NCBI RefSeq assembly: GCF_013407185.1
Contig: NZ_CP026995.1
Location: 434,841-498,840 of the forward strand
DNA: 64,000 bases
Reading direction: 5' to 3'
DNA from: Nitrosopumilus ureiphilus
GTDB lineage: Archaea > Thermoproteota > Nitrososphaeria > Nitrososphaerales > Nitrosopumilaceae
The translations under genes and the position numbers were made by a program. A model generated the notes under the pieces. The model ran no database searches. It had not been told where the DNA came from and saw only the letters and a program-made list of their open reading frames with translations. This document shows, piece after piece, positions 1-64,000 of the stretch. How positions within the stretch are numbered: the first letter of the stretch is position 1; every line of letters begins with the position of its first letter.

Positions 1-1
1 T

Positions 2-1030
2 TATGGCGTTAATGGTTCTATCTTTGCTGATAGCCATGATCTTTTACCAGTTAACACTTCTTCAAATATGAACATTGTTGCAAATGGCGCAAACGTTGTC
101 ATTTCTGGTTCCTTAAAAGATTATGATCCATTATCCCCATCTGCTGGCGCAGTTACTTATGTAGTCAAGTCTCCAGAAAATAATCTTGTAACTATAGGAC
201 AATTAGTTCCGGATTCTGATGGAACTTTTGAATTTTCATTCATCGCAGGTGGCCAATTATGGAAATTAAGTGGAGATTATGTTGTTGAAACAAAATATGG
301 TGGAAATACTAGTGAACTTGTTCTTGATTATGTGGGTGGAGAATTAGTAGTTAGTACAGTAACATGTACCTCTAATCAACAATTGATAAATGGTGTTTGT
401 ATTGATAAGAAATCTGAACCACCAGTAACATGTACCTCTAATCAACAATTAGTGAATGGGCAATGTATCGATAACGAGCCTCCGCCACCACCACCACCAG
501 TAACATGTACCTCTAATCAACAATTAGTGAATGGGCAATGTATCGATAACGAACCTGAGCAAATTGTATGTGGTCCTGGAACTGAACCCGACGCAAATGG
601 AATTTGCCAAATAATTCCAACTAAACCTGATGATAAAGAACCACCTGGCGGTTCATGTTTGATTGCAACAGCTGCCTATGGAACTGAATTAGCTCCGCAA
701 ATTCAATTACTTAGAGAAGTTAGAGACAACACTGTCCTTTCAACTGCATCTGGTTCAACATTTATGGCTGGATTTAACACATTATACTACTCATTTGCTC
801 CAACCGTTGCTGATTGGGAGCGAGAAAATCCTATATTCAAAGAATCAGTTAAAGTATTCATCACACCAATGGTTTCAACATTGTCAATAATGACGTTAGC
901 TGACACTGGTTCAGAAGTTGAAGTTTTAGGACTTGGAATTTCTGTAATTGCTCTCAACTTGGGAATGTATATTGCAGCACCCGCATTAGTTGGATTTAAA
1001 GTTCACAAACACCTTAAATCCAGAAAATAA
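2..1030 (+). CDS. Secreted protein with CFI-box C-terminal domain (5' end outside window)
   Basis: The frame is open to the left edge, so the gene probably starts upstream; the first internal ATG is at 68. The visible part begins with an Ig/MG2-like beta domain of the kind common in thaumarchaeal surface proteins (GxVTYxVxSPxxN, then a GGQLWKLSGDY strand). A Cys-rich low-complexity linker follows, with three CTSNQQLxNGxCID units and a polyproline stretch. The last 120 residues are a CFI-box-CTERM type module (CLIATAAYGTELAPQ, then WERENPIFKESV) ending in a hydrophobic helix and basic tail, which suggests membrane anchoring. A decayed relative lies at 45.3-46.1 kb. Function unknown; a cell-surface role is inferred. 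Confidence 0.8.
   Translation, partial: YGVNGSIFADSHDLLPVNTSSNMNIVANGANVVISGSLKDYDPLSPSAGAVTYVVKSPENNLVTIGQLVPDSDGTFEFSFIAGGQLWKLSGDYVVETKYGGNTSELVLDYVGGELVVSTVTCTSNQQLINGVCIDKKSEPPVTCTSNQQLVNGQCIDNEPPPPPPPVTCTSNQQLVNGQCIDNEPEQIVCGPGTEPDANGICQIIPTKPDDKEPPGGSCLIATAAYGTELAPQIQLLREVRDNTVLSTASGSTFMAGFNTLYYSFAPTVADWERENPIFKESVKVFITPMVSTLSIMTLADTGSEVEVLGLGISVIALNLGMYIAAPALVGFKVHKHLKSRK
360..553 (+). repeat. Three tandem ~50-bp coding repeats in the CFI-box gene
   Basis: Units begin near 362, 425 and 501 and encode CTSNQQLxNGxCID. The second and third are essentially identical at DNA level for about 55 bp, while the first has diverged, which suggests a recent unit duplication. Confidence 0.8.
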
Positions 1031-1085
1031 TTTTATCACATTCCCTTCTAGTAACTTATTATATTGAGACGCTTTACAAATTGTA

Positions 1086-1409
1086 ATGCATACTGAATAT
1101 GAAGAATTTGAAAATATTGAAGACATGTTCATGTATATGGCATCTGCAGCTCCTCCAATGAAAAATACAATGCCAATTAATTCGTACAAAGGATATGTGA
1201 TGGCATTTATTCCACTTAGCCCTGCAACTGGCGAAACATATCTGATGATTTATGCCAGTGGTTCCCTTGAACCGGGAATTTATGAATTTGACGTTTCATC
1301 AAAATCTTACAAAAAAGTAGAAGGAATTGAAAGAGCAGACAAAGTTTACTTTATCTGTTTAACGCCAAAACGAAATACTCTGGCAGATTCTGCCATTGAA
1401 ACTCTATAA
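1086..1409 (+). CDS. Conserved hypothetical protein, 107 aa
   Basis: Soluble acidic protein with no membrane segment and no recognised motif. A TATA-like stretch (TTATTATATTG, about 1056-1067) lies some 20-25 nt before the ATG, consistent with a leaderless transcript. Its stop overlaps the stop of the convergent radical SAM gene by a few bases. The middle (IPLSPATGETYLMIYASGSLEPG) looks like a compact beta domain. No function can be assigned. Confidence 0.65.
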   Translation: MHTEYEEFENIEDMFMYMASAAPPMKNTMPINSYKGYVMAFIPLSPATGETYLMIYASGSLEPGIYEFDVSSKSYKKVEGIERADKVYFICLTPKRNTLADSAIETL

Positions 1410-2984
1410 TTTCTTAGTTTGAATTTTAGGCGCAGACACTGATCTATTTCGTGCATATTTGTCAATTATTTCATCTGGAGTTCTACCATTGAAGAGATCT
1501 TTGCACAATCCTCTTAGATATCTCATAATTGCCCAAGTACCTGCTTTGAGAATTCCGTACATGAATACCTTCATTGGTGGTCCATATGTCTTATTTCTGA
1601 GAATAATTGGAATGATGTCGTTAATTACTCGCAGATTGTTTTCCCAACATTTCCAAAATAGTGTAAATTGTGCTTCATTCAAGTTACCAAAGTGCATTGA
1701 GTTCTTTTCACTAAAGTCTTGATAAAGCAATGGCGCTACTAATCCTCTAAAGTCCATCTCTCTAAAATCACTCATCATATCAATAGTATATTGAATATCA
1801 TCTGGAGTTTCATCAGGCCAGCCAATAATGATTGTGGCAGCTGGGAACCAGTGGTTTTCATTTAGAATTTTTGCTCCCTCCCTAACTACGCTTCCCCATT
1901 CTTCAGGTGAAAATGGTTTTGTCTTAACACCTAGATGCTTCTTTACCATTGCAGGTGCAACTGTTTCAATTCCTAAATTGGTTGCAAGCCATCTTCCTGT
2001 TTTGTCTTGCTCATTGATTTGTGAAATTTGTTGCATTAATGTAGGATCTGCTGCAACTGCTGAAAATGTCATGTGTGTAGTGCCAACAAAATTTGCCCCT
2101 AATCCTTTGAGTCCTTTCCACAAGTCAACAATGGCATCTCTGTTTGGAACAAAATCCCTATTATCACATCCATAAAGTAGCATTTCATCCGAATGTAACC
2201 AAATTGAATCAAATCCATAATCTAAGTTTGTTTTTGCTTCATGCTGTAATCTCTCTAAAGGCAAGTCTTTCTTTGATCTTTTATTTACATCACAAAAGTC
2301 GCAACCTCTTCCGCAACCTCTCATGGCCTCAATCAATGAATTGATTGTGGGTCCTTCAATAACTGGAATATTTTCAAGATTTCTAACAAAACAATGCATT
2401 AGTTCTGGGGCATCATTTTTTTCTAGGTCTTGAAATAAATCTACTGCCAACTCGTCTGCTTCTCCGACAACAACTGTGTCAATTCCATGTATTTTCATTC
2501 TATCTGATTTAGCTAATTCCCATGCACCGTTGCCACCAACTACCACTTTGAAATCATATTTCTTTTTGAGTTGAATAATGCTTGCACACATTTTTTTAAA
2601 CTTCATAGCAACATAGGATAATTTTTCAGGTGACATTGTTGTAGTTACGGGAGCCATTCCTAACGGATCCATTACATTAATTCCTACAACTTTGGTATCA
2701 GGTCCAATTGATTTGTGAAGCATTTCAGGATGTGCCATGAAAACATCTTCCCTTTTGTATCCTCCTTGAATCAACGAACTTTCAATTCTTCTTAATCCTA
2801 CTTGCGCAACTTTGACCTCTCCTGTGATTGGATCTGTTTCTACTGAAGGACAAAACACTTTGTCAAATACCCATTCAGGCAGTACCTCGTATGGTCCGCA
2901 TGCAATGAATCCATAAAGGAAATTTCCTCTGTAATTTGTCATTAAGCTACGATCAGCAGTAAGAACAACACGTTTGCCGGCCAA
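1404..2984 (-). CDS. B12-binding domain radical SAM protein
   Basis: 526 aa. The first 200 residues form a Rossmann-like cobalamin-binding type domain (VVVGGNGAWEL, then VVVGEADELAVDLF). The radical SAM core follows with the cluster motif CGRGCDFC (CxxxCxxC) near residue 225, which binds a [4Fe-4S] cluster and SAM. Later strands (WLATNLGIETV, IIIGWPDETPDD) fit the TIM barrel. The family includes methyltransferases and MiaB/BchE-like enzymes, and the substrate cannot be read here. On the minus strand a TATA box lies at about 3008-3016. The gene stands alone, convergent with the small gene at 1086. Confidence 0.85.
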   Translation of the reverse strand: MAGKRVVLTADRSLMTNYRGNFLYGFIACGPYEVLPEWVFDKVFCPSVETDPITGEVKVAQVGLRRIESSLIQGGYKREDVFMAHPEMLHKSIGPDTKVVGINVMDPLGMAPVTTTMSPEKLSYVAMKFKKMCASIIQLKKKYDFKVVVGGNGAWELAKSDRMKIHGIDTVVVGEADELAVDLFQDLEKNDAPELMHCFVRNLENIPVIEGPTINSLIEAMRGCGRGCDFCDVNKRSKKDLPLERLQHEAKTNLDYGFDSIWLHSDEMLLYGCDNRDFVPNRDAIVDLWKGLKGLGANFVGTTHMTFSAVAADPTLMQQISQINEQDKTGRWLATNLGIETVAPAMVKKHLGVKTKPFSPEEWGSVVREGAKILNENHWFPAATIIIGWPDETPDDIQYTIDMMSDFREMDFRGLVAPLLYQDFSEKNSMHFGNLNEAQFTLFWKCWENNLRVINDIIPIILRNKTYGPPMKVFMYGILKAGTWAIMRYLRGLCKDLFNGRTPDEIIDKYARNRSVSAPKIQTKKL

Positions 2985-3047
2985 CTACCAGACTTCGTCA
3001 AAGTATGTTATATATCATTTACGAGGCAGATTATTACTGGTTGTAAT

Positions 3048-3824
3048 TTAATTCTTTTTTCTAATTGACCTGTTTGCAATATTTGCAGCAATTCCACCTG
3101 CAGCAATTCCGTTATCGATATTGACCACTGATAATCCCAAAGAACAGCTTTGAAGCATTGATGCTAATGCAGCAATTCCTTTTTCTCCATACCCATATCC
3201 TACAGATGTTGGAATTCCTATGACTGGAATGTCTACCATGGATGAAACAAGTGTGGCCAAAGCCCCCTCCATTCCTGCAGCAACTATTATACAATCGACA
3301 TCTTCTTTAATCATTTTTTTTAAAATTGGGAAAATTCTTTGAATTCCTGCAACCCCTACATCATAACCTGTAATGCATTTACAATTCATTGCCTCACACA
3401 TTAATCTGGATTCTTCTGCAACTCCAATATCTGAAGTCCCTGCTGTAAGTATCCCTACCCTTCCTCCATGGAATGTAATTGGTTTTTTAAATAGTAATAA
3501 TGTTGATGAGTTTTTTCCAGTTTTTATTGTAATTTTTAATTTTTTAGCAAATGCTAAAATCTTTGTATAATCCTTTTTCTTAATTCTTGATATTATTACT
3601 GAATTTGATTTTTCTAAAGTTTTTTTAACAATTTTTTTAATCTCGTCTATTTCTTTGGTTTCTGCAAAAATTACTTCTGGAATCCCTCTTCTTTTTCTCC
3701 TGTTGATATCAATTTTTGCAAATCCTTCTACTTCTTCAATTGAATATAATGAAAGAAGCTTTTTTGCGTTGTTGATTGAAATTTTTCCTGCGCTTAATGA
3801 CTCTAAAATTTCATTAATTTCCAA
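3048..3824 (-). CDS. larB: LarB, nickel-pincer cofactor biosynthesis carboxylase/hydrolase
   Basis: 258 aa. The C-terminal half is a PurE (AIR carboxylase)-like domain (GILTAGTSDIGVAEE, VAAGMEGALATLV, IPTSVGYGYGEKG) followed by QSCSLGLSVVNIDNG. Cys227 in that segment matches the LarB cysteine that forms the adduct with nicotinic acid adenine dinucleotide. LarB carboxylates the pyridinium ring and hydrolyses the phosphoanhydride, giving P2CMN for LarE. The basic N-terminal region is variable in the family. It is transcribed away from larC and larE, with mdh between them. Confidence 0.9.
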   Translation of the reverse strand: MEINEILESLSAGKISINNAKKLLSLYSIEEVEGFAKIDINRRKRRGIPEVIFAETKEIDEIKKIVKKTLEKSNSVIISRIKKKDYTKILAFAKKLKITIKTGKNSSTLLLFKKPITFHGGRVGILTAGTSDIGVAEESRLMCEAMNCKCITGYDVGVAGIQRIFPILKKMIKEDVDCIIVAAGMEGALATLVSSMVDIPVIGIPTSVGYGYGEKGIAALASMLQSCSLGLSVVNIDNGIAAGGIAANIANRSIRKKN

Positions 3825-3857
3825 TGATGATTTTTCTTTGTTAGGATAAAAAAATGC

Positions 3858-4772
3858 TTAGATCTCAATACCTGAAATAGCACTTTTAACACTTTCAACG
3901 CCTTTATCGAAAACCTGCCTTTCTTCATCATTTAGATCTAATTCGATAATCTTTTCCACTCCTTTTCTTCCAATTATTGCTGGAACTCCAATTGTCACAT
4001 CAGAATGACCATATTCACCATCAAGATATGTTGCAACTGGAATGACTTGTTTTCTGTCTCTTACTACTGATTCTACAATTGCAGAAATTGCATTTCCTGG
4101 TGCGTGCACTGTTGCTCCTTTCAATTCGATTACTTTGGCTGCAACTTGTTTTGTATTTTGAACTAATTCATCTAATTTTTCTTTTGGAAGAAATGTTGAT
4201 AATGGAATTCCTGATACCGATGAAAATCTTGGTAGTGGTAACATATTTTCACCATGTTCTCCAATTACTAATGCCCTGATTGAATCACGAGAATGTCCAG
4301 TTGCCTCATGAATAAATTGCCTAAACCTTGACAAATCCAGCATACCCCCCATTCCAAATACTCTACTTCTGTCAAATCCTGAAACTTTGTAAGTAATGTA
4401 TGCCATTGGGTCAAGCGGATTTGTAACTGGAATTATCACTGAATTATCAGCATATTTTTTGATATTTTCTACAACACTCTTTACAATTGATGCATTGATT
4501 TTCAAAAGATCCATTCTTGTCATTCCTGGTTTTCTTCCGGAACCTGCAACTACCACCACCACATCTGAGCCTTTCATATCTGCAAAATCGTTTGATCCTT
4601 TAACTTCTACATCAACTCCTTGTTCTGATAGCATGTGGTTGATATCCATTGCTTCCCCTTGTGGAAGTCCTTCGGCAACATCAAGTAGCAAAATTTGATC
4701 ATCTAATCTCTTTAGTGCTGAGAATAGCGCTGCATCTCCACCTACTTTTCCAGAACCAATAATCGTAATCAT
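3858..4772 (-). CDS. mdh: Malate dehydrogenase (NAD-type, LDH/MDH fold)
   Basis: About 304 aa from the ATG at 4772, which starts directly before the Rossmann motif [11 protein letters not shown]; the ATG at 4781 would add three residues. The active loop has both arginines (GRKPGMTR) that select oxaloacetate/malate over pyruvate/lactate. LDLSRFR supplies the Asp/Arg pair and GEHGENM the catalytic His. Asp at the end of strand 2 (LLLDV) favours NAD. It catalyses malate-oxaloacetate interconversion in central carbon metabolism. It is 33 nt downstream-side of larB on the same strand and divergent from larC. Confidence 0.92.
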
Positions 4773-4861
4773 GAAAATCATCGTTGATTTTCAATAATTA
4801 AATCTAATGAAATTCTCAAACTTTTAGACGAATTTATAAGTATTTTTGATAATTTTTAATC

Positions 4862-6097
4862 ATGGTTGTAGTAATTGATCCACAGATTGCTGGAATATCT
4901 GGAGATATGCTTCTATCTTCATTAGTTGATTTGGGTGCTGATAAAAAAAGGGTAATAGATGGAATTAAGGCATCTGAAAAATTTCTCTCAAACTCAACAA
5001 TTAATAAAATTGATTTTCAAAAAATTCAGAAACATGGAATTGAATGCCTTCAATTAGTTTTAGAAATTAATGAAGAACCACATGAACGAAAAGGTTCAGA
5101 AATCAAAAAAGCAATTACTGATTCAACCAAAGCGATAGGACTCTTAGAAAAATCACAAATATTTGCAGAATCTTGTATTGATACTCTAATTTCTTCTGAA
5201 TCTAAAATTCATGGAATTCCTGAAGATTCTGTCCACTTTCATGAGGCCTCAAGTATTGACACACTTGTAGACATTGTAGGAGTTACAATTGCATTAGAAG
5301 ATTTAGGTTTATTTGATGAGAAAATTGTATGCTTGCCTGTTTCTGTTGGTGGGGGAATTGTGACCTTTTCACATGGAACCATGTCAAATCCAGCAAGTGC
5401 AATTCTTGAGATTTTCAAAAACTCAAATTTAATAATCAAAGGCGATAATGCAAAAGAAGAACTCACAACTCCTACTGGTGCATGTATTTTAGTAAATTTG
5501 GCAAATAATGCTGTGGAGTATTACCCATCTATGAAAATTGATTCAATTGGTTATGGTGCAGGACAAAAAAACTTCGAGACTTTTTCAAATTCTCTGAAAA
5601 TCATTCGTGGTTCTCAAAATAATTTTGATATTGATTCAGTAAAGATTCTTGAAACAAACGTGGATGATGTCTCCGGAGAAATACTTGGAAATCTTATTGA
5701 AAAAATCATGGATAAGGGCGCAAGAGACGTTTCAATTTATCATGGCATTACAAAAAAAGGAAGGCCTACAAATCTTGTGTCTGTCATATGTGATGATGAA
5801 AATGTAGATGATATAGTTGATACCTTGGTGTTAGAAACTGGAACTTTGGGAATTAGAATTTCTGATTCTAATCGATTTACTGTTCCTAGAACAATTCATG
5901 ATGTTTCTCTAACATTGCATGGACAATCTTTCAAAGTTAATTACAAAAAATCTACCTTTAAAGGAAAAACTGATTTTAAAATAGAATTTGATGACCTAAA
6001 GAAAATATCAAACACCATTGATAAATCCATTAAAGAAACAGAATCATTACTAAGAAAAGAAATTGAGAAATTGGAGAATCCCCATGACAAATCTTGA
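4862..6097 (+). CDS. larC: LarC, nickel insertase for the pincer cofactor
   Basis: 411 aa starting IDPQIAGISGDMLLSSLVDLG, with the family DFNDVSGE-like segment seen as ETNVDDVSGE near residue 265 and HEASSIDTLVDIVG near 125. LarC is a CTP-dependent cyclometallase that inserts nickel into the P2TMN ligand. Here it is one uninterrupted ORF, whereas some bacteria make it by ribosomal frameshifting between larC1 and larC2. It overlaps larE by 14 nt, so larC-larE-desulfurase is very likely one transcript. The TATA-like TTTATAAGTA at about 4832-4842 gives a very short leader. Confidence 0.92.
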   Translation: MVVVIDPQIAGISGDMLLSSLVDLGADKKRVIDGIKASEKFLSNSTINKIDFQKIQKHGIECLQLVLEINEEPHERKGSEIKKAITDSTKAIGLLEKSQIFAESCIDTLISSESKIHGIPEDSVHFHEASSIDTLVDIVGVTIALEDLGLFDEKIVCLPVSVGGGIVTFSHGTMSNPASAILEIFKNSNLIIKGDNAKEELTTPTGACILVNLANNAVEYYPSMKIDSIGYGAGQKNFETFSNSLKIIRGSQNNFDIDSVKILETNVDDVSGEILGNLIEKIMDKGARDVSIYHGITKKGRPTNLVSVICDDENVDDIVDTLVLETGTLGIRISDSNRFTVPRTIHDVSLTLHGQSFKVNYKKSTFKGKTDFKIEFDDLKKISNTIDKSIKETESLLRKEIEKLENPHDKS

Positions 6098-6881
6098 TGA
6101 CCTTGTAAATTGGTTTGAGGACAAAAATAAAGTAATGATTGCACTTTCTGGGGGTGTTGACAGTGCACTAGTTGCATACGCTGCTTTTCAAAAATTAGGA
6201 AAATATGCAATTGCAGTGACTGCTGATTACAAAACTTTGTCTAAAGAAGAACTAAAGACTGCCCAAGATGTCTGCTCTGAGATAGGAATTCAACAACTCT
6301 TTTTGGATTATGATGAACTTGAAAATGAAGATTTTACAAAAAATGATTCTAATCGATGTTTTCACTGTAGAATGGAATTAGGAAATCATCTAATTGAATT
6401 GGCAAAAGAGTATAATGTACAGATTATTGTTGATGGCACAAATATTGATGATTTAGGTGATTATAGGCCTGGACTTGAGGCCTTAAAACAGAATGGAATT
6501 AGAAGTCCACTTGTCGAGACAGGATTCTCAAAATCCAAAATTAGAGATACTGCAAAATCAATTGGATTATCTGTGTTTGACAAGCCATCTAATTCTTGCC
6601 TTGCATCTCGCATCCCTTGGGGACAAAGAGTAACTGCAGAAAAATTAACTCGAATAGAATTTGGTGAAACAATTGTCAAACAACTAACAAAACTAAAACA
6701 AGTTAGGGTTCGAGATCTTAATGGCACTGCCAAAATTGAAGTTGACAAAGAAATGATATGTATTTTTGATAAATCCATTTTGGATCAAATTTCTGAAAAA
6801 CTAAAACTGATTGGATTTAGTACAGTTGAAATTGATCCGGAAGGGTATAAACCAGGAAAAATTAATGTGATTGCAGATTGA
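6084..6881 (+). CDS. larE: LarE, ATP-dependent sulfur transferase for the pincer cofactor
   Basis: 265 aa from the ATG at 6084, just before the PP-loop ALSGGVDSALVA; an in-frame TTG at 6063 would add seven residues. LarE adenylates P2CMN and converts its carboxylates to thiocarboxylates. The conserved cysteine is in SNSCLASR. A CxxC pair (NRCFHCR) is also present, so three cysteines could hold a [4Fe-4S] cluster as in the non-sacrificial LarE type. That reading is an inference from the cysteine pattern. The following gene is a cysteine desulfurase, a plausible sulfur donor. Confidence 0.9.
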   Translation: MTNLDDLVNWFEDKNKVMIALSGGVDSALVAYAAFQKLGKYAIAVTADYKTLSKEELKTAQDVCSEIGIQQLFLDYDELENEDFTKNDSNRCFHCRMELGNHLIELAKEYNVQIIVDGTNIDDLGDYRPGLEALKQNGIRSPLVETGFSKSKIRDTAKSIGLSVFDKPSNSCLASRIPWGQRVTAEKLTRIEFGETIVKQLTKLKQVRVRDLNGTAKIEVDKEMICIFDKSILDQISEKLKLIGFSTVEIDPEGYKPGKINVIAD

Positions 6882-8044
6882 TTTATCTTGATAATGCTGC
6901 ATCCACTAAAATTCACGATGATGTTTTAGAATCAATGCTACCTTATCTCAAAGAACAGTATGGTAATCCATCATCTATTCATCGTTATGGTCGATTATCT
7001 CGCAAAGCCATTGAAAAGGCCAGAAAACAAATTGCGTCTTTAATCAATGCTGAACCTTCTGAAATTCTTATCACCTCTGGGGGTACAGAATCTAACAATA
7101 CTGCATTAAGAGGAATTGCCATGAAAAATCCCCCGTGTAAGATTATTACATCTTTAATTGAACATGATGCAATTTTGGAACCTTGCAAAAAATTATCTCA
7201 AAGCGGATTTGAGATTGATTATCTTCTGGTGGATTCATTTGGTATGATGGATCATTTGGAACTTAAAAATCACATTTCTGAGGAAACATGTCTTGTCTCA
7301 ATTATGTTTGGAAATAACGAAGTGGGTACAATCCAACCAATCTCTGAAATTGCTAAAATCTGCAATGAAAAAAAAATCCCATTTCATACTGATGCGGTTC
7401 AAGCAGTTGGAAAGATTCCAATTGATGTCAAAGAATTAGGCATAGATTTGCTGTCTATTTCATCTCATAAACTCTATGGCCCTAAAGGCGTAGGTGCACT
7501 ATACATCAAAAATGGAATTTCCATTGATCCTGTCATCTTGGGAGGCGGTCAAGAAAATGGCTTACGTTCTGGAACTGAAAATGTCGCAAACATTGTCGGA
7601 TTTGGAAAAGCGTGTGAAATCGCAAAAATCAATTTAGATGAAAACATGTCCAATATGAAAAAACTACGAGATCATATGATTAAAAAAGTACTAGATGAAA
7701 TACCTGAAGTTACTCTAAATGGGCATTCTAAATCTAGACTGCCAAATAATGTTCATTTTACATTTCTTGGTGTTAATGGAGAGGATCTAATTATCAAACT
7801 TGATGAATTTGGAATTGCAGCATCCACTGGATCTGCATGCTCTGTTAATACCCAAAAGGCTTCACATGTTTTAGAAGCAATGGGATTTTCACTAGAACAA
7901 ATAACAGGTTCTTTACGATTAACTATTGGAATTTTCAACAATGAGAAAGAAATTGATCAAACCGTTGAGGTTCTCAAAAAAGTTGTCAAAGAACTTAGAT
8001 CCGTCTCACCATTCAAAGAAAAATATTCTTTCAGACTAAACTAA
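6878..8044 (+). CDS. Cysteine desulfurase (NifS/IscS type)
   Basis: 388 aa with a TTG start overlapping the larE stop (TTGA). The product begins IYLDNAASTKIHDDV as usual for NifS/IscS. The PLP-lysine motif is SISSHKLYGPKGVGALY, and the active-site Cys lies in ASTGSACSVNTQKAS on the mobile loop. The enzyme removes sulfur from cysteine as a persulfide for Fe-S clusters and thio-cofactors. Its coupling to larE suggests it feeds LarE, though it may also serve general Fe-S assembly. It converges with, and overlaps by 4 nt, the next minus-strand gene. Confidence 0.92.
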   Translation: MIYLDNAASTKIHDDVLESMLPYLKEQYGNPSSIHRYGRLSRKAIEKARKQIASLINAEPSEILITSGGTESNNTALRGIAMKNPPCKIITSLIEHDAILEPCKKLSQSGFEIDYLLVDSFGMMDHLELKNHISEETCLVSIMFGNNEVGTIQPISEIAKICNEKKIPFHTDAVQAVGKIPIDVKELGIDLLSISSHKLYGPKGVGALYIKNGISIDPVILGGGQENGLRSGTENVANIVGFGKACEIAKINLDENMSNMKKLRDHMIKKVLDEIPEVTLNGHSKSRLPNNVHFTFLGVNGEDLIIKLDEFGIAASTGSACSVNTQKASHVLEAMGFSLEQITGSLRLTIGIFNNEKEIDQTVEVLKKVVKELRSVSPFKEKYSFRLN

Positions 8045-8841
8045 ATCTTTATTTGAATTTTATTTCTAGTCATTGCAATTGTTGCCATAATTCCTACTAT
8101 GAGAATCATAACTGCAATTGTACTAAATTCTGGAACTACATAAGTTCCAATAATTTCGATATCTGAATCTTCTTGTTCAAAATTAATTGTTATTACTCTT
8201 GAATCTGAACCCACTACAGATTCTTGATGTAGTGCTTCTATACCGTCTATGAGAATAATGAACTTTTCATCTTTGCCGTCTTGTTTCTCTGCTCCTATGA
8301 ACTCTCTGGGTAGATCTAGTGTGATCATTCCTTCATCTATTGCATCTATTTGTACAATCAATTCAAACATTTCAGAATCTACTATCATATTTTTTACTGC
8401 TCCTCCTCTGATGGTGTATTTTACATCAAATGTTCCCTTACTCCCTGCATCTACTTCAAAATTAGTTGTAATTTCAATTGCTTCTGATTTTGGAATGAAT
8501 GAAAACGTACTTTCTGCAACATGTTCTTGATAGAATGCTCTAATTGTATATTCCCCGCCTTTTTTCCATACTCCTCCTTCAGCGATAATTATTTTTGTAA
8601 ATGTTCCATCTTGGCCAACAGTAATTTGTGCAATCTCTATTATTGCACCCTCATGAATAATTTGTACTAATACTGGTGTCTCTCCAATTATTGTATTGAC
8701 ATTACCAAAAATTACAATCGTATCTCCTTCATCATAGTTGTTATCATCAGTTTCAATAGATAGCAAAGATTCTTGTGCAAAAGTAGTCCCTGTAGAAATT
8801 ATTAGTAGTGGTAATAATGCATAAAATATTCTAAACTCCAC
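8041..8841 (-). CDS. Secreted MG2-like surface protein with PEF-type C-terminal anchor
   Basis: 266 aa. Signal peptide at 1-22 (FYALLPLLIISTGTTFAQ), an MG2/Ig-like domain (SIETDDNNYDEGDTIVIFGNV, then GVWKKGGEYTIRAFY), a second beta domain, and a C-terminal PEFSTIAVMIL hydrophobic helix with a basic tail. The tail is a divergent version of the PEFG-CTERM sorting signal of its three neighbours and has a different DNA sequence. Presumably exported and processed or anchored at the cell surface. A TATA-like element lies at about 8862-8870. Confidence 0.8.
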   Translation of the reverse strand: MEFRIFYALLPLLIISTGTTFAQESLLSIETDDNNYDEGDTIVIFGNVNTIIGETPVLVQIIHEGAIIEIAQITVGQDGTFTKIIIAEGGVWKKGGEYTIRAFYQEHVAESTFSFIPKSEAIEITTNFEVDAGSKGTFDVKYTIRGGAVKNMIVDSEMFELIVQIDAIDEGMITLDLPREFIGAEKQDGKDEKFIILIDGIEALHQESVVGSDSRVITINFEQEDSDIEIIGTYVVPEFSTIAVMILIVGIMATIAMTRNKIQIKI

Positions 8842-8913
8842 AAAGTCTCAAATGCTCATTTGTATATTTTCTTTACTACTAAAAAATGAAAAAATGAAAA
8901 AAGTTGTGTGATT

Positions 8914-9006
8914 TTAGTATCTTGGCATAATGCTAAGTCTTGACTTTGCAGATACTGCAATTATTGAGATAATTGCTACTGCTAGAATCATGGCTGCAAT
9001 TGTACC
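8914..9006 (-). repeat. 93-bp identical PEFG-CTERM coding repeat, copy A
   Basis: Encodes the last 30 residues (GTIAAMIL to MPRY) plus the stop. Identical base for base to copies at 9851 and 10772, including synonymous positions; similarity stops at both edges. Confidence 0.95.
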
Positions 9007-9786
9007 AAACTCTGGTATCACAAAGGTACCTATAATTTCAATTTTCTCGGCGCCTGCTAGGAACATGACTGTTACTTTGTTTCCGTCAATTTCAACATCA
9101 TCCCATTGTTCTCCGTCAACAAGTACCATGAAGATACCGTCTTGGACTTTCTTGGATGGAGTTACTGTTAATGTTCCGTCATTTTTAGCGTCGATGTTAA
9201 TGACAATTGATTTGTCATTAGTATTGAGAGTTGCACTTTTTACTACTCCGCCTGAAATGGTAAATGGTATGCATTGACCATCTGCGGTTATTTCATTAAC
9301 CCCACATTTACTTGGCATTGTTGTTGGTGTTTTTACAACTCCACCAATTAGTTCAACTTTTGCACTGTTGCTTTTTTCAACACTGCCATAGTTTACTTTA
9401 ATGGTGTAAGTACCGTCGTATTTCCACATTGCACCTGCTGTGTTTAATGTAGTCTCAAAACTCTTGTCTTCTGCTACAGTAATTTGATTAACTGTAACAA
9501 TGGAGTTAAGCGGACTCACAACAGTTACTGTGACTGGATATCCAGATGCTATATTTGCTACTTGGCCTATTACCGTAATTATCTCATTGTGATTGTACTC
9601 TGTTTTATCTGTCCAAACAGATATTGGGATTGCCTCCATCAACATTTTCTTTGCTGATGCTTTGGCCTCATCCTGAGCACATCCTACACATGCTGGTGGA
9701 AGTTCTGCCGCATATGCTGATGACATAGTTAAGGTACCGACTGCAGTCAATATGGCTAGTAGCGCGAACGACGTACGACTGTTCAT
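8914..9786 (-). CDS. PEFG-CTERM surface protein
   Basis: 290 aa. Signal peptide ending around AYAAE, a CVGC motif near residue 34, an MG2-like domain (DKTEYNHNEIITVIGQV, then MWKYDGTYTIKVNYG), a second domain with ISGGVVKSATL, and the PEFGTIAAMILAVAIIS anchor with the tail KSRLSIMPRY. PEFG-CTERM is a known thaumarchaeal sorting signal paired with an archaeosortase-like enzyme. First of three genes sharing an identical 3' end; each has its own TATA box, so they are probably separate transcripts. Confidence 0.85.
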   Translation of the reverse strand: MNSRTSFALLAILTAVGTLTMSSAYAAELPPACVGCAQDEAKASAKKMLMEAIPISVWTDKTEYNHNEIITVIGQVANIASGYPVTVTVVSPLNSIVTVNQITVAEDKSFETTLNTAGAMWKYDGTYTIKVNYGSVEKSNSAKVELIGGVVKTPTTMPSKCGVNEITADGQCIPFTISGGVVKSATLNTNDKSIVINIDAKNDGTLTVTPSKKVQDGIFMVLVDGEQWDDVEIDGNKVTVMFLAGAEKIEIIGTFVIPEFGTIAAMILAVAIISIIAVSAKSRLSIMPRY

Positions 9787-9810
9787 CTTGTTGCGAATTG
9801 AATCTGTCTC

Positions 9811-9830
9811 TATTTATGTATATTTAAAAA
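9811..9830 (-). promoter_or_regulatory. TATA-region promoter of the PEFG gene at 8914-9786
   Basis: The 20-bp sequence here is repeated exactly at 10734-10753. Read on the minus strand it contains TTTAAATATACATAAA and ends 24 nt before the start codon, the position expected of a TATA box for a leaderless archaeal gene. Confidence 0.65.
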
Positions 9831-9850
9831 GAGAAAAAAGTTGTGTGAAC

Positions 9851-9943
9851 TTAGTATCTTGGCATAATGCTAAGTCTTGACTTTGCAGATACTGCAATTA
9901 TTGAGATAATTGCTACTGCTAGAATCATGGCTGCAATTGTACC
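9851..9943 (-). repeat. 93-bp identical PEFG-CTERM coding repeat, copy B
   Basis: Second perfect copy of the repeat at 8914-9006. Confidence 0.95.
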
Positions 9944-10708
9944 GAATTCTGGTACTACGACTCCGTCTTTTATATCCACTTGAATTGAAGCGGTATATTT
10001 TGGATCGTCAAATTGTTTTGCACTTACAGTATAAAATCCATTTTGTTTCCATAGTGGTCCGCCAGTGGTAATTGCTTTAGTAAATTCTCCATCGAGCATT
10101 GGTGATACTTGGGCTACAGATACTACATTTCCGTTTGGTGCAGTTATAGTCAAAGTAACATCTTGACTTACTCTGTCAGTTGTACCTTCTATATTGATTG
10201 TCGTAGATCCTATAACAGCATCTGCATAAATTTCAATTCCTTTATCTACTGCAACATTTGGAGTGACATACACTATTCCTGATTCCATATTGGTTTCAGT
10301 CACAAGAGTTTTTTTTGCCATTCCATTTGCTACTTCAACAAGCACCTTTAGTGTGTACAATGAATTTTGCTGTGGGCTTTGCATAGCCTTGATTGTATAA
10401 AATCCATTTTCAGTCCATGTTGGACCTATTTTGAATTCAGTTGCAAATTCTCCATTGACATTTGGCGAAACTTGAGCAATTCCTACTACATTATTTCCAC
10501 TTGGAGATGTTACTCTAAATGTAACATCTGTAATTTTTGAAATTGTCTTGCCTGTTACCGTGATGGTGTCTGAGTTTCTATCAGCTTTGGCTGTAATACT
10601 CATTCCTTGACTTTGAGCAAAAGCATCTTGTTGAATTGAGGTCATTGAAATTAATGACAATACCATGAGGGCTATCGCCATTGATGTTGTAGAACGTTTA
10701 AAATTCAT
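9851..10708 (-). CDS. PEFG-CTERM surface protein with two MG2-like domains
   Basis: 285 aa. Signal peptide at about 1-31 (ends QQDAFAQ). Two related beta domains follow, each with a pattern like TVTGKTISxITDVTFRVTSPSGN, AQVSPxxxGEF and a W-x-NGFYTIKA strand, so an internal duplication is likely. It ends in the same PEFG anchor and KSRLSIMPRY tail as its neighbours. Probably an S-layer-associated or adhesive surface protein (inference). Confidence 0.85.
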   Translation of the reverse strand: MNFKRSTTSMAIALMVLSLISMTSIQQDAFAQSQGMSITAKADRNSDTITVTGKTISKITDVTFRVTSPSGNNVVGIAQVSPNVNGEFATEFKIGPTWTENGFYTIKAMQSPQQNSLYTLKVLVEVANGMAKKTLVTETNMESGIVYVTPNVAVDKGIEIYADAVIGSTTINIEGTTDRVSQDVTLTITAPNGNVVSVAQVSPMLDGEFTKAITTGGPLWKQNGFYTVSAKQFDDPKYTASIQVDIKDGVVVPEFGTIAAMILAVAIISIIAVSAKSRLSIMPRY

Positions 10709-10733
10709 CCTAATTCAACTTCAGATATCTTGT

Positions 10734-10753
10734 TATTTATGTATATTTAAAAA
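10734..10753 (-). promoter_or_regulatory. TATA-region promoter of the PEFG gene at 9851-10708
   Basis: Identical 20-bp sequence to 9811-9830, ending 25 nt before the start codon. The shared promoter suggests co-expression of these two paralogues. Confidence 0.65.
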
Positions 10754-10771
10754 TAGAAAAAAAGATGAAAT

Positions 10772-10864
10772 TTAGTATCTTGGCATAATGCTAAGTCTTG
10801 ACTTTGCAGATACTGCAATTATTGAGATAATTGCTACTGCTAGAATCATGGCTGCAATTGTACC
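10772..10864 (-). repeat. 93-bp identical PEFG-CTERM coding repeat, copy C
   Basis: Third perfect copy of the repeat at 8914-9006. Confidence 0.95.
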
Positions 10865-11608
10865 AAATTCTGGAACTACAAATGTACCGATAATTTCGAT
10901 CTCTTCAGCTCCTGCTGGAAATGCTATGGTAAGGACTCTGTTCGTTGCTGATGTTGTTTCATCAAAGTCTACTTCTTCTCCATCAATTAAGACGAAGAAA
11001 ACGTCATCTTTACCATCCATTGTTGCATCCAACACAGATCTTGGGATTGTCAGGGTTAGTGAACCATCACTTGTCGCATCAATAGATACAATGAGTGAAT
11101 TTGATTCCACATCAGGTATGATACTAAGTAATTTTCCGCCTGTGATCTCATATCCGATCAAATCAGAAGAACCTGGAATTGCAACTGTTTTGTCAGTTAC
11201 ATTAGAATCACCTTTAGGTGGGATCGTTGTAGATCCTCCAAATTCAAATGTTGCTTCAGCTGATCGATTTTCAGTTCCATATTGAACTGTAATTGTGTAT
11301 GATCCTTCTGCTTTCATTAATGCTCCTCCGGCGGTAATTTCAGTACTGAATTTTTTGTCAACACCAACTGTCACCTGTGCAATTGATACCAAGTTTCCAT
11401 TAGGAGCCTTGACAATTACACTAACTGGAGTGCCAGAATACAGATCTTTCACTTCACCTGTTACTAGAATTATTTCACCTTCTGAATATGATGATTTGTC
11501 CGTAGTAACAACAATCAAGTTTTGTATTTGTCCAAATGCTGGCGCCATACCAATACTTGCAATCAAAATTGCAGATAAGGTAAACACCGTTAGATGATCT
11601 TTCATCAA
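10772..11608 (-). CDS. PEFG-CTERM surface protein
   Basis: 278 aa. Signal peptide ending about residue 26 (APAFGQ), an MG2-like domain (TDKSSYSEGEIILVTGEV, then MKAEGSYTITVQYG), a domain with ITGGKLLSIIPDVESNSLIVSI like that of the gene at 8914, and the PEFG anchor. The second domain is also similar to that of the protein at 8041, so these four genes form one family built by duplication. Confidence 0.85.
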   Translation of the reverse strand: MMKDHLTVFTLSAILIASIGMAPAFGQIQNLIVVTTDKSSYSEGEIILVTGEVKDLYSGTPVSVIVKAPNGNLVSIAQVTVGVDKKFSTEITAGGALMKAEGSYTITVQYGTENRSAEATFEFGGSTTIPPKGDSNVTDKTVAIPGSSDLIGYEITGGKLLSIIPDVESNSLIVSIDATSDGSLTLTIPRSVLDATMDGKDDVFFVLIDGEEVDFDETTSATNRVLTIAFPAGAEEIEIIGTFVVPEFGTIAAMILAVAIISIIAVSAKSRLSIMPRY

Positions 11609-11783
11609 TTTTAGGCGAAAAATTGTGCTATTTAAGGTTGCGATAAAATTTATTGACTAAAAAGAAAAAAACACAATCTTTGACGAATTTCAGATTAGAT
11701 ATATATTAACCCGAGCGTGACATTTTGACAGTTTGTGTGTATTATTTACAGTTACATTTAATGTTCTAAGTGGGGGTTTGTAG

Positions 11784-12035
11784 ATGGCAACTAAAAAAAA
11801 TCAAGTTCTAGTTCCTGATCATATCTATGTCCCAAAACACGAGATTATTTCAAAACAAGAAGCTGAAGAAGTTTTGAAAAAATACAATTGTAAACCCACC
11901 GAATTACCTTTAATCTTTGTAAACGATCCTGCAATTTTAGGACTTGGTATAAAACCTGGCGATATGATAAAGATTACCAGAAAAAGTCCAACTGCCGGTG
12001 AGAGTCTCTATTACAGATACGTGGTGGAAGTATAA
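11784..12035 (+). CDS. rpoH: DNA-directed RNA polymerase subunit H (Rpb5-like)
   Basis: 83 aa, matching archaeal RpoH, which equals only the C-terminal assembly domain of eukaryotic Rpb5 (LVPDHIYVPKHEIISKQEAE, then LPLIFVNDPAILGLGIKPGD and a final YYRYVVE). It binds at the lower jaw of the polymerase. Its stop overlaps the rpoB start by one base (TAATG), implying translational coupling in the order rpoH-rpoB-rpoA. A TATA-like GATATATATTAA lies at about 11698-11709, so this operon has a leader of some 50 nt, longer than most genes here. Confidence 0.95.
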   Translation: MATKKNQVLVPDHIYVPKHEIISKQEAEEVLKKYNCKPTELPLIFVNDPAILGLGIKPGDMIKITRKSPTAGESLYYRYVVEV

Positions 12036-15000
12036 TGGCAGATCCCTCTACAAAACGTTGGCCGGTAATTCAAGATATTTTAAAACGTGAGGGTATTGCA
12101 CGTCAACATCTAAACTCATTTGATGAATTTCTAGAAAGAGGGCTACAAAGTATTATCAATGAAGTGGGACAAATTGATATTGAAAACGCTGAATACCCCT
12201 ACAAAATTCAACTGGGAAAAGTCAAACTTCAACAACCAAGAATGATGGAACTTGATGGTTCGATTACTCATATCACTCCAGCTGAGGCAAGACTGAGAAA
12301 TGTTTCATACTCTGCACCTGTAATGATGGAAGCAAGTGTTGTAGAGGATGGAAAAATTTTAGAATCAAGATTTGTTCATGTTGGTGACGTACCAGTAATG
12401 GCAAAATCAAATGCATGCATCTTGCATAATTTCTCTACTCAAAAATTAATTGAACATGGTGAGGATCCAAATGATCCTGGTGGTTACTTTATCATTAATG
12501 GTTCTGAAAGAGTCATTGTAGGATTAGAAGATCTTTCTTACAACAAAATTATTGTTGATAGAGAAACTGTTGGTGGAAACATTGTTTTCAAAGCTAAAGT
12601 ATATTCATCAATTGTTGGGTATCGTGCAAAATTAGAACTTGTAATGAAAAATGATGGTTTGATTGTAGCTAGAATTCCTGGTTCTCCAGTTGATATTCCA
12701 GTTGTCACATTAATGAGAGCACTTGGATTGGAATCTGATAGAGAAATCGCTGCAGTAGTTTCATTGGTAGATGATCTTCAGGATGAATTGGAAGGCTCCT
12801 TTGAAAAAGCAGGTGATGTTCCAACATCTAAAGATGCTATTGTTTACATCAGTAAAAGAATTGCGCCTGGAATGTTAGAGGAATTCCAAATCAAACGTGC
12901 TGAGACTTTGCTTGATTGGGGACTATTACCACATTTGGGTAAACATCCAGAGAACAGAAAAGAGAAAGCACAATTCTTAGGTGAGGCTGCTTGTAAATTA
13001 TTAGAACTAAAACTTGGTTGGATTACTCCTGATGACAAGGATCATTATGGAAACAAAGTGATCAAATTTGCAGGACAAATGTTGGCAGATCTCTTTAGAA
13101 CTGCATTTAGAAATTTGGTAAGAGATATGAAATACCAATTAGAAAGATCAGGTCAAAAACGAGGAATCAACGCAGTAGCTGCTGCAATTCGTCCGGGAAT
13201 TATTACTGATAAACTAAACAATGCAATTGCAACAGGGAACTGGGGACGAGGACGTGTAGGTGTTACCCAATTACTTGATAGAACAAACTACCTTTCAACA
13301 ATCAGTCATCTTAGGAGAATTCAATCACCTCTTAGTAGAACCCAACCAAACTTTGAGGCAAGAGACTTGCATGCAACTCACTTTGGAAGAATTTGTCCAA
13401 GTGAAACTCCAGAAGGCTCAAACTGTGGTTTGGTAAAAAATCTTGCGCTATCTGGAATTATTTCAGTAAATGTTCCATCTGAAGAAATTGTAGAAAAACT
13501 CTATGATCTTGGAACTGTACATTTCTTTGATGCAAAAGATGATTTGAAAAAAGACGGAACCCGAGTATTTGTAGATGGTCGTCTGATTGGATATTTCAAA
13601 GATGGACAAGAACTAGCTGAATCTCTAAGGGATCTAAGACGAAACTCCAAGATTCATCCTCACGTTGGAGTATCATTTCATAAATCTGACATTGAAGGTT
13701 CAACAAGAAGGCTTTATGTGAATTGCAATGCTGGCCGAGTTTTGCGACCATTAATAATTATCAAGGATAACAAATCATTGTTAACACAAGATCTCTTAGA
13801 TAAAATTTCAAAGAAATTACTTTCTTGGACTGATCTATTGAGAATGGGTGTTTTAGAAATGATTGATGCCAATGAAGAAGAAAACTGCTATGTCACTTTA
13901 GATGAAAAAGATACAAAGAAACATACTCACCTTGAAGTATTTCCTCCAGCAATCTTAGGTGCAGGAGCTTCTATCATTCCATATCCTGAACATAACCAGT
14001 CTCCAAGAAATACATACGAATCTGCAATGGCAAAACAAAGTTTGGGATTCTCAACACCAATGATGAACACTAGTACCTATGTTAGACAACACTTTATGCT
14101 ATATCCACAAGTTCCAATTGTAAACACAAAAGCAATGAAGCTTTTAGGATTGGAAGATAGACCAGCCGGTCAGAACTGTGTCGTTGCAGTACTTCCATTT
14201 GATGGTTATAACATCGAAGATGCAATTGTACTTAGTAAAGCATCTGTTGATAGGGGCTTGGGAAGAACTTTCTTCTATAGAATTTATGATGCTGAGGCAA
14301 AACAATACCCAGGTGGAATGCGTGATACTTTTGAAATCCCTAACGCTGAAGATAACATTAGAGGTTACAAGGGAGAACGTGCATACAGATTACTTGAAGA
14401 AGATGGTGTTGTTGCATCAGAAGCTCCAGTAAAGGGTGGAGATATTTTAATTGGAAAGACTAGTCCTCCTAGATTCATGGAAGAATATAGGGAGTTTGAA
14501 TCCTCTGGCCCATACAGAAGAGATACTTCTATTGGTGTTAGACCATCTGAAACTGGTGTTGTAGATACTGTAGTTATGACTCAATCAAATGAAGGTGGAA
14601 AAATGTACAAGATTCGAGCAAGAGATATGAGGATTCCTGAAATTGGTGACAAGTTTGCATCAAGACACGGACAAAAAGGTGTACTTGGAATTTTAGCTAA
14701 AGCCGAAGATTTGCCATATACCGCAGAAGGAATGTCTCCTGACGTTTTGATTAATCCTCATGCATTCCCATCAAGAATGACTGTTGGAATGATGATGGAA
14801 TCTATTTGTGGCAAAGCTGCTGCATTTCGTGGAAAACGATTTGATGGTTCAGCATTTGTTGGAGAAAAAATGGATGAAGTAAAAGAAGTAATGGATGCAC
14901 ATGGTTTCGAATATTCTGGTAAAGAAATAATGTATGACGGAATAACTGGAAAACCATTCCCAGTTGATGTCTTTATTGGGGTCGTGTATTATCAAAAACT

Positions 15001-15382
15001 CCATCACATGGTTGCAGATAAAATCCATGCAAGAGTACGTGGACAAGTTCAGATGCTAACTAAACAACCAACTGAAGGTAGAGCAAGAGGTGGTGGATTG
15101 AGATTTGGTGAAATGGAGAGAGACTGCTTGATTGCTTATGGCGCTTCAATGATCCTAAAAGATAGATTATTGGACGAATCTGACAAATCTGATATCTTTG
15201 TATGTGAAAGGTGTGGATTAGTAGCTTATCATGATGTTAAACAAAGAAAATATGTCTGTAGAGTTTGTGGTGACAAAGCCAAAGTCTCTTCAGTATCAGT
15301 AGCATATGCATTCAAACTACTCTTACAAGAAATGCAGAGTCTTAATGTTGCACCACGTCTATTAATCAAGGAGAAAATCTAA
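12035..15382 (+). CDS. rpoB: DNA-directed RNA polymerase subunit B (unsplit)
   Basis: 1115 aa, the usual length of a single archaeal subunit B; some euryarchaea split it into B' and B''. Landmarks include HFGRICPSETPEGSNCGL, the catalytic-region lysine segment DKFASRHGQKGVLGIL, the hybrid-binding RARGGGLRFGEMERDCLIA, and a C-terminal zinc ribbon (CERCGLVAYHD, then CRVCGDKA). It forms one half of the active cleft with RpoA. It is directly joined to rpoH and rpoA. Confidence 0.97.
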   Translation: MADPSTKRWPVIQDILKREGIARQHLNSFDEFLERGLQSIINEVGQIDIENAEYPYKIQLGKVKLQQPRMMELDGSITHITPAEARLRNVSYSAPVMMEASVVEDGKILESRFVHVGDVPVMAKSNACILHNFSTQKLIEHGEDPNDPGGYFIINGSERVIVGLEDLSYNKIIVDRETVGGNIVFKAKVYSSIVGYRAKLELVMKNDGLIVARIPGSPVDIPVVTLMRALGLESDREIAAVVSLVDDLQDELEGSFEKAGDVPTSKDAIVYISKRIAPGMLEEFQIKRAETLLDWGLLPHLGKHPENRKEKAQFLGEAACKLLELKLGWITPDDKDHYGNKVIKFAGQMLADLFRTAFRNLVRDMKYQLERSGQKRGINAVAAAIRPGIITDKLNNAIATGNWGRGRVGVTQLLDRTNYLSTISHLRRIQSPLSRTQPNFEARDLHATHFGRICPSETPEGSNCGLVKNLALSGIISVNVPSEEIVEKLYDLGTVHFFDAKDDLKKDGTRVFVDGRLIGYFKDGQELAESLRDLRRNSKIHPHVGVSFHKSDIEGSTRRLYVNCNAGRVLRPLIIIKDNKSLLTQDLLDKISKKLLSWTDLLRMGVLEMIDANEEENCYVTLDEKDTKKHTHLEVFPPAILGAGASIIPYPEHNQSPRNTYESAMAKQSLGFSTPMMNTSTYVRQHFMLYPQVPIVNTKAMKLLGLEDRPAGQNCVVAVLPFDGYNIEDAIVLSKASVDRGLGRTFFYRIYDAEAKQYPGGMRDTFEIPNAEDNIRGYKGERAYRLLEEDGVVASEAPVKGGDILIGKTSPPRFMEEYREFESSGPYRRDTSIGVRPSETGVVDTVVMTQSNEGGKMYKIRARDMRIPEIGDKFASRHGQKGVLGILAKAEDLPYTAEGMSPDVLINPHAFPSRMTVGMMMESICGKAAAFRGKRFDGSAFVGEKMDEVKEVMDAHGFEYSGKEIMYDGITGKPFPVDVFIGVVYYQKLHHMVADKIHARVRGQVQMLTKQPTEGRARGGGLRFGEMERDCLIAYGASMILKDRLLDESDKSDIFVCERCGLVAYHDVKQRKYVCRVCGDKAKVSSVSVAYAFKLLLQEMQSLNVAPRLLIKEKI

Positions 15383-18300
15383 TGTCTCTTCAAGCAATCA
15401 AATCAATTGATGGAATTCGTTTTTCAGTATGGTCTCCAACAGAAGTTAGAAAATACTCTGTTGCTGAAATTACTGCACCTGAAACATATGATGAAGATGG
15501 AATGCCAGTTCAAGGAGGCCTTATGGATGGACGCCTCGGTACTCTTGAACCTGGACAAAAATGTCTAACTTGTGGAAATACAGCTGCTAGATGTCCTGGA
15601 CACTTTGGTCACATTGAACTTGCAGAACCAATATTGCATATTGCATTCATTGATAACATCTACAAACTATTACAATCAACATGTCGTTCTTGTGCAAGAC
15701 TCAAAGTTCCGCAAGAAGATCTAGATGAATTCAAAAAAATCAAAGACAAACATGCTGCATACACTGTAATTTCCCAAAAACGTATTCCAGAACAAATTAT
15801 AGAAAAAGCAAAGAAGGCAAAAGAATGTCCTCATTGTGGAAAAACACAGTATGAACTAGTCTTTACAAAACCCACTATCTTCGTTGAAAAGACAGAGATT
15901 GGTGAACATAGATTGCTCCCAATTACTATCAGAGAAAGATTTTCACAAATTCTTGATGAAGATTTACTGCTATTGTCATATGATCCTGTTACTGCAAGAC
16001 CTGAATGGTTCATTCTCCAGGCATTACCTGTCCCACCTGTAACTGTAAGACCATCAATCATTCTTGAGACAGGAATTAGATCTGAGGATGACTTGACACA
16101 CAAAATGGTTGACATCATCAGAGTTAATCAGAGACTAAAAGAAAGTAAAGAGGCAGGAACTCCGCCACTCATTGTACAAGACCTAGTTGACTTGCTACAA
16201 TATCACTCTACAACATATTTTGATAATGAAGTTTCTGGAATTCCTCAAGCACATCATCGTTCTGGACGTCCACTCAAAACGTTAACTCAAAGACTCAAAG
16301 GAAAAGAAGGGAGATTTAGAGGTTCGTTATCTGGAAAGAGAGTTGACTTTTCAAGTAGAACTGTAATTTCACCTGATCCTAACTTGGATCTGTCCGAAGT
16401 TGGAGTTCCTGAACAAGTTGCTATGAAACTAACAATTCCTGAAATTGTTACAGAATGGAACATTGAGAGAATGCGAAAACTTGTAATTAATGGACCTGAA
16501 AAATTCCCAGGTGTAAACTATATCGTTAGACCTGACGGTGTAAAGATTAGATTAGATTTCGTAGAAGACCGTTCTACCATTGCAGAGACTCTTGAAATTG
16601 GTTATCTAATTGAAAGGCATCTTGCAGATGGTGATATTGTTATGTTTAACAGACAACCTTCACTTCACCAAATGTCTATCATGGCTCACTATGTTAGAGT
16701 ACTTCCAGGTAAAACTTTCAGATTGCATCCTTCAGTTTGTCCTCCATACAACGCAGACTTTGATGGAGATGAGATGAACCTTCATGTTCCTCAAAGTGAG
16801 GAAGCAAGAGCAGAAGCAATTCTTTTGATGAGGGTTCAAGATCAATTAATCTCTCCAAGATACGGTGGTCCGATTATTGGGGCACTCAGAGACTTTGTAA
16901 CTGGTGCATACCTTCTAACTAAAGACGAAACAACTCTCTCTGTTCAAGAATTCTCAAACCTTGCAATGCTTGGTGGTTACAAAGATACACTTCCAAAACC
17001 TGCTACTAAAACAAAAGACGGACCAGCATACACTGGAAAACAACTATTCTCACTATTCCTTCCAAAAGACTTCAACTATGTCCTTACATCAAAATGGTCA
17101 AAGGGAACAAATGGCCCTGCAAAAGATGTTGTAATTAAAAACGGTGAACTAATCAGCGGTGTAATTGATAAAACATCAATTGGTGCAGAAGAACCAGAAA
17201 GTGTCTTACACCGAATTACAAAAGACTATGGAAATGCAGTTGGAAAGAATTTCTTAAACTCTATTCTCATTATGGTAAAACAATTCATCACAAGTTATGG
17301 ATTCAGTTATGGGTTCGGTGATCTTGAAGTGCCAGAAAAAGAAAAACAACAGATTCTCGATGACATTCAAGCAACTTATGATATTGTCTCTGATTTGACT
17401 AATCAATATGAAAAAGGAACTCTCAAACTCACAAGAGGTATGAGACCTGAAGAAGCACTTGAGGCATACATCGTAAACGAATTAGGTAAAGCAAGAGACA
17501 AAGCTGGTTCTACTGCAAACCATTCCCTTGATAATTCCAATGCTGGTAAAATTATGGCCACAACTGGTGCTAGAGGCTCCTCACTTAATGTAGGTCAGAT
17601 GGCAGGTGCATTAGGACAACAGTCAAGAAGAGGTAACAGACTTCATGATGGTTACCACAATCGTGCATTGACACATTTCCAAGAACATGATAATAATCCA
17701 GACGCACACGGATTTGTAAAATCCAATTACAGAGAAGGTCTCTCTGCACTAGAATTCTTCTTCCATGCAATGGGTGGTCGTGAAGGACTTGTAGATACTG
17801 CAGTTAGAACACAACAAAGTGGTTACATGCAGCGTAGATTGATCAATGCGTTAGAACACATTAGATTAGAATATGATGGGACAGTAAGAGATCCACATGG
17901 GCACATAGTACAATTCCTTTACGGTGAAGATGGAATAGATGTTGCAAAAAGTGATCATGGTGAAGCATTCAACGCTCATAGATTAGCTGAATCCCAAACC
18001 ATGATTGATTCTGGTAAAAAGGCAACAAAAGATGAGATTGATACTTTGATTAAAAAATACACAAAGACATTCAGTCCAAGACTCATATCACTTGTATCTG
18101 AAGCCTTGCATGAATCTAGTCTAAGTAAAGATGGTGTAGAGGCAGTTTGTAAGAAAGGACTATCACTTTATAACAAAGCCAAAGTAGAACCTGGACAAGC
18201 AGTAGGAATTATCACTGCTCAGTCAATTGGTGAACCTGGTACTCAGATGACCTTGAGAACATTCCACTTTGCAGGAATTAAAGAAAGAAACGTAACCTTG

Positions 18301-19173
18301 GGTCTTCCAAGATTAATTGAACTAGTTGATGCAAGAAAGAAGCCAGTTACGCCAACTATGGATATCTATCTTGACAACGAATCAAAGAAATCCAGAGAAA
18401 AAGCAATCGAAGTTGCAAGAAATGTATTGCAAACTAAAATCAGTGCATTAATTGCAAACAGTGAAACTGACTATGCTACCGAAATTAAATTAATTCTAAG
18501 TGAAAACAGACTAAAAGAAAGAGGATGCTCAATTGCTGAAGTCGAAGCATCACTTGCATCAAACAAGAAATTCAAAATGGAGACTGTTGGTGAACTAATT
18601 ACTCTCAAACTAGTTGAAGAGTCTGATACTGCAACAGTTATTGCAATTAGAAATAAAGTTCTAAACACTACAGTGAAGGGAGTTCCAGACATTGAACGTG
18701 TGACCCTTGTTCAAAAAGATGATGAATGGGTTATTCAAACAACTGGTTCTAACATTGCCAAAGTACTTGAAGTAAAGGGCATTGACAAAACAAACGTCAG
18801 AACAAACAATGTGTTTGAAATCGCAGGAACTCTTGGAATTGAGGCTGCAAGAAACGCATTGATTAACGAACTCAATCATACTCTGGGCGACCAAGGATTA
18901 GAGGTAGACAATAGATACATCATGTTAGTATCTGACTTGATGTGCTCAAGAGGTTACATGCAACAAATTGGTAGACACGGAATTGCCGGTACCAAAGACA
19001 GTGTTCTTGCAAGAGCAGCATTTGAAATTACAGTTCCTACAATTGCACATGCTGCACTTGGAGGGGAAGTTGAACAACTCAAAGGCATCACTGAAAATGT
19101 AATTGTCGGTAGCAACATTCCAATTGGAAGTGGAACTGTTGATCTATACATGCAAGTAAGCAAGAAAAAATAA
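15382..19173 (+). CDS. rpoA: DNA-directed RNA polymerase subunit A (A' and A'' in one chain)
   Basis: 1263 aa covering both A' and A''. The N-terminal zinc site is CLTCGNTAARCPGHFGH, the Mg-binding catalytic loop is NADFDGDEMNLHVPQ, and the A''-type part has AVGIITAQSIGEPGTQMTLRTFH (bridge helix/trigger loop region) and a C-terminal HGIAGTKDSVLARAAFE. Most archaea split this gene; an unsplit rpoA is characteristic of Thaumarchaeota. It starts at the last base of rpoB, completing the polymerase operon. Confidence 0.97.
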   Translation: MSLQAIKSIDGIRFSVWSPTEVRKYSVAEITAPETYDEDGMPVQGGLMDGRLGTLEPGQKCLTCGNTAARCPGHFGHIELAEPILHIAFIDNIYKLLQSTCRSCARLKVPQEDLDEFKKIKDKHAAYTVISQKRIPEQIIEKAKKAKECPHCGKTQYELVFTKPTIFVEKTEIGEHRLLPITIRERFSQILDEDLLLLSYDPVTARPEWFILQALPVPPVTVRPSIILETGIRSEDDLTHKMVDIIRVNQRLKESKEAGTPPLIVQDLVDLLQYHSTTYFDNEVSGIPQAHHRSGRPLKTLTQRLKGKEGRFRGSLSGKRVDFSSRTVISPDPNLDLSEVGVPEQVAMKLTIPEIVTEWNIERMRKLVINGPEKFPGVNYIVRPDGVKIRLDFVEDRSTIAETLEIGYLIERHLADGDIVMFNRQPSLHQMSIMAHYVRVLPGKTFRLHPSVCPPYNADFDGDEMNLHVPQSEEARAEAILLMRVQDQLISPRYGGPIIGALRDFVTGAYLLTKDETTLSVQEFSNLAMLGGYKDTLPKPATKTKDGPAYTGKQLFSLFLPKDFNYVLTSKWSKGTNGPAKDVVIKNGELISGVIDKTSIGAEEPESVLHRITKDYGNAVGKNFLNSILIMVKQFITSYGFSYGFGDLEVPEKEKQQILDDIQATYDIVSDLTNQYEKGTLKLTRGMRPEEALEAYIVNELGKARDKAGSTANHSLDNSNAGKIMATTGARGSSLNVGQMAGALGQQSRRGNRLHDGYHNRALTHFQEHDNNPDAHGFVKSNYREGLSALEFFFHAMGGREGLVDTAVRTQQSGYMQRRLINALEHIRLEYDGTVRDPHGHIVQFLYGEDGIDVAKSDHGEAFNAHRLAESQTMIDSGKKATKDEIDTLIKKYTKTFSPRLISLVSEALHESSLSKDGVEAVCKKGLSLYNKAKVEPGQAVGIITAQSIGEPGTQMTLRTFHFAGIKERNVTLGLPRLIELVDARKKPVTPTMDIYLDNESKKSREKAIEVARNVLQTKISALIANSETDYATEIKLILSENRLKERGCSIAEVEASLASNKKFKMETVGELITLKLVEESDTATVIAIRNKVLNTTVKGVPDIERVTLVQKDDEWVIQTTGSNIAKVLEVKGIDKTNVRTNNVFEIAGTLGIEAARNALINELNHTLGDQGLEVDNRYIMLVSDLMCSRGYMQQIGRHGIAGTKDSVLARAAFEITVPTIAHAALGGEVEQLKGITENVIVGSNIPIGSGTVDLYMQVSKKK

Positions 19174-19186
19174 ACTGGTAATAATT

Positions 19187-19417
19187 ATGGCCGATGAAAT
19201 TACTACTCTAATGAACAACAGCAAGGACAAGGTCGTCTTACTTCGACTAAGAAACTCAAGAACGATTCAAGGAATTCTAAAAGACTTTGATATTCACATG
19301 AATTTGACATTAGAGGATGCTGAAGATGTCACTGACGAAAAGCATGAAAAGATTGGCAAAACCCTACTACGTGGAGATAACATTTTACTAGTTTCTCTTC
19401 CTGAAGACAAATCTTAG
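19187..19417 (+). CDS. LSm (Sm-like archaeal) RNA-binding protein
   Basis: 76 aa Sm fold. Sm1 motif in VVLLRLRNSRTIQGILKDFD with HMNLTLEDAEDV, Sm2 in KTLLRGDNILLVSL (the RGDN signature). Archaeal LSm proteins form heptameric rings that bind U-rich RNA. It lies 13 nt after rpoA on the same strand, so it is likely part of the rpo transcript. Confidence 0.92.
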   Translation: MADEITTLMNNSKDKVVLLRLRNSRTIQGILKDFDIHMNLTLEDAEDVTDEKHEKIGKTLLRGDNILLVSLPEDKS

Positions 19418-19461
19418 ATTAATACATCAAACATTAAATTCAATCTTTGATAATTTTTGGT

Positions 19462-20643
19462 ATGTATCTTTTTTTCATGATGATTTCCTTGATTTTACTT
19501 CCAGCATTTGGTGAACCAATTCCTGATTATAATAAACCATATGCTCCAATATTTACAGACAAACCTTTGTACACTTGGACTGACAAAATAAAAATGACAA
19601 TCATTGCCCCTAGTTGGAATACTGATAAAAATTTGATTGATTCAATTGGGAACACACAAGACCATCCAATTAAAATTTCAACAAGAGAACATTCGCTTGA
19701 ACCATATAGATTTACAGAAACTGATGCCAATTCCGGAGTATTCACAGCTGAAGTAATCCTTACAGGATTTGCACATGATGCAGATGGTGATGGTAATATT
19801 GATACCACTCCAAGAACTATGGGTACTGGTCCAACTAGTGGATTTTTAGAAGTTGGTAGGGATTCAGCAGTTACCATATCCTTTGAATTTGCAGATGGAG
19901 TAATCTTAACTGAATCAGCACCTGTAAGTTGGAACGTTGGAACCATTCAATTTACCCAAGAAATTTTTCTCTTAGATGATGCTGTAACTGTTCGCATAAT
20001 TGATTCTGATATGAATCTGAATCCTGAAACGTTAGATCATATTCCAATTCAAGTTTCTTCAGATTCTGATATTGCAGGAATAAAAGTTGATGGAATTGAG
20101 ACATCAGAAAGTTCTGGAATGTTTGTCGCAACAATTTCTTTATCTCAGACTTCAACTACTAGTGGAAGTCGACTTTATTCAGTATCTGGCGATAAAATTT
20201 TTGCAAAATATGATGATTATACTTTACCAAAACCGTATTCCATTACAGACAATCTGCAGATTGAAACCTTTGCCCTAGTTGACTCTTCTGTTCCTCCAAT
20301 AGAAAGAATAGACAATCTCCCAATCAAATTCTCTGACGCACTTGGAAATTCATTGCAATCATTTTCACCAAATAATCAATTGCAAATAGTTGGAACTATA
20401 GTTAATCCAAATGAGTTTGATCAGAAATTTGTCTACTTGTTTCAAGTAAAAAATGACAATAATTTTGTAGAGTCGATCTCTTGGGTTCAAGGTGAATTGT
20501 CATCAGCACAAAGTCTTGATGTTTCACAATCATGGATTCCAAAAAAATCTGGTATTTACAAAATTGAGACATTTGTCTGGAACTCTCTTGGAGATCCAAC
20601 TGTATTGGCACCAATAATGTCCACTATGATCACAGTTGAATGA
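19462..20643 (+). CDS. Secreted beta-rich hypothetical protein
   Basis: 393 aa from the ATG at 19462, which puts a signal peptide (MYLFFMMISLILLPAFGEP) at the N-terminus; an in-frame TTG at 19447 adds five residues. It carries repeated domains of the form VTVRIIDSDMNLNPETLD followed by ETSESSGMFVATISLS, also seen in the C-terminal third of the protein at 42041. A C-terminal Ig-like segment (NQLQIVGTIVNPNEFDQKF) follows. Presumably extracellular. It interrupts the rpo/ribosomal gene series. Confidence 0.75.
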   Translation: MYLFFMMISLILLPAFGEPIPDYNKPYAPIFTDKPLYTWTDKIKMTIIAPSWNTDKNLIDSIGNTQDHPIKISTREHSLEPYRFTETDANSGVFTAEVILTGFAHDADGDGNIDTTPRTMGTGPTSGFLEVGRDSAVTISFEFADGVILTESAPVSWNVGTIQFTQEIFLLDDAVTVRIIDSDMNLNPETLDHIPIQVSSDSDIAGIKVDGIETSESSGMFVATISLSQTSTTSGSRLYSVSGDKIFAKYDDYTLPKPYSITDNLQIETFALVDSSVPPIERIDNLPIKFSDALGNSLQSFSPNNQLQIVGTIVNPNEFDQKFVYLFQVKNDNNFVESISWVQGELSSAQSLDVSQSWIPKKSGIYKIETFVWNSLGDPTVLAPIMSTMITVE

Positions 20644-20694
20644 AAAGTATGATTTCTACGTGATTATTAAATACAAAATTACAAAATTTTTTGT

Positions 20695-22281
20695 GTGTTA
20701 GGACATTTACTTGGAATAACGTTAGTGTTAACCATACTATCATCTTTCGTTTTCTCAGATGTTTTTGCAGAAACATTTCTCGTAAATACTGATAAGCAAT
20801 CCTACAACGTCGGTGATTCCCTTACTGTTTCAGGTGAAATTCTTGATTTTGGAATGCCAGTAATCGCTATGAGTGTATATGATCCTGATGGAAAAATTTT
20901 ATCTGCAAACAATCTGGAAATCTTACCTGAAAAAACATTCACAAAGACTATTCATCTTGACTCTCCATTTTATGAAAAAACTGGGAAATACCACATAAAA
21001 CTAGACTATGGACAAATCTCTGAAAATCATTATTTTACAATAGGTGACACATCAGAAGAAACTGAAGTTCCTGTTCAGATAAACGAAGAGCCCAAAATTT
21101 CTCTTCTTTACACGGACAAAAATCAATACGCAAACAATGATGTGATATACATCACAGGTCTTGTTTCTGCATTGGGTTCTCCTACTGCATTGATAGGAAT
21201 TTATGATCCCTATGGAATGCCTGCGGGATTTTATTTTGGTACAATAAACTCTGATTTGGAATTTTCAACTAGTTTTCTTGTAAAAGATGGTGTCAATTTT
21301 AGAACTGAAGGAACATACTCAATTAAAGCTCATTATGGGGAATCTGAAACCATGTCGTTTTTTGATTATTACAAAGAATCTCAAAATGTAACTGTAGAAA
21401 CAATTGATGAAACAATTGATGAAACAATTGATGAAACAATTGATGAAACAATTAAAACAGAAGTTGATAACTCCAATCTCATTGCTGAATCTTCAATCAA
21501 AGAACCTTCGCAAAATCCAGAATCAAAACCTGAACATACTTCGGTAGTTAAAAAAACTATTCAAGAAAAAATTCCTCAAAAAACAAAAACTCCTGATACT
21601 CAAAAAATAAATGAAAAAATTAATCCAAAAAGAACTGTTCCAACTGAAATCAAAGAACAAACTAATCTCACTGTTGAGGATATCGAATTAGGATTGATGC
21701 TAAACCAAATAAATCTGGAATGTGACAAAAGTGTGCTTGCTGATACCCTATCATACTATGATGGAATGGGGCCTGCATTGTATCGATTATGTGAATTTGA
21801 TGGGTCTTTGAATTTCTTTAATGAATCCCTAATTGATAATCCAAACGATATAGAAATTCTTGTAAACAAAGGTTCTGCCTTGGGAAAATTGGGATATTTT
21901 ACTGAGGCAATAGTGTATTATGATCATGCTATCAAAATTAATCCTGAATTCCTGCCTGCCAAAAACAACAAGGCAAATGCCCTTGCAAATTTGAAAGATT
22001 ACAATGGTGCTATTTCATTGTATGAAGAAATTTTAAAGAAAAATCCAAACTATCTTTCTGCTATAAAAAATCTTGAAATTGTGTTATCCCTAAACACTCC
22101 AATTGTAACTTTAGTGGATGTGCCAATAGAACCAAGTATTGAAAAAACAGTTTACTCTGAATCTGTTTTACCTACAGTAACCAGCCCAATTAATAAAGAG
22201 GAGGAAAAACCAATTACCTTTTTTGATGAAATTGGTGCAGTGTTTTCTACTTTGGGTTCAATGTTTGATTTTCTAAACTAA
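20695..22281 (+). CDS. Secreted protein with MG2-like domains and TPR repeats
   Basis: 528 aa, GTG start. Signal peptide at 1-26 (ends SDVFAE), two MG2-like domains (NTDKQSYNVGDSLTVSGEI and YTDKNQYANNDVIYITGLV), then an acidic ETIDETID repeat and a Lys/Pro-rich linker of about 80 residues. TPR motifs occupy roughly residues 385-460 (LVNKGSALGKLGYFTEAIVY, then KNNKANALANLKDYNGAIS). Extracellular TPRs suggest a protein-protein interaction role at the surface. A TATA element lies some 20-30 nt upstream. Confidence 0.8.
   Translation: MLGHLLGITLVLTILSSFVFSDVFAETFLVNTDKQSYNVGDSLTVSGEILDFGMPVIAMSVYDPDGKILSANNLEILPEKTFTKTIHLDSPFYEKTGKYHIKLDYGQISENHYFTIGDTSEETEVPVQINEEPKISLLYTDKNQYANNDVIYITGLVSALGSPTALIGIYDPYGMPAGFYFGTINSDLEFSTSFLVKDGVNFRTEGTYSIKAHYGESETMSFFDYYKESQNVTVETIDETIDETIDETIDETIKTEVDNSNLIAESSIKEPSQNPESKPEHTSVVKKTIQEKIPQKTKTPDTQKINEKINPKRTVPTEIKEQTNLTVEDIELGLMLNQINLECDKSVLADTLSYYDGMGPALYRLCEFDGSLNFFNESLIDNPNDIEILVNKGSALGKLGYFTEAIVYYDHAIKINPEFLPAKNNKANALANLKDYNGAISLYEEILKKNPNYLSAIKNLEIVLSLNTPIVTLVDVPIEPSIEKTVYSESVLPTVTSPINKEEEKPITFFDEIGAVFSTLGSMFDFLN
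21397..21453 (+). repeat. 12-bp tandem coding repeat, 4.75 copies
   Basis: The unit GAAACAATTGAT is repeated perfectly four times and then partly, encoding ETIDETIDETIDETID-ETI. A slippage-prone microsatellite inside the linker of the TPR protein. Confidence 0.9.
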
Positions 22282-22354
22282 TTTCTGATATTGTGCGTAA
22301 TTTTTCAATAAACCTATAAAGCCCTGTGATGACGATCGACTTAAGGAAACGCAA

Positions 22355-22678
22355 ATGAGTAAATTACTTGAAAAATCATTAAAGGATGCCCGAAAAGAAG
22401 ATCAATTAACAATGGGTACAAAACAAGTTTTGAACTCTATAAAAAATTCCAAGCTAATTGTGTTATCTCAATCAATGAGTAAAGAGATGGTTGAGAAAAT
22501 TGAATCTGATGCAAAAAAAGAAAAAGTACCTCTAGTAAACTTTCAAGGGACTTCAGTCGCACTAGGAAGACTGTGCGGCTTGCAATTTAGAATTTCAACA
22601 ATTTCATTCACCTCAATACCTGATGCAAACATTAAATCAATTTTAAAAGATACAGAAGCTGAGGAAAAAAATGATTAG
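22355..22678 (+). CDS. Ribosomal protein L30e
   Basis: 107 aa of the L7Ae/L30e/S12e/Gadd45 family (GTKQVLNSIKNSKLIVLSQSM, then GTSVALGRLCGLQFRISTIS). In archaea L30e usually precedes nusA in the rpo-nusA-S12-S7 cluster, as here. An AAGGA-like ribosome binding site precedes the ATG by 7-10 nt. Confidence 0.9.
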   Translation: MSKLLEKSLKDARKEDQLTMGTKQVLNSIKNSKLIVLSQSMSKEMVEKIESDAKKEKVPLVNFQGTSVALGRLCGLQFRISTISFTSIPDANIKSILKDTEAEEKND

Positions 22679-22741
22679 TTGTATTTTTGTTAATGAAAGT
22701 TTAAATGAGACAATTTTAGTCGGAGATAAATAGGATTTCTA

Positions 22742-23206
22742 ATGACACAGTCAATTAAACTCACAACAGATCAAATGCGTATGATGTCCCTTTTCCAAAA
22801 TGTAACTGGTGCAACTGCACGTGATTGTGTCGAAGATGAAAAACAAGATAGAGTAATTTTTGTAGTAAATTCTGGTAAAATGGGATTAGCAATTGGTAAA
22901 GGCGGCGTTCATATCAAATCATTACAAAATATTGTTAAAAGGAATGTAGAATTGGTGGAATTTGACGAAGATCCCGCAAAATTCCTGGCTTCTTTGCTAA
23001 ACTCAAAACTAATTTCTGAAGTAAAAATAAATACACGAGCAGATGGGACAAAACAGGCAATCGTTATGGTAGACCCAAGAAAGAAAGGAATCGTAGTTGG
23101 ACGGGAAGGCAGAAATGCTGAGAAAGCAAGACTTCTTGCAAAACGATATTTTGATATTACCAGCGTACTGATTAACAGTCCTGAACGTGCTACTATGGAG
23201 ATGTAA
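22742..23206 (+). CDS. nusA: NusA-like KH-domain protein
   Basis: 154 aa, the short archaeal NusA consisting of two KH domains (MGLAIGKGGVHIKSLQNIV at about 45-63; GIVVGREGRNAEKARLLAK at about 120-138) without the bacterial N-terminal polymerase-binding domain. It binds RNA, and a role in transcription termination or rRNA synthesis is assumed from the family. Three nt before S12, co-transcribed. Confidence 0.92.
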   Translation: MTQSIKLTTDQMRMMSLFQNVTGATARDCVEDEKQDRVIFVVNSGKMGLAIGKGGVHIKSLQNIVKRNVELVEFDEDPAKFLASLLNSKLISEVKINTRADGTKQAIVMVDPRKKGIVVGREGRNAEKARLLAKRYFDITSVLINSPERATMEM

Positions 23207-23209
23207 TAT

Positions 23210-23647
23210 ATGAGAAAATCACCACTTGGATTATTTGCTGGCCGAGTTTTAACTACTAAAAAGAAAAGACAGAGATGGGCAATCTCTACATACAAGAGGA
23301 GAAAACTCGGAATTGATAAAAAAGCAGATCCACTTGGAGGGGCTCCACAAGGACGAGGTATTGTTTTAGAAAAAGTAGGTATTGCAGCAAAACAGCCAAA
23401 CTCTGCTATCCGAAAATGTGTTAGAGTTCAACTAATTAAAAACGGTAAAACAGTTACAGCATTCTTGCCAAGAGACGGCGCAATGAACTTTATTGATGAA
23501 CACGACGAAGTTCATATTCAAGGAATGGGTGCAACACAAGGTGGTGCAATGGGCGATATTCCTGGTGTTAGATTCAAAGTTTTCAAAGTTAACGGTACAT
23601 CACTTCACGAACTAGTAATTGGAAAGAAAGAGAAACCAAGGAGATAG
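23210..23647 (+). CDS. rps12: Small ribosomal subunit protein uS12
   Basis: 145 aa with the decoding-site signature [20 protein letters not shown] (loop lysine present) and [23 protein letters not shown]. Archaeal/eukaryotic-type S12 (S23). Linked to nusA and to S7 two nt downstream. Confidence 0.97.
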
Positions 23648-23649
23648 AA

Positions 23650-24249
23650 ATGGCACAAACTAAAAACTTGTTATTATTTAGAAAGTGGGATTTATCTGAT
23701 ATTGAAATTAAAGATCCTGGACTCAAGACTGCCATCTCTTTGAGAAAACAAATTTTGCCTTACACTTATGGTCGTTCAGCATTGAAGCGATTCAACAAAG
23801 CAGATGTTAACATTGTTGAGAGATTAATCAACAAAACAATGCACTTTGGAAAGAAGTATGCAAAGAACACAGGTAGAATGACTGGTAAGAAAACCAAGCT
23901 TCTAAACACTGTAAAAACTTCTTTTGATATTATTGCTCTAAAGACTGGACAAAACCCAGTTGAAGTTTTAGTTAGAGCAATTGAATTTTCTGCACCAAAC
24001 GAGGACACTACTAGAATCGTTTATGGTGGCACTGTTTATCATGTATCCGTTGATGTTGCCCCAATCAGAAGAGTAGACTTGGCACTAAAGTTCATCGCCG
24101 ATGCAATCAAAGAGGCAACATTTTCCAATCCAAAACCAATCGAAGAACATATGGCAGAACAACTAATGCTTGCAGCAGCAAATGATCCCAATGCTCCTTC
24201 TGTAAAGAAGAAAAATGAGCTAGAAAGAATAGCACAAGCATCCAGATAG
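23650..24249 (+). CDS. rps7: Small ribosomal subunit protein uS7
   Basis: 199 aa, archaeal length. Contains LINKTMHFGKKYAKNTGRMTG and the C-terminal VAPIRRVDLALKFIADAI plus EHMAEQLMLAAANDP. Nucleates the head of the 30S subunit. Last gene of this plus-strand cluster; the convergent tRNA gene follows 24 nt later. Confidence 0.97.
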   Translation: MAQTKNLLLFRKWDLSDIEIKDPGLKTAISLRKQILPYTYGRSALKRFNKADVNIVERLINKTMHFGKKYAKNTGRMTGKKTKLLNTVKTSFDIIALKTGQNPVEVLVRAIEFSAPNEDTTRIVYGGTVYHVSVDVAPIRRVDLALKFIADAIKEATFSNPKPIEEHMAEQLMLAAANDPNAPSVKKKNELERIAQASR

Positions 24250-24273
24250 ATAATTAGTTAGACATTTTTTCAG

Positions 24274-24361
24274 TAGCCCGAGGCAGATTCGAACTGCCGT
24301 CTCCGCCTATCCACTCTTGAGATCCAGAGGGCAGAATCCTTGACCGCTAGACTATCGGGCT
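24274..24361 (-). tRNA. tRNA-Gln (CTG) with a ~15-nt intron
   Basis: Acceptor arms AGCCCGA and TCGGGCT pair perfectly, the T arm is GGCAG-TTCGAAT-CTGCC and the D arm is GTCTAGCGGTCAAGGAT. The anticodon stem CTGCC/GGCGG encloses 22 nt rather than 7. Removing 15 nt after position 37 leaves the loop CTCTGGA with anticodon CTG, and the A1-U72 start fits archaeal tRNA-Gln. The intron edge is ambiguous by one base. CCA is not encoded. tRNA-Glu (CTC) is the alternative reading, less likely from the acceptor and loop. Confidence 0.85.
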
Positions 24362-24465
24362 ACTTGAAGAAATTTTGCTGTTTTAGAATATATTCATTTG
24401 TTGTTCTGTTTGGAATTTCTATTATGAATTATTTTTGTGTATGTTTTCATTGTAATTTTCTGTGA

Positions 24466-24786
24466 TTACTTTATTCTAACTTCATGAATTGCAGTTGAAT
24501 AATCACACACTGCTTTTAATCGCATGTATGGGATTAATCTATAATGAATTGAATAAATTTTTCCCTCCTTTAACAAAATTCCTTTTTGCATTAATGATAC
24601 TAGTCCTCTTGATGGAACATTGATTGAAACATTTTGTTCTTGACATATTTGTTGACGTTTGTTTTGAAATTGCTTTAGTGTAAATGATACATCATTGACT
24701 TCTAAAACCAGAGGCCAGATAATTTCACTCCATACCCATCTTCTGTTTTGTGTAGCTGAGGCATGCTTTCCTTTTTCACTCAACAT
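24466..24786 (-). CDS. Hypothetical protein, possible winged-helix domain
   Basis: About 106 aa from the ATG at 24786 (MLSEKGKHASATQNRRW); further ATGs at 24795-24801 lie in a low-complexity MMMLLM run. The segment NVPSRGLVSLMQKGILLKEGKIYSIHYRLIPYM resembles a winged-helix wing, but this is weak. The region between it and the divergent gene at 24822 holds an AAGAT-GTTAT-ATCTT palindrome that may serve as TATA box in both directions. Confidence 0.5.
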   Translation of the reverse strand: MLSEKGKHASATQNRRWVWSEIIWPLVLEVNDVSFTLKQFQNKRQQICQEQNVSINVPSRGLVSLMQKGILLKEGKIYSIHYRLIPYMRLKAVCDYSTAIHEVRIK

Positions 24787-24821
24787 TAATAACATCATCA
24801 AAAGATGTTATATCTTAATAG

Positions 24822-25526
24822 TTGTCTCAAAACGAAATTGAAGAATCATTAAACTTGTTAGAAAAAGATTGGGATGTTGACCCGATTTTACGCAAATTCA
24901 TGCTAGGCAAAATTACTGATGTCTCTGACTATCCACTCAAAGTCCGAGATGTAGTCTTTCATGTGCCGTATCTTAATTCTGAGAAAAAATTCATTTTGTG
25001 GAAATGCTTTTGGCCTGACTGTCACAACTGCTGTGACAGACAAGGAAGACTGCCATTAACATCTGATGACTTGATAATAATCGGAAAGGGTCTGAAATAT
25101 CAAAAACCTTCTGATTTTATAAAAAATGAAACACTCACTGTAACGTATCAGGAGCCAGGACCGTCAGGACAACTAACTACAATGACTACCATTAATCTGA
25201 AAAGAAAAAAAGATGAGACAGAAGTTGATGATGGAACCCACATCTCTTGTAGATTCCTAGATGAAAAGGGTGGGTGCAGTATGCATCCAGACCGACCTGG
25301 GGTGTGCTATCTTTATCCATTTTCTAGCTGGCTTGAAAACGAAAAAGGCACTGCACGTGTTCATGCCACCTATCAGTTTACGGGTGATTGTCCTGGCTTT
25401 TACTTGGCAGATACTCTGGATCCAATGAAGGATGAATTCAAGGATTATTCCAAAACAATTTACGATTACAACATGGCATCAAATAGAACCAATAGAGAAG
25501 GGTTTGGCTCTGTTAGTTTTAGTTAA
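24822..25526 (+). CDS. YkgJ-type cysteine cluster protein
   Basis: 234 aa, TTG start; because the TATA-like GTTATATCTT is at 24807-24816, a start at the TTG at 24855 is also possible. The cluster CFWPDCHNCCDRQG and the later CRFLDEKGGCSMHPDRPGVC plus YPFSSW are the CxxxxCxxCC...C...RPxxCxxYP pattern of the UPF0153/YkgJ family, thought to bind Fe-S or zinc. Activity unknown. Convergent with, and overlapping by 4 nt, the reductase gene. Confidence 0.85.
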   Translation: MSQNEIEESLNLLEKDWDVDPILRKFMLGKITDVSDYPLKVRDVVFHVPYLNSEKKFILWKCFWPDCHNCCDRQGRLPLTSDDLIIIGKGLKYQKPSDFIKNETLTVTYQEPGPSGQLTTMTTINLKRKKDETEVDDGTHISCRFLDEKGGCSMHPDRPGVCYLYPFSSWLENEKGTARVHATYQFTGDCPGFYLADTLDPMKDEFKDYSKTIYDYNMASNRTNREGFGSVSFS

Positions 25527-26536
25527 GCCTTAGCTACTTTCATCAAGTCTGCAATTTTGATGTTCATTCCAAACCTATCTTCGTTCTTTTTCATGTAACG
25601 AAATATTGCAATAAAGTCTGGTAGTGCTTTAAAGAAATTAAAGTCCTTGTGAATTTTTGCTCTAACGAAATTAAACACCTTGGCGTACACTTTGTAGTGT
25701 TCTTCTACTGCTTTCTCATATGCTTTGAAATCATTCATGTTTTCCAAGAATATTTCAACGCATTGCATTGATGGAATAATTCCTTCGCCCAAAAGTGCAT
25801 ACACTGTTCCAATTGATTCGCCAACTCCAACTACTTTTCCTGAATAGTATGGCTTGCATCTGTCTGGCGTTGCAAGTCTGATTGGTCTGCCCTTTGTTGC
25901 AATTACTTTGCCTCCGTGTTTTTGCAAAAATTCATCAGTTGCCTTTATGTGATTTTTATTGTAATCTCCTGCTCCAATGTGTGCCCATTTTTCCCCTAGT
26001 GGAAAATACCAAAAGTATCCGGACATTCCTGGAAATGGCTCTATGTAAAAGTCATCATATGGAACACCGTTTTCATATTCTACCTTGTACTCGTATGTTG
26101 GCAGGAAAAAATCCTCCTTTAGCTTTGGCAGATAAACTCTGTTAAAGCCAGTACAGTCAACTATCATGTCGTATTCTTTTTCTAACTCTTCAATCTTTGG
26201 AGCTTCTCCGTAAATTACCTTGGAATCTTTGATGAAATCTTTGATTAATCCTAATTTGTTATATGTGCACAATCCTTTCAATCCGATATCAAACTTTACG
26301 TCATTGTTCATTTTGACATGCATGTTTTTGCCGTCATGAATTAGAAAGTCATTAAAATCTCTGCCAGTCTTTTTGCAAAAATCTGCCAGTACTGGTTTTA
26401 TTGTTCCCCATGCACAAATCGAGTCGTGTTTCTCTTCAGTATTTCTTTCATAACCGACAACTTCATGCTCTGAATCCTTTAGTCTGGCCATTAGATAAGA
26501 TCCTGCAACACCCATTCCCATTACTGCAATCTTCAA
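25523..26536 (-). CDS. Geranylgeranyl reductase-family flavoprotein
   Basis: About 337 aa from the TTG at 26536 (LKIAVMGMGVAGSYLMARL). A GTG at 26572 would extend it, but that codon lies inside the likely TATA box (GTGTATTTATTA on the minus strand), so the TTG start is preferred. Rossmann FAD motif GMGVAGS, the family PxxYxWxFP-like segment FPGMSGYFWYFPLGEKWAHIG, and GVGESIGTVYALLGEGI for FAD. The family reduces isoprenoid double bonds, as in saturation of archaeal tetraether chains; the exact substrate is inferred. Confidence 0.85.
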   Translation of the reverse strand: MKIAVMGMGVAGSYLMARLKDSEHEVVGYERNTEEKHDSICAWGTIKPVLADFCKKTGRDFNDFLIHDGKNMHVKMNNDVKFDIGLKGLCTYNKLGLIKDFIKDSKVIYGEAPKIEELEKEYDMIVDCTGFNRVYLPKLKEDFFLPTYEYKVEYENGVPYDDFYIEPFPGMSGYFWYFPLGEKWAHIGAGDYNKNHIKATDEFLQKHGGKVIATKGRPIRLATPDRCKPYYSGKVVGVGESIGTVYALLGEGIIPSMQCVEIFLENMNDFKAYEKAVEEHYKVYAKVFNFVRAKIHKDFNFFKALPDFIAIFRYMKKNEDRFGMNIKIADLMKVAKA

Positions 26537-26692
26537 GACATCTTGCGATTTCCTTTTGCCTAATAAATACACTATCTGGAAATTTACCTAGTGTTAACTT
26601 GATTGTCACTAGTATGAAAAAGTAGTACTGGTTAAATATGAACATTCCATATTGATTTTGAAAGGTAAGTCTTTCGTCTGATCACAATAGTT

Positions 26693-26787
26693 TCAGGTCT
26701 AAAGACAATCGCTGTCATCAGGTAACAGGTGTTTCTGATCTTAAGCGACGAGCTGTCATCAACATCCTTTCGGGAGTTGATCTTAAG
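26693..26787 (-). ncRNA. Candidate small RNA or operator: 41-42 bp tandem repeat with C/D-box-like motifs
   Basis: On the plus strand GCTGTCATCA occurs at 26711 and 26752 and TGATCTTAAG at 26736 and 26778, giving two tandem units of 41-42 bp; a third, weaker unit lies toward 26675. On the minus strand the order is TGATGA (26761-26756), 18 nt, CAGA, 13 nt, TGATGA (26720-26715), 18 nt, CTGA (26696-26693). That resembles C, D', C' and D boxes, but 18-nt guides are longer than the roughly 12 nt usual in archaea. Regulatory repeats in a divergent promoter region are an equal alternative. Confidence 0.35.
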
Positions 26788-26837
26788 TTCATTTACCTTT
26801 TCATAAAGTTAAATTTGGTATTCTGAGCTGTGTTACC

Positions 26838-27437
26838 ATGGATATCTTTGATGCAATAAAGTCTCGTCGTTCAATTAAGAGTTTTAAAAATTACGAAATT
26901 ACTAAAGATGAAATCAATCAGATTCTTGAAGCAGCAATTTTATCGCCAACTTCATACAACATTCAAAACTGGAGATTCGTAATTGTTACAGAGCAGAAAC
27001 TCAAAGATCATATATGTCAATTATCCTATGGACAAAGACAAGTTGCTGAAGCTTCTCTAGTTATTGTACTCTGTGCAGACTTGAAGGCCTGGGAGAAAAA
27101 TCCCGAGCGCTACTGGAAAAATGTTCCTGAAGAATCTCGAAATTATCTAGTTAATGGAATCAGACAGGCATATTCAGGGAATCCTGAACTTGAAAAAGAC
27201 CAGGCAATTCGCTCTTGCGGAATTGCATCTCAGACCATAATGCTTGCAGCAAAATCTATGGGATATGACAGTTGTCCTATGGAAGGATTTGATTATGGAA
27301 AGGTTGGAAAATTGATCAATCTGCCTGATGATCATATAGTTACAATGATGGTAGTGATTGGCAAGTCTGCAAAAGAACCTGCACCGCGTGGTGGACAATT
27401 ACCATTATCTGATGTGGTCTTTGAGAATAGTTTTTAA
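26838..27437 (+). CDS. Nitroreductase-family FMN protein
   Basis: 199 aa. Begins DIFDAIKSRRSIKSFKN (the basic FMN phosphate-binding segment), then EAAILSPTSYNIQNWRFVIV, SCGIASQTIMLAAKSMGYDSCPMEGFD and the C-terminal GKSAKEPAPRGGQLPLSDVV. The family is dimeric and NAD(P)H-dependent; natural substrates are often quinones, nitro compounds or flavin-type cofactors and cannot be told here. Divergent from the reductase gene across the tandem-repeat region. Confidence 0.88.
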   Translation: MDIFDAIKSRRSIKSFKNYEITKDEINQILEAAILSPTSYNIQNWRFVIVTEQKLKDHICQLSYGQRQVAEASLVIVLCADLKAWEKNPERYWKNVPEESRNYLVNGIRQAYSGNPELEKDQAIRSCGIASQTIMLAAKSMGYDSCPMEGFDYGKVGKLINLPDDHIVTMMVVIGKSAKEPAPRGGQLPLSDVVFENSF

Positions 27438-27605
27438 TTTTTAAAAATTAATTTTTCACGAGACTCTCAAGGGATAATCCATATGATATATAGCCCGTAA
27501 GTTTTTCGATCAATTCTTTTTTTTAATTTGTATGTCTCTTTTTGCGTTTTCATGCTTGTATGTATAATTTGCATTCTGATAATGCTGACTTTGCAATTTC
27601 TATAC

Positions 27606-27770
27606 TCAATAGCTAATGGTATGTCTTTGTTTTTTTGTTATTGCTCTAACCTGCCCTTTTAGGCTCTTTCTTTCTAGATACTCTCTCATGATTTGTAACA
27701 TGTTGGGGTGTGACACATGCATACGCCCAAGTAATGTTTTACCATTTTGAAGAGGGGAGTAGAAAACCAT
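27606..27770 (-). CDS. Small conserved-looking protein, 54 aa
   Basis: Found by reading the minus strand of a 630-bp gap. ATG start; the product begins MVFYSPLQNGKTLLGRMHVS and ends in a helix-rich basic part (MLQIMREYLERKSLKGQ). The composition is protein-like, and an AATAATACAAAA TATA-like element precedes the start by about 20-25 nt. No function known to me. Confidence 0.5.
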   Translation of the reverse strand: MVFYSPLQNGKTLLGRMHVSHPNMLQIMREYLERKSLKGQVRAITKKQRHTISY

Positions 27771-27821
27771 GCTGCAAATCATGAGGTTTTGTATTATTCA
27801 TGCTAAACTGATTTCACGAGA

Positions 27822-27992
27822 TTGCAGTATAATCCGGATCCAAGTTATGAATTGGAAAAAATAAATCTTGATGTAAGACCCGGACTATCTGGATTTTCTA
27901 GCATCTGCATTGAAGAGGAGTTGCCAGTTGAGGAAAACTCAAGAATATCATTAGATATCATCTCATCACATACAGAAATAGAGCAAAGATGA
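27822..27992 (+). CDS. Small hypothetical protein, 56 aa
   Basis: TTG start, product MQYNPDPSYELEKINLDVRP onward, acidic (IEEELPVEENSR). No recognised domain. It is divergent from the small gene at 27606. Support is limited to length and composition; it may be a fragment. Confidence 0.3.
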   Translation: MQYNPDPSYELEKINLDVRPGLSGFSSICIEEELPVEENSRISLDIISSHTEIEQR

Positions 27993-28071
27993 GAAATCAG
28001 AAACTATGTAACTGATTTTTAAAATTTGGGGAAACCGACAATATTTTCTACAAGATATATGTGTACTTAGT

Positions 28072-28278
28072 GTGCATTGTAATAATGTCTGCAAACAATA
28101 TGTTGCAAAGAGCAACACCCTAGAAGGCGGCAGATACGAGCAAGGTCAAAAGCGATGCCCTGAATGTGAAGTCTTCATTTCATGGGAAGGCCTGTGGTGT
28201 CCTTGCTGTGGGAGATTACTGCGAACAAAACCCCGTGCCAGAAAACTCAAAAACAGATTGTCTCTGAGTCGCAGATGA
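28072..28278 (+). CDS. Small zinc-ribbon protein (CPCCG family)
   Basis: 68 aa, GTG start. CNNVCKQYV, GGRYEQGQKRCPECEVF, then CPCCGRLLRTKPRARK. The four cysteine pairs can build zinc ribbons. Nearly the same pattern (RYxxGQKRCxxC...CPCCGxLLRTxPR) occurs in the protein at 56234-56416, so this is a paralogous family. Function unknown; the basic tail suggests nucleic-acid binding. Confidence 0.75.
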   Translation: MHCNNVCKQYVAKSNTLEGGRYEQGQKRCPECEVFISWEGLWCPCCGRLLRTKPRARKLKNRLSLSRR

Positions 28279-28324
28279 TTAATTCTATCAACATACTTAA
28301 TTTCATAATTATTCCAGAAAACAA

Positions 28325-29347
28325 ATGGGCAAACTAGTTGCAATAGGAATTATAATTCTTGCAATCTTTCTAATTATACTTGGATTATTTGCATACTCTT
28401 ACACCCAACTTTCAGTTAATCTGCATGATGTGAGACTTCACAGCATTGACTGGGCTCCTTTGTCTTGGGATAAACTGTTAAACCTTGGACTCTCAACTCT
28501 TACTGGGGAGTGGTTTGGTACAGCATTTATGCTAATTGAGGGTGTGAATTTGAATTTATTATTTGGAATTTCAAATAATGGCGTTCTTCCAGTGTATATT
28601 CCTGATTTGTCCTATGACATTTTGATTAACGGCATCTTGATAGGACAAGGTTTCAGTGATGTGGATCTTGCAATAAACCCGGGCCAAACCAAAGTAATCA
28701 CATCATTTCAAAACGTAAACAAAGACAGCATGACCCCAGCTGTATTTTCCATAATAGAATCCCAGGGAGTAATGGAGATAAAGGTAAAGGGAATTGCATA
28801 TTTCCAATTCTTTGGTATTGGCATTCCTGTCCCCTTTGAGTCAACAAGAAATATTTCAATCTATGATGAGGTTAGAGAGCGAATCAATGAGGAAATACAG
28901 AAAAACAAACTGCAAAACTCTGTGATGTATTCAGTTGGAAAATCAATAGAGAGTGTATTGGGTAGTATTGTAAATGATTTGTTTGGAGGAGATGAGTTGG
29001 AGATATCTTTGTCTGGCCAGAAATTTGTAGACTCTATCTACCAGGTTAGTCCTGGGACATACGCCCACATTGCATTTTCTCTGCTATGTGAATCGCAAGT
29101 CGAGGGGGGATTTATTGCAAATGATATCCTTGGAGATGACATTATTGTACTGGTCTTAGATGATATGAATTTTGAAAAATTTGAAAATGATCAATACTTT
29201 ACTTCGTTTTATGACAGCGGTAAGGTAAAGTCCGGAGCATTTGACTTGACTTTAGAATCTGGAGATTATTCCATTGTAATGTCAAACCAATATTCTATGA
29301 TATCTACAAAAACTGTTCAGTTTCAGGCCGTATCTCTTTGTGTATAG
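28325..29347 (+). CDS. Membrane-anchored protein with LEA14/WHy-like domain
   Basis: 340 aa. One N-terminal membrane helix (LVAIGIIILAIFLIILGLFA), then a region like the LEA type-2 fold (NLNLLFGISNNGVLPVYIPD, LINGILIGQGFSDVDLAINPGQT) known from archaeal and plant stress proteins. The C-terminal part after residue 230 is beta-rich and unrecognised. Most of the chain is predicted outside the membrane. A role in envelope stability is only a family-based guess. Confidence 0.7.
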   Translation: MGKLVAIGIIILAIFLIILGLFAYSYTQLSVNLHDVRLHSIDWAPLSWDKLLNLGLSTLTGEWFGTAFMLIEGVNLNLLFGISNNGVLPVYIPDLSYDILINGILIGQGFSDVDLAINPGQTKVITSFQNVNKDSMTPAVFSIIESQGVMEIKVKGIAYFQFFGIGIPVPFESTRNISIYDEVRERINEEIQKNKLQNSVMYSVGKSIESVLGSIVNDLFGGDELEISLSGQKFVDSIYQVSPGTYAHIAFSLLCESQVEGGFIANDILGDDIIVLVLDDMNFEKFENDQYFTSFYDSGKVKSGAFDLTLESGDYSIVMSNQYSMISTKTVQFQAVSLCV

Positions 29348-29381
29348 ATAATTCTATATGCCAAATTCACATATGTTATTC

Positions 29382-29510
29382 ATGGTAGCTGACAAACAAC
29401 GTGAGCTGCAACAAGAACGCAGATTGGCAAAACTCGAAAAGCGTGCAGATGCTGATGACAAACGAGTTGCAAAACTGGCAAAAAGAATCACTGCTTTGGA
29501 AAACAAGTAG
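29382..29510 (+). CDS. Small charged coiled-coil protein, 42 aa
   Basis: ATG start (an in-frame ATG at 29358 gives 50 aa). Almost wholly heptad-like and charged: KQRELQQERRLAKLEKRADA then KRVAKLAKRITALENK. Too short for usual ORF cut-offs but clearly of low-randomness composition. Confidence 0.55.
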   Translation: MVADKQRELQQERRLAKLEKRADADDKRVAKLAKRITALENK

Positions 29511-29536
29511 CTAGTTTGAAAAAGAAAATCTAATTT

Positions 29537-29899
29537 CTAAATTCCAAGAATTAAGAGAATCTTTTGAACTATGGTATTGTGATCTGATGAATTTTCTGTT
29601 GATAAAAGTATGAGATCTTTGCCATGATACACTGTAATCCACTTTACGTTGTCTCTGGATTCTACAGACCAGTTTGTTTTGCCTAGTTTTCCATCAAACA
29701 CTCTATTCATTTTTGCCTTGAGTAGTGCTTCACGATGTACCAGCTTTGTCTCAGGCACTGTTAGCTGTGGGGTTATTCCCTTTTTTCTGTCATATGCCTT
29801 GAGTCTGCCACATTTGCATAATATCCCCACAAATCGAATTGTTTTGCTTATGCCCAAAATTTCACTGCAAAGGTGATTTTCTGGTCTTAGTACTTGCAC
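29537..29899 (-). CDS. DUF6659-like thaumarchaeal protein
   Basis: 120 aa. The pattern LCSEILGISKTIRFVGILCKCGRLKAY, ITPQLTVPETKLVHREALLKA and FDGKLGKTNW followed by short beta strands resembles a thaumarchaeal protein family (DUF6659, from memory) with many paralogues per genome. Function unknown. Stand-alone gene. Confidence 0.65.
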   Translation of the reverse strand: MQVLRPENHLCSEILGISKTIRFVGILCKCGRLKAYDRKKGITPQLTVPETKLVHREALLKAKMNRVFDGKLGKTNWSVESRDNVKWITVYHGKDLILLSTENSSDHNTIVQKILLILGI

Positions 29900-30014
29900 T
29901 GTTTTGATTTGTTTTAAAAAATTAGAGGATATAAAAACAATTTTCTTGACTAAATGGTGTTATTCATTTCTGTTAGTTTGGGGTTTTTATGAGAAAGATG
30001 GTATCTAATACAGT

Positions 30015-30191
30015 ATGGTACTTGTCTGGATTGGAATTGCAATTGGAATTTTGCTTGTTGTAATTTTGATTGTAAAAGCTACTAAAACCAATCCTCGCGA
30101 GATTGCTGGAATGACTATGCGTTGCAAAAAGTGTGGAACTGAGACTGGCGGAATGGCCTGTCCTAAATGTAATAAAACATTTGGAGTTTAG
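30015..30191 (+). CDS. Small membrane zinc-ribbon protein, 58 aa
   Basis: One N-terminal membrane helix (VWIGIAIGILLVVILIV) followed by CKKCGTETGGMACPKCNK, a CxxC...CxxC zinc ribbon. It ends 3 nt before the convergent leuS stop. No function known. Confidence 0.65.
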   Translation: MVLVWIGIAIGILLVVILIVKATKTNPREIAGMTMRCKKCGTETGGMACPKCNKTFGV

Positions 30192-30194
30192 AAA

Positions 30195-33074
30195 TTATTC
30201 AATCAAAATTGCAGGTTTGAACGGCCTTGCATGCCTTGCTTTTCCTTTAGGATCATAGATTCCGTCATCTGATTCAGAAAAGACATCAATCTCCACGCCA
30301 AATTCTTTCTTTCCTAAACTTGGTAATTCATTTGCCAAGAATTCTTTTTCATCAAATTCTTTTGACTGCAGTTTTGTTTCTCTAATTCCTGTTGGTTCAG
30401 AGAGAATATCTTTGATTGTCTTTTGAACAAAGTCTGGAATCTTTTTGACATCAGCAGTTTCAGGATTTGCAATCAATTCTTTCATTACAATTCCCATGTT
30501 AGTTTGTCCTGCCATCACTTTTTCTAAAATAGAATGATAAATTTTGGATTTGAATGAATCAGCTGTGTATATCGTAATTTTCTGTGGTGTGATTTTTGTA
30601 ACTTTGAGAATGTTTGCAACATCATCAATAGTTGATTTTAACAATTCTTCAGATTGAATTGCGTTCGCATCAAGACTCTCAGTTGAGAACTCTGGCCATG
30701 CTGATGTTGATACCATCTCTGAATGTCCCAATTTTTCCCACATCTCTTCAGCTATGTGTGGTGCAAATGGAGATAACATTGCAACCCGTATGGAATTTAT
30801 CTGGTGCAATATTCCTGAAATGTTTTGACGATTTTTGGCCTTGACTCTCTTGTTGTACCAACTCAAATCCGACTCAAATGCAAACAAAATATCATGTAGA
30901 GCCTCGCGTAATCTCATCTTTTCAATTGCTGCTGTAACTTCAGATACCATGCTCTGAGATTTTGATAAAATCCACCTATCTTCAGCCTCTAGATTCTCAA
31001 TTTTCTCAGGTTTCAGCCTCGAGCATTCATGGAATAATGATTCTAGCTTGTTTTGAATTCCTGAAACTGACTCCATGTTAAAATCCGCATCCTGAAGTAA
31101 TTCAGCTGAAATTATTATTGCAAGTCTAATTGGATCTGCACCATAATCCTGAATTGCCTTTCGTAATGGAATGATGTTTCCCATACTCTTTGACATTTTA
31201 GAACCATTCATCAATACAGAGCCATTAACTACAATTTCTTTAGGCCAATTACTCTCAGGAAATATTGCAACATGATTTAGTACAAAAAATGTCAAGTGGT
31301 TTGGAACCAAGTCACGTCCTGAATGTCTTGAATCAACTGGATAGAAATATTGGAACTCTTTCTTAATTTCATTGATTATATCTGCCGACATTTTTGTGAT
31401 CTCTGAAACTTTGTTCACATCACCCTTATCTAAAAATACATAATCAAAGAATTCTTTTGATAGGTTATCTGCAGCTATAGTGCCATTGTTTACAAATTTT
31501 GAAATGGTATAGTATGCCATGTATATTACAGAATCTGATAAACTCTCTACAATCCAGTCTTTATCCCATGGAAGTTTAGTTCCCAATCCGTGCTGTCTTG
31601 CACATGCTCTTTCATGCAACCACCCTATGACATATTGGAATTCTGATCTTATCTCCTGTGGTAAAATGTTCATTTGATCAAAACATTTCGTAGCTAATTC
31701 CTTCCATTCTTTGTCACCATAGTTTAGGAACCATTGATTGTTTAGTACTTTGACTACACACTCTGCTCCACATCTGCACTTTATTGATGCATTAGTTAGT
31801 TCTAGTAGAATGTCTGCATGTTTGTTTTCAATTAGCCATTCCTTTATGGTGTCTTTAGCATATGCAACTTTGATTCCAGAGAATTGTTCTGTGTTTGATT
31901 TGAGTTTCCCACCATAGAACTCTTTTCCATAAACTTCTTTTGTTGCCTCTTCAAGTTTTGGGTCATTTTGGGATGTGACACTGAATTTCTCTACTGCCTC
32001 TTTTGCTGGATTCTCACCATACCCTTCAGTTTCTATAATGGATATGGGAGTGATTTTGTTTACTTTTGAGGCCAAATCTGCCTCTAGATTGGTCTTTTTG
32101 ATGTCCTCTAATGCCTGATAGTCAAATGGTGCATGAGCCGGTACTGACATTACCATTCCAGTACCTGTTTTACTTTCAACAAAACTTGCAGGAAGCATTA
32201 CAATTGATTCTTCTCTGTGGGGAACAGTTACTGTTTCTCCAACTAATTCTGAACCATTTATCTCACCATCATATGTTATTTTTTTATCCAAAAATTCTAT
32301 CTTGTATGCACACTCTGCACTTACAATCCATTTCTCATTGTCCACTGTAATCTTTTTGTAAACTATTTCAGGATTAACCCACAAATTTACAACACCAAAA
32401 ATTGTTTCAGGTCGTAGTGTTGCAGTTGGAATGATGTAATCACCATACTTGAATTTAATTAAAATATATTCAGTGAAATCAGGTTCTACATCTCCTTGTG
32501 TGTCATGTTGTGACACTGGATTCTGGTCTTTAGGGCACCACCCAACTGGATGGTTCCCCTGAACGATTAAATTTTTCTCACGTAGTGTGTTGATTTGCCA
32601 TTCAATGAATTTAGAATACACTGGATCAATTGTTGTAAACTCTCGTCTCCAATCAATGGAATAGCCCATCTCAATCATTCCAGTTTTAATCTCTTCATGG
32701 AAATAATCTGCAATCTTTACTGGTTCAACAAATGTCTTTATCGACTCTTCAGGAACTGAATACAGATTTTTTAAATTCTCAATTAGTTCAGCATCTCCAG
32801 CTTCAACTCTTTTTGCCATGCCAAGAATCGGTGTTCCAGTATAATGAAACGCCATGGGAAACAAAACATTGAACCCTTTCATTCGATAAAATCTAGCATG
32901 AACATCAGCTAGTGTGTATGTTCTTCCGTGTCCTATGTGTTGAGGTGAGTTGGGATACGGATATGCCACTGTAATGAATTTTTTTTGTTTCTCATTTGGA
33001 TTTGTCTCAAAGTCTTTGTTTGCAATCCATTTACTTCTCCACTTGTTCTCAATTTCTGTCCAATTAATCTCCAA
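30195..33074 (-). CDS. leuS: Leucyl-tRNA synthetase
   Basis: 959 aa, archaeal/eukaryotic type. HIGH motif in PQHIGHGRTYT near residue 42, KMSKS in GSKMSKSMGN near 640, and a CP1 editing domain (LRPETIFGVVNLWVNP; GMVMSVPAHAPFDYQALED). The connective insertion contains a CRCGAEC zinc-like site. It charges tRNA-Leu. Six nt after alaS on the same strand, so an alaS-leuS operon is likely. Confidence 0.96.
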   Translation of the reverse strand: MEINWTEIENKWRSKWIANKDFETNPNEKQKKFITVAYPYPNSPQHIGHGRTYTLADVHARFYRMKGFNVLFPMAFHYTGTPILGMAKRVEAGDAELIENLKNLYSVPEESIKTFVEPVKIADYFHEEIKTGMIEMGYSIDWRREFTTIDPVYSKFIEWQINTLREKNLIVQGNHPVGWCPKDQNPVSQHDTQGDVEPDFTEYILIKFKYGDYIIPTATLRPETIFGVVNLWVNPEIVYKKITVDNEKWIVSAECAYKIEFLDKKITYDGEINGSELVGETVTVPHREESIVMLPASFVESKTGTGMVMSVPAHAPFDYQALEDIKKTNLEADLASKVNKITPISIIETEGYGENPAKEAVEKFSVTSQNDPKLEEATKEVYGKEFYGGKLKSNTEQFSGIKVAYAKDTIKEWLIENKHADILLELTNASIKCRCGAECVVKVLNNQWFLNYGDKEWKELATKCFDQMNILPQEIRSEFQYVIGWLHERACARQHGLGTKLPWDKDWIVESLSDSVIYMAYYTISKFVNNGTIAADNLSKEFFDYVFLDKGDVNKVSEITKMSADIINEIKKEFQYFYPVDSRHSGRDLVPNHLTFFVLNHVAIFPESNWPKEIVVNGSVLMNGSKMSKSMGNIIPLRKAIQDYGADPIRLAIIISAELLQDADFNMESVSGIQNKLESLFHECSRLKPEKIENLEAEDRWILSKSQSMVSEVTAAIEKMRLREALHDILFAFESDLSWYNKRVKAKNRQNISGILHQINSIRVAMLSPFAPHIAEEMWEKLGHSEMVSTSAWPEFSTESLDANAIQSEELLKSTIDDVANILKVTKITPQKITIYTADSFKSKIYHSILEKVMAGQTNMGIVMKELIANPETADVKKIPDFVQKTIKDILSEPTGIRETKLQSKEFDEKEFLANELPSLGKKEFGVEIDVFSESDDGIYDPKGKARHARPFKPAILIE

Positions 33075-33080
33075 ATTTCA

Positions 33081-35795
33081 TCATCCTAAAATCATTGATT
33101 TTGCTTTGGCTATTGCCTGCTCTATTTTAGATGTGTCTTTTCCCCCGCCTTGGGCAAATTTTGCATCCCCCCCGCCAGAACCTCCTAAAATTGAGGCTAT
33201 TTCCTTGGCTATTACGCCTGCATTAATTCCTGATTGCTCTCCAGCATACACCAAAATCCTAACAGTTGAACCTGATTCGAAAATCCCGCAAAATGCACTA
33301 GTATTATCTTTAGCTACTAGCTTTTTGCCAAAGTTGAGATGAAAATATTCATCATAGTTTTCACTTGCAGTAAAGCACAACTTGTTTTTGATGGAAATGC
33401 CATCTATGTCTCCTGATTCTCCATCTAGAATCTTTTCAAGTAAAATTGGAATCTGCACTCTTGCTTTTTGTTTATTTTCTTCTCTTCTCTTCTCTAGTTC
33501 TTCTTTTTCTGCTATTTCTTGCTCTTTTTGTTTTGAAATTATTTCTTGTTGTTTGACATACTCAAATGCATTGGGACCTGAGACAAACTCTAGACGAACT
33601 ACGCCATCTTGAATCCTTTTTGTCTTTGTAATTTTGATCAACTCTATATCTCCTGTCTTTTTGACATGTGTTCCACCACAAGCTTCGATATCCTTGTCCT
33701 CAATTGATACAATTCTTACTGATTTTACTGGAACTACACCGCCTTGATAAATTCTAAATCCGTACTTTTGCTCTGCAGTTCCTCTATCAAAATATTCGAT
33801 GGACACAGGATAGTTTTCTTTTACTATCTTGTTTGCAGCATCTTCAATTTGCTGTACTTGCTGGTCAGTTAGTGAAGAGTGATGAGTGATGTCTAATCTT
33901 GCATGATCATCATCTTTGAATGCAGAGTGCTGCCAAATCCATGATCCTAATACTTCTCTAGATGATGCATTAATTATGTGGGTACTGGTATGATTCTTTG
34001 TAATGTTTGCACGTCTTGTTGCATCAACTACACACTTTACTGTCTCTCCTTCTTTTGGAGTGCCACCTTCTAGCTGGTGAACAATAATGTGTGCATGTTT
34101 GTCTACGTTAATCACTCTGAATCCTGCAATGGTTCCGTGGTCTGGTTCTTGTCCTCCGCCTCTTGCATAAAATGAAGTTCTATCTAGTACAACTTGATTA
34201 TCAAATATCTTGATTACTTTGGCATCAAACTTCATTGGATCGTCTTTGTAAAACAAAGTATCCGTTTCGGGTAGTTCATCTAGTGGCAATTCCGTAATTG
34301 TCTTTTTCTTTTCAGACTGGTGCAAGTCTGATAATTTAGAGTAAAATGATGATGGAATCTCTGAAATTGCATTGACTTCTTTGAGATATTCAGGCGTAAT
34401 TCCATCTGATTCGTACAGTGTGATGAGTTCATCCACAGATGGAACGCCTTTTTCTCTAATCTTTTCTGCCTTTTTCTTCATGTGAATTTTGGATTCTTCA
34501 TATCTTCTGGATTCAATTTCTAAAATCTTCTTGACGTCTTCTCTTTTCTCGTCTAATTCTGGATACGTATCTTTGAGATAATCAATATGGGTATCAATTA
34601 AATCATCAATGTCTAATTTCAGATTTAGCTTGCTAATTGTTGCATTAATTCTTCGCAACATCATTCTTAGATTGTATCCGCCGCCAACATTGCTTGGAAG
34701 TGCACCATCAGTAATTGCAAAAATCAAAGTTCTAAGATGGTCTGCAATTAGATACACTCCTTCAAGCGGTGTTATCATTTTGTTTAGTTGGTCATCAGTT
34801 AGTCCTGCCTTCTTTATCGCATGGCGTCTAACGTCATTGAGATCCTCATAGTCCTCTAGTACCTTTGCAATTTCTGTAAAGTATCTTCTTAGAATTTCTG
34901 AATCTGGATCAATTCCAATCTTTTCAAATAATTTCTGATTAATTGGACCAAAGCAGCAATCATAAGCAGTCGGTGTTCCCATAGTGATCCATGCAAATCG
35001 TTCAAGGCCTGCACCCATGTCAATTACTCGCTGGTCAAGAGTTGTGTGCTGTCCTAACTCTCCTTGAAATTCAGTAAAGACTGCATTTCCTAGTTCCAAA
35101 CCCCTGACAAAGTATTCTAGTGACGGACCAAAGGAACCTCCACCTGCCCAAACATCTTCAACAAACACGACTTCTTCTTTTTTAATTCCAAACTGATCAG
35201 TTAGTAGTCTATAATCCAAATCAACACATTCATCTTTCCAGTATCCTTTTCCTTCTGGAATACTGTGCTGTCCAATCATACAGAAACTCGAAAAGTGTCT
35301 ACCTGTTACTCCGACATTTTCTAAATCCTTGAATCTCAAACAAGTCTGTGGAACTACCAATGGATTTGCAGGAAACTCAAATACTACCTTTGAACCCATC
35401 ACTCTTTGAAAATCTACGACTGATGCAATTGTGAAATACAAATCATCACGCCATCTACAAACTACTGGATATCTGCTCACTGAGGTGTGATTATTTTTTA
35501 CAAAAAACTCTTCGACTTGTTTCCATGCTTGGGTGTAATCAAATCGCTTAGTCGTTGGTGGCTCTCCGATGAACGAGTATGTGTCATCAGCATCATCTGG
35601 GCACAAATCTCGTCCTGAATCCAGAGTCCAAAAGAATCTGCCACATTTTGTACATGATTTTCTGACAAATCCCTGTTCTTGGAACAATTTGACATTGTAA
35701 TATCTATCAGGATCCGATGAAAATTCTTTTAGAATCTCTTTTTTATCCAACGATGAAGGCTGTCCTATTCCGATATTAAGAATTACCGCTGACAA
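33081..35795 (-). CDS. alaS: Alanyl-tRNA synthetase
   Basis: 904 aa, archaeal type with an N-terminal zinc-binding extension (CTKCGRFFWTLDSGRDLCPDD). Class II aminoacylation core to about residue 470, editing domain with HTSTHIINASSREVLG and CGGTHVKKTGDIE (the HxxxH and CxxxH zinc ligands), and a C-terminal DHHA1-like glycine-rich part (GGSGGGDAKFAQGGG). It both charges and proof-reads tRNA-Ala. Confidence 0.96.
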   Translation of the reverse strand: MSAVILNIGIGQPSSLDKKEILKEFSSDPDRYYNVKLFQEQGFVRKSCTKCGRFFWTLDSGRDLCPDDADDTYSFIGEPPTTKRFDYTQAWKQVEEFFVKNNHTSVSRYPVVCRWRDDLYFTIASVVDFQRVMGSKVVFEFPANPLVVPQTCLRFKDLENVGVTGRHFSSFCMIGQHSIPEGKGYWKDECVDLDYRLLTDQFGIKKEEVVFVEDVWAGGGSFGPSLEYFVRGLELGNAVFTEFQGELGQHTTLDQRVIDMGAGLERFAWITMGTPTAYDCCFGPINQKLFEKIGIDPDSEILRRYFTEIAKVLEDYEDLNDVRRHAIKKAGLTDDQLNKMITPLEGVYLIADHLRTLIFAITDGALPSNVGGGYNLRMMLRRINATISKLNLKLDIDDLIDTHIDYLKDTYPELDEKREDVKKILEIESRRYEESKIHMKKKAEKIREKGVPSVDELITLYESDGITPEYLKEVNAISEIPSSFYSKLSDLHQSEKKKTITELPLDELPETDTLFYKDDPMKFDAKVIKIFDNQVVLDRTSFYARGGGQEPDHGTIAGFRVINVDKHAHIIVHQLEGGTPKEGETVKCVVDATRRANITKNHTSTHIINASSREVLGSWIWQHSAFKDDDHARLDITHHSSLTDQQVQQIEDAANKIVKENYPVSIEYFDRGTAEQKYGFRIYQGGVVPVKSVRIVSIEDKDIEACGGTHVKKTGDIELIKITKTKRIQDGVVRLEFVSGPNAFEYVKQQEIISKQKEQEIAEKEELEKRREENKQKARVQIPILLEKILDGESGDIDGISIKNKLCFTASENYDEYFHLNFGKKLVAKDNTSAFCGIFESGSTVRILVYAGEQSGINAGVIAKEIASILGGSGGGDAKFAQGGGKDTSKIEQAIAKAKSMILG

Positions 35796-35847
35796 ACTGG
35801 TCGAGAAATTTATCTTATTTCCTAATGATTATCAATACAACTTAGAT

Positions 35848-36708
35848 TTACCGTGGAGATGTTTGTAATTTTCCTTCATTCAATGCTTTTTCAACAAGTT
35901 CACTGCATTCTTTATCTTGCCAGCGTTCTCCTGCAGGTGGAGGACCTAAAACACTTTCAGGATCAGTAGCCAAGTCTCTTCCTTTCTTATTGTTATGTAA
36001 GTCCATTTCTTTTTCATTTTCTGGATTTCCGTCATAATTTTCGTGAGCATCGCCAAACTTTTTTGCTTCAGATGCTCCAATCTGTCTTGCCATAAGGCAG
36101 TTCCATAAAGCATGTCTATATGCATCAGCATCATCATTGTGACCTCCACTAGGAAATTTTTCCTGTGTTTTTTTCAATGCTTGATTTGCTTTGGTATTAG
36201 CTATGTATGCATCATAAGGATTCCAAAAAGACGTCCACCATTCGTCTGCATTTGGTCCGCCTCCATAATATCCTCCATAATATTTACTGTAATACGAAGA
36301 TACAATTGTTGATGTGTGCTCATTAGATATGGGAATAGAATCTTGAAGAAAATTATTGATAAAAGATAAGGTTGGTAATGGGCCTATATTTACAGCATGT
36401 CTTTCCTTTAGATTGATGCTCAAAGATTCTAATAATTCTATTTTTTCTTTCATTAGTTTTCGTTTTTCTTCCTTTGAAGCACAGGATTCAATTTCTTCAT
36501 CAAGTTGGACAATAAGTTCTTCTTTTGTTCTGATGGTGGTCTTGTTAACTTGTATCCACTCCCCCAAAGCCCATATTCTGTTTTGAATAAATCCTGATGA
36601 TTCCCATTTTTTGTCTGCAATTATCTCCGGAGGGGCTCTCTGAGGTTGACCTGACAATTCATTGAATTCTTTTGAGAAATCATCATTAGAAAATATTTTA
36701 TTATTCAT
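35848..36708 (-). CDS. Hypothetical protein with a DUF6973-like C-terminal domain
   Basis: 286 aa, no signal peptide. The first half is helical and charged (coiled coil around residues 60-105). The second half has GGHNDDADAYRHALWNCLMARQ, KKFGDAHENYDGNPENEKEMD and HNNKKGRDLA. The ADAxRHAxWN...HE arrangement of conserved His/Asp/Glu looks enzyme-like and resembles DUF6973, a family attached to toxin-like and surface proteins; this link is from memory. At the start of a region of accessory character. Confidence 0.6.
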   Translation of the reverse strand: MNNKIFSNDDFSKEFNELSGQPQRAPPEIIADKKWESSGFIQNRIWALGEWIQVNKTTIRTKEELIVQLDEEIESCASKEEKRKLMKEKIELLESLSINLKERHAVNIGPLPTLSFINNFLQDSIPISNEHTSTIVSSYYSKYYGGYYGGGPNADEWWTSFWNPYDAYIANTKANQALKKTQEKFPSGGHNDDADAYRHALWNCLMARQIGASEAKKFGDAHENYDGNPENEKEMDLHNNKKGRDLATDPESVLGPPPAGERWQDKECSELVEKALNEGKLQTSPR

Positions 36709-36847
36709 TTATGATGTTATTGGAAATTAACTATTTAAAATAATCCCTAAATCCTTTTATGAATAACAGCCATTTCAAAAAATACCCAAAATCCTGTTTT
36801 ATTGTGAAAATCAAGAACAACTTTATCTATCCTACTCATAATACTTT

Positions 36848-37846
36848 ATGATATTGAGAAATCTAAATAAACAATTCAGCATTTTTTTAGTTTTAACATT
36901 TTCTCTTTTGGTTCTATTCCCTTCAAATTCCATTTATGCACAAGAAGACAATTTGCTGAAATCCAATACAGATATTGCCTCAACTGACCGTATTGTTATT
37001 GCATTTGTAATTTCATTTTTAGTGGTTGTTTTGATAGTTTTTGTTGCAAGGGCTGTACTAAAACGTGGTGACAAAAAGGCAAGCTTCTTAGATATTCTAC
37101 GTGATAGGGATTGGTACCCTAGTTTAGCAATATTGCAATTTTTTGCATGGACTATGGTGATCATCTTTGCATTTTTTGGCGTATATTTGATACGGGTTTT
37201 TCATGGTATTTCTGAACCACCAACAGAAATTCCTCTATCATTACTTGCATTAATGGGAATAAGCGTTGCAGTTCCTGTTGTGAGTGGTGGAGTTTCCTCT
37301 ATCAAATACAAAACAACTGACTCCAAGAAAGTAAAAGAAACAGGAAAGGGTGCAAGATTTTCATCAATGTTGCAAGAAAAGGGCAAACCAACACTTACTA
37401 GATTTCAAATGTTTGGTTGGACATGGATTGGAATTGTAATCTATCTTATCATATTGTTTTCTAATGTATCTGATACTGCAAATAACGGCAACTTTGAGGA
37501 GTTAATTCTTCCTGATATTGATCCTACACTTGTTGTTTTAATGGGAATGAGTCAAGGTGCATATTTGGGAGGTAAAATAGTTACCAAGCAAGAAATAGAA
37601 ATCACTGGCATTTTTCCTTCAAACCAGAAAGCAAATGCAAGCATTGTGATTACTGGATCTAACTTTGGAAATACGCAGGGATTTGTAAGATTTGGAGATA
37701 ATGTAATTTCTGCCGGTAAAATTAATTCTTGGGATAACAGTAAGATTGAGGTCACTATACCCGTAGGAACCCCATCTGGAAAACATCAAGTCCAAGTGGG
37801 AGTAGAAGGAACGCTTACAGATGAAAAGGAATATGAAACAACATGA
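36848..37846 (+). CDS. Membrane protein with C-terminal IPT/TIG domain
   Basis: 332 aa. Signal peptide to about residue 32 (NSIYAQ), membrane helices near 47-68, 95-118, 128-146 and 193-210, and an IPT/TIG Ig-like domain from about 250 (EITGIFPSNQKANASIVITG, GFVRFGDN, VTIPVGTPSGKHQV). IPT domains usually mediate binding at the surface. Its stop overlaps the ATG of the next small ORF (ATGA), implying coupling to the split gene at 37843-38164. Confidence 0.75.
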   Translation: MILRNLNKQFSIFLVLTFSLLVLFPSNSIYAQEDNLLKSNTDIASTDRIVIAFVISFLVVVLIVFVARAVLKRGDKKASFLDILRDRDWYPSLAILQFFAWTMVIIFAFFGVYLIRVFHGISEPPTEIPLSLLALMGISVAVPVVSGGVSSIKYKTTDSKKVKETGKGARFSSMLQEKGKPTLTRFQMFGWTWIGIVIYLIILFSNVSDTANNGNFEELILPDIDPTLVVLMGMSQGAYLGGKIVTKQEIEITGIFPSNQKANASIVITGSNFGNTQGFVRFGDNVISAGKINSWDNSKIEVTIPVGTPSGKHQVQVGVEGTLTDEKEYETT

Positions 37847-37935
37847 CGACAAACAAGAAACCAAAACAACATACACGAAAGACGCTGTTGGATTATTCCA
37901 AACTTATCAAAATCACAATTGAAAGTAATGTTTGA
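37843..37935 (+). CDS. Short ORF, first half of a possibly frameshifted gene
   Basis: 30 aa (MTTNKKPKQHTRKTLLDYSK onward). The ATG overlaps the stop of the IPT gene. It ends at GTT TGA, where moving +1 to TTT GAT continues directly into the frame of the next ORF. The join would give one protein of about 105 aa. Confidence 0.45.
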   Translation: MTTNKKPKQHTRKTLLDYSKLIKITIESNV

Positions 37936-38164
37936 TTTGCTAGTGAAATACATTGCTGATGAAGATGACGTACCGATGAAAACTCTCATTGATAAAGTCC
38001 GTAAAGACGCAGGCAGAGATCCTGCAAGAGAACCTACTCAACCACTTTCAAAATATTGGATAATTACTCCTCCTGGCAGTGTGGTGGACTCGACAGGAAA
38101 CACAAGCAAAATCCGTCATGTTCAAGAAGGTAGCCTAAACAAATCCCAAATCAGAATTATCTAA
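37919..38164 (+). CDS. Hypothetical protein, second half of the split gene
   Basis: 81 aa from the TTG at 37919 (ATG at 37928 also possible). FDLLVKYIADEDDVPMKTLI and DKVRKDAGRDPAREP, then SKYWIITPPGSVVDSTGN. No domain recognised. It overlaps the previous short ORF in the +1 frame. Either an independent gene or the product of a frameshift, natural or mutational. Confidence 0.55.
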   Translation: MKVMFDLLVKYIADEDDVPMKTLIDKVRKDAGRDPAREPTQPLSKYWIITPPGSVVDSTGNTSKIRHVQEGSLNKSQIRII

Positions 38165-38735
38165 AAGTATTTTATGTGATTTATCATCATAGGTTGTTCT
38201 AATCTTTGAGACTATTCTTCATCAAGTATTGTCCAAGACAATCCCAATAATTGTTCCCAAGATTCAGATGTGTTATCCTTTGACATAGTATGTATTTACA
38301 AAATTTACATAAAACCATAATGAATAAATCGTCCATACAAATCATCAGCATTCCCTAAATACCAGATTGTCATAGCAGGATTAATTGGAACTTTCACCAA
38401 GTACCTGATTCGGTTTTGGTCTTAAGATCCAATGTAGTAAGTTTAATCTATTTTTGGAATCCAGACTGATTATCCTTAAATGGAATAAAGTGTCTTGGTC
38501 AGGAATAATCAATGTCTAATGATGATATTGCGTGATACAGCTTCCAAAAGTATTATGTTCATAATATTTAATAAAATTTTTCTCTATTGAACAGAAAAAC
38601 ATCAAATCTCTCAAAGCGTGGAGTCGTAAAGGATACGATAGTCTTTGAGAGTTTATTGATGCTAACAATACTAGAGTGAATTACTTTATTGATTGCTGTA
38701 TGTGTAAAAAATCCAATCAATTTTTGATTTTAGAA
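38165..38735. other. Gap of about 570 bp with a nested hairpin and small ORF remnants
   Basis: No convincing gene. A 9-bp inverted repeat (CTCTCAAAG 38608-38616, CTTTGAGAG 38643-38651) encloses TCGTA-AAGGA-TACGA (38624-38638), a nested stem. A minus-strand run around 38320-38420 reads RIRYLVKVPINPAMTIWYLG and could be a gene remnant. Consistent with decayed accessory DNA. Confidence 0.45.
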
Positions 38736-38924
38736 TTATTCTTGACTAAGAGATGAAACATGACTCTTGGAATTCTCAAATGCTTTTTGCAGTCTGTATT
38801 CTAATTCTGCTTTTTTCTGGACATCTACAATCCATTGCTCCAGTTGTGCCTTGATAATCTCTTCATGCCATGTTAGTTCATCATCTCTTAATTTCCTTGA
38901 ATTTTTATCATTTTTCGTAACCAT
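38736..38924 (-). CDS. Small charged helical protein, 62 aa
   Basis: Strongly charged and helical (NSRKLRDDELTWHEEIIKAQ, then VDVQKKAELEYRLQKAFENS). Divergent from the ribbon-helix-helix gene at 38991 with a shared control region. Function unknown. Confidence 0.55.
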   Translation of the reverse strand: MVTKNDKNSRKLRDDELTWHEEIIKAQLEQWIVDVQKKAELEYRLQKAFENSKSHVSSLSQE

Positions 38925-38968
38925 ATTACCTACCTAGTATGTATTGTACACACCATTAGTTATATTCT

Positions 38969-38988
38969 TTTTGCATACTTTTGCATAC
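38969..38988 (+). promoter_or_regulatory. Direct-repeat operator TTTTGCATAC x2
   Basis: Two adjacent perfect 10-bp direct repeats end 2 nt before the TTG start of the ribbon-helix-helix gene and follow a TATA-like AGTTATATTC (38958-38967). Direct repeats at 10-bp spacing suit a dimeric RHH repressor, so autoregulation is likely. Confidence 0.55.
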
Positions 38989-38990
38989 CG

Positions 38991-39131
38991 TTGAAGAAAG
39001 AAAAGATCAGCGTGTCTATTGATGCAGAACTTATGGAATGGATGGATGATCAAATTACAAAAAGGAGATTCTCTAGTCGTTCTCACTGTATCTTGTATTG
39101 TATGGATTATGTTAAAAATCAAGAAAAATAA
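38991..39131 (+). CDS. Ribbon-helix-helix (CopG/Arc-type) regulator
   Basis: 46 aa, TTG start. KKEKISVSIDAELMEWMDDQ gives the beta strand and first helix, and RRFSSRSHCILYCMDYV the second helix with the usual FxSRSH turn. Missed by length cut-offs. It probably binds the direct repeat directly upstream and controls itself and possibly the divergent gene at 38736. Confidence 0.75.
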   Translation: MKKEKISVSIDAELMEWMDDQITKRRFSSRSHCILYCMDYVKNQEK

Positions 39132-39211
39132 GTCTGAAATCCCCCCCGATATTGTGAATTTATTTTTAAAAAATAGAATCCTGAGCAAACCTCAACAGAC
39201 TCGAACTATGT

Positions 39212-39282
39212 TTGGTGGATCGTGAAGGATTTGAACTCATAATCTTGTATCGGATTATGAATCATTCCTATATGCCAATACA
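39212..39282 (-). pseudogene. Decayed tRNA-Met(CAT)-like sequence
   Basis: On the minus strand it reads TTCATAATCC (anticodon loop with CAT), then a T-arm-like GAGTTCAAATCC and GATCCACCA at the 3' end. The anticodon and T stems are mostly mismatched, so it is not a functional tRNA. It could be a 3' tRNA fragment left by an integrating element. It overlaps the 3' end of the gene at 39255. A 7-bp hairpin CATAATC/GATTATG is also present. Confidence 0.4.
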
Positions 39283-39782
39283 AAACCCATGCCACCACAC
39301 ATCACTCCTAATGCTAAAAGTGCAATAAACCCACCAATTGGCTCTATGAATGAATCCATGATGGCAGGATATTTTGGTCCAAGTTTTCCTTCAGTGAAAA
39401 TGGTAAGCAATCCAGTACCTGCCAGCCCCGCATAAGTCATGATCATCATGGAACCTGCACCACCAATATTCATTCCAATCAAGTGGATTGCAGCTAACAC
39501 ATTTGATTTTCTTGAGAATTTTTTCTTTAATGTGATTTCAAGATGGCTATAAAACAATGCAGTTACTGCTATAGCAATTATTATAATGAGATGAAATATT
39601 ATTCCCAAAAAGAACCATTTTGCAGTACCTTCAAAAGATAATGACAGATATTGTATAATGTTAATATCGCTATTTGTTACTTGGATTGCTACGATGACGA
39701 TAGCCATAACTGTAATCATTGCACCCTGAATTATAGCTGCAATTATGAATCGATCAACCCATCTAAGTTCAGAAATTTTCAT
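39255..39782 (-). CDS. Four-helix membrane protein of unknown function
   Basis: 175 aa with about four membrane helices (FIIAAIIQGAMITVMAIVIV; WFFLGIIFHLIIIIAIAVTA; LIGMNIGGAGSMMIMTYAGL; GGFIALLALGVMCGGMGFVL). Conserved-looking glycines in GMNIGGAGSMMIM. No cofactor motif. Its last codons lie in the decayed tRNA-like sequence. Confidence 0.65.
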   Translation of the reverse strand: MKISELRWVDRFIIAAIIQGAMITVMAIVIVAIQVTNSDINIIQYLSLSFEGTAKWFFLGIIFHLIIIIAIAVTALFYSHLEITLKKKFSRKSNVLAAIHLIGMNIGGAGSMMIMTYAGLAGTGLLTIFTEGKLGPKYPAIMDSFIEPIGGFIALLALGVMCGGMGFVLAYRNDS

Positions 39783-39893
39783 TTGTCTGTTTCAATATGT
39801 GATTTGGAGGTATTGATGGTTTTAGTTGAATTTGTTTGATTATTTTCGTAATATCAAAATCAAGTCAGTTATGAATTCTCAGAAATTTTTGGA

Positions 39894-41705
39894 TTAGTGT
39901 GAATGTCTGTGAAAGATAGAATAGAGCCCAACTATAACAGATATGCCCATTGTAGCAAATGAAATAATTATCTCAAAAGCAATGCTTGGAACAGATGTTA
40001 GATTATTATATGAAATTTTTTCACTTTCGTGAAACTTTTTCAATATGTTGTTAAATGAATTACTTGATATTTCATTATTCATCCATTTTGAAGTAGAGTG
40101 TAATACTTGCTCGGAAATGGTAATTTCTGTGTATATCGTAGGTAATGCTTCTACAATGTATGGTCCATTCCAAGGGCAGCCATCAATCAAACATTGAGGG
40201 TTAACATTATTTGCACAAATGTTGATGGGCGATATCGTGGTTCCAAAATCATTAATGATCTTGAGGCATAAAATTTGATCTAGTTTTATGTTATTAATGC
40301 ATCCATCATAAAATGCAGTAATGAAACCAGTCTTGGCCAATGAAAGAGAACTAGACGTATCTAACGATGAAATTTTTTGCACCCCATCACAGAAATTTAA
40401 CTCTTTTTTATAGTCGAATACATATACTGCTCCTTCAGGATGACTTCCACCTCCTGATAGCGGTGCACCGACAATTATCTTTCCGTCATTTGAAGAAGAT
40501 ACGGATTGACCAAAATAAACACGCAGAAAAGGGGTCTCCTTGAACGATAAGGTATGTTGAAGGTGACCTGTGCTATTGTAAACATGAACAAACCCCATAT
40601 TCATTGCATCGGGATCGATATTTGTTGGATCACCGACAACTATGTTGCCATCCAATGTAGTTGCAACTGATTGACCGAATAAGTCATTAAAATTTCGTAA
40701 TGGTTGTCGTAAATATTGTATACTGCGAATATCCTCATCAAAAATAATAACTCTATCTAACTCGTCATTGGTCATGTAGGGATTTCCAAAAACTATCTTC
40801 CCATCCGTGGTAGATGCAACTGATTGACCAAACCTATTAGAATAATCAATCACAGGTGGAAATAAAACAGTGTTATCAAATATTTCATGGATCAATACGC
40901 CAGTAGTGCCATTAAAGAGATAGACAGCACCACCATAGATATTTACCGCAGGATAATGTGTGTTTGGAGCACCTACGATGATATTTCCATCAGGAGTAGA
41001 TGCTACAGAGTATCCAAAAAGAGATGATGGTAAACCGGAATTATTTGGGTTAAGGTTTGGGATTTCCAAGATCATATTTCCATTAATGTCAAATACATAA
41101 ACTGCACCTGCAAAAGAATCATCATAATCAGCACTGGGAGATCCCACAATGATATTTCCATCAGGAGTAGATGCTACAGAGTATCCAAAATTTGTTTGAG
41201 ACAACGGGTGTTCAATTGGATTGGGACTGATGATTTCGATAACCATACCTCGTGCAAAATCAAATACATAAACTGCACCTGCAAGGTTATGAATAGAAAC
41301 TTTACCTGGATCACCAACAATGATATTTCCATCAGGAGTAGATGCTACAGAGTATCCAAATTGATCGGGCATATTTGTTGGAGGTGCTGGGTTAGGTATT
41401 GCAGAAACAAGATCACCATTAATACCATCAAATACAAAGACGTGATTTGTATAATCTGGAATAACTGTTGACATATAGCCTCCAACTATTATCTTGCCGT
41501 CATTTGAAGAAGCTACGGATTGACCAAAATGACTATAGTCGGCAATATTTTGATTTGTGATGGGATTTGATATTTTAAATAAGAAATCACCTTGATCTGC
41601 AAAGGAACTTGATAATCCAAATAATGATGAAAATAGAAGTAAAACCATAAAAGTAAAAATTCTTGTACACTGCTTTGATGCAAACTCATAAGAACTCAAT
41701 TTCAT
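39894..41705 (-). CDS. Seven-bladed FG-GAP-like propeller surface protein
   Basis: 603 aa. Signal peptide at about 1-36, then seven repeats of FGxSVASTxDGNIIVGxP followed by GAVYVFD, spaced about 55-60 residues apart, which fits a seven-bladed beta-propeller of the integrin-alpha FG-GAP type. Then a Cys-rich domain (CDGVQK; CINNIKLDQILC; CLIDGCPWNG) and one C-terminal membrane helix with a short basic tail. Predicted outside the cell and anchored. Possible adhesion or ligand-binding role (inference). Confidence 0.75.
   Translation of the reverse strand: MKLSSYEFASKQCTRIFTFMVLLLFSSLFGLSSSFADQGDFLFKISNPITNQNIADYSHFGQSVASSNDGKIIVGGYMSTVIPDYTNHVFVFDGINGDLVSAIPNPAPPTNMPDQFGYSVASTPDGNIIVGDPGKVSIHNLAGAVYVFDFARGMVIEIISPNPIEHPLSQTNFGYSVASTPDGNIIVGSPSADYDDSFAGAVYVFDINGNMILEIPNLNPNNSGLPSSLFGYSVASTPDGNIIVGAPNTHYPAVNIYGGAVYLFNGTTGVLIHEIFDNTVLFPPVIDYSNRFGQSVASTTDGKIVFGNPYMTNDELDRVIIFDEDIRSIQYLRQPLRNFNDLFGQSVATTLDGNIVVGDPTNIDPDAMNMGFVHVYNSTGHLQHTLSFKETPFLRVYFGQSVSSSNDGKIIVGAPLSGGGSHPEGAVYVFDYKKELNFCDGVQKISSLDTSSSLSLAKTGFITAFYDGCINNIKLDQILCLKIINDFGTTISPINICANNVNPQCLIDGCPWNGPYIVEALPTIYTEITISEQVLHSTSKWMNNEISSNSFNNILKKFHESEKISYNNLTSVPSIAFEIIISFATMGISVIVGLYSIFHRHSH
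40975..41363 (-). repeat. Near-identical ~43-bp repeats encoding propeller blades
   Basis: Copies start near 40975, 41149 and 41320 and encode FGYSVASTPDGNIIVG. They differ at very few bases, while the rest of each blade has diverged, suggesting gene conversion or strong selection on this strand. Confidence 0.75.
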
Positions 41706-42040
41706 ACATCATCAATAATAATATAAGATAAAAATTTTCATGTGTAAAAAATTTTCATGTAAAACAGATTTTGTTTTCAAAAAAGATCCTAAATCAATTA
41801 AAGATGTGCTTTATGTATTAGATACAAATCTCAACAGGTCCGCAAACCCAAACTTTATAGTAATTTTTGTAATAAATGGAAACGAATATCCTGTCTCATC
41901 AAATTCCGCCAAGATGAAATTAATCATTTCCTTTTTTTATACCGTCTGTGTTTTATCAAAAATGATTCCAGTTCATAATATGTAGTTAGATTGTAAAAAT
42001 TCTCAAATTTTATCTAACATGAAAACCATGTACTACTAGT

Positions 42041-43192
42041 ATGAAAATATTTGTTCTGTCTGTTGTTATCTTACTTGCTTTTGAAGTAATTATAGAAGCT
42101 GAAGCATATGGAAATTATCGATCACAATCAGAATACGAATATTTGCTTGTTGAATCCGACAAAGAATCTTACATGATTGGTGATGTGATAAACATTACAG
42201 GTACAGTAGAGAAATATCATGAAAACGAATCCATCCAAATAATTCTTTACTCTCCTACTGGAAGAATAGCGTCACTACTAAAAACGGATGTTAGTCCAGA
42301 GAAAAATTTTTCTATATTTATTGATACTGTTAATTTCGAAAAAATTGGTGTATATAATGTTAAATCTAATTTTGGACGATATTCAGAAGTCACAGAAATT
42401 AGCTTTACAATTAATCCATATGAGAAATCTAATCCTAATCAAAATATTGGTGATGATACTAACGCTTTTACAACAAGATCTGAATCCCAAGAACTTATTC
42501 CTCAATGGTTCCATAATATCTCAAAATGGTGGTCATTGAGTCAAATATCTAATTCTGATTTTGTTGAAGGAATAAAATATCTTATAAAACACGAAATAAT
42601 TAATTTTCCAAAAGACGTATCCTTAGAAAGTAAAGAATCTCCAAGAGACCTAGCAGAGATTAGAAAAAATGTCAGATGGTGGAGTCAAGGGATTTTATCT
42701 GATACTGAATTCTTAAAGTCCATTCAATATTTACTCCATGTGGAAGCACCAGAAGATCCTGCCACGCTTTTTCTAACTCCTAAAAGTTATCGTTTTGGTC
42801 AACCTGTTACAGTTACCCTTGTTGATCCTGATTTGAATTTAAATAGTGACTTGATAGACATTTACCGAGTAGTTGATGATCCCAATTCTCCATTTGTGGA
42901 TACTGTTGGATCTAGCAGTGGTGGCATCTTGTTAGAAATTAGAATCAAAGATATCCGATATCAAAGATGTACCATTAATGATGTGGAGCATGGTGGATTA
43001 GCATCTACTGGATTTGTATTGATTGAGACGGGTACAAGTACTGGAATATTTGAGGGAATTTTCAAGGTACCGACTAAAATTTGTAACAAATTAGGTAATG
43101 AATTAATTTCTTCTGCAGGTGGAAGTATCAGTCTTCGCTATCATGATTTTAGAGATTCTTTTGGCCAACCAAACATTCAGCAAACACAATAA
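42041..43192 (+). CDS. Secreted multidomain protein (MG2-like, W-WW repeats, beta domain)
   Basis: 383 aa. Signal peptide to about residue 23 (EAEAYG), MG2-like domain (VESDKESYMIGDVINITGTV), then two copies of a thaumarchaeal motif (IPQWFHNISKWWSLSQISNS plus FVEGIKYLIKHEII; IRKNVRWWSQGILSDTEF plus LKSIQYLL). The C-terminal domain (GQPVTVTLVDPDLNLNSDLI, ETGTSTGIFEGIFKV) is like that of the protein at 19462. Extracellular, function unknown. Confidence 0.75.
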   Translation: MKIFVLSVVILLAFEVIIEAEAYGNYRSQSEYEYLLVESDKESYMIGDVINITGTVEKYHENESIQIILYSPTGRIASLLKTDVSPEKNFSIFIDTVNFEKIGVYNVKSNFGRYSEVTEISFTINPYEKSNPNQNIGDDTNAFTTRSESQELIPQWFHNISKWWSLSQISNSDFVEGIKYLIKHEIINFPKDVSLESKESPRDLAEIRKNVRWWSQGILSDTEFLKSIQYLLHVEAPEDPATLFLTPKSYRFGQPVTVTLVDPDLNLNSDLIDIYRVVDDPNSPFVDTVGSSSGGILLEIRIKDIRYQRCTINDVEHGGLASTGFVLIETGTSTGIFEGIFKVPTKICNKLGNELISSAGGSISLRYHDFRDSFGQPNIQQTQ

Positions 43193-43237
43193 TCTAGATT
43201 TCGTAATCTTACTATAGATTAAGTAATTTCTGCAAAG

Positions 43238-44038
43238 TTAATCTAGTTTAATTGCAATAGGAATATCTAACTCGAATTCATGAATTCCATCTGTTGCAAA
43301 AATATTATACATTTTGCCTCCGACTAAATCCGGAATCTGCCATAGTGTATTCAAATATCCCCTGTCTGTAGTTTTTGTTCTTATTGATTCTTCAAAATCT
43401 TGACTAGAAACTGTAATTTCTACATTGTGCAGTCTATGCCATCCAAATCCTTCTATTGCCAAGTATCTTTGATTTGATATTTCATCGGGTATGATATTTA
43501 ATCCAACATCAAAGTCTGCAAGTATTTTTTCTGCTACCAACCCTTTTTTTCTGTCATCTGCACGTTTTTCAAAAATCTCTTGCTGTATTTGTTCTGACAC
43601 TGCCCAATTTCTTTCTCTGAATTTCCCAATGTTTTCTACGTTGACACAAGCTGGTAACAGGTTTGTTGTTTTGATTATGATGGTTTGACCTTCTTTGCAT
43701 TCAATTAGTTCAAGTGCAATTCCTAGTTTGTATTGTCCAAGTGGGCTTGATTTGTTGAAAGGAGTTATTTTTTTGCTTGTAATATCATGACATGGTCTGT
43801 CTCCACATATTTTGGTGTCTCTAGTTGAGAGGCCTTTTTGTGATCTTTGCTCGTCAATCTCAGAACATATCTTATCCCCGCAAACTTTGTGGGAATTGAT
43901 TACCTTGTATTTTTTAAATTCAACTGATCCATCAGCTTGTGTTTCAGAAATTAGATATGACATACTAATTAATCCAATAGTTAGAAAAATTACTAAATAC
44001 TTCCAGTTTATTTTGTGATCTTTGATCAATTCCTTCAA
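43238..44038 (-). CDS. Secreted or membrane-anchored Cys-pair protein
   Basis: 266 aa. N-terminal membrane helix (YLVIFLTIGLISMSYLI), then KVCGDKICSEIDEQRSQKG and KICGDRPCHDITSKK, a duplicated CGDxxC motif, followed by an Ig-like C-terminal domain (LHNVEITVSSQDFEESIRTK). The protein at 48389 has a similar CDGNLC. The CxxxxC pairs may form disulfides or bind metal outside the cell. Confidence 0.65.
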   Translation of the reverse strand: MKELIKDHKINWKYLVIFLTIGLISMSYLISETQADGSVEFKKYKVINSHKVCGDKICSEIDEQRSQKGLSTRDTKICGDRPCHDITSKKITPFNKSSPLGQYKLGIALELIECKEGQTIIIKTTNLLPACVNVENIGKFRERNWAVSEQIQQEIFEKRADDRKKGLVAEKILADFDVGLNIIPDEISNQRYLAIEGFGWHRLHNVEITVSSQDFEESIRTKTTDRGYLNTLWQIPDLVGGKMYNIFATDGIHEFELDIPIAIKLD

Positions 44039-44227
44039 GTTTAATGGTCTTTAAATTAATTAAACTCTATTCCATTTCTTGGGTTTAAAATTTTTATTCC
44101 CTTATGATTCTATGGCTATTTGACCTTTTTTTCATAATCTTATACCAGATTATCAGGGACCATTTTACGCACAAAGAGGAGGGTTTCTTTTTTTACTGAT
44201 TGCCGATATGCTCATTCACTCTCAATT

Positions 44228-44279
44228 TACCCACTGTACTTTCAAATTATTAATCTAAAATTATATTTTACAGTGGGTA
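44228..44279. repeat. 11-bp perfect inverted repeat downstream of the Fic gene
   Basis: TACCCACTGTA (44228-44238) and TACAGTGGGTA (44269-44279) with a 30-nt AT-rich spacer, 16 nt beyond the Fic stop. The same CCCACTG/CAGTGGG core is repeated at the gene's other end. Could be a terminator hairpin or an element end. Confidence 0.8.
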
Positions 44280-44294
44280 CTGTATTTTGACCAA

Positions 44295-45185
44295 TTACAA
44301 ATACTGCTTGTTTGCCTTGATATAATATTTCATAAACCATTTTAGAAAATGAATCTCATCATGATTCAACTGTGATTTCTCTAGTGATTTGAAATATGCA
44401 CGTCGGTCATTATTTTTGATAAGCATTAGAGGACATCCATGTGAAAATAAAATATAATTCATAATCAGTCTTGATATCCTACCATTGCCATCACCAAACG
44501 GATGAATTGAGACAAACTTGTAATGTGCCAATGCTGCAAGTTCTACAAAGTTTTTTCCATCATACTTGTTTAGCCATGAAAAACACTCTTGCAGTCTCTT
44601 TGGAATCTTTGTAACTGTTGCAAATTCGATTTTACTGTTTGTGGTTACTCCTACTCTGTATGATCTAATGCCTCCTGCCTCACCAATTTTTGTCTGACCA
44701 AAGATTTCCTTGTGCCATTGTAGTATTGTTTTCTTTGTAATCTTTGTAACTTTGGATGTGACCAATCTCATAAACAAATCATAGTGTTTTGCAGTCTCAA
44801 TGGAATCTATCTGTGATTTTCTTGCAGGAGTTACTCCGTATATCAACAAGTCTTTGGTGTCAGACTCTGTGAGACTAGAGCCTTCCATTCTTTGCGTGTT
44901 GTATGTAAATGATATCCCAAAGCTCTCAAAGTCTTTTTGTTTTATTGATGCTGGTTTTTTCCTTGTCTCTTTTTTATAGTTAACAGATATTGTATTTACT
45001 TGCTTGTCCCACTCTTCATCATAAAATTCCAACATGAATTCTTTTTTGATATTCTCAATATTCTGAGGGATTGACAATCCAAGATACTTTTCTTTTTGTC
45101 TGTTCCCTGTTGTGTGTTTAAGGTAAAGGTATTTTTTACCATTTTTCTCCCTGGTAATCACTGAGACCACGATTTTAGTACCCAC
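44295..45185 (-). CDS. Fic-domain protein (predicted AMP-transferase)
   Basis: 296 aa, GTG start lying inside the upstream CAGTGGG repeat. The Fic active site HPFGDGNGR is complete at residues 228-236, with the catalytic His and the ATP-binding GNGR. TQRMEG at 97-102 fits the inhibitory [S/T]xxxE[G/N] helix placed N-terminal to the Fic core (class II), so the enzyme is probably self-inhibited. Fic enzymes usually transfer AMP to target proteins. No antitoxin gene is adjacent. Probably acquired or mobile (inference from the flanking repeats). Confidence 0.88.
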   Translation of the reverse strand: MGTKIVVSVITREKNGKKYLYLKHTTGNRQKEKYLGLSIPQNIENIKKEFMLEFYDEEWDKQVNTISVNYKKETRKKPASIKQKDFESFGISFTYNTQRMEGSSLTESDTKDLLIYGVTPARKSQIDSIETAKHYDLFMRLVTSKVTKITKKTILQWHKEIFGQTKIGEAGGIRSYRVGVTTNSKIEFATVTKIPKRLQECFSWLNKYDGKNFVELAALAHYKFVSIHPFGDGNGRISRLIMNYILFSHGCPLMLIKNNDRRAYFKSLEKSQLNHDEIHFLKWFMKYYIKANKQYL

Positions 45186-45228
45186 TGCTTTTTAATAAAT
45201 ATTATTTATTATTTAATAAAACAGTGGG
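45181..45228. repeat. Inverted repeat CCCACTG/CAGTGGG at the 5' end of the Fic gene
   Basis: CCCACTG (45181-45187) and CAGTGGG (45222-45228) with an AT-rich interior of TTTAATAAA-type arms. The left arm holds the Fic start codon; the AT-rich part probably holds the TATA box. Confidence 0.75.
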
Positions 45229-45321
45229 GAAATAGGCATAATTCTATCATTTTATCTCTTGACTGATTATATTAAACAATGCTTTCAGATATGTTCCTTA
45301 AAATCACCTAATATCAAAATC

Positions 45322-46076
45322 ATGGATTCCTTTAGAAATAATCAGTCTGAAAATCTATTGTGAGACATTCCTATTTTATTTTTTGAAACTATAACAATTA
45401 ACACCAACAAGGAACAATTTGCGGGAGGGGATACTATAGAAATTAATGGTAGTGCTGAAAATGGAAGTGTCGGTGACTGTTGCACTTGAAATTAAAATTC
45501 AGACGGAGAAACAATTCTGATTAGAACTGTTACTTTGGGAGATGCTGGTTCATTTTATCTTAAATTCAAAATTCCTGAATCTGGAAAGGCAGGAAGATAT
45601 GATATTGTTGCAAATTCCAAATAAGGTGAGCAAACTATAACTGAAACTAAAACAATCACTCAAAGTAATTCGGCATCGGAATCTCCTGATGCGATTTCAT
45701 CTAAAGGTAGAGGCTGTCTAATTGCTACTGCAACATATGGCTCAGAGATGGCATCTAAAGTCCAGCAACTCAGAGAAATCAGAGATCACAAACTACTGCA
45801 AACAGGATCTGGTACTTCCTTTATAAGTTCGTTTAATGATCTCTATTATTCATTCTCCACGATAATATCTGATTATGAAAGAGAAAATCCACTATTCAAA
45901 GAAGCAGTCAAACTTGTAATCACGCCTATGATAAGTTCGCTTTTTATATTGAACTATGTTGACATGGAATCTGATGAATCCGTATTGGGAATGGGTTTTC
46001 TTTGATTGTACTTAATGTGGGAATGTATTTTGCAGCACCTGCAATTATAATTTACAAAATCCAAAAGCGATTCTAA
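45322..46076 (+). pseudogene. Broken CFI-box secreted protein gene
   Basis: One reading frame from the ATG at 45322 has stops at about 45361, 45487, 45493 and 45622, and the last 20 residues (SLIVLNVGMYFAAPAIIIYK) need a frame change near 46001. The protein remains clearly similar to that at 2-1030: GRGCLIATATYGSEMASKVQ, YERENPLFKEAVKLVITPMI. An MG2-like domain precedes it. A decayed paralogue. Confidence 0.85.
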
Positions 46077-46231
46077 GATCTGAAAAATATGCTTCGAAAT
46101 ATTGTAGGGAAAAGGTCTTCAGGAAAAAATCTTTATGCTGCTTTGATTTTAGGTATTTTGAAATGAATATAATTCGTGAGAATTATGTCCTATTGAGCAG
46201 GAATAAATAGAATACATAACGCACTCTTTTC

Positions 46232-46741
46232 ATGTTTGGCAAGAAACCTGTTCTAAAAGAAGGGGTTCAAGTTTTCTCCATCAAAAAGAATGGCGACTTC
46301 AACGACTTTATCTTCGGTGTAGTCACTGGAGTAGACGGACGTAAAGTAGGAATTAATGGCGTCATTGTAAATCCAATTGGTTTGAAAAACAAGATTGCCC
46401 AAGGAAAAACAGGAGAGCGCTCCCGAGAAATACTAGAGCATCCAACTCCGGACAATGTTGTATTGGCCCTTGTGTATAGAGTAGAGCATGAGAATTTTAC
46501 TGGAATATTAGATCTTGATGTTGACAAATGTGATATCTTGCCACCAAAAATTTATGCAATGCTTGATGGATGGATTCGCGAATCTTTACCTGAATTTATC
46601 AACACAGTTCTGTCATTGCCACAGGGAACAGAACGAGATGAGGCAAAGCGAGTACTACGAAACAGAATGGATACTCTGATTGACAAAAATCTCAAACGAA
46701 CACTATATGCTGTTTGCCGAAGTCTGAAAATTTTAAACTAG
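46232..46741 (+). CDS. Conserved hypothetical protein, 169 aa
   Basis: Soluble protein. A beta-rich N-terminus (VFSIKKNGDFNDFIFGVVTG, VGINGVIVNPIGLKNKI) is followed by a helical C-terminus (LPEFINTVLSLPQGTERDEA, LIDKNLKRTLYAVCRSL). No family recognised. A TATA-like element lies near 46205. Confidence 0.6.
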   Translation: MFGKKPVLKEGVQVFSIKKNGDFNDFIFGVVTGVDGRKVGINGVIVNPIGLKNKIAQGKTGERSREILEHPTPDNVVLALVYRVEHENFTGILDLDVDKCDILPPKIYAMLDGWIRESLPEFINTVLSLPQGTERDEAKRVLRNRMDTLIDKNLKRTLYAVCRSLKILN

Positions 46742-46947
46742 ATTTATAAATTCTAGGCGTGAGTTCGGGTTCTGTTTCGTCATCGGTTGTTTTCTCCGTG
46801 TTACTTTTCAGTTGCTGATTTTTTAATGGATACCATCTAATTCCATCAGAAGCATGTGGAATTGAAGTCAAAGGAGATAACAAATGGAAAACCTTGATTC
46901 AAAACGCCTGTAGATAATCATAAAAATACCTAGTTACAACCCAAACC

Positions 46948-47124
46948 ATGGCAAAAAAATTCGCTTGTGGGGATGTAGTTGATGGTTGTGCATGGTCAAC
47001 TACTGCAAAAGATGAAAATGAATTGTTTGAACAAATATCAGAACATGCAAAAAATGTTCATAATATGACAGACATTCCAGACGAAGTTATTCAAAAGGTC
47101 AAATCTAAAATTCAAGAAGTGTGA
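46948..47124 (+). CDS. DUF1059-family small protein, 58 aa
   Basis: FACGDVVDGCAWSTTAKDEN, EQISEHAKNVHNM and DEVIQKVKSKIQEV match the DUF1059 pattern (CxDxxxGCxxxxxxxxExEL...HAxxxHG). The two Cys and two His may bind metal. Function unknown in the family. A second member lies at 51669. Confidence 0.85.
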   Translation: MAKKFACGDVVDGCAWSTTAKDENELFEQISEHAKNVHNMTDIPDEVIQKVKSKIQEV

Positions 47125-47225
47125 TTTCAGCAACCAAAAAGTAACAGAGATAAGAAAAACCTAAGAGGTAACAGAACCTGAGTTCGCCATAGTTTTATAT
47201 TATGCCCTAAGGAAATCTCGATACA

Positions 47226-47522
47226 ATGGAATATGTTTACGCTGCTTTACTTCTTCACAAACTGGACAAAGAAGTTAACGAAGCAAACCTCACATCAGTT
47301 GTTAAAGCATCTGGTGCCGAAGTTAATGATGCTCAAGTTAAAGCACTAGTGGCAGCCTTGGCCGATGTTAACATCGATGAGGCAGTCAAAGCCGCACCTG
47401 TAGCAGTTGCAGCAGCCGCCCCAGCAGAGGCAGCCGGTGAAGCAAAGAAAGAAGAAGCACCTAAAGACGAAGGTAAAACCGAAGAAGCAGCCATGGAAGG
47501 ATTATCCTCACTATTTGGCTAA
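47226..47522 (+). CDS. rpl12: Ribosomal protein P1 (archaeal L12)
   Basis: 98 aa. Dimerisation helices ([20 protein letters not shown]), Ala-rich hinge and acidic tail ending EGLSSLFG, the part that recruits translation GTPases. In most archaea it follows L11-L1-P0; here P0 and L1 are about 15 kb away on the other strand, so the operon is broken up. Confidence 0.95.
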
Positions 47523-47617
47523 ACAATACTTTTTTCAATTAAATTTTTAATCTTTATTCTTTCAAACTCGATCTTTTTCACTAATCTTAATTAGTAATAT
47601 TTCTGCCATTCTATTGA

Positions 47618-48250
47618 TTGGTGGATTTCTCTTTTCCAATAGATGGCTTTATCAGTATTTTAGATTACTTGGGGACAATTGCATTTGCAGTAACTGGAGC
47701 ATCAAAAGCAATCTCTCACAAAGCTGATGTCTTTGGAATTATTGTTTTGGCTACCGTAGTTGGAGTCGGTGGTGGAGTTACACGTGATGTAATCTTTGGA
47801 CGATTCCCAACAGCTTTCTCTGATCCAATCTATGTTACTCTAACTGTCATTACAGGAGTTGTGATGTTTTTTTTATTTACAAAAATGAAAAAGCAGATGA
47901 ATGTCTGGTTAATTTTTGATGCAGTAGGCTTGGGTGTGTTTTCTATACTAGGTGCATCCATTGCATACCAAATAGTGGGTTTGAATTTTCTTCCAATGCT
48001 ATTTGGTGGAATGATTACTGCAATTGGAGGTGGGATTCTCAGAGATGTCTTTGTTCGAGAAATTCCTATTGTCTTTGTAAAGGAAGTATATGCAATTGCA
48101 TCAATTATTGGAATTGTAATTTTTTATGTTACTTTGTCATCTGGTGTAGAGATTCAGATTGCATCAATTATTGGAATTGTAGCTGCTACTGGAATTAGAC
48201 TGCTTGCAATGAAGTTTAATTGGAATTTGCCCAAAGTACGAGAAGCATAA
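47618..48250 (+). CDS. TRIC-family (UPF0126/YicG) cation channel protein
   Basis: 210 aa, TTG (or GTG at 47621) start. Seven predicted helices arranged as a duplicated unit; both units carry the glycine-arginine-aspartate signature (VVGVGGGVTRDVIFGRFP, ITAIGGGILRDVFVREIP). Prokaryotic members form trimeric monovalent cation channels. Stand-alone gene. Confidence 0.88.
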   Translation: MVDFSFPIDGFISILDYLGTIAFAVTGASKAISHKADVFGIIVLATVVGVGGGVTRDVIFGRFPTAFSDPIYVTLTVITGVVMFFLFTKMKKQMNVWLIFDAVGLGVFSILGASIAYQIVGLNFLPMLFGGMITAIGGGILRDVFVREIPIVFVKEVYAIASIIGIVIFYVTLSSGVEIQIASIIGIVAATGIRLLAMKFNWNLPKVREA

Positions 48251-48388
48251 GTAAAATTTAGAGTGAATTTAATGCTCATCTGTTTGGACCCATCATAAAA
48301 TCTGGAATTTAATAATGAATAGTTTTGTTTGGTCTTTGATGGAGTGATTTTTCTATAGTTCATAGGTCTTGATTTTGAATTTAATTGA

Positions 48389-48637
48389 TCATGAATTTGG
48401 GATTAACACTAAAAAAATTTTTTCAAATTCAAACAATGAATGTTCTAAATTTTTGATATTGTGACATAAATTACCATCACAATTAATCTGAATATCTGTA
48501 GACTCTTGTTTTATCTTTGTAGGTCTAGGGATATTTGCTATCTTCATTGTGTGCGTTCCTACAACTGCAAGAGATACTGACATCAAAATTAGTGGCAATA
48601 AGACTAACAATGAAATTTCTCTAAACATTTTTTTCAT
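48389..48637 (-). CDS. Small exported protein, 82 aa
   Basis: N-terminal membrane helix/signal (ISLLVLLPLILMSVSLAVVG), then a hydrophilic part with INCDGNLCHNIKNLEHS, recalling the CGDxxC motif of the protein at 43238. The start lies 35 nt from the palindrome at 48673, with a TTTAATATCC TATA-like element between. Confidence 0.6.
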   Translation of the reverse strand: MKKMFREISLLVLLPLILMSVSLAVVGTHTMKIANIPRPTKIKQESTDIQINCDGNLCHNIKNLEHSLFEFEKIFLVLIPNS

Positions 48638-48672
48638 ATTGCCTGATATCTTTAGTGGATATTAAACATCAA

Positions 48673-48685
48673 TTAACATAGTTAA
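48673..48685. promoter_or_regulatory. Palindromic site 1 (TTAACATAGTTAA)
   Basis: Between divergent genes: 35 nt to the start at 48637 and 38 nt to the ATG at 48724. One of six such sites in 48.6-53.3 kb; one base differs from the others. Confidence 0.75.
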
Positions 48686-48723
48686 TCCATCTTTATATCA
48701 TGTTTTTAGGATCTACAATCAAT

Positions 48724-49011
48724 ATGAAAAATCCGTTCAGTAAAAAAAATAATTGCACACAATGTGATGCAAAATTCTCAGACCATGGTGATTTGATAGT
48801 TCATGTAAGACACGAACATCATAAAACCATTCTAAAATGTCAGAAATGTGGTCAAGAATTCATTCATGAAAAAGATAGACTACATCATGCAAGAAAGGAA
48901 CGCGAGGAGGAACTGCGAGAAAGATCTCATAGAGATTCATATCCAGAAGAATCCGGAACCACTCAAGACAGAGTGACTCGACACACTAGTCATTTTGATG
49001 ATAAATTATAA
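48724..49011 (+). CDS. C2H2 zinc-finger protein
   Basis: 95 aa from the ATG at 48724 (MKNPFSKKNNCTQCDAKFSD); an ATG at 48700 would lie too close to the TATA box. Two C2H2 fingers: CTQCDAKFSDHGDLIVHVRH and CQKCGQEFIHEKDRLHHARK. Arg/Glu-rich helical tail. Likely nucleic-acid or protein binding. First of three C2H2 genes driven from TTAACAWTGTTAA sites. Confidence 0.82.
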   Translation: MKNPFSKKNNCTQCDAKFSDHGDLIVHVRHEHHKTILKCQKCGQEFIHEKDRLHHARKEREEELRERSHRDSYPEESGTTQDRVTRHTSHFDDKL

Positions 49012-49069
49012 GATAAATGAAAAGATAGTTCATTTGAGATAAAAGATGAATTATGTGGTGTGTAGTTAA

Positions 49070-49378
49070 TTGAATCCTTTGTTTCAGCTTAGTACTAAAA
49101 GTTATGATAAAGAAATTCCAATAGTAACTCAAGCATTAACAGATCTGAAAAATGAATGTGCTGTGGAAAATGGATTTAAAATTGAAAAACCATTTGATAA
49201 ATTTGGTTGGACATTTTTTAATATTCAAATCAGTGAAGAATTGGCAAACACCATTGAAAAATCTGGAATCATGGAAGGTGCATTAGGGTATACAATTGGA
49301 GAACAGATGACCAATTTTATTGGACATTATCTGGAAAGCAAAGGAAGTTCTGTTAGAATAAGACAGATTGATTACTAA
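49070..49378 (+). CDS. Hypothetical protein, 102 aa
   Basis: TTG start (MNPLFQLSTKSYDKEIPIVT). Soluble alpha/beta protein with EKPFDKFGWTFFNIQISEEL and EGALGYTIGEQMTNFIGHYL. No family recognised. It follows the C2H2 gene by 58 nt and may be co-transcribed. Confidence 0.55.
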   Translation: MNPLFQLSTKSYDKEIPIVTQALTDLKNECAVENGFKIEKPFDKFGWTFFNIQISEELANTIEKSGIMEGALGYTIGEQMTNFIGHYLESKGSSVRIRQIDY

Positions 49379-49431
49379 GAATGATTAGAATTCAGACAAC
49401 TCCTTACAGAAATTATTCTTTAGAACTCTTT

Positions 49432-50154
49432 CTAGATATTGATTATTCCCAAATTGGCCAGTTCACTACCTATTCCATACCCTAATAACGCAATACCTGT
49501 TCCAAGACCTGCCATCTCTAATCCTCCAGCTAACCTGTTTGTGTTTGCCATTTTTGATTTAATTACGCCGACAGTAAATGATGTTGAAACACTAATCCCT
49601 ATTGCAATAAATAGTGCAGATAGTCCTGATGAAAAAAAGAATGGCAGTATTGGTAGCATCCCTCCAATTAAAAAAGAGACAAACATTCTCAGTGCACTTT
49701 TAATTGGGCTTCCGGCAATTTCTAAATTCAAGTTTAATTCTTCTGTAAGCATAGTATCTAACCAAACTTTTTTGTCAGAAGTTATTTTATTTACAATCAT
49801 TTCAAGATCTTTTCCAGAAAAACCCTTGGCTTTGTAGATGTCTGCTATTTCCTGTCTTTCATCATCTGGTTTATTTTCAATCTCCCATTTCTCACGTTTA
49901 ATTTCTGATGTGAGCAATTGTCTTTGAGTTTTTACTGCAAGATAATTTTGAACAGCCATAGCTTTTGCACCCGTAAACATCCCAACAAGTGCTGCAAGTA
50001 CTATGATGTTAGATGAAATGTCAGCTCCTCCTACACCTGCAGCAATTCCTAATGATGTGTTAATACCATCTCCAAATCCAAATACAAAATCCCGCATTGC
50101 ACTTGATTCCTTTAGATGAGGTTCAAGATGTCTTGGTTCTGAAATGTCTTTCAA
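49432..50154 (-). CDS. VIT1/CCC1-family iron/manganese transporter
   Basis: 240 aa. FVFGFGDGINTSLGIAAGVG and MAVQNYLAVKTQRQ are characteristic, followed by a cytosolic helical metal-binding segment (residues 75-135) and further helices to five in all. Homologues export Fe2+ or Mn2+ from the cytoplasm, using proton exchange. Here it probably protects against excess metal. Confidence 0.85.
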   Translation of the reverse strand: MKDISEPRHLEPHLKESSAMRDFVFGFGDGINTSLGIAAGVGGADISSNIIVLAALVGMFTGAKAMAVQNYLAVKTQRQLLTSEIKREKWEIENKPDDERQEIADIYKAKGFSGKDLEMIVNKITSDKKVWLDTMLTEELNLNLEIAGSPIKSALRMFVSFLIGGMLPILPFFFSSGLSALFIAIGISVSTSFTVGVIKSKMANTNRLAGGLEMAGLGTGIALLGYGIGSELANLGIINI

Positions 50155-50231
50155 TGGATTTATGATAAAATGCCGTTATTTAGAATTAGTTTAATTCTGA
50201 TTGATTATTCAATTAAGGCGTTGATGAATTT

Positions 50232-50717
50232 TCAAGATACTGTGATGATTCCCCTCATTTCTGGATGAATTGTGCAGTAATAATCAAAACTGCCTTCCTT
50301 GTCTGCCAAAAATGTGGCTGATTCACTTTGAAAATAGCTGAGATCTTTGATATGGACATTAAATTCATCAATATTGAGATTATGCTTTGATGTATTTCCT
50401 GACTCATTTTCTTCTTCATTAATTAAATGGATTTGAATTAGATTTCCCTTTGATGCAGTGATTGGAGGGGATGTGCCTTCTGAAAAAGGAAGTACTTTGC
50501 CTCCTTTTGTATGCTGATAATGATAACTTCCTTGAGCCGATTTTACTGCTTTTAGAAAAATGTTTGATGAAGGGGCAAAAACAAGACCATCAGAATTAAC
50601 TGGGCTAAAAGAGTTCAATGCAATGCCGCCAATCAAAACAACAACTCCGGCAATTATGGCAATTGAGATTAAGTTTGTCCTAGATAGTTTAGATGGTTTT
50701 TTCTTTTTTTTATCCAA
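50232..50717 (-). CDS. Membrane-anchored cupredoxin
   Basis: About 161 aa from the TTG at 50717. In-frame ATGs at 50741 and 50792 lie in or upstream of the TATA box (TATATATG, about 50738-50745), so they are unlikely starts. An N-terminal membrane helix (LISIAIIAGVVVLIGGIAL) anchors an extracellular blue-copper-like domain. Copper ligands: His in SKHNLNIDEF, and CTIHPEMRG giving CxxHxxxM. Such proteins carry electrons in the copper-based respiration of these archaea. Confidence 0.82.
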   Translation of the reverse strand: MDKKKKKPSKLSRTNLISIAIIAGVVVLIGGIALNSFSPVNSDGLVFAPSSNIFLKAVKSAQGSYHYQHTKGGKVLPFSEGTSPPITASKGNLIQIHLINEEENESGNTSKHNLNIDEFNVHIKDLSYFQSESATFLADKEGSFDYYCTIHPEMRGIITVS

Positions 50718-50752
50718 TGATGAGAAATAATTTTCATGCATATATACAATAA

Positions 50753-50765
50753 TTAACATTGTTAA
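50753..50765. promoter_or_regulatory. Palindromic site 2 (TTAACATTGTTAA)
   Basis: Symmetric between divergent genes: 35 nt to the cupredoxin TTG at 50717 and 35 nt to the C2H2 ATG at 50801. Both sides have an AT-rich TATA-like element directly after the site. Confidence 0.8.
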
Positions 50766-50800
50766 GGAACCACTAAAAGCAAAATTTTCCAATATTTCTT

Positions 50801-50956
50801 ATGGTATTTAGTAAAACTTGTCCCATATGCAAACAAGACTTTATTTCACTTGAAACTTACATGTCTCATATCAAAAGTAATCACGACAAAGTTAGACCAG
50901 AAGAATTTGTGAAAAGTAATGGTGAATTAAAATGGTCTTTTAGAAGTAATGATTAG
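50801..50956 (+). CDS. Small C2H2 zinc-finger protein, 51 aa
   Basis: One finger, CPICKQDFISLETYMSHIKS followed by NHDK (C-x2-C...H-x4-H), then a short tail. Below usual length cut-offs. Divergent from the cupredoxin gene across palindromic site 2. Confidence 0.78.
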   Translation: MVFSKTCPICKQDFISLETYMSHIKSNHDKVRPEEFVKSNGELKWSFRSND

Positions 50957-50990
50957 ATATTTCTTATTACATTAAAAATAATTTGTCCTT

Positions 50991-51644
50991 TTAAGATAAC
51001 CCCATTGAGGTTTTTGTTACTTTCATTATAATTCCACTAAATGAAATAGATGAAAGAAAATACCACGCCCAAAGATAGAGTGCATTTTCTTGTGTACAAA
51101 CATTGGCCGAATCAGATACTTGTTGAGCAGTACATGTTAAGTGAAAGAAATCCCCTGGGAAAATGTTTAGTGGAATTGGAGACAATGCAACTGTGTGTGA
51201 AAATAACTGTGGCAACACAAGATAAAAAATCAAGATTAATGGTACAAAAGTAATCATCATAGGTTTCATGTTCATTTGCATCATCTCCATTGACATTTTG
51301 TTCATGTAAGATGACTTTTTGCTCAGTTGGGCTATTTTTGCCTGATCTTTTGCTCTCATTGCAGCCATTCTTTCTTTTTGCCATGCCTTAGTTTCAGTCA
51401 TTATTCGTTTCAGCTTTGTTTGATCAACTAATTTTTTTCTGACAGTGGAATTAAAGAAATTCAGTAAAATTCCAAATCCTGTCACGCCAAATAATGTTGG
51501 AATTACCCCCTTCACTATGGGATTGTCACTGCCCAGTGTACCTCTATTTTGTCCAAGAAATTCAAAAATTCCGCCATTATCCCCTTGAAGAAAGAAAGAA
51601 TCTAAGAATAACAATATGGAATTATAGTCTAAACTTTCAATCAT
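50991..51644 (-). CDS. EMC3/TMCO1-like (DUF106) membrane insertase homologue
   Basis: 217 aa. N-terminal hydrophobic segment, membrane helix around GVIPTLFGVTGFGILLNFF, a cytosolic coiled coil (MTETKAWQKERMAAMRAKDQ, LSKKSSYMNKMSMEMMQMNM), then helices (ITFVPLILIFYLVLPQLF; LWAWYFLSSISFSGIIMKV). This layout is that of the archaeal DUF106 branch of the Oxa1/YidC superfamily, thought to assist membrane-protein insertion. It follows the DUF1059 gene by 24 nt, so it may share palindromic site 3. Confidence 0.82.
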   Translation of the reverse strand: MIESLDYNSILLFLDSFFLQGDNGGIFEFLGQNRGTLGSDNPIVKGVIPTLFGVTGFGILLNFFNSTVRKKLVDQTKLKRIMTETKAWQKERMAAMRAKDQAKIAQLSKKSSYMNKMSMEMMQMNMKPMMITFVPLILIFYLVLPQLFSHTVALSPIPLNIFPGDFFHLTCTAQQVSDSANVCTQENALYLWAWYFLSSISFSGIIMKVTKTSMGLS

Positions 51645-51668
51645 GCAAAATCACTTCGATATTTTTCT

Positions 51669-51833
51669 TCAACGTGTTTTTCTCAAGATGAACTGCATTA
51701 GTGCTTCTTTTGAATAATCTATTCCATGCTCATTTTCAGTATGTTGCCCAAACTCATGCAACACCTGTTCCATTTCTCCTTCAGTAACAAAATCACACTC
51801 AAAACCATAGTCAGCACAAGCTAATTTTACCAA
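51669..51833 (-). CDS. DUF1059-family small protein, 54 aa
   Basis: TTG start. LACADYGFECDFVTEGEMEQ, LHEFGQHTENEHGID and ALMQFILRKTR match the DUF1059 pattern seen at 46948, with Cys pairs and the HxxxxHG-like HTENEHG. The start lies 37 nt from palindromic site 3, with AGTATATTAC as TATA box between. Confidence 0.8.
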   Translation of the reverse strand: MVKLACADYGFECDFVTEGEMEQVLHEFGQHTENEHGIDYSKEALMQFILRKTR

Positions 51834-51870
51834 TTAATGTTTTTGATAACTTGACAGTAATATACTTCAA

Positions 51871-51883
51871 TTAACATTGTTAA
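51871..51883. promoter_or_regulatory. Palindromic site 3 (TTAACATTGTTAA)
   Basis: 37 nt upstream of the DUF1059 start at 51833. On the plus side a short ORF begins with ATG at 51909. Confidence 0.75.
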
Positions 51884-51930
51884 CTAACATTTCAAATTGA
51901 AATTAAAATGCAGAAGCAAGTTGGGAACTT

Positions 51931-52029
51931 TTACCTAGTGTCTATAGACAGAAAACGAAAACTAGGACATGTATAGAGGATGGCATTACAGTCACTATTT
52001 CCCATTTGGAGTAGTAGTTGCTTCTGCAT
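51931..52029 (-). CDS. Very small ORF, 32 aa (MQKQ-type)
   Basis: MQKQLLLQMGNSDCNAILYT onward. The only support is its ATG 36 nt from palindromic site 4 with a CTAAATATC TATA-like element between. An inverted short copy of its start (ATGCAGAAGCAA) is at 51909-51920. It may be non-coding. Confidence 0.3.
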   Translation of the reverse strand: MQKQLLLQMGNSDCNAILYTCPSFRFLSIDTR

Positions 52030-52277
52030 TAGTCCATAATTGAGTTGTTGATATTTAGAGAATGCTTAACAATGTTAATCAAACAATCACTTGCTTGAAT
52101 GTTTTTTGTTTCTTGACTTTGTTCTAAGACGAACACTGCAACAAGGACCTCGGAGATATTTTGTTTCAATAAAAATTGAACATAACAAACATCTTTTTTG
52201 TCCTAATCCATAACGTAATGAATTTGAAATTGTGACACCTTTAACCTGTCACATATTCCTTACAACAAAAGTCATAT
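52030..52277. other. Intergenic stretch without a visible gene
   Basis: AT-rich; contains palindromic site 4 near its left end and otherwise no ORF or structure that I can support on either strand. Confidence 0.5.
52066..52078. promoter_or_regulatory. Palindromic site 4 (TTAACAATGTTAA)
   Basis: 36 nt from the small ORF start at 52029 on the minus strand. No convincing ORF at this spacing on the plus side. Confidence 0.7.
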
Positions 52278-52379
52278 CTAGCAAAATCTCCTCCTCCCTA
52301 TCTGAGATTTTTCTAATCTCCACCAATCATCGTTTCTTTTATCCAAAGTATTGTCTTCTTCATCTATTTTTTTCTTCAT
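52278..52379 (-). CDS. Very small ORF, 33 aa
   Basis: MKKKIDEEDNTLDKRNDDWW then RLEKSQIGRRRFC. Charged peptide; the ATG lies 34 nt from palindromic site 5 with a TTTTATTAAAA element between. Promoter spacing is the main support. Confidence 0.4.
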   Translation of the reverse strand: MKKKIDEEDNTLDKRNDDWWRLEKSQIGRRRFC

Positions 52380-52413
52380 AATTGTAATTAATTCAATTTT
52401 TAATAAAATTGAA

Positions 52414-52426
52414 TTAACATTGTTAA
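52414..52426. promoter_or_regulatory. Palindromic site 5 (TTAACATTGTTAA)
   Basis: Flanked by starts on both sides: 34 nt to 52379 (minus) and 38 nt to 52465 (plus). TATATACTATAAAC follows on the plus side. Confidence 0.75.
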
Positions 52427-52464
52427 GTATTTGCTATATACTATAAACAGGTAATGGATTAGAA

Positions 52465-52563
52465 ATGAGAATTTTAGAAAATTTCATCATACCTTTAATC
52501 GTAATAAATTCAAAACACATAAAACAAAATTCTCTGAATATTAAAGAGGAAGAATTTGCCTGA
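52465..52563 (+). CDS. Very small ORF, 32 aa, coupled to the next gene
   Basis: MRILENFIIPLIVINSKHIK then a polar end (LNIKEEEFA). Its stop overlaps the TTG start at 52556 by 8 nt. The start lies 38 nt from palindromic site 5. It could be a small amphipathic peptide or a leader ORF. Confidence 0.45.
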   Translation: MRILENFIIPLIVINSKHIKQNSLNIKEEEFA

Positions 52564-52924
52564 TAATCATAACAACATCCTAAGTTCAATGGATCTTTTC
52601 ATTGAAAAAATTCAGCAACTCAAGGGATTGATGTTGGGAGTCTCATTATCCGCTGTTATTTTGGCCCCACTTGCAATAGGAATATCCCTTTACTTGTTGA
52701 CACACCCAAAATTCCTCCATCTGGTAGAAAATGAGGGTGAATTTGCAATATTATTGACCGTTTTATTGACTGTGGTCTTAGTAACTTCTGGAATTTGGCT
52801 AGTTGCCGGAATACAACAATTTAGATCTCTTAATTCCTGGAACAAAAGATATTATAATTATCTGAAGAAACGTGAGGATTTAGATCGAGACATTTCATCA
52901 AAGTATCACTTAGACGAAGAATAA
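52556..52924 (+). CDS. Two-helix membrane protein, 122 aa
   Basis: TTG start (an ATG at 52589 is possible). Two membrane helices (LMLGVSLSAVILAPLAIGIS; ILLTVLLTVVLVTSGIWLVA) and a charged cytosolic tail (KRYYNYLKKREDLDRDISSK). No family recognised. Probably transcribed from palindromic site 5 with the short ORF before it. It overlaps the 3' end of the HTH gene. Confidence 0.6.
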   Translation: MPDNHNNILSSMDLFIEKIQQLKGLMLGVSLSAVILAPLAIGISLYLLTHPKFLHLVENEGEFAILLTVLLTVVLVTSGIWLVAGIQQFRSLNSWNKRYYNYLKKREDLDRDISSKYHLDEE

Positions 52925-53245
52925 ACATCCCAGATTTACTGAAGAATCAGAGGATTTTCCACTTCTTGGGAATAATTGTTCATAAGGTTCTAAGATTTCA
53001 TGACAAAAATTCATTCCTTTGGGCGTAACTTTGAAAATTGTAATTGTTCTTTTTCCTTCAACAGTCTCTATTCTCTGTAAAATGTCATTTTGTTCTAAAT
53101 TATCTAAAATTTCTTTGTGTTTTGAAATATTTAATCCACAAAAACTAAACAAAGCAGTTTGATTCAGATGTCCGTACTCTGAAAGAGTAAGAATGATGTC
53201 TTTTACAATGTATATTCGATCTCTATATTTTTTGGATTTTGTCAA
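52910..53245 (-). CDS. Winged-helix transcription regulator (HTH_45-like)
   Basis: 111 aa, TTG start. DRIYIVKDIILTLSEYGHLN, LFSFCGLNISKHKEILDNLE (recognition helix), LQRIETVEGKRTITIFKVTP (wing) and KGMNFCHEILEPYEQLF (dimer helix) match the small archaeal winged-helix family near Sso10a. Palindromic site 6 lies 53 nt upstream, so it may be autoregulated, and it is the only classical DNA-binding gene inside the palindrome cluster. It is therefore a candidate regulator (inference). Confidence 0.8.
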   Translation of the reverse strand: MTKSKKYRDRIYIVKDIILTLSEYGHLNQTALFSFCGLNISKHKEILDNLEQNDILQRIETVEGKRTITIFKVTPKGMNFCHEILEPYEQLFPRSGKSSDSSVNLGCLFFV

Positions 53246-53298
53246 TACTGATGATAGAATTCAAGGGACTTTAACTATTGTTACTAATCTATGATAGA

Positions 53299-53311
53299 TT
53301 AACAATGTTAA
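53299..53311. promoter_or_regulatory. Palindromic site 6 (TTAACAATGTTAA)
   Basis: 35 nt upstream of the C2H2 ATG at 53347, with CTTATAATGTT as TATA box between; 53 nt from the HTH gene start on the other side. Confidence 0.78.
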
Positions 53312-53346
53312 GCAACGCCTTATAATGTTAAATTATTAATTTTGAT

Positions 53347-53520
53347 ATGAAATCAAAGTTGCCTTTTAACAGGAATGTGGTGAAAAGCATTCTAAAAAGA
53401 GAAACTATCTTTTCAAACACATGCAAAATCTGTAATATGGAATTTACTGATCCAGAAAGAACCAAAAAGCACATGATAAAAGCACATTCAAAGCCAAAGC
53501 GCGAAAAACAAGATCATTGA
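53347..53520 (+). CDS. Small C2H2 zinc-finger protein, 57 aa
   Basis: A basic N-terminus, then one finger CKICNMEFTDPERTKKHMIK with AHSK (C-x2-C...H-x4-H) and a basic tail. The next gene starts 2 nt after its stop, so the two are co-transcribed from palindromic site 6. Confidence 0.78.
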   Translation: MKSKLPFNRNVVKSILKRETIFSNTCKICNMEFTDPERTKKHMIKAHSKPKREKQDH

Positions 53521-53522
53521 AA

Positions 53523-54047
53523 ATGGCAAAAGCATATGTCATGATGAACTGTGATTTGGGTTCTGAGAAAGAAGTAATTTCATCATTGAAAAAAATTGAT
53601 GGGATAAAAGAAGCTCGTGGGACACTTGGACTTTATGATATTGTAGCACAACTTGAACTAGATTCTGAAGAGAAAATTCGAGAAATTGTAACTAGGACTA
53701 TTCGTAAAATGCCAAAAATTCACACTACAGTGACATTGACTCGTTCAGAATCGGGAGAATTATTTCAATCATCTGAGAAATTAATTGGAGTAATGCTTGG
53801 ACAAAATCTTGCACAAGCATATGTGGTGATTCACTGTGATAAAGGCAAAGAGTATCCGACATTAAAAAATCTCAGTCACATACCTGAAGTAAAAGAAGTT
53901 GATGTGGTGTTTGGATTTTATGATGTTATTTGTAAAATAGAGACTCCTGATAACACCACATTGGAAAATATCGTTACTAAAGCAATACGGGCGCTACCTC
54001 ATATTAAATCAAGTATGACTCTGAACATAATCAATGAACAAGATTGA
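53523..54047 (+). CDS. Protein with two Lrp/AsnC ligand-binding (RAM) domains, no HTH
   Basis: 174 aa from the ATG at 53523. Two tandem RAM domains: AKAYVMMNCDLGSEKEVISS to RTIRKMPKIHTTVTL, and QAYVVIHCDKGKEYPTLKNL to KAIRALPHIKSSMTL. Each keeps the GxYDIVAxLE-like core (GLYDIVAQLE, GFYDVICKIE). Without a DNA-binding domain it probably senses small molecules or acts with a partner, perhaps the C2H2 protein encoded just before it. Confidence 0.85.
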   Translation: MAKAYVMMNCDLGSEKEVISSLKKIDGIKEARGTLGLYDIVAQLELDSEEKIREIVTRTIRKMPKIHTTVTLTRSESGELFQSSEKLIGVMLGQNLAQAYVVIHCDKGKEYPTLKNLSHIPEVKEVDVVFGFYDVICKIETPDNTTLENIVTKAIRALPHIKSSMTLNIINEQD

Positions 54048-54090
54048 AGCGACTCATCGTAATAATAACAAAAAGTGAGAAGTTAATTAC

Positions 54091-54168
54091 ATGAAATTAG
54101 GAATTAAACTTCTAATAATTGGAATCGTGGCAATTCTTGCTCAAGTTTTTGGGAATCTTTTATTTTAA
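54091..54168 (+). CDS. Single-helix membrane peptide, 25 aa
   Basis: MKLGIKLLIIGIVAILAQVF then GNLLF. A basic N-terminus and one hydrophobic helix. 43 nt after the RAM protein gene. Such peptides are common, but short length makes this uncertain. Confidence 0.35.
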   Translation: MKLGIKLLIIGIVAILAQVFGNLLF

Positions 54169-54407
54169 TCATTTAGTATTTCTGTTATTGACACCATTCA
54201 CAAAAAATTTCTGACTCTCTGGCACCATGATACTAGTATTCGTTTTTTAGAAAAACATTCAACTTGTGAATTTTATAATGAATCTGGAAATTTTTGATGT
54301 TGTAATCAAGATAGCAAATGGTACACATTTTCCCACTGAAACTATCCTATAGTCTCAAACAGGATTTGGATAAACCCTTTTAATTAAAAATTTCAGCCTA
54401 ATTTCAA

Positions 54408-54830
54408 ATGCTAACTGAAACCAAGATGAAGGGAAACATTCTACATGACATTACTCATTGGGGAATTCGTGCATCAATTGGTGCAATATTTATCGTTCAC
54501 AGTTTAAAGAAATTTGATCCTATCTGGCAGGAATGGCTTGTAGGAATCGGCATGCCTCCTGAAATGCAACTTCCGATTGCATTGGCCGAGTTTATTGGAG
54601 GAATATTTCTAATTGTAGGAGTTCTCACCAGAATTACGGGTGCAGTATTTTCTGTGATATTACTTGGAGCGATATTTCACATTAGATGGGAAAATGGGTT
54701 TTTTGTATCCCAAGGAGGCTGGGAATGGGACCTTGTGATGCTTGCAGCAGTCTTGTCAATTATTGCAGCAGGTCCAGGTAGAATATCTATTGCAAGTTTA
54801 ATTAAAAGACTGCCAAAATTTTTGCAATGA
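54408..54830 (+). CDS. DoxX-family membrane protein
   Basis: 140 aa, four helices. WGIRASIGAIFIVHSLKKFD, MQLPIALAEFIGGIFLIVGV (with conserved AExxGG) and FHIRWENGFFVSQGGWEWDL match DoxX. The family covers quinol-linked and thiosulfate-related oxidoreductase subunits and many unknown proteins. TATA-like TTTTAATTAAAAA lies some 25-30 nt upstream. Confidence 0.85.
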   Translation: MLTETKMKGNILHDITHWGIRASIGAIFIVHSLKKFDPIWQEWLVGIGMPPEMQLPIALAEFIGGIFLIVGVLTRITGAVFSVILLGAIFHIRWENGFFVSQGGWEWDLVMLAAVLSIIAAGPGRISIASLIKRLPKFLQ

Positions 54831-54952
54831 CTCATTGAAAAATTTCTAATCTTTTGAGAAAAAATTGGGGTTAGAGTACGGGCTTCAAATAAAATCAATG
54901 TAAAACCAAGTACTCAGAATTTAGTTTCCACTAGGGAAAAACTACGAGTACT

Positions 54953-55237
54953 TTAGAGAATTTGCTGTCGAATTACTTCGTCAAAGGCTTCAACGTATAC
55001 AATCTGAGACAAAATATTTTCAGTTTGCATCGTGTCCGTTGTGTCTACAGAAGGTTTCGTATCATTTGGGATGGATAGAATTTCTGCTTCTACACCTTCT
55101 AAAAGTTCTCCAAACTCGTGAACTAGGTTGTCTGCCTCATGGTCGCCAAACACATCATCTACACCCATTGCCATTAAGACAATTAGTGCCATTATGGCAG
55201 TCAGTCCAACAGATTTTTTGTTTTGAAATCTAGTCAC
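54953..55237 (-). CDS. Small exported acidic protein, 94 aa
   Basis: Signal peptide (SVGLTAIMALIVLMAMGVDD with cleavage near VFGD), then an acidic region DHEADNLVHEFGELLEGVEA. No family recognised. Stand-alone. Confidence 0.6.
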   Translation of the reverse strand: MTRFQNKKSVGLTAIMALIVLMAMGVDDVFGDHEADNLVHEFGELLEGVEAEILSIPNDTKPSVDTTDTMQTENILSQIVYVEAFDEVIRQQIL

Positions 55238-55372
55238 AACAAAAATTTGAGAATTATATTATTTAAAAATAAAGAAGAAAAGATTCAGCAGTTCTCAGAA
55301 TTTTAAAAAGATAAATACCATATTTGGAACATTTGAGTACATCTTATATTCCATATATTCATATCATATAAT

Positions 55373-55513
55373 ATGAAGAAACGTGTTACAATAATGATTG
55401 ACGAAGATTTGTACAAGAAACTTCGAATCCATCAAGCAAAAATAATACAACAAAGCCAGACATCATTTAGTTATTCTCAAGCATTAAACGAAGTATTGCG
55501 AAAAATACTTTGA
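55373..55513 (+). CDS. Ribbon-helix-helix protein, 46 aa
   Basis: KKRVTIMIDEDLYKKLRIHQ gives the beta strand and first helix, and SFSYSQALNEVLRKIL the second helix of a MetJ/Arc-type fold. ATG start about 20 nt after a TATA-like ATATTCATATCATATAAT region. Short, so easily missed. Possible autoregulator; target unknown. Confidence 0.72.
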   Translation: MKKRVTIMIDEDLYKKLRIHQAKIIQQSQTSFSYSQALNEVLRKIL

Positions 55514-55592
55514 GCATTACAAGAATCCTTCAAAAGCTGTAGATGTTAGTTTAAAACTTTAGGTTCAATTTCATAGATGTTTGAACTAAAAA

Positions 55593-56186
55593 TCATCCTG
55601 TTTTAGAAACTAAATTCATAGGAATTTCTGCCCTCCCAAATGATTCATCAATCAAAAGATAGTATTCTTTTGAAGGATCATATTCAAAATCAATATAGTT
55701 TCCGTATCCCTGTCCTGGTCCAAAAATAATGTTGAGTAATTTTGTCTGACCTGGATTTATTCCGATATTGCCTGCAGCAAAATTGTTTGAAGAGAATTTG
55801 AATTTGATTTTGCCATCTGAGAGATGGTAATTACAAGACAATGCTCCTGAACAGTGAAGCAATACGACATCTGATGAGCCTGTATTTTCTGCCAACATCT
55901 CTAAATTGAAAACTGCCATTCCTTGTTCAGAAATTTCAGCTTCTCCACCAGCATAATAGTATGTTATTGGTCCTACGACAAATGTTTTGGATTTTTGCTT
56001 GAATTCTAACATCTTAATTTCGTTTTTAATTGGATATTCACATATTGCAACTAATCTTGAATTCTCTTCATCTTTACATGGTTCCAAGTTTTCATAAAGA
56101 ACATCTAGTCTTTTTTCAATATCAACTGGTTCTGTTTGTTGCTCAACTAAATCATACGTGTGAGGAATATAGCTGTTGACAAACAC
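55593..56186 (-). CDS. Membrane-anchored hypothetical protein
   Basis: 197 aa from a GTG at 56186. The frame continues upstream for about 20 hydrophobic residues (HLALIVLVSFIVVVFVNSY) that would make a proper membrane anchor, but no ATG, GTG or TTG is found before the stop, so a rare start codon is possible. The extracellular part is beta-rich, with a FAAGNIGINPGQTKLLNIIF strand pattern like LEA14/WHy domains. Last gene of the zinc-ribbon operon. Confidence 0.6.
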   Translation of the reverse strand: MFVNSYIPHTYDLVEQQTEPVDIEKRLDVLYENLEPCKDEENSRLVAICEYPIKNEIKMLEFKQKSKTFVVGPITYYYAGGEAEISEQGMAVFNLEMLAENTGSSDVVLLHCSGALSCNYHLSDGKIKFKFSSNNFAAGNIGINPGQTKLLNIIFGPGQGYGNYIDFEYDPSKEYYLLIDESFGRAEIPMNLVSKTG

Positions 56187-56233
56187 AACAACAATAAAAG
56201 ATACTAGAACAATTAAAGCCAGATGAATTTTCT

Positions 56234-56416
56234 TTATTGTTTTTTACCTCTTGGATTTGTTCTCAAAAGAGCACCACAACATGGACATCGTACGCTTTGA
56301 ACCATTAAAAAAATACTACAAAGAGTGCATCTCTTTTGCCCATATAGATATCTTGATCCATTTGGAATTTTTTCTCCTTTAAAATCATTACATACACCTT
56401 TACAAGAATAGCCCAT
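56234..56416 (-). CDS. Small zinc-ribbon protein (CPCCG family), 60 aa
   Basis: CKGVCNDFKGEKIPNGSRYL, GQKRCTLCSIF and CPCCGALLRTNPRGKK. Same family as the protein at 28072. The start overlaps the stop of the preceding gene at 56416 by one base, so it is translationally coupled. Confidence 0.78.
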   Translation of the reverse strand: MGYSCKGVCNDFKGEKIPNGSRYLYGQKRCTLCSIFLMVQSVRCPCCGALLRTNPRGKKQ

Positions 56417-56586
56417 TATTTTACATCCTCAAAAGATTTGTGACAGCATGGACAAATGGAGTATCTTGATATTAATTCTAGATCACATATTGTGCAATAT
56501 TTTCTAAAAGTATTGTTTCCTGAATTTCTAAATTCTGCATCTGCATCATAGTAAGCACATACACTCCTGCAGAAATGTTCACTCAT
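56416..56586 (-). CDS. Small zinc-ribbon protein, 56 aa
   Basis: The ATG at 56586 gives SEHFCRSVCAYYDADAEFRN, then CTICDLELISRYSICPCCHK. The frame is open further upstream, but that part overlaps the real gene at 56579. The first CxxxC plus CxxC...CPCC pattern is shared with its neighbour at 56234. Confidence 0.75.
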   Translation of the reverse strand: MSEHFCRSVCAYYDADAEFRNSGNNTFRKYCTICDLELISRYSICPCCHKSFEDVK

Positions 56587-56752
56587 CGTGTTTTTTCTCC
56601 ACATCAAAAAACGATCCACAATCTTTGCAAAATACTCCATATTTTTGAACATGAACTGCTGTATTGCCACAATTCACACAAATTCTAATTGCTCGGTTTA
56701 CTGTTTTTTTGTCTGATTCTAATTGATTTTGTTGAACTGATTGTATTTGCAT
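56579..56752 (-). CDS. Small zinc-ribbon protein, 57 aa
   Basis: Q/N-rich N-terminus (MQIQSVQQNQLESDKKTVNR), then CVNCGNTAVHVQKYGVFCKD with CG following, a CxxC...CxxC ribbon. First gene of a minus-strand operon; its 3' end overlaps the next start by 8 nt. The start lies 7 nt from the paired operator at 56760-56810. Confidence 0.72.
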   Translation of the reverse strand: MQIQSVQQNQLESDKKTVNRAIRICVNCGNTAVHVQKYGVFCKDCGSFFDVEKKHDE

Positions 56753-56759
56753 ATTCTTA

Positions 56760-56810
56760 TTAGGAACAATTCCTAATTAAGTGTTATTATTAATTAGGAA
56801 TTGTTCCTAA
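56760..56810. promoter_or_regulatory. Paired Fur/PerR-type operators
   Basis: TTAGGAACAATTCCTAA (56760-56776) and its exact reverse complement TTAGGAATTGTTCCTAA (56794-56810), separated by 17 nt. The site lies between the zinc-ribbon operon and the Fur-family gene. The spacer probably holds the minus-strand TATA box, so binding would repress that operon; the right copy is just upstream of the fur TATA box (ACTATAAATATG). Confidence 0.8.
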
Positions 56811-56850
56811 TAGATAATAACTATAAATATGAAATACCGGTAAAACCGAC

Positions 56851-57276
56851 ATGCAGCAATTAGAGGAATTAGTAGCATCACTGCGTGAGGAAGGCTTTAG
56901 AATCACGCCCCAAAGAATAGCCATCGTAGATTATCTCTTAAAGACTGAAGAGCATCCCAGTGCTGAGCACATTCACAAGACAATTCAAAAAAAATACCCC
57001 ATGGTGAGCCTATCTACCGTATACAAAACCCTTGATCTTCTAAAAGAGAAAAAACTAGTCAATGAGATTGAAGTTGAAGGAGAGGCAAGATTTGATGCTC
57101 ATACAGATGAACATATCAATCTAGTTTGCATGAATTGTGGAAAAATAGAAGACATTGATGAGGATTCCCTTAAAGAAATTCAAAATAGGGTTGCAAAAAA
57201 GTCAAAATATCTTATTGTAAAGGGTAGTTTTGAGATGTTTGGTTATTGTAATAACTGTAAATCTAAATTCAACTAG
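56851..57276 (+). CDS. Fur/PerR-family metal-dependent repressor
   Basis: 141 aa. Winged helix (GFRITPQRIAIVDYLLKTEE; SLSTVYKTLDLLKEKKLVNE), structural zinc cysteines CMNC (93/96) and CNNC (133/136). Compared with PerR of Bacillus, His35, Asp82, His88 and Asp101 are kept at the sensing site while the second His of HxH is Asn90 (HIN). It therefore looks PerR-like with one altered ligand. Autoregulation and control of the divergent zinc-ribbon operon are inferred from the operators. Confidence 0.9.
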   Translation: MQQLEELVASLREEGFRITPQRIAIVDYLLKTEEHPSAEHIHKTIQKKYPMVSLSTVYKTLDLLKEKKLVNEIEVEGEARFDAHTDEHINLVCMNCGKIEDIDEDSLKEIQNRVAKKSKYLIVKGSFEMFGYCNNCKSKFN

Positions 57277-57408
57277 AATTTGTAAACAATGCAAATTTTA
57301 TTCTGTAAACAAAATTATGAAAAAAGATAGGCCTATTCTTTCTCAATTCATTCTATGATCCATCCAGTTCCCTTTTATTGAATATCTGCGTAAACAAAGT
57401 GAAAGTAA

Positions 57409-57726
57409 ATGACAACAAAACAAATGGAAAAAAGATTATCCAGACGTACAATAATGGCGTTAATGATAATAGGTTTAGCTGTTGTTATAGTGTTTACAGT
57501 TACACCTTGGAATATTATGCCAACTCAAGTTACTGAAGATGTAACAGTTATAGCAGTCACAGAATATGGATGTGTGGGAGAATCTCAGTATGGCACTAGT
57601 GTGGTTGTACCTGAATGTAATTTACAAGTAGGTGATACTGTATCTGCTACATTTTACATTCCTTCAATGGAATTGAATGGATACTATGATAGACTTCAAG
57701 ATAGAGTAGATATAGTTCAACCATAA
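57409..57726 (+). CDS. Membrane-anchored hypothetical protein, 105 aa
   Basis: One N-terminal helix (RTIMALMIIGLAVVIVFTVT) and an extracellular beta domain with two Cys (EYGCVGESQYG, VVVPECNLQ) that may form a disulfide. No family recognised. Stand-alone. Confidence 0.6.
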   Translation: MTTKQMEKRLSRRTIMALMIIGLAVVIVFTVTPWNIMPTQVTEDVTVIAVTEYGCVGESQYGTSVVVPECNLQVGDTVSATFYIPSMELNGYYDRLQDRVDIVQP

Positions 57727-57889
57727 ACTCTATCATTTCTAATTTTTAGATAAATTCAGTCATACATTTGCATACATTGAAACTTTCCAGTCTGTAGATG
57801 TTTGCGCAACTACACTATCTTCTTTGAAAATATATTATAAGCGTAAAATAGACTCAAAATCACTTAATTTTAAAAAAAATGAAGATGAT

Positions 57890-58369
57890 CTAGACAGATT
57901 CTAGATCATCTCTTGGTGTATTTATCACCTTGAAGATTTTGACATTATAGTCTCCTTCAAAAAAATGGGTGATGTTGCCTTCATCTATTGACAGCAATCG
58001 GAACTTGTACTCAAAGGAATTATCTCCTTTCAAGCTAACCTGTGCAACATGAATAGGGACGTCTTCATCGGATTTGAAGATTTGAATAATCACAGGATAT
58101 CCTTGTGAAGGATCATTTACTTTACCTTTGATTGTTCCCCAAGGAAGTGTATTTGTTTCAGGTATATTCATGGAGAGAATCGTCTTTTCAAGACTTATCT
58201 CATCATCAAGTCTTGTCACTGTAGTTTGAGTTGATTCTGCAAACGCAGAAACGTCAAACATTAAGACAGACAAACTCAACATCATTCCAAAAATACATGA
58301 TGTTGCAAAACTTTTCGTATTTCCTGTTTTGCAAGCCCTCAGTATGTCTGATACAGAAACTACGCTCAT
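57890..58369 (-). CDS. Secreted protein with one MG2-like domain
   Basis: 159 aa. A signal region at about 20-44 (SFATSCIFGMMLSLSVLMFD; cleavage near AFAE), then an MG2-like domain (LPWGTIKGKVNDPSQGYPVI, AQVSLKGDNSFEYKF) that ends without an anchor. Its ATG overlaps the stop of the gene at 58366 (ATGA), so the pair is coupled. Confidence 0.65.
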   Translation of the reverse strand: MSVVSVSDILRACKTGNTKSFATSCIFGMMLSLSVLMFDVSAFAESTQTTVTRLDDEISLEKTILSMNIPETNTLPWGTIKGKVNDPSQGYPVIIQIFKSDEDVPIHVAQVSLKGDNSFEYKFRLLSIDEGNITHFFEGDYNVKIFKVINTPRDDLESV

Positions 58370-58563
58370 GCTGATGTGCCACTCCTAACTAGATTGCCTC
58401 TTCTTGATTTTTTTTGATTTACAAACAAATCAAAATCATCTAGCATTACTTTGTTCTCATATTGAGAATCGACGCTATCTGAATTCTCGATTTGTTCGAT
58501 GTGGGTCAGCAGCGAAGATGAAAATCTACCGCTGGGGAATTTTTTGTTGTTGGCAGGTTTCAT
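58366..58563 (-). CDS. Small hypothetical protein, 65 aa
   Basis: Polar protein (KPANNKKFPSGRFSSSLLTH, MLDDFDLFVNQKKSRRGNLV), no domain. Support comes mainly from the 4-nt ATGA coupling with the secreted protein gene that follows. Confidence 0.45.
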   Translation of the reverse strand: MKPANNKKFPSGRFSSSLLTHIEQIENSDSVDSQYENKVMLDDFDLFVNQKKSRRGNLVRSGTSA

Positions 58564-58870
58564 TTAATCATCTCCCCAACACAATCTTGGCGATGCAACA
58601 TAACAAGATGGGTCGGCATCTTGCTATACACAATCCTGACATTTGGGAAAAAATATTGTGTTTGCATTCTAGTATCTCTCCTCAAACAGAACCCATGAAA
58701 GCCCCATCAAATCCTCAGTGGAGAAAGTAGGGATCTTGGCTTTATGCAAGGATTTTGACACTGCTTTTACAGGGTTGCTTGCAACCTGAGTTTTGGAAGG
58801 CGAGTGTTGCCAATTGTGTATGGTTTGCTGCTTCATGGAATTACTGGGGCTGAGTTATATATAACAAGAG

Positions 58871-58887
58871 ATACCGTATTACGGTAT
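58871..58887. promoter_or_regulatory. Palindrome overlapping the start codon of the gene at 58886
   Basis: ATACCGTATTACGGTAT, two 8-bp perfect arms around one base. It lies just after a GTTATATATAAC TATA box (itself palindromic, about 58853-58864), where a bound repressor would block transcription start. Confidence 0.6.
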
Positions 58888-59743
58888 GCCTTTTGAATCA
58901 GATTTTGCATTGGGTAACTTGCAAAACTACAAAATGTATTTGCGACCAAATGCCCACCTTCATTATGGTACACCTGGTGAACAGAAATCAAAACTCAATA
59001 AACATCAGCAAAATGTCCAAACTCTATTAAAAATAATGAGCAAAAATGAGTCATTAACTACATGGGATTTAGCAAAAATATCCATACCTAATGACATGGC
59101 AAAATTACGTGAACGTGAAAAAATTTACAGAAGATTGCTTGTTGGAAGAAAAGACAACGGAAAACATTCCGATGGAATTTTAGATTTGGGATTGGCAATC
59201 AAAGATGGAAAAAGTCTCAAAACAGGAATTGCTGACAAGTATAGACTGTCATTGTATGGAATTTTGTATTGTATTGATGTGTTGGATTTTTCAAATAATG
59301 AAATTGATAAAATTGCAGAAAAATATTCAAAGGTCTTGCCAAAAGTTTTTGGAAAATGGGATTATCTTAAATCAAAAATCGGTGACAGGATTTATGGAAT
59401 TAAGTTATTAGCAAACGGTTTGCTTGCAGACAATCCTCAAATTCAAGTTCAACCTGGAATTCCATTTTATGAATTAATGTCATACGTGCACATAAAATAC
59501 CAAAGAAATTTTGAATCTATTTCCGAAGAGCAACTGGCAGAGCAGATTTCGTATTGGTTTTACACTAATTTATTATACAATCCAGTTGGAAAAAATAATT
59601 CAAAATCCAATGGGATAAAAAGTTTGGATGCAGTATTTGAGGATGATCATGATCTAAAAAAATGGTTTCTGATTTTTTTTAGAGATACGATAAAATATTA
59701 TCAGCAAAGATATAGTGTATTAAAAAAGTCAGACGTTAAATGA
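58886..59743 (+). CDS. Hypothetical protein, possible winged-helix N-terminal part
   Basis: 285 aa, soluble. Region 40-110 (NVQTLLKIMSKNESLTTWDL, AKLREREKIYRRLLVGRKDN, SLYGILYCIDVL) looks like a winged-helix domain as in archaeal regulators, followed by an all-helical part (QISYWFYTNLLYNPVGKNNS). No firm family. The palindrome over its start suggests autoregulation. Confidence 0.6.
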   Translation: MPFESDFALGNLQNYKMYLRPNAHLHYGTPGEQKSKLNKHQQNVQTLLKIMSKNESLTTWDLAKISIPNDMAKLREREKIYRRLLVGRKDNGKHSDGILDLGLAIKDGKSLKTGIADKYRLSLYGILYCIDVLDFSNNEIDKIAEKYSKVLPKVFGKWDYLKSKIGDRIYGIKLLANGLLADNPQIQVQPGIPFYELMSYVHIKYQRNFESISEEQLAEQISYWFYTNLLYNPVGKNNSKSNGIKSLDAVFEDDHDLKKWFLIFFRDTIKYYQQRYSVLKKSDVK

Positions 59744-59747
59744 AAAT

Positions 59748-60110
59748 CTAATTTTTTGATTCAATAATGCTGTTTAATTCATTAAGATCAAATGGTTTTG
59801 TAAGCAATCCAAACAGTCCTGTTTTTTTTGCTTTCTCAAATTCTTCATTGTTAATCGTATATGCTGACGTAAAGACTATCTTTGCATCAGGATTTTCTTT
59901 TTTTATTTTAAAAAATGCCTCATATCCGTTCATTACAGGCATCTTCAAATCCATTAGAACGATATCTGGCTTTGATTCTTTGTATTTTTTTATGGCCTCT
60001 TCCCCATTTTTGGCCGTGATTACGTCATAATTCTCATATCTTAACATGTATTCTGTAGCCTCCAAGAACTGAATATCATCATCTACCAAAAGAATACGGG
60101 AATTTATCAT
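59748..60110 (-). CDS. Single-domain response regulator (CheY-like)
   Basis: 120 aa receiver domain only: acidic pocket in LLVDDDIQF, phosphorylated Asp54 in VLMDLKMPVMNG, Thr/Ser in IVFTSAY and Lys in LLTKPFDL. No output domain. It follows the kinase at 60157 by 46 nt on the same strand, so the two form a two-component pair; output is probably by protein interaction. Confidence 0.9.
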   Translation of the reverse strand: MINSRILLVDDDIQFLEATEYMLRYENYDVITAKNGEEAIKKYKESKPDIVLMDLKMPVMNGYEAFFKIKKENPDAKIVFTSAYTINNEEFEKAKKTGLFGLLTKPFDLNELNSIIESKN

Positions 60111-60156
60111 TGTTTTCTCCTAAATTTTTGATTGCTAGTCAACATTACTTGAATGA

Positions 60157-61806
60157 TCATTTTGGTAACCTAATTGAGAATTTCACAGGATTTGTAGTGG
60201 CAAATATCTCACCCTTGTGTTGCTCTACAATGTTTTTGCAACTAGAAAGACCCAGACCCGTTCCTTCCAATTTGGTAGTAAACAAGGTATCGAAGATACG
60301 TTTTAGATCCTTTGATGGTATGTTGGGGCCAGAATTCTCAAACTCAATTGTAATATGAGATCCAGTTTTATGCATGTTGATATTGATTTCTCCTTTAGTA
60401 TCTCCGATGGATTGAATTGCGTTTAGTATGATATTTACAAATACGATGAGTATTTTATCGTGATCAAATTTTATAGTTACATCATTTTTTGGAGTGCTTA
60501 TCGTAATGTTTTCTGGAACAGTCAATGTATCTATTGCTTCTTGAATAGTTTGATTGATTGAATGTGGTTTTAGAATCAAAGGAGTTGTTCTTACATAGTT
60601 TAATACTTCTTCAATTTGATGAGAAATTCGTCGTACAGACAGATTAATTCGGTTAATTTCCCTTGATATGATTTTGTTGCTGTCATTATTTTCTTTTTCA
60701 ATTATTACTCCTGCATTTTTTATTGTACCCAATGGATTTCGTATGTCATGTGCAATATTTGATGAGAGCTGACCAATCACTGTTAATTTTTCTTTTTTGA
60801 AGCTTTGTGAGCGTTTAACCAAAAATGCTAACAAAACAACTATTGTAGATAACAACAAAAAAACGCTTTGAATCTTTGTTATGAAAATTATTTCGTCGAT
60901 CTCTTTGTTAATTGACTGAGTAGGGGTAACCACTCCGAACATGAATTCATTTTTTCCATTGACAGTAACTGGAATTCCTGTGTTTATCCTCTCACCGATA
61001 TTGTCATTTGCTGTAAAAATCATCGTAGAGAGATTACCTTCAAGCACATTCTGGATGTGATAATTTACTAACGGATCATTTCCATTTGCTTGTTGAATTT
61101 CCTCATCAAAGAAATTTTTTCCAATATTCTTATTGTTAGGATGAATTAACAGTACATAATTTTCGTCTGTGACAGTCAAAAATTGAGATTCTATATCGTA
61201 AATGTTTCCGTGCCTTTTGAAAAATTCACTTGATGCTAATGTAACTAAAAACATTCCTGCTGGTTTGTTTGTTTCCTCATTGATTATTGGAAATGTGATT
61301 GCAATTTCTGGCTCATCAAAGAGCAGCGTGTTTATGGATAGAATTTTTGGTTCTGAATCTAGATCGTTCTTTTCTAAATCAATTAATTCTGATAATCCCT
61401 TAACTTTGGCACCAACAAACGAATTGTAGGTTTTACTTGCTTGAGATAAAACTGTGAAATCTTCATCAAGGGCAAGAATTTGTGCAGTAGGTGAGATAGA
61501 GTTTAGACGAATAAATGTCTGGGCAATTAATCTGTTTGATTCTACAGTTCCAATGTCTTTTTGTAGTTCACTTGATTTTGCCAAGTTTTCTAATTCAAAT
61601 ATTATTAACTCCATCTCTGAAGTAATGTTTTTGGATATTGATTTTGCAATGATTTCTTGAATTTCAATCTGATTTTCTATGATTGATGTTTTGATACTTT
61701 CTTCTTCTATACTGTAAATTTGGATCGTGGCAATTACTAATGATATGATTATTGCAAAAATGATTCCATACCATGTCCATTTTTTTTTATTCACTGCTGC
61801 TAACAA
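60157..61806 (-). CDS. Membrane sensor histidine kinase with Cache-like sensor
   Basis: 549 aa. Helix at 13-31, an extracytoplasmic sensor of about 270 residues (dCache-like; LTVTDENYVLLIHPNNKNIG is typical), second helix at about 308-330, HisKA with SSNIAHDIRNPLG (His353), and HATPase_c with NIILNAIQS (N box) and GTGLGLSSCKNIVEQHKG (G2 box). It senses an external small molecule and phosphorylates the adjacent receiver (inference). Confidence 0.9.
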   Translation of the reverse strand: MLAAVNKKKWTWYGIIFAIIISLVIATIQIYSIEEESIKTSIIENQIEIQEIIAKSISKNITSEMELIIFELENLAKSSELQKDIGTVESNRLIAQTFIRLNSISPTAQILALDEDFTVLSQASKTYNSFVGAKVKGLSELIDLEKNDLDSEPKILSINTLLFDEPEIAITFPIINEETNKPAGMFLVTLASSEFFKRHGNIYDIESQFLTVTDENYVLLIHPNNKNIGKNFFDEEIQQANGNDPLVNYHIQNVLEGNLSTMIFTANDNIGERINTGIPVTVNGKNEFMFGVVTPTQSINKEIDEIIFITKIQSVFLLLSTIVVLLAFLVKRSQSFKKEKLTVIGQLSSNIAHDIRNPLGTIKNAGVIIEKENNDSNKIISREINRINLSVRRISHQIEEVLNYVRTTPLILKPHSINQTIQEAIDTLTVPENITISTPKNDVTIKFDHDKILIVFVNIILNAIQSIGDTKGEININMHKTGSHITIEFENSGPNIPSKDLKRIFDTLFTTKLEGTGLGLSSCKNIVEQHKGEIFATTNPVKFSIRLPK

Positions 61807-61875
61807 ACTAGTATCTCCTAATTAATTCCACCAAAATTGTTTCGAGTATAAATTAAAAACTAAAAGTAATTAGGT

Positions 61876-62742
61876 TTATGCTGGTGTGTAGTCTTTTGCT
61901 TGGCCGGCAACTGCTCTTGCTTGTGCATCTGCTTTTTGCAAGATTTGCTCCTTTGTCTCGTCTGTCATAAATCCTGATTCTACTGATAATGAGCGAGCAT
62001 ACTGTGCGGCCTTGCTGAGAATCTGCGATATGTTGTCGGCAGTAATGTATGCTGCCTCTACAGATAATGAAACTGCTTCTTGATGGGCTTGGCCGAATTG
62101 TGCTCTTATCTTTTCAACATCAATTACCATCTCTGCTGCTGCATATGTGCTGCCTTCTTCAAGCGCTGAGTATAGTGAAATTCCAGCTTCGACTGGTTTG
62201 ATGTCTAGTTTGCCTAAAATTGATGCTAACTTTTCATTGATGGTCTCTCCCTTTAACACTGGGGTGCTATCTTTTGCAATCCAAATTGTTCCTTGATCAA
62301 TCTTTGTTGGAATTCCAGCCTCTTTGAATTCTGTAAGCATTGGTCCTGGTGCAATTCCTGTGTTCTTTGCAGGTACGACAATATCTATACTGGCAATGTC
62401 TCCACCTCTTGCTGCCATCATTACTTTGTTTTTAGCTAAAAGAACGTTGAGTTTGAATGGTGACATGTTTGTAAACAAGAACATGCATTGACCTTCAAGC
62501 TGGTCAGCAATTCCTTTGATTCCTGGAACGTCAATTGTGTTGAGTGCTTTTTGTGCAACCTTATCTTTGATTGCAACAAACTCTACATCGCCTTTGAGAA
62601 CTTTTCTTAATGGTAAAATCTGTGTTGAACGTACCTTGTTCAGTTTGATGACAGCTATTACTTTGTATTTTTTTGGTAGCTCTTGTAATTGCTGATACAT
62701 CTGGGTTTTTCTTTTAGGATAAGTGGTTCTATTCTCATGCAA
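61876..62742 (-). CDS. rplP0: Ribosomal protein P0 (uL10)
   Basis: 288 aa. rRNA-binding domain (YKVIAVIKLNKVRSTQILPL; MMAARGGDIASIDIVVPAKN with TGIAPGP), the archaeal insertion, and helical spine segments for P1 dimers (repeated AAYITADNISQILSKAAQYA). The C-terminus ends QAKDYTPA and lacks the acidic GLxxLFG-type tail seen on P1. Overlaps the L1 gene by 8 nt. Confidence 0.93.
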   Translation of the reverse strand: MHENRTTYPKRKTQMYQQLQELPKKYKVIAVIKLNKVRSTQILPLRKVLKGDVEFVAIKDKVAQKALNTIDVPGIKGIADQLEGQCMFLFTNMSPFKLNVLLAKNKVMMAARGGDIASIDIVVPAKNTGIAPGPMLTEFKEAGIPTKIDQGTIWIAKDSTPVLKGETINEKLASILGKLDIKPVEAGISLYSALEEGSTYAAAEMVIDVEKIRAQFGQAHQEAVSLSVEAAYITADNISQILSKAAQYARSLSVESGFMTDETKEQILQKADAQARAVAGQAKDYTPA

Positions 62743-63397
62743 ATTTCTTTCTAACCTCTTGGATTTGTTTTATTGGCTTACCCATTGTAGTTTTAATCAT
62801 AATTCTTCTCATGTTCTTCTCACCGTTTGGCAATTTCTTTTCAATTGCATTTAGAACAGTGTGTGCATTGATTGCTAAATCTGCATCCTCCATAGTTTCA
62901 TCTCCAATTTTACATGAAACAGATAGTGATGCTCTTGTTCTCACTTTAATTGATGATCTAAATCTTGACAAAAATGCATCAATTGGTGCATCAAAAGGAA
63001 CTGGTGTTGGCATTTTTCCTCTAGGGCCTAAAAGTTGACCCAAAGTTTTACCGACTGTTGGCATTACTTTGGTATCTGCTAAAAAGAAATCATATTTGTT
63101 GATGAATTTTCGAGATTCTCTTTTGTTAGCTCCGAATTTATCTAATTCTTCTGTTCCGATTACAGAATCTGCATTTGCTTGTTTTGCTTTCTGACCCATC
63201 TCGCCTGTTGCCATTACACAAACAGTAGCTGGTGAACTAGTCTTTGGAAGTTGAACTACTTCATTTAGTGCAAATCCTTTCTTTACATCAATATCTTTGA
63301 AATTAGCAATTAACTCAATTGACTGCGTAAACTTTTTCTTTTTTGTAGCAGCCTTTGCCTCTTTGATCATATCGACTAGCTGAGACTCTGTAATCAT
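62735..63397 (-). CDS. rpl1: Ribosomal protein uL1
   Basis: 220 aa from the ATG at 63397; the ATG at 63412 is less likely because the TATA-like TTTTAAGTA (about 63424-63432) places the transcript start near 63400. Contains GPRGKMPTPVPFDAPIDAFL and the usual KVRTRASLSVSCKIGDETME. First gene of an L1-P0 operon; P1/L12 is not with it. Confidence 0.94.
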   Translation of the reverse strand: MITESQLVDMIKEAKAATKKKKFTQSIELIANFKDIDVKKGFALNEVVQLPKTSSPATVCVMATGEMGQKAKQANADSVIGTEELDKFGANKRESRKFINKYDFFLADTKVMPTVGKTLGQLLGPRGKMPTPVPFDAPIDAFLSRFRSSIKVRTRASLSVSCKIGDETMEDADLAINAHTVLNAIEKKLPNGEKNMRRIMIKTTMGKPIKQIQEVRKKFA

Positions 63398-63562
63398 TAC
63401 GAACATTTTCAAAAAAGCCTACTTAAAATCGTTTAGAGATAGGGTTTTTGATTATCGATATTTTTGGAAAAATTACAAATTTTCAATTAAATCTTGTAAA
63501 TCTGGCCGAATTATTTGTAAAAACCTACATATATTAAATCATAAATTCTTTTTTCGAATACG

Positions 63563-64000
63563 TTGCATCGTTTTGACGAACTAGACATGAAATTACTTTT
63601 TGAATTGACCAAGGATGGTTCAATTTCGGTTCCTACTCTATCTAAAAAACTTGGAATTAATGCATCAGTGCTATATAGCCGAATCAAGAGATTGATGAAG
63701 AAAAAACTAATCAAAAAATTCACGGTCGAAATTGATGACTCTCTTTTGGGAATCGGTGTCAAGGCCTCAGTTGGAATCAACAGAGACCCAAAACACAAGG
63801 ATGAAATTCACAAAACATTCATGGGCATCCCAGAAGTTGTCTCTATCTCAGAAGTTACCGGTAGATTTGATATAATCATCCAGGTTTATGCAAAAGATCT
63901 TGAGGCTCTTCATACTATAGTCATCGAGAAGATTGGCAAAGTACCAGGTATTCAAAATTCTGAAACCTTTGTTGAACTACAAAAAACTGACAAGGATCCT
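63563..64000 (+). CDS. Lrp/AsnC-family regulator (3' end outside window)
   Basis: TTG start (HRFDELDMKLLFELTKDGSI), 146 residues visible with no stop. HTH (SVPTLSKKLGINASVLYSRI then KRLMKKKLI), followed by a RAM ligand-binding domain (VSISEVTGRFDIIIQVYAKD). Divergent from the L1-P0 operon. Unlike the protein at 53523 it keeps its DNA-binding part. Confidence 0.88.
   Translation, partial: MHRFDELDMKLLFELTKDGSISVPTLSKKLGINASVLYSRIKRLMKKKLIKKFTVEIDDSLLGIGVKASVGINRDPKHKDEIHKTFMGIPEVVSISEVTGRFDIIIQVYAKDLEALHTIVIEKIGKVPGIQNSETFVELQKTDKDP

Follow-up and report, generated by a model that had tools for sequence, protein, structure and literature searches.

A fic gene of the archaeon Nitrosopumilus ureiphilus, located in the 64,000-nucleotide stretch of DNA analysed here (hereafter the window), is preceded by a palindrome that, judging from its sequence, very probably serves as a transcription operator and probably allows the Fic protein to repress its own gene. 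The feature is not confined to this genome: an inverted repeat 5' of the start, at a level reached by no more than 5 of 100 dinucleotide shuffles, was found for 65 of 77 scored Fic genes encoding the same N-terminal domain, spread over Nitrososphaeria, DPANN and further archaea.

In its longest form, the fic reading frame covers positions 44295-45185 of the window on the minus strand. Based on homology, the likelier start is a GTG at 45168-45170, which aligns with the family's MVS... beginning and gives a gene of 44295-45170. The earlier note had placed the start codon inside a palindrome arm; a GTG at 45183-45185 within that arm does open the longest frame, but homology favours the GTG outside it, so the entire upstream palindrome lies 5' of the gene. 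The encoded protein belongs to the Fic/DOC family (PF02661, E = 1.1e-19, 71.5 bits against a Pfam cut-off of 24) and displays the HxFx(D/E)GNGRxxR signature of the Fic domain as HPFGDGNGRISR (44469-44504, minus strand; identified by sequence, Pfam and alignment). N-terminal to the Fic core is TQRMEG (44880-44897, minus strand; identified by sequence and alignment), which fits the class II inhibitory motif (S/T)xxxE(G/N), and of which E96 and G97 are near-invariant in 47 aligned members. The corresponding alignment (A1) used 47 of 48 references, leaving out L051, a distant member with no palindrome. AlphaFold (21 sequences) predicted the whole protein at a mean pLDDT of 92.8, with strands at residues 4-10, 13-22 and 25-32, a long helix at 39-72 and then the Fic core, whose helices end the structure (last helix 273-287 of 292). 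Using Pfam, we found no HTH family in the protein. Its top profile and fold matches were FICD, a eukaryotic enzyme, and BT_2513 (PDB 6i7h, 3cuc), both of which have the same catalytic core as the archaeal Fic; the profile matches start at about position 59-66 and therefore do not cover the N-terminal domain. The PADLOC models SoFic (E = 2.3e-21) and PDC-S04 (E = 4.8e-29) also match the Fic core, making an antiviral defence role for the window protein conceivable.

The upstream palindrome (45181-45228), our proposed Fic operator, has perfect arms at 45181-45187 and 45222-45228, a score of 11.5 that was matched in 0 of 100 shuffles and a dyad near 45204.5, 34 nt 5' of the homology-based start codon. 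Its AT-rich spacer (45188-45221, minus strand) occupies the position of the family's TATA-like promoter and scored 1.0 on a family spacer model built from 53 loci with the window left out, compared to a leave-one-out median of 6.9 for the other members (10-90% range, -3.0 to 13.4). A second copy (44228-44279) lies beyond the other end of the gene, 15 nt from the fic stop codon, with perfect 11-bp arms at 44228-44238 and 44269-44279 and a spacing equal to that of the upstream palindrome (34 nt from 7-mer to 7-mer). The earlier note had pointed out the 11-bp repeat past the stop, the 7-bp repeat with the same core at the gene start and the outermost 8-mers (CCCACTGT at 44230-44237 and ACAGTGGG at 45221-45228), all of which are present as it described. 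It had also proposed a genome-wide search for the repeat. Taken singly, the 7-mer is no rarity in the window (5 observed, mean of 2.99 expected). The paired arms CCCACTG-N{24,50}-CAGTGGG, by contrast, occur at only two sites in the single-contig genome of 2.17 Mb, namely the two ends of this gene. With as many as 3 mismatches allowed, TACCCACTGT-N32-ACAGTGGGTA matched the same two sites and no others, and a control search with the pattern reversed gave 0 matches in the 2.17 Mb.

To place the upstream repeat in the context of the family, we scored two sets of loci. In the first set, 42 of 52 distinct loci met the threshold of 5 in 100 shuffles and 35 met that of 1 in 100; in the second set, collected by family profile from named genomes and IMG/VR, the corresponding numbers were 23 and 22 of 25 loci. 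The less stringent test was failed by the remaining 12 of 77 loci (10 from the first set and 2 from the second), and the relatives counted are not independent of one another. The 52-locus set was compiled without L054 (upstream DNA identical to L007), L010 (truncated) and L059 (no start) and includes the truncated or broken genes L023, L027, L061 and L070. The second set takes in DPANN archaea, a Methanoperedens, Euryarchaeota, a Lokiarchaeota MAG, one MAG labelled Parcubacteria and one viral contig (L153). Two further alignments combined the window with 20 of the 25 second-set loci (A2; L097, L117, L119, L127 and L153 left out) and with 18 loci (A3), and in both the window row starts one codon before the proposed start. 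Named loci of the family include Thaumarchaeota, Nitrososphaerales and DPANN archaea, and protein searches gave matches in 30 of 120 relatives and 36 of 398 genomes of the phylum, with up to 5 per genome. A score of at least 9 was reached at 42 of 52 family starts compared to 11 of 156 other ORF starts at the same loci, and the best two of these 11 share, by coordinates, their palindrome with a divergent fic gene. This score was also attained by 11 of 107 Fic genes that have no such N-terminal domain.

Several individual loci showed variations on this arrangement. Upstream of position 1486 in L007, the operator is accompanied by an extra left half-site, with ACATACTATA occurring again 12 nt further out, and the Fic gene of an Aenigmatarchaeota MAG (L119, 1054-1179) has two operator copies 77 bp apart. 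Broken fic copies were observed in relatives (L059, L061, L070 and L072), and the disrupted gene of L070 keeps a high-scoring operator. One locus (L035, G392:C23) contains two convergent, adjoining Fic reading frames at a contig end. Finally, an archaeal Fic type without the N-terminal domain, represented upstream of position 1417 in L050 (G122) and in L053 (G252), has its own inverted repeat 5' of the start (scores 14.2 and 9.2, arms around TATCCGATA), which in L050 is common to a divergent ORF. Based on sequence, this type is possibly another self-repressing Fic.

The position of the palindrome relative to the gene was highly uniform. For the 63 of 77 loci with a score of at least 9, the median dyad position relative to the start codon was -34.5 nt (IQR, -35.2 to -34.0), and 55 dyads fell between -37 and -32.5; dyad centres were searched from -42 to -22 and start codons picked by homology. 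We aligned 54 of the 63 loci by their dyads, excluding L003, L004, L007 and L027 (out of register) and five with a dyad outside -37 to -32.5. Half-sites were centred about 20-21 nt on each side of the dyad, typically TTACCCCTACA ... TGTAGGGGTAA, and the spacer was A-rich over one stretch and had TTTATAAA as its majority sequence at +6 to +13 relative to the dyad; TTTAWWAW was matched at 7 or more of 8 positions between -45 and -12 in 47 of the 54. This layout resembles the archaeal BRE/TATA arrangement, located about 25 nt 5' of the start codon as in a leaderless message. With a TATA-like sequence between the half-sites, the palindrome would thus bracket the core promoter, its right arm following the TATA box and preceding the start codon.

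The same layout bears on whether the repeats instead act as RNA. Inverted repeats at both ends of a gene could form a 5' leader structure and a 3' terminator or stabiliser, but we consider such hairpins highly improbable here. Because the TATA-like box is inside the loop, a transcript beginning about 25 nt downstream would start near the start codon and the stem would be outside it. In addition, the loops are long (34 nt in the window), and none of the 62 other loci scanned had a matching palindrome 3' of the gene.

We then compared the arms themselves, which vary in sequence by lineage. TACCCACTGT is present in L033 and, nearly, in the window; other arms include ACATACTATA (L005, L006 and L007), TTACCCAGGAA (L012), TACCCCTACA (L037, L058 and L075), GTTATCACTACA (L015), TTACCATTACA (L046 and L153), TGTCACTACAA (L022) and TTACAGTGACA (L017). 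Four paralogues in a single genome, G039 (L002, L054, L056 and L060), have four different arm sequences, and the second fic gene of the window genome (L055) has a near but distinct operator, with ACCCAGTGT as its left arm and a spacing one base shorter. Across 58 of the 63 loci (L003, L004, L007 and L027, out of register, and L070, a broken copy, were excluded), half-site distance was correlated with distance in the N-terminal domain (Mantel r = 0.668) and in the Fic domain (r = 0.562). In partial tests, the correlation with the N-terminal domain given the Fic domain was 0.470 (0 of 2000 permutations) compared to 0.192 for the converse (13 of 2000). Single N-terminal columns were no more strongly associated with the arms than Fic-domain columns (mean r = 0.180 versus 0.183), and the Mantel result may therefore partly reflect shared descent. 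That the arms appear to track the N-terminal domain more closely than they do the Fic domain is supportive, not decisive.

In pattern searches of genomes, the operator was private to fic. The pattern ACCCCTACA-N{26,38}-TGTAGGGGT was present in 2 of 398 genomes of the phylum, each time directly 5' of a family fic gene, and the only exact match to CCCACTGT-N{26,38}-ACAGTGGG among 120 relatives was the window's own downstream copy. An operator-first search of IMG/VR was not enriched in Fic, with a family gene on 0 of 11 and 1 of 2 stretches (1 of 13 in all). Of the other 12 stretches, six (IMG/VR contigs L268-L270 and L272-L274) share a virtually identical 48-nt hairpin, in which the arms are ACCCCTACA/TGTAGGGGT and the spacer is itself palindromic in part, and no family Fic gene was found on the stretches examined.

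These comparisons also bear on which protein would occupy the site. Archaeal regulators often bind TATA-overlapping palindromes, and the repeat could be the operator of another transcription factor that tracks fic, for example a host regulator, with Fic itself not binding. We regard this as unlikely, given that the site is private to the fic locus, that its arms differ among the G039 paralogues and follow the Fic N-terminal domain in sequence and that no neighbour gene recurs.

Within the Fic protein, the proposed DNA-binding part is the N-terminal domain (residues 1-38; 45057-45170, minus strand), a predicted three-stranded beta sheet delineated by alignment, structural models, charge and fold comparison. 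Its 38 positions have a mean net charge of +6.7, and per-residue basicity exceeds that of the rest of the protein in 58 of 58 members. Modelled alone using AlphaFold, the first 73 residues formed a three-stranded sheet and a helix (mean pLDDT 84.9). Among the chains compared with this N-terminal model (mf9bb8c12a4c0), the top similarity was to the anti-CRISPR protein AcrIF24 (Z = 5.2), above the weak neighbours found among arm-type integrase DNA-binding domains (3jtz, Z = 3.9; 3rmp, Z = 3.8; 52 residues, rmsd 2.8-2.9 angstrom); an AP2-DNA complex had a Z of 3.9 and aligned only at an rmsd of 7.2, and no chain in the comparison reached a Z of 8. Foldseek with the domain returned nothing significant (best E = 0.57), and the Pfam family Arm-DNA-bind_5 was matched below its cut-off (E = 0.083 in 1 of 19 members scanned and E = 1.3 in the whole protein). 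Taken with the operator, the charge and topology of the domain suggest that it contacts DNA.

Based on these features, we propose a mechanism in which a Fic dimer, or a higher oligomer, would engage the operator with one N-terminal beta-sheet domain per half-site. Lying about 42 bp apart (approximately four helical turns), the half-sites would flank the BRE/TATA region, with the right one between the TATA box and the start codon, and an occupied operator would obstruct assembly of the archaeal transcription machinery. Blocking assembly in this way would keep fic expression low with no need of an antitoxin partner, and a second brake, on catalysis, would come from the class II inhibitory motif. 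On straight DNA the half-sites are about 140 angstrom apart, a long span for a dimer if the DNA is not bent. Binding by Fic, repression through that binding, the oligomeric state and the relieving signal are all elements that we infer. Extended to the whole archaeal family, the proposal would describe widespread, self-governing toxins made of a single fic gene, each gene repressed through a small non-HTH beta-sheet domain of its own product, with half-sites diversifying so that paralogues of the same cell use different operators; we offer this broader picture tentatively, leaning slightly against it.

The idea in the earlier note that no separate antitoxin is required fits the neighbourhoods of the family genes. 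After clustering neighbour ORFs of at least 45 aa (E <= 1e-6), no family was present in more than 2 of 63 loci, and fic therefore looks solitary, with the proviso that such clustering would miss smaller or very divergent partners. In Phd-Doc, autoregulation proceeds via a palindrome-binding partner. Phd-Doc and FicT-FicA modules likewise contain a Fic-fold enzyme, but a separate antitoxin inhibits it or binds DNA, whereas the archaeal family has its inhibitory motif in cis and no recurring partner; the adjacent antitoxin gene typical of a two-gene Fic toxin-antitoxin system was not seen among the 63 loci at this ORF length.

We next considered the location of the gene. The fic gene is accessory: in G059, G403 and G039, a homologue (76-79% identical) is distant from the core gene that lies to the right of fic in the window (46232-46741, present in 84 of 90 genomes of the genus) or is on another contig. 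When window positions 40000-48500 were compared to ten stretches from relatives using blastn, three Fic loci shared the gene together with the upstream operator (from 44295 or 44309 to 45243), and seven stretches around the core gene had no match left of window position 46111, so that no clean 1-kb empty site emerged from them. Of the Fic loci, L260 had an extra match of 66% identity to 45703-46057, and the L261 operator also matched the window's downstream palindrome (44227-44281). Judged from these alignments, the operator travels with the gene. Elsewhere, a distant family fic (L259, G068:C66; 34% identical) is separated by about 2 kb from the core gene that also neighbours the window fic, and the region between fic and the core gene in the window (45384-46005) appears to be a decayed-gene remnant, with in-frame stops seen by eye and a CLIATATYGSEMASKVQQLREIRD stretch.

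An accessory gene that is differently placed in the relatives compared, and whose DNA similarity with other Fic loci stops near the outer edge of the upstream palindrome, might be a one-gene mobile element with the palindromes as its ends, as the earlier note had suggested. This interpretation did not hold up well, and we consider it very improbable. A scan for second sites across 63 family loci (mean length 3.6 kb, some incomplete) found one only in the window and in L119, and a matching downstream palindrome was present at the window locus alone; matching repeats at both ends, as expected of other copies of a transposable element, were not seen among the 63. The arms differ between relatives, changing with the protein lineage, the 1-kb interval between the palindromes contains no further ORF of at least 80 aa, no target-site duplication was seen by eye and the upstream palindrome encloses a TATA-like sequence. 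The note's other suggestion, a doubly controlled gene, found support at the front, where the palindrome looks like a promoter operator common to most of the family.

What the downstream palindrome does in this one genome is a separate question. By sequence it would be a second binding site, possibly used for looping. As an auxiliary operator, it would allow Fic bound at both sites to loop the 951 bp between the dyads and tighten repression, an arrangement compatible with autorepression that we see as possible but doubtful. The downstream copy fits the TACCCACTGT half-site better than the upstream arms do (0 versus 2 mismatches), has the same spacing and lacks promoter features in its spacer; it is, however, present in one genome only and could be what is left of a duplicate promoter that was lost. 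Two other candidate explanations were rejected. In a six-frame hmmsearch of 39001-47500 for the remains of a second fic, nothing but the known gene passed the inclusion threshold. A role as promoter of the left neighbour (43238-44038, minus strand), whose listed start is about 190 nt from the palindrome, or of an antisense transcript found no support in the family spacer model, on which the spacer scored -14.0 on the minus strand and -8.4 on the plus strand, no better than shuffles (mean -8.2).

The closest known parallel is CccR of Yersinia pseudotuberculosis. According to the available text of its description, CccR is a class II Fic protein with a C-terminal HTH that represses itself, binding as a dimer to AGATAATCAT-N26-ATGATAATCT near the -35/-10 boxes (PMC9755527). 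The likeness to the archaeal family is by analogy, consisting of a class II Fic protein and of self-repression, putative in the archaeal case, on a promoter palindrome with a long spacer (10-bp arms and a 26-bp spacer in CccR). The C-terminal HTH, secretion by a type VI system and the bacterial -35/-10 promoter are, as far as that text goes, features of CccR only, while the archaeal family has an N-terminal beta-sheet domain and a palindrome around a TATA-like region. Since the HTH DNA-binding domain is absent, we do not count the archaeal family as CccR-type, although on present evidence it would work like CccR. More broadly, Fic-HTH fusions were noted, and expression control proposed, in the available part of the Fido paper (PMC2686095), and among 11 sponge-associated Thaumarchaeota, 7 are reported to have FIC domains, with none found in the free-living ones compared (PMC7848895, available text). 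Class II accounts for about 80% of Fic proteins, with function and control described there as almost unknown (PMC9755527, available text). In the titles and abstract beginnings returned by our literature search, we recognised no report of self-repression by archaeal Fic proteins, and CccR was the sole worked example of Fic self-repression.

Together, these observations suggest a second, differently built version of self-repressing Fic in archaea. For this archaeal family, an operator and a probable DNA-binding domain can now be named, and the operator layout helps to find such fic genes and to locate their start codons. The natural pairs of operator and protein, including those of the four G039 paralogues, constitute a panel for direct tests of specificity. 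If the proposed mechanism is true, self-repression in archaea would be convergent with that of bacterial HTH-Fic proteins and the catalytic state of the enzyme may couple to promoter occupancy, while in the N. ureiphilus genome the second operator 3' of the gene would add a repression loop.
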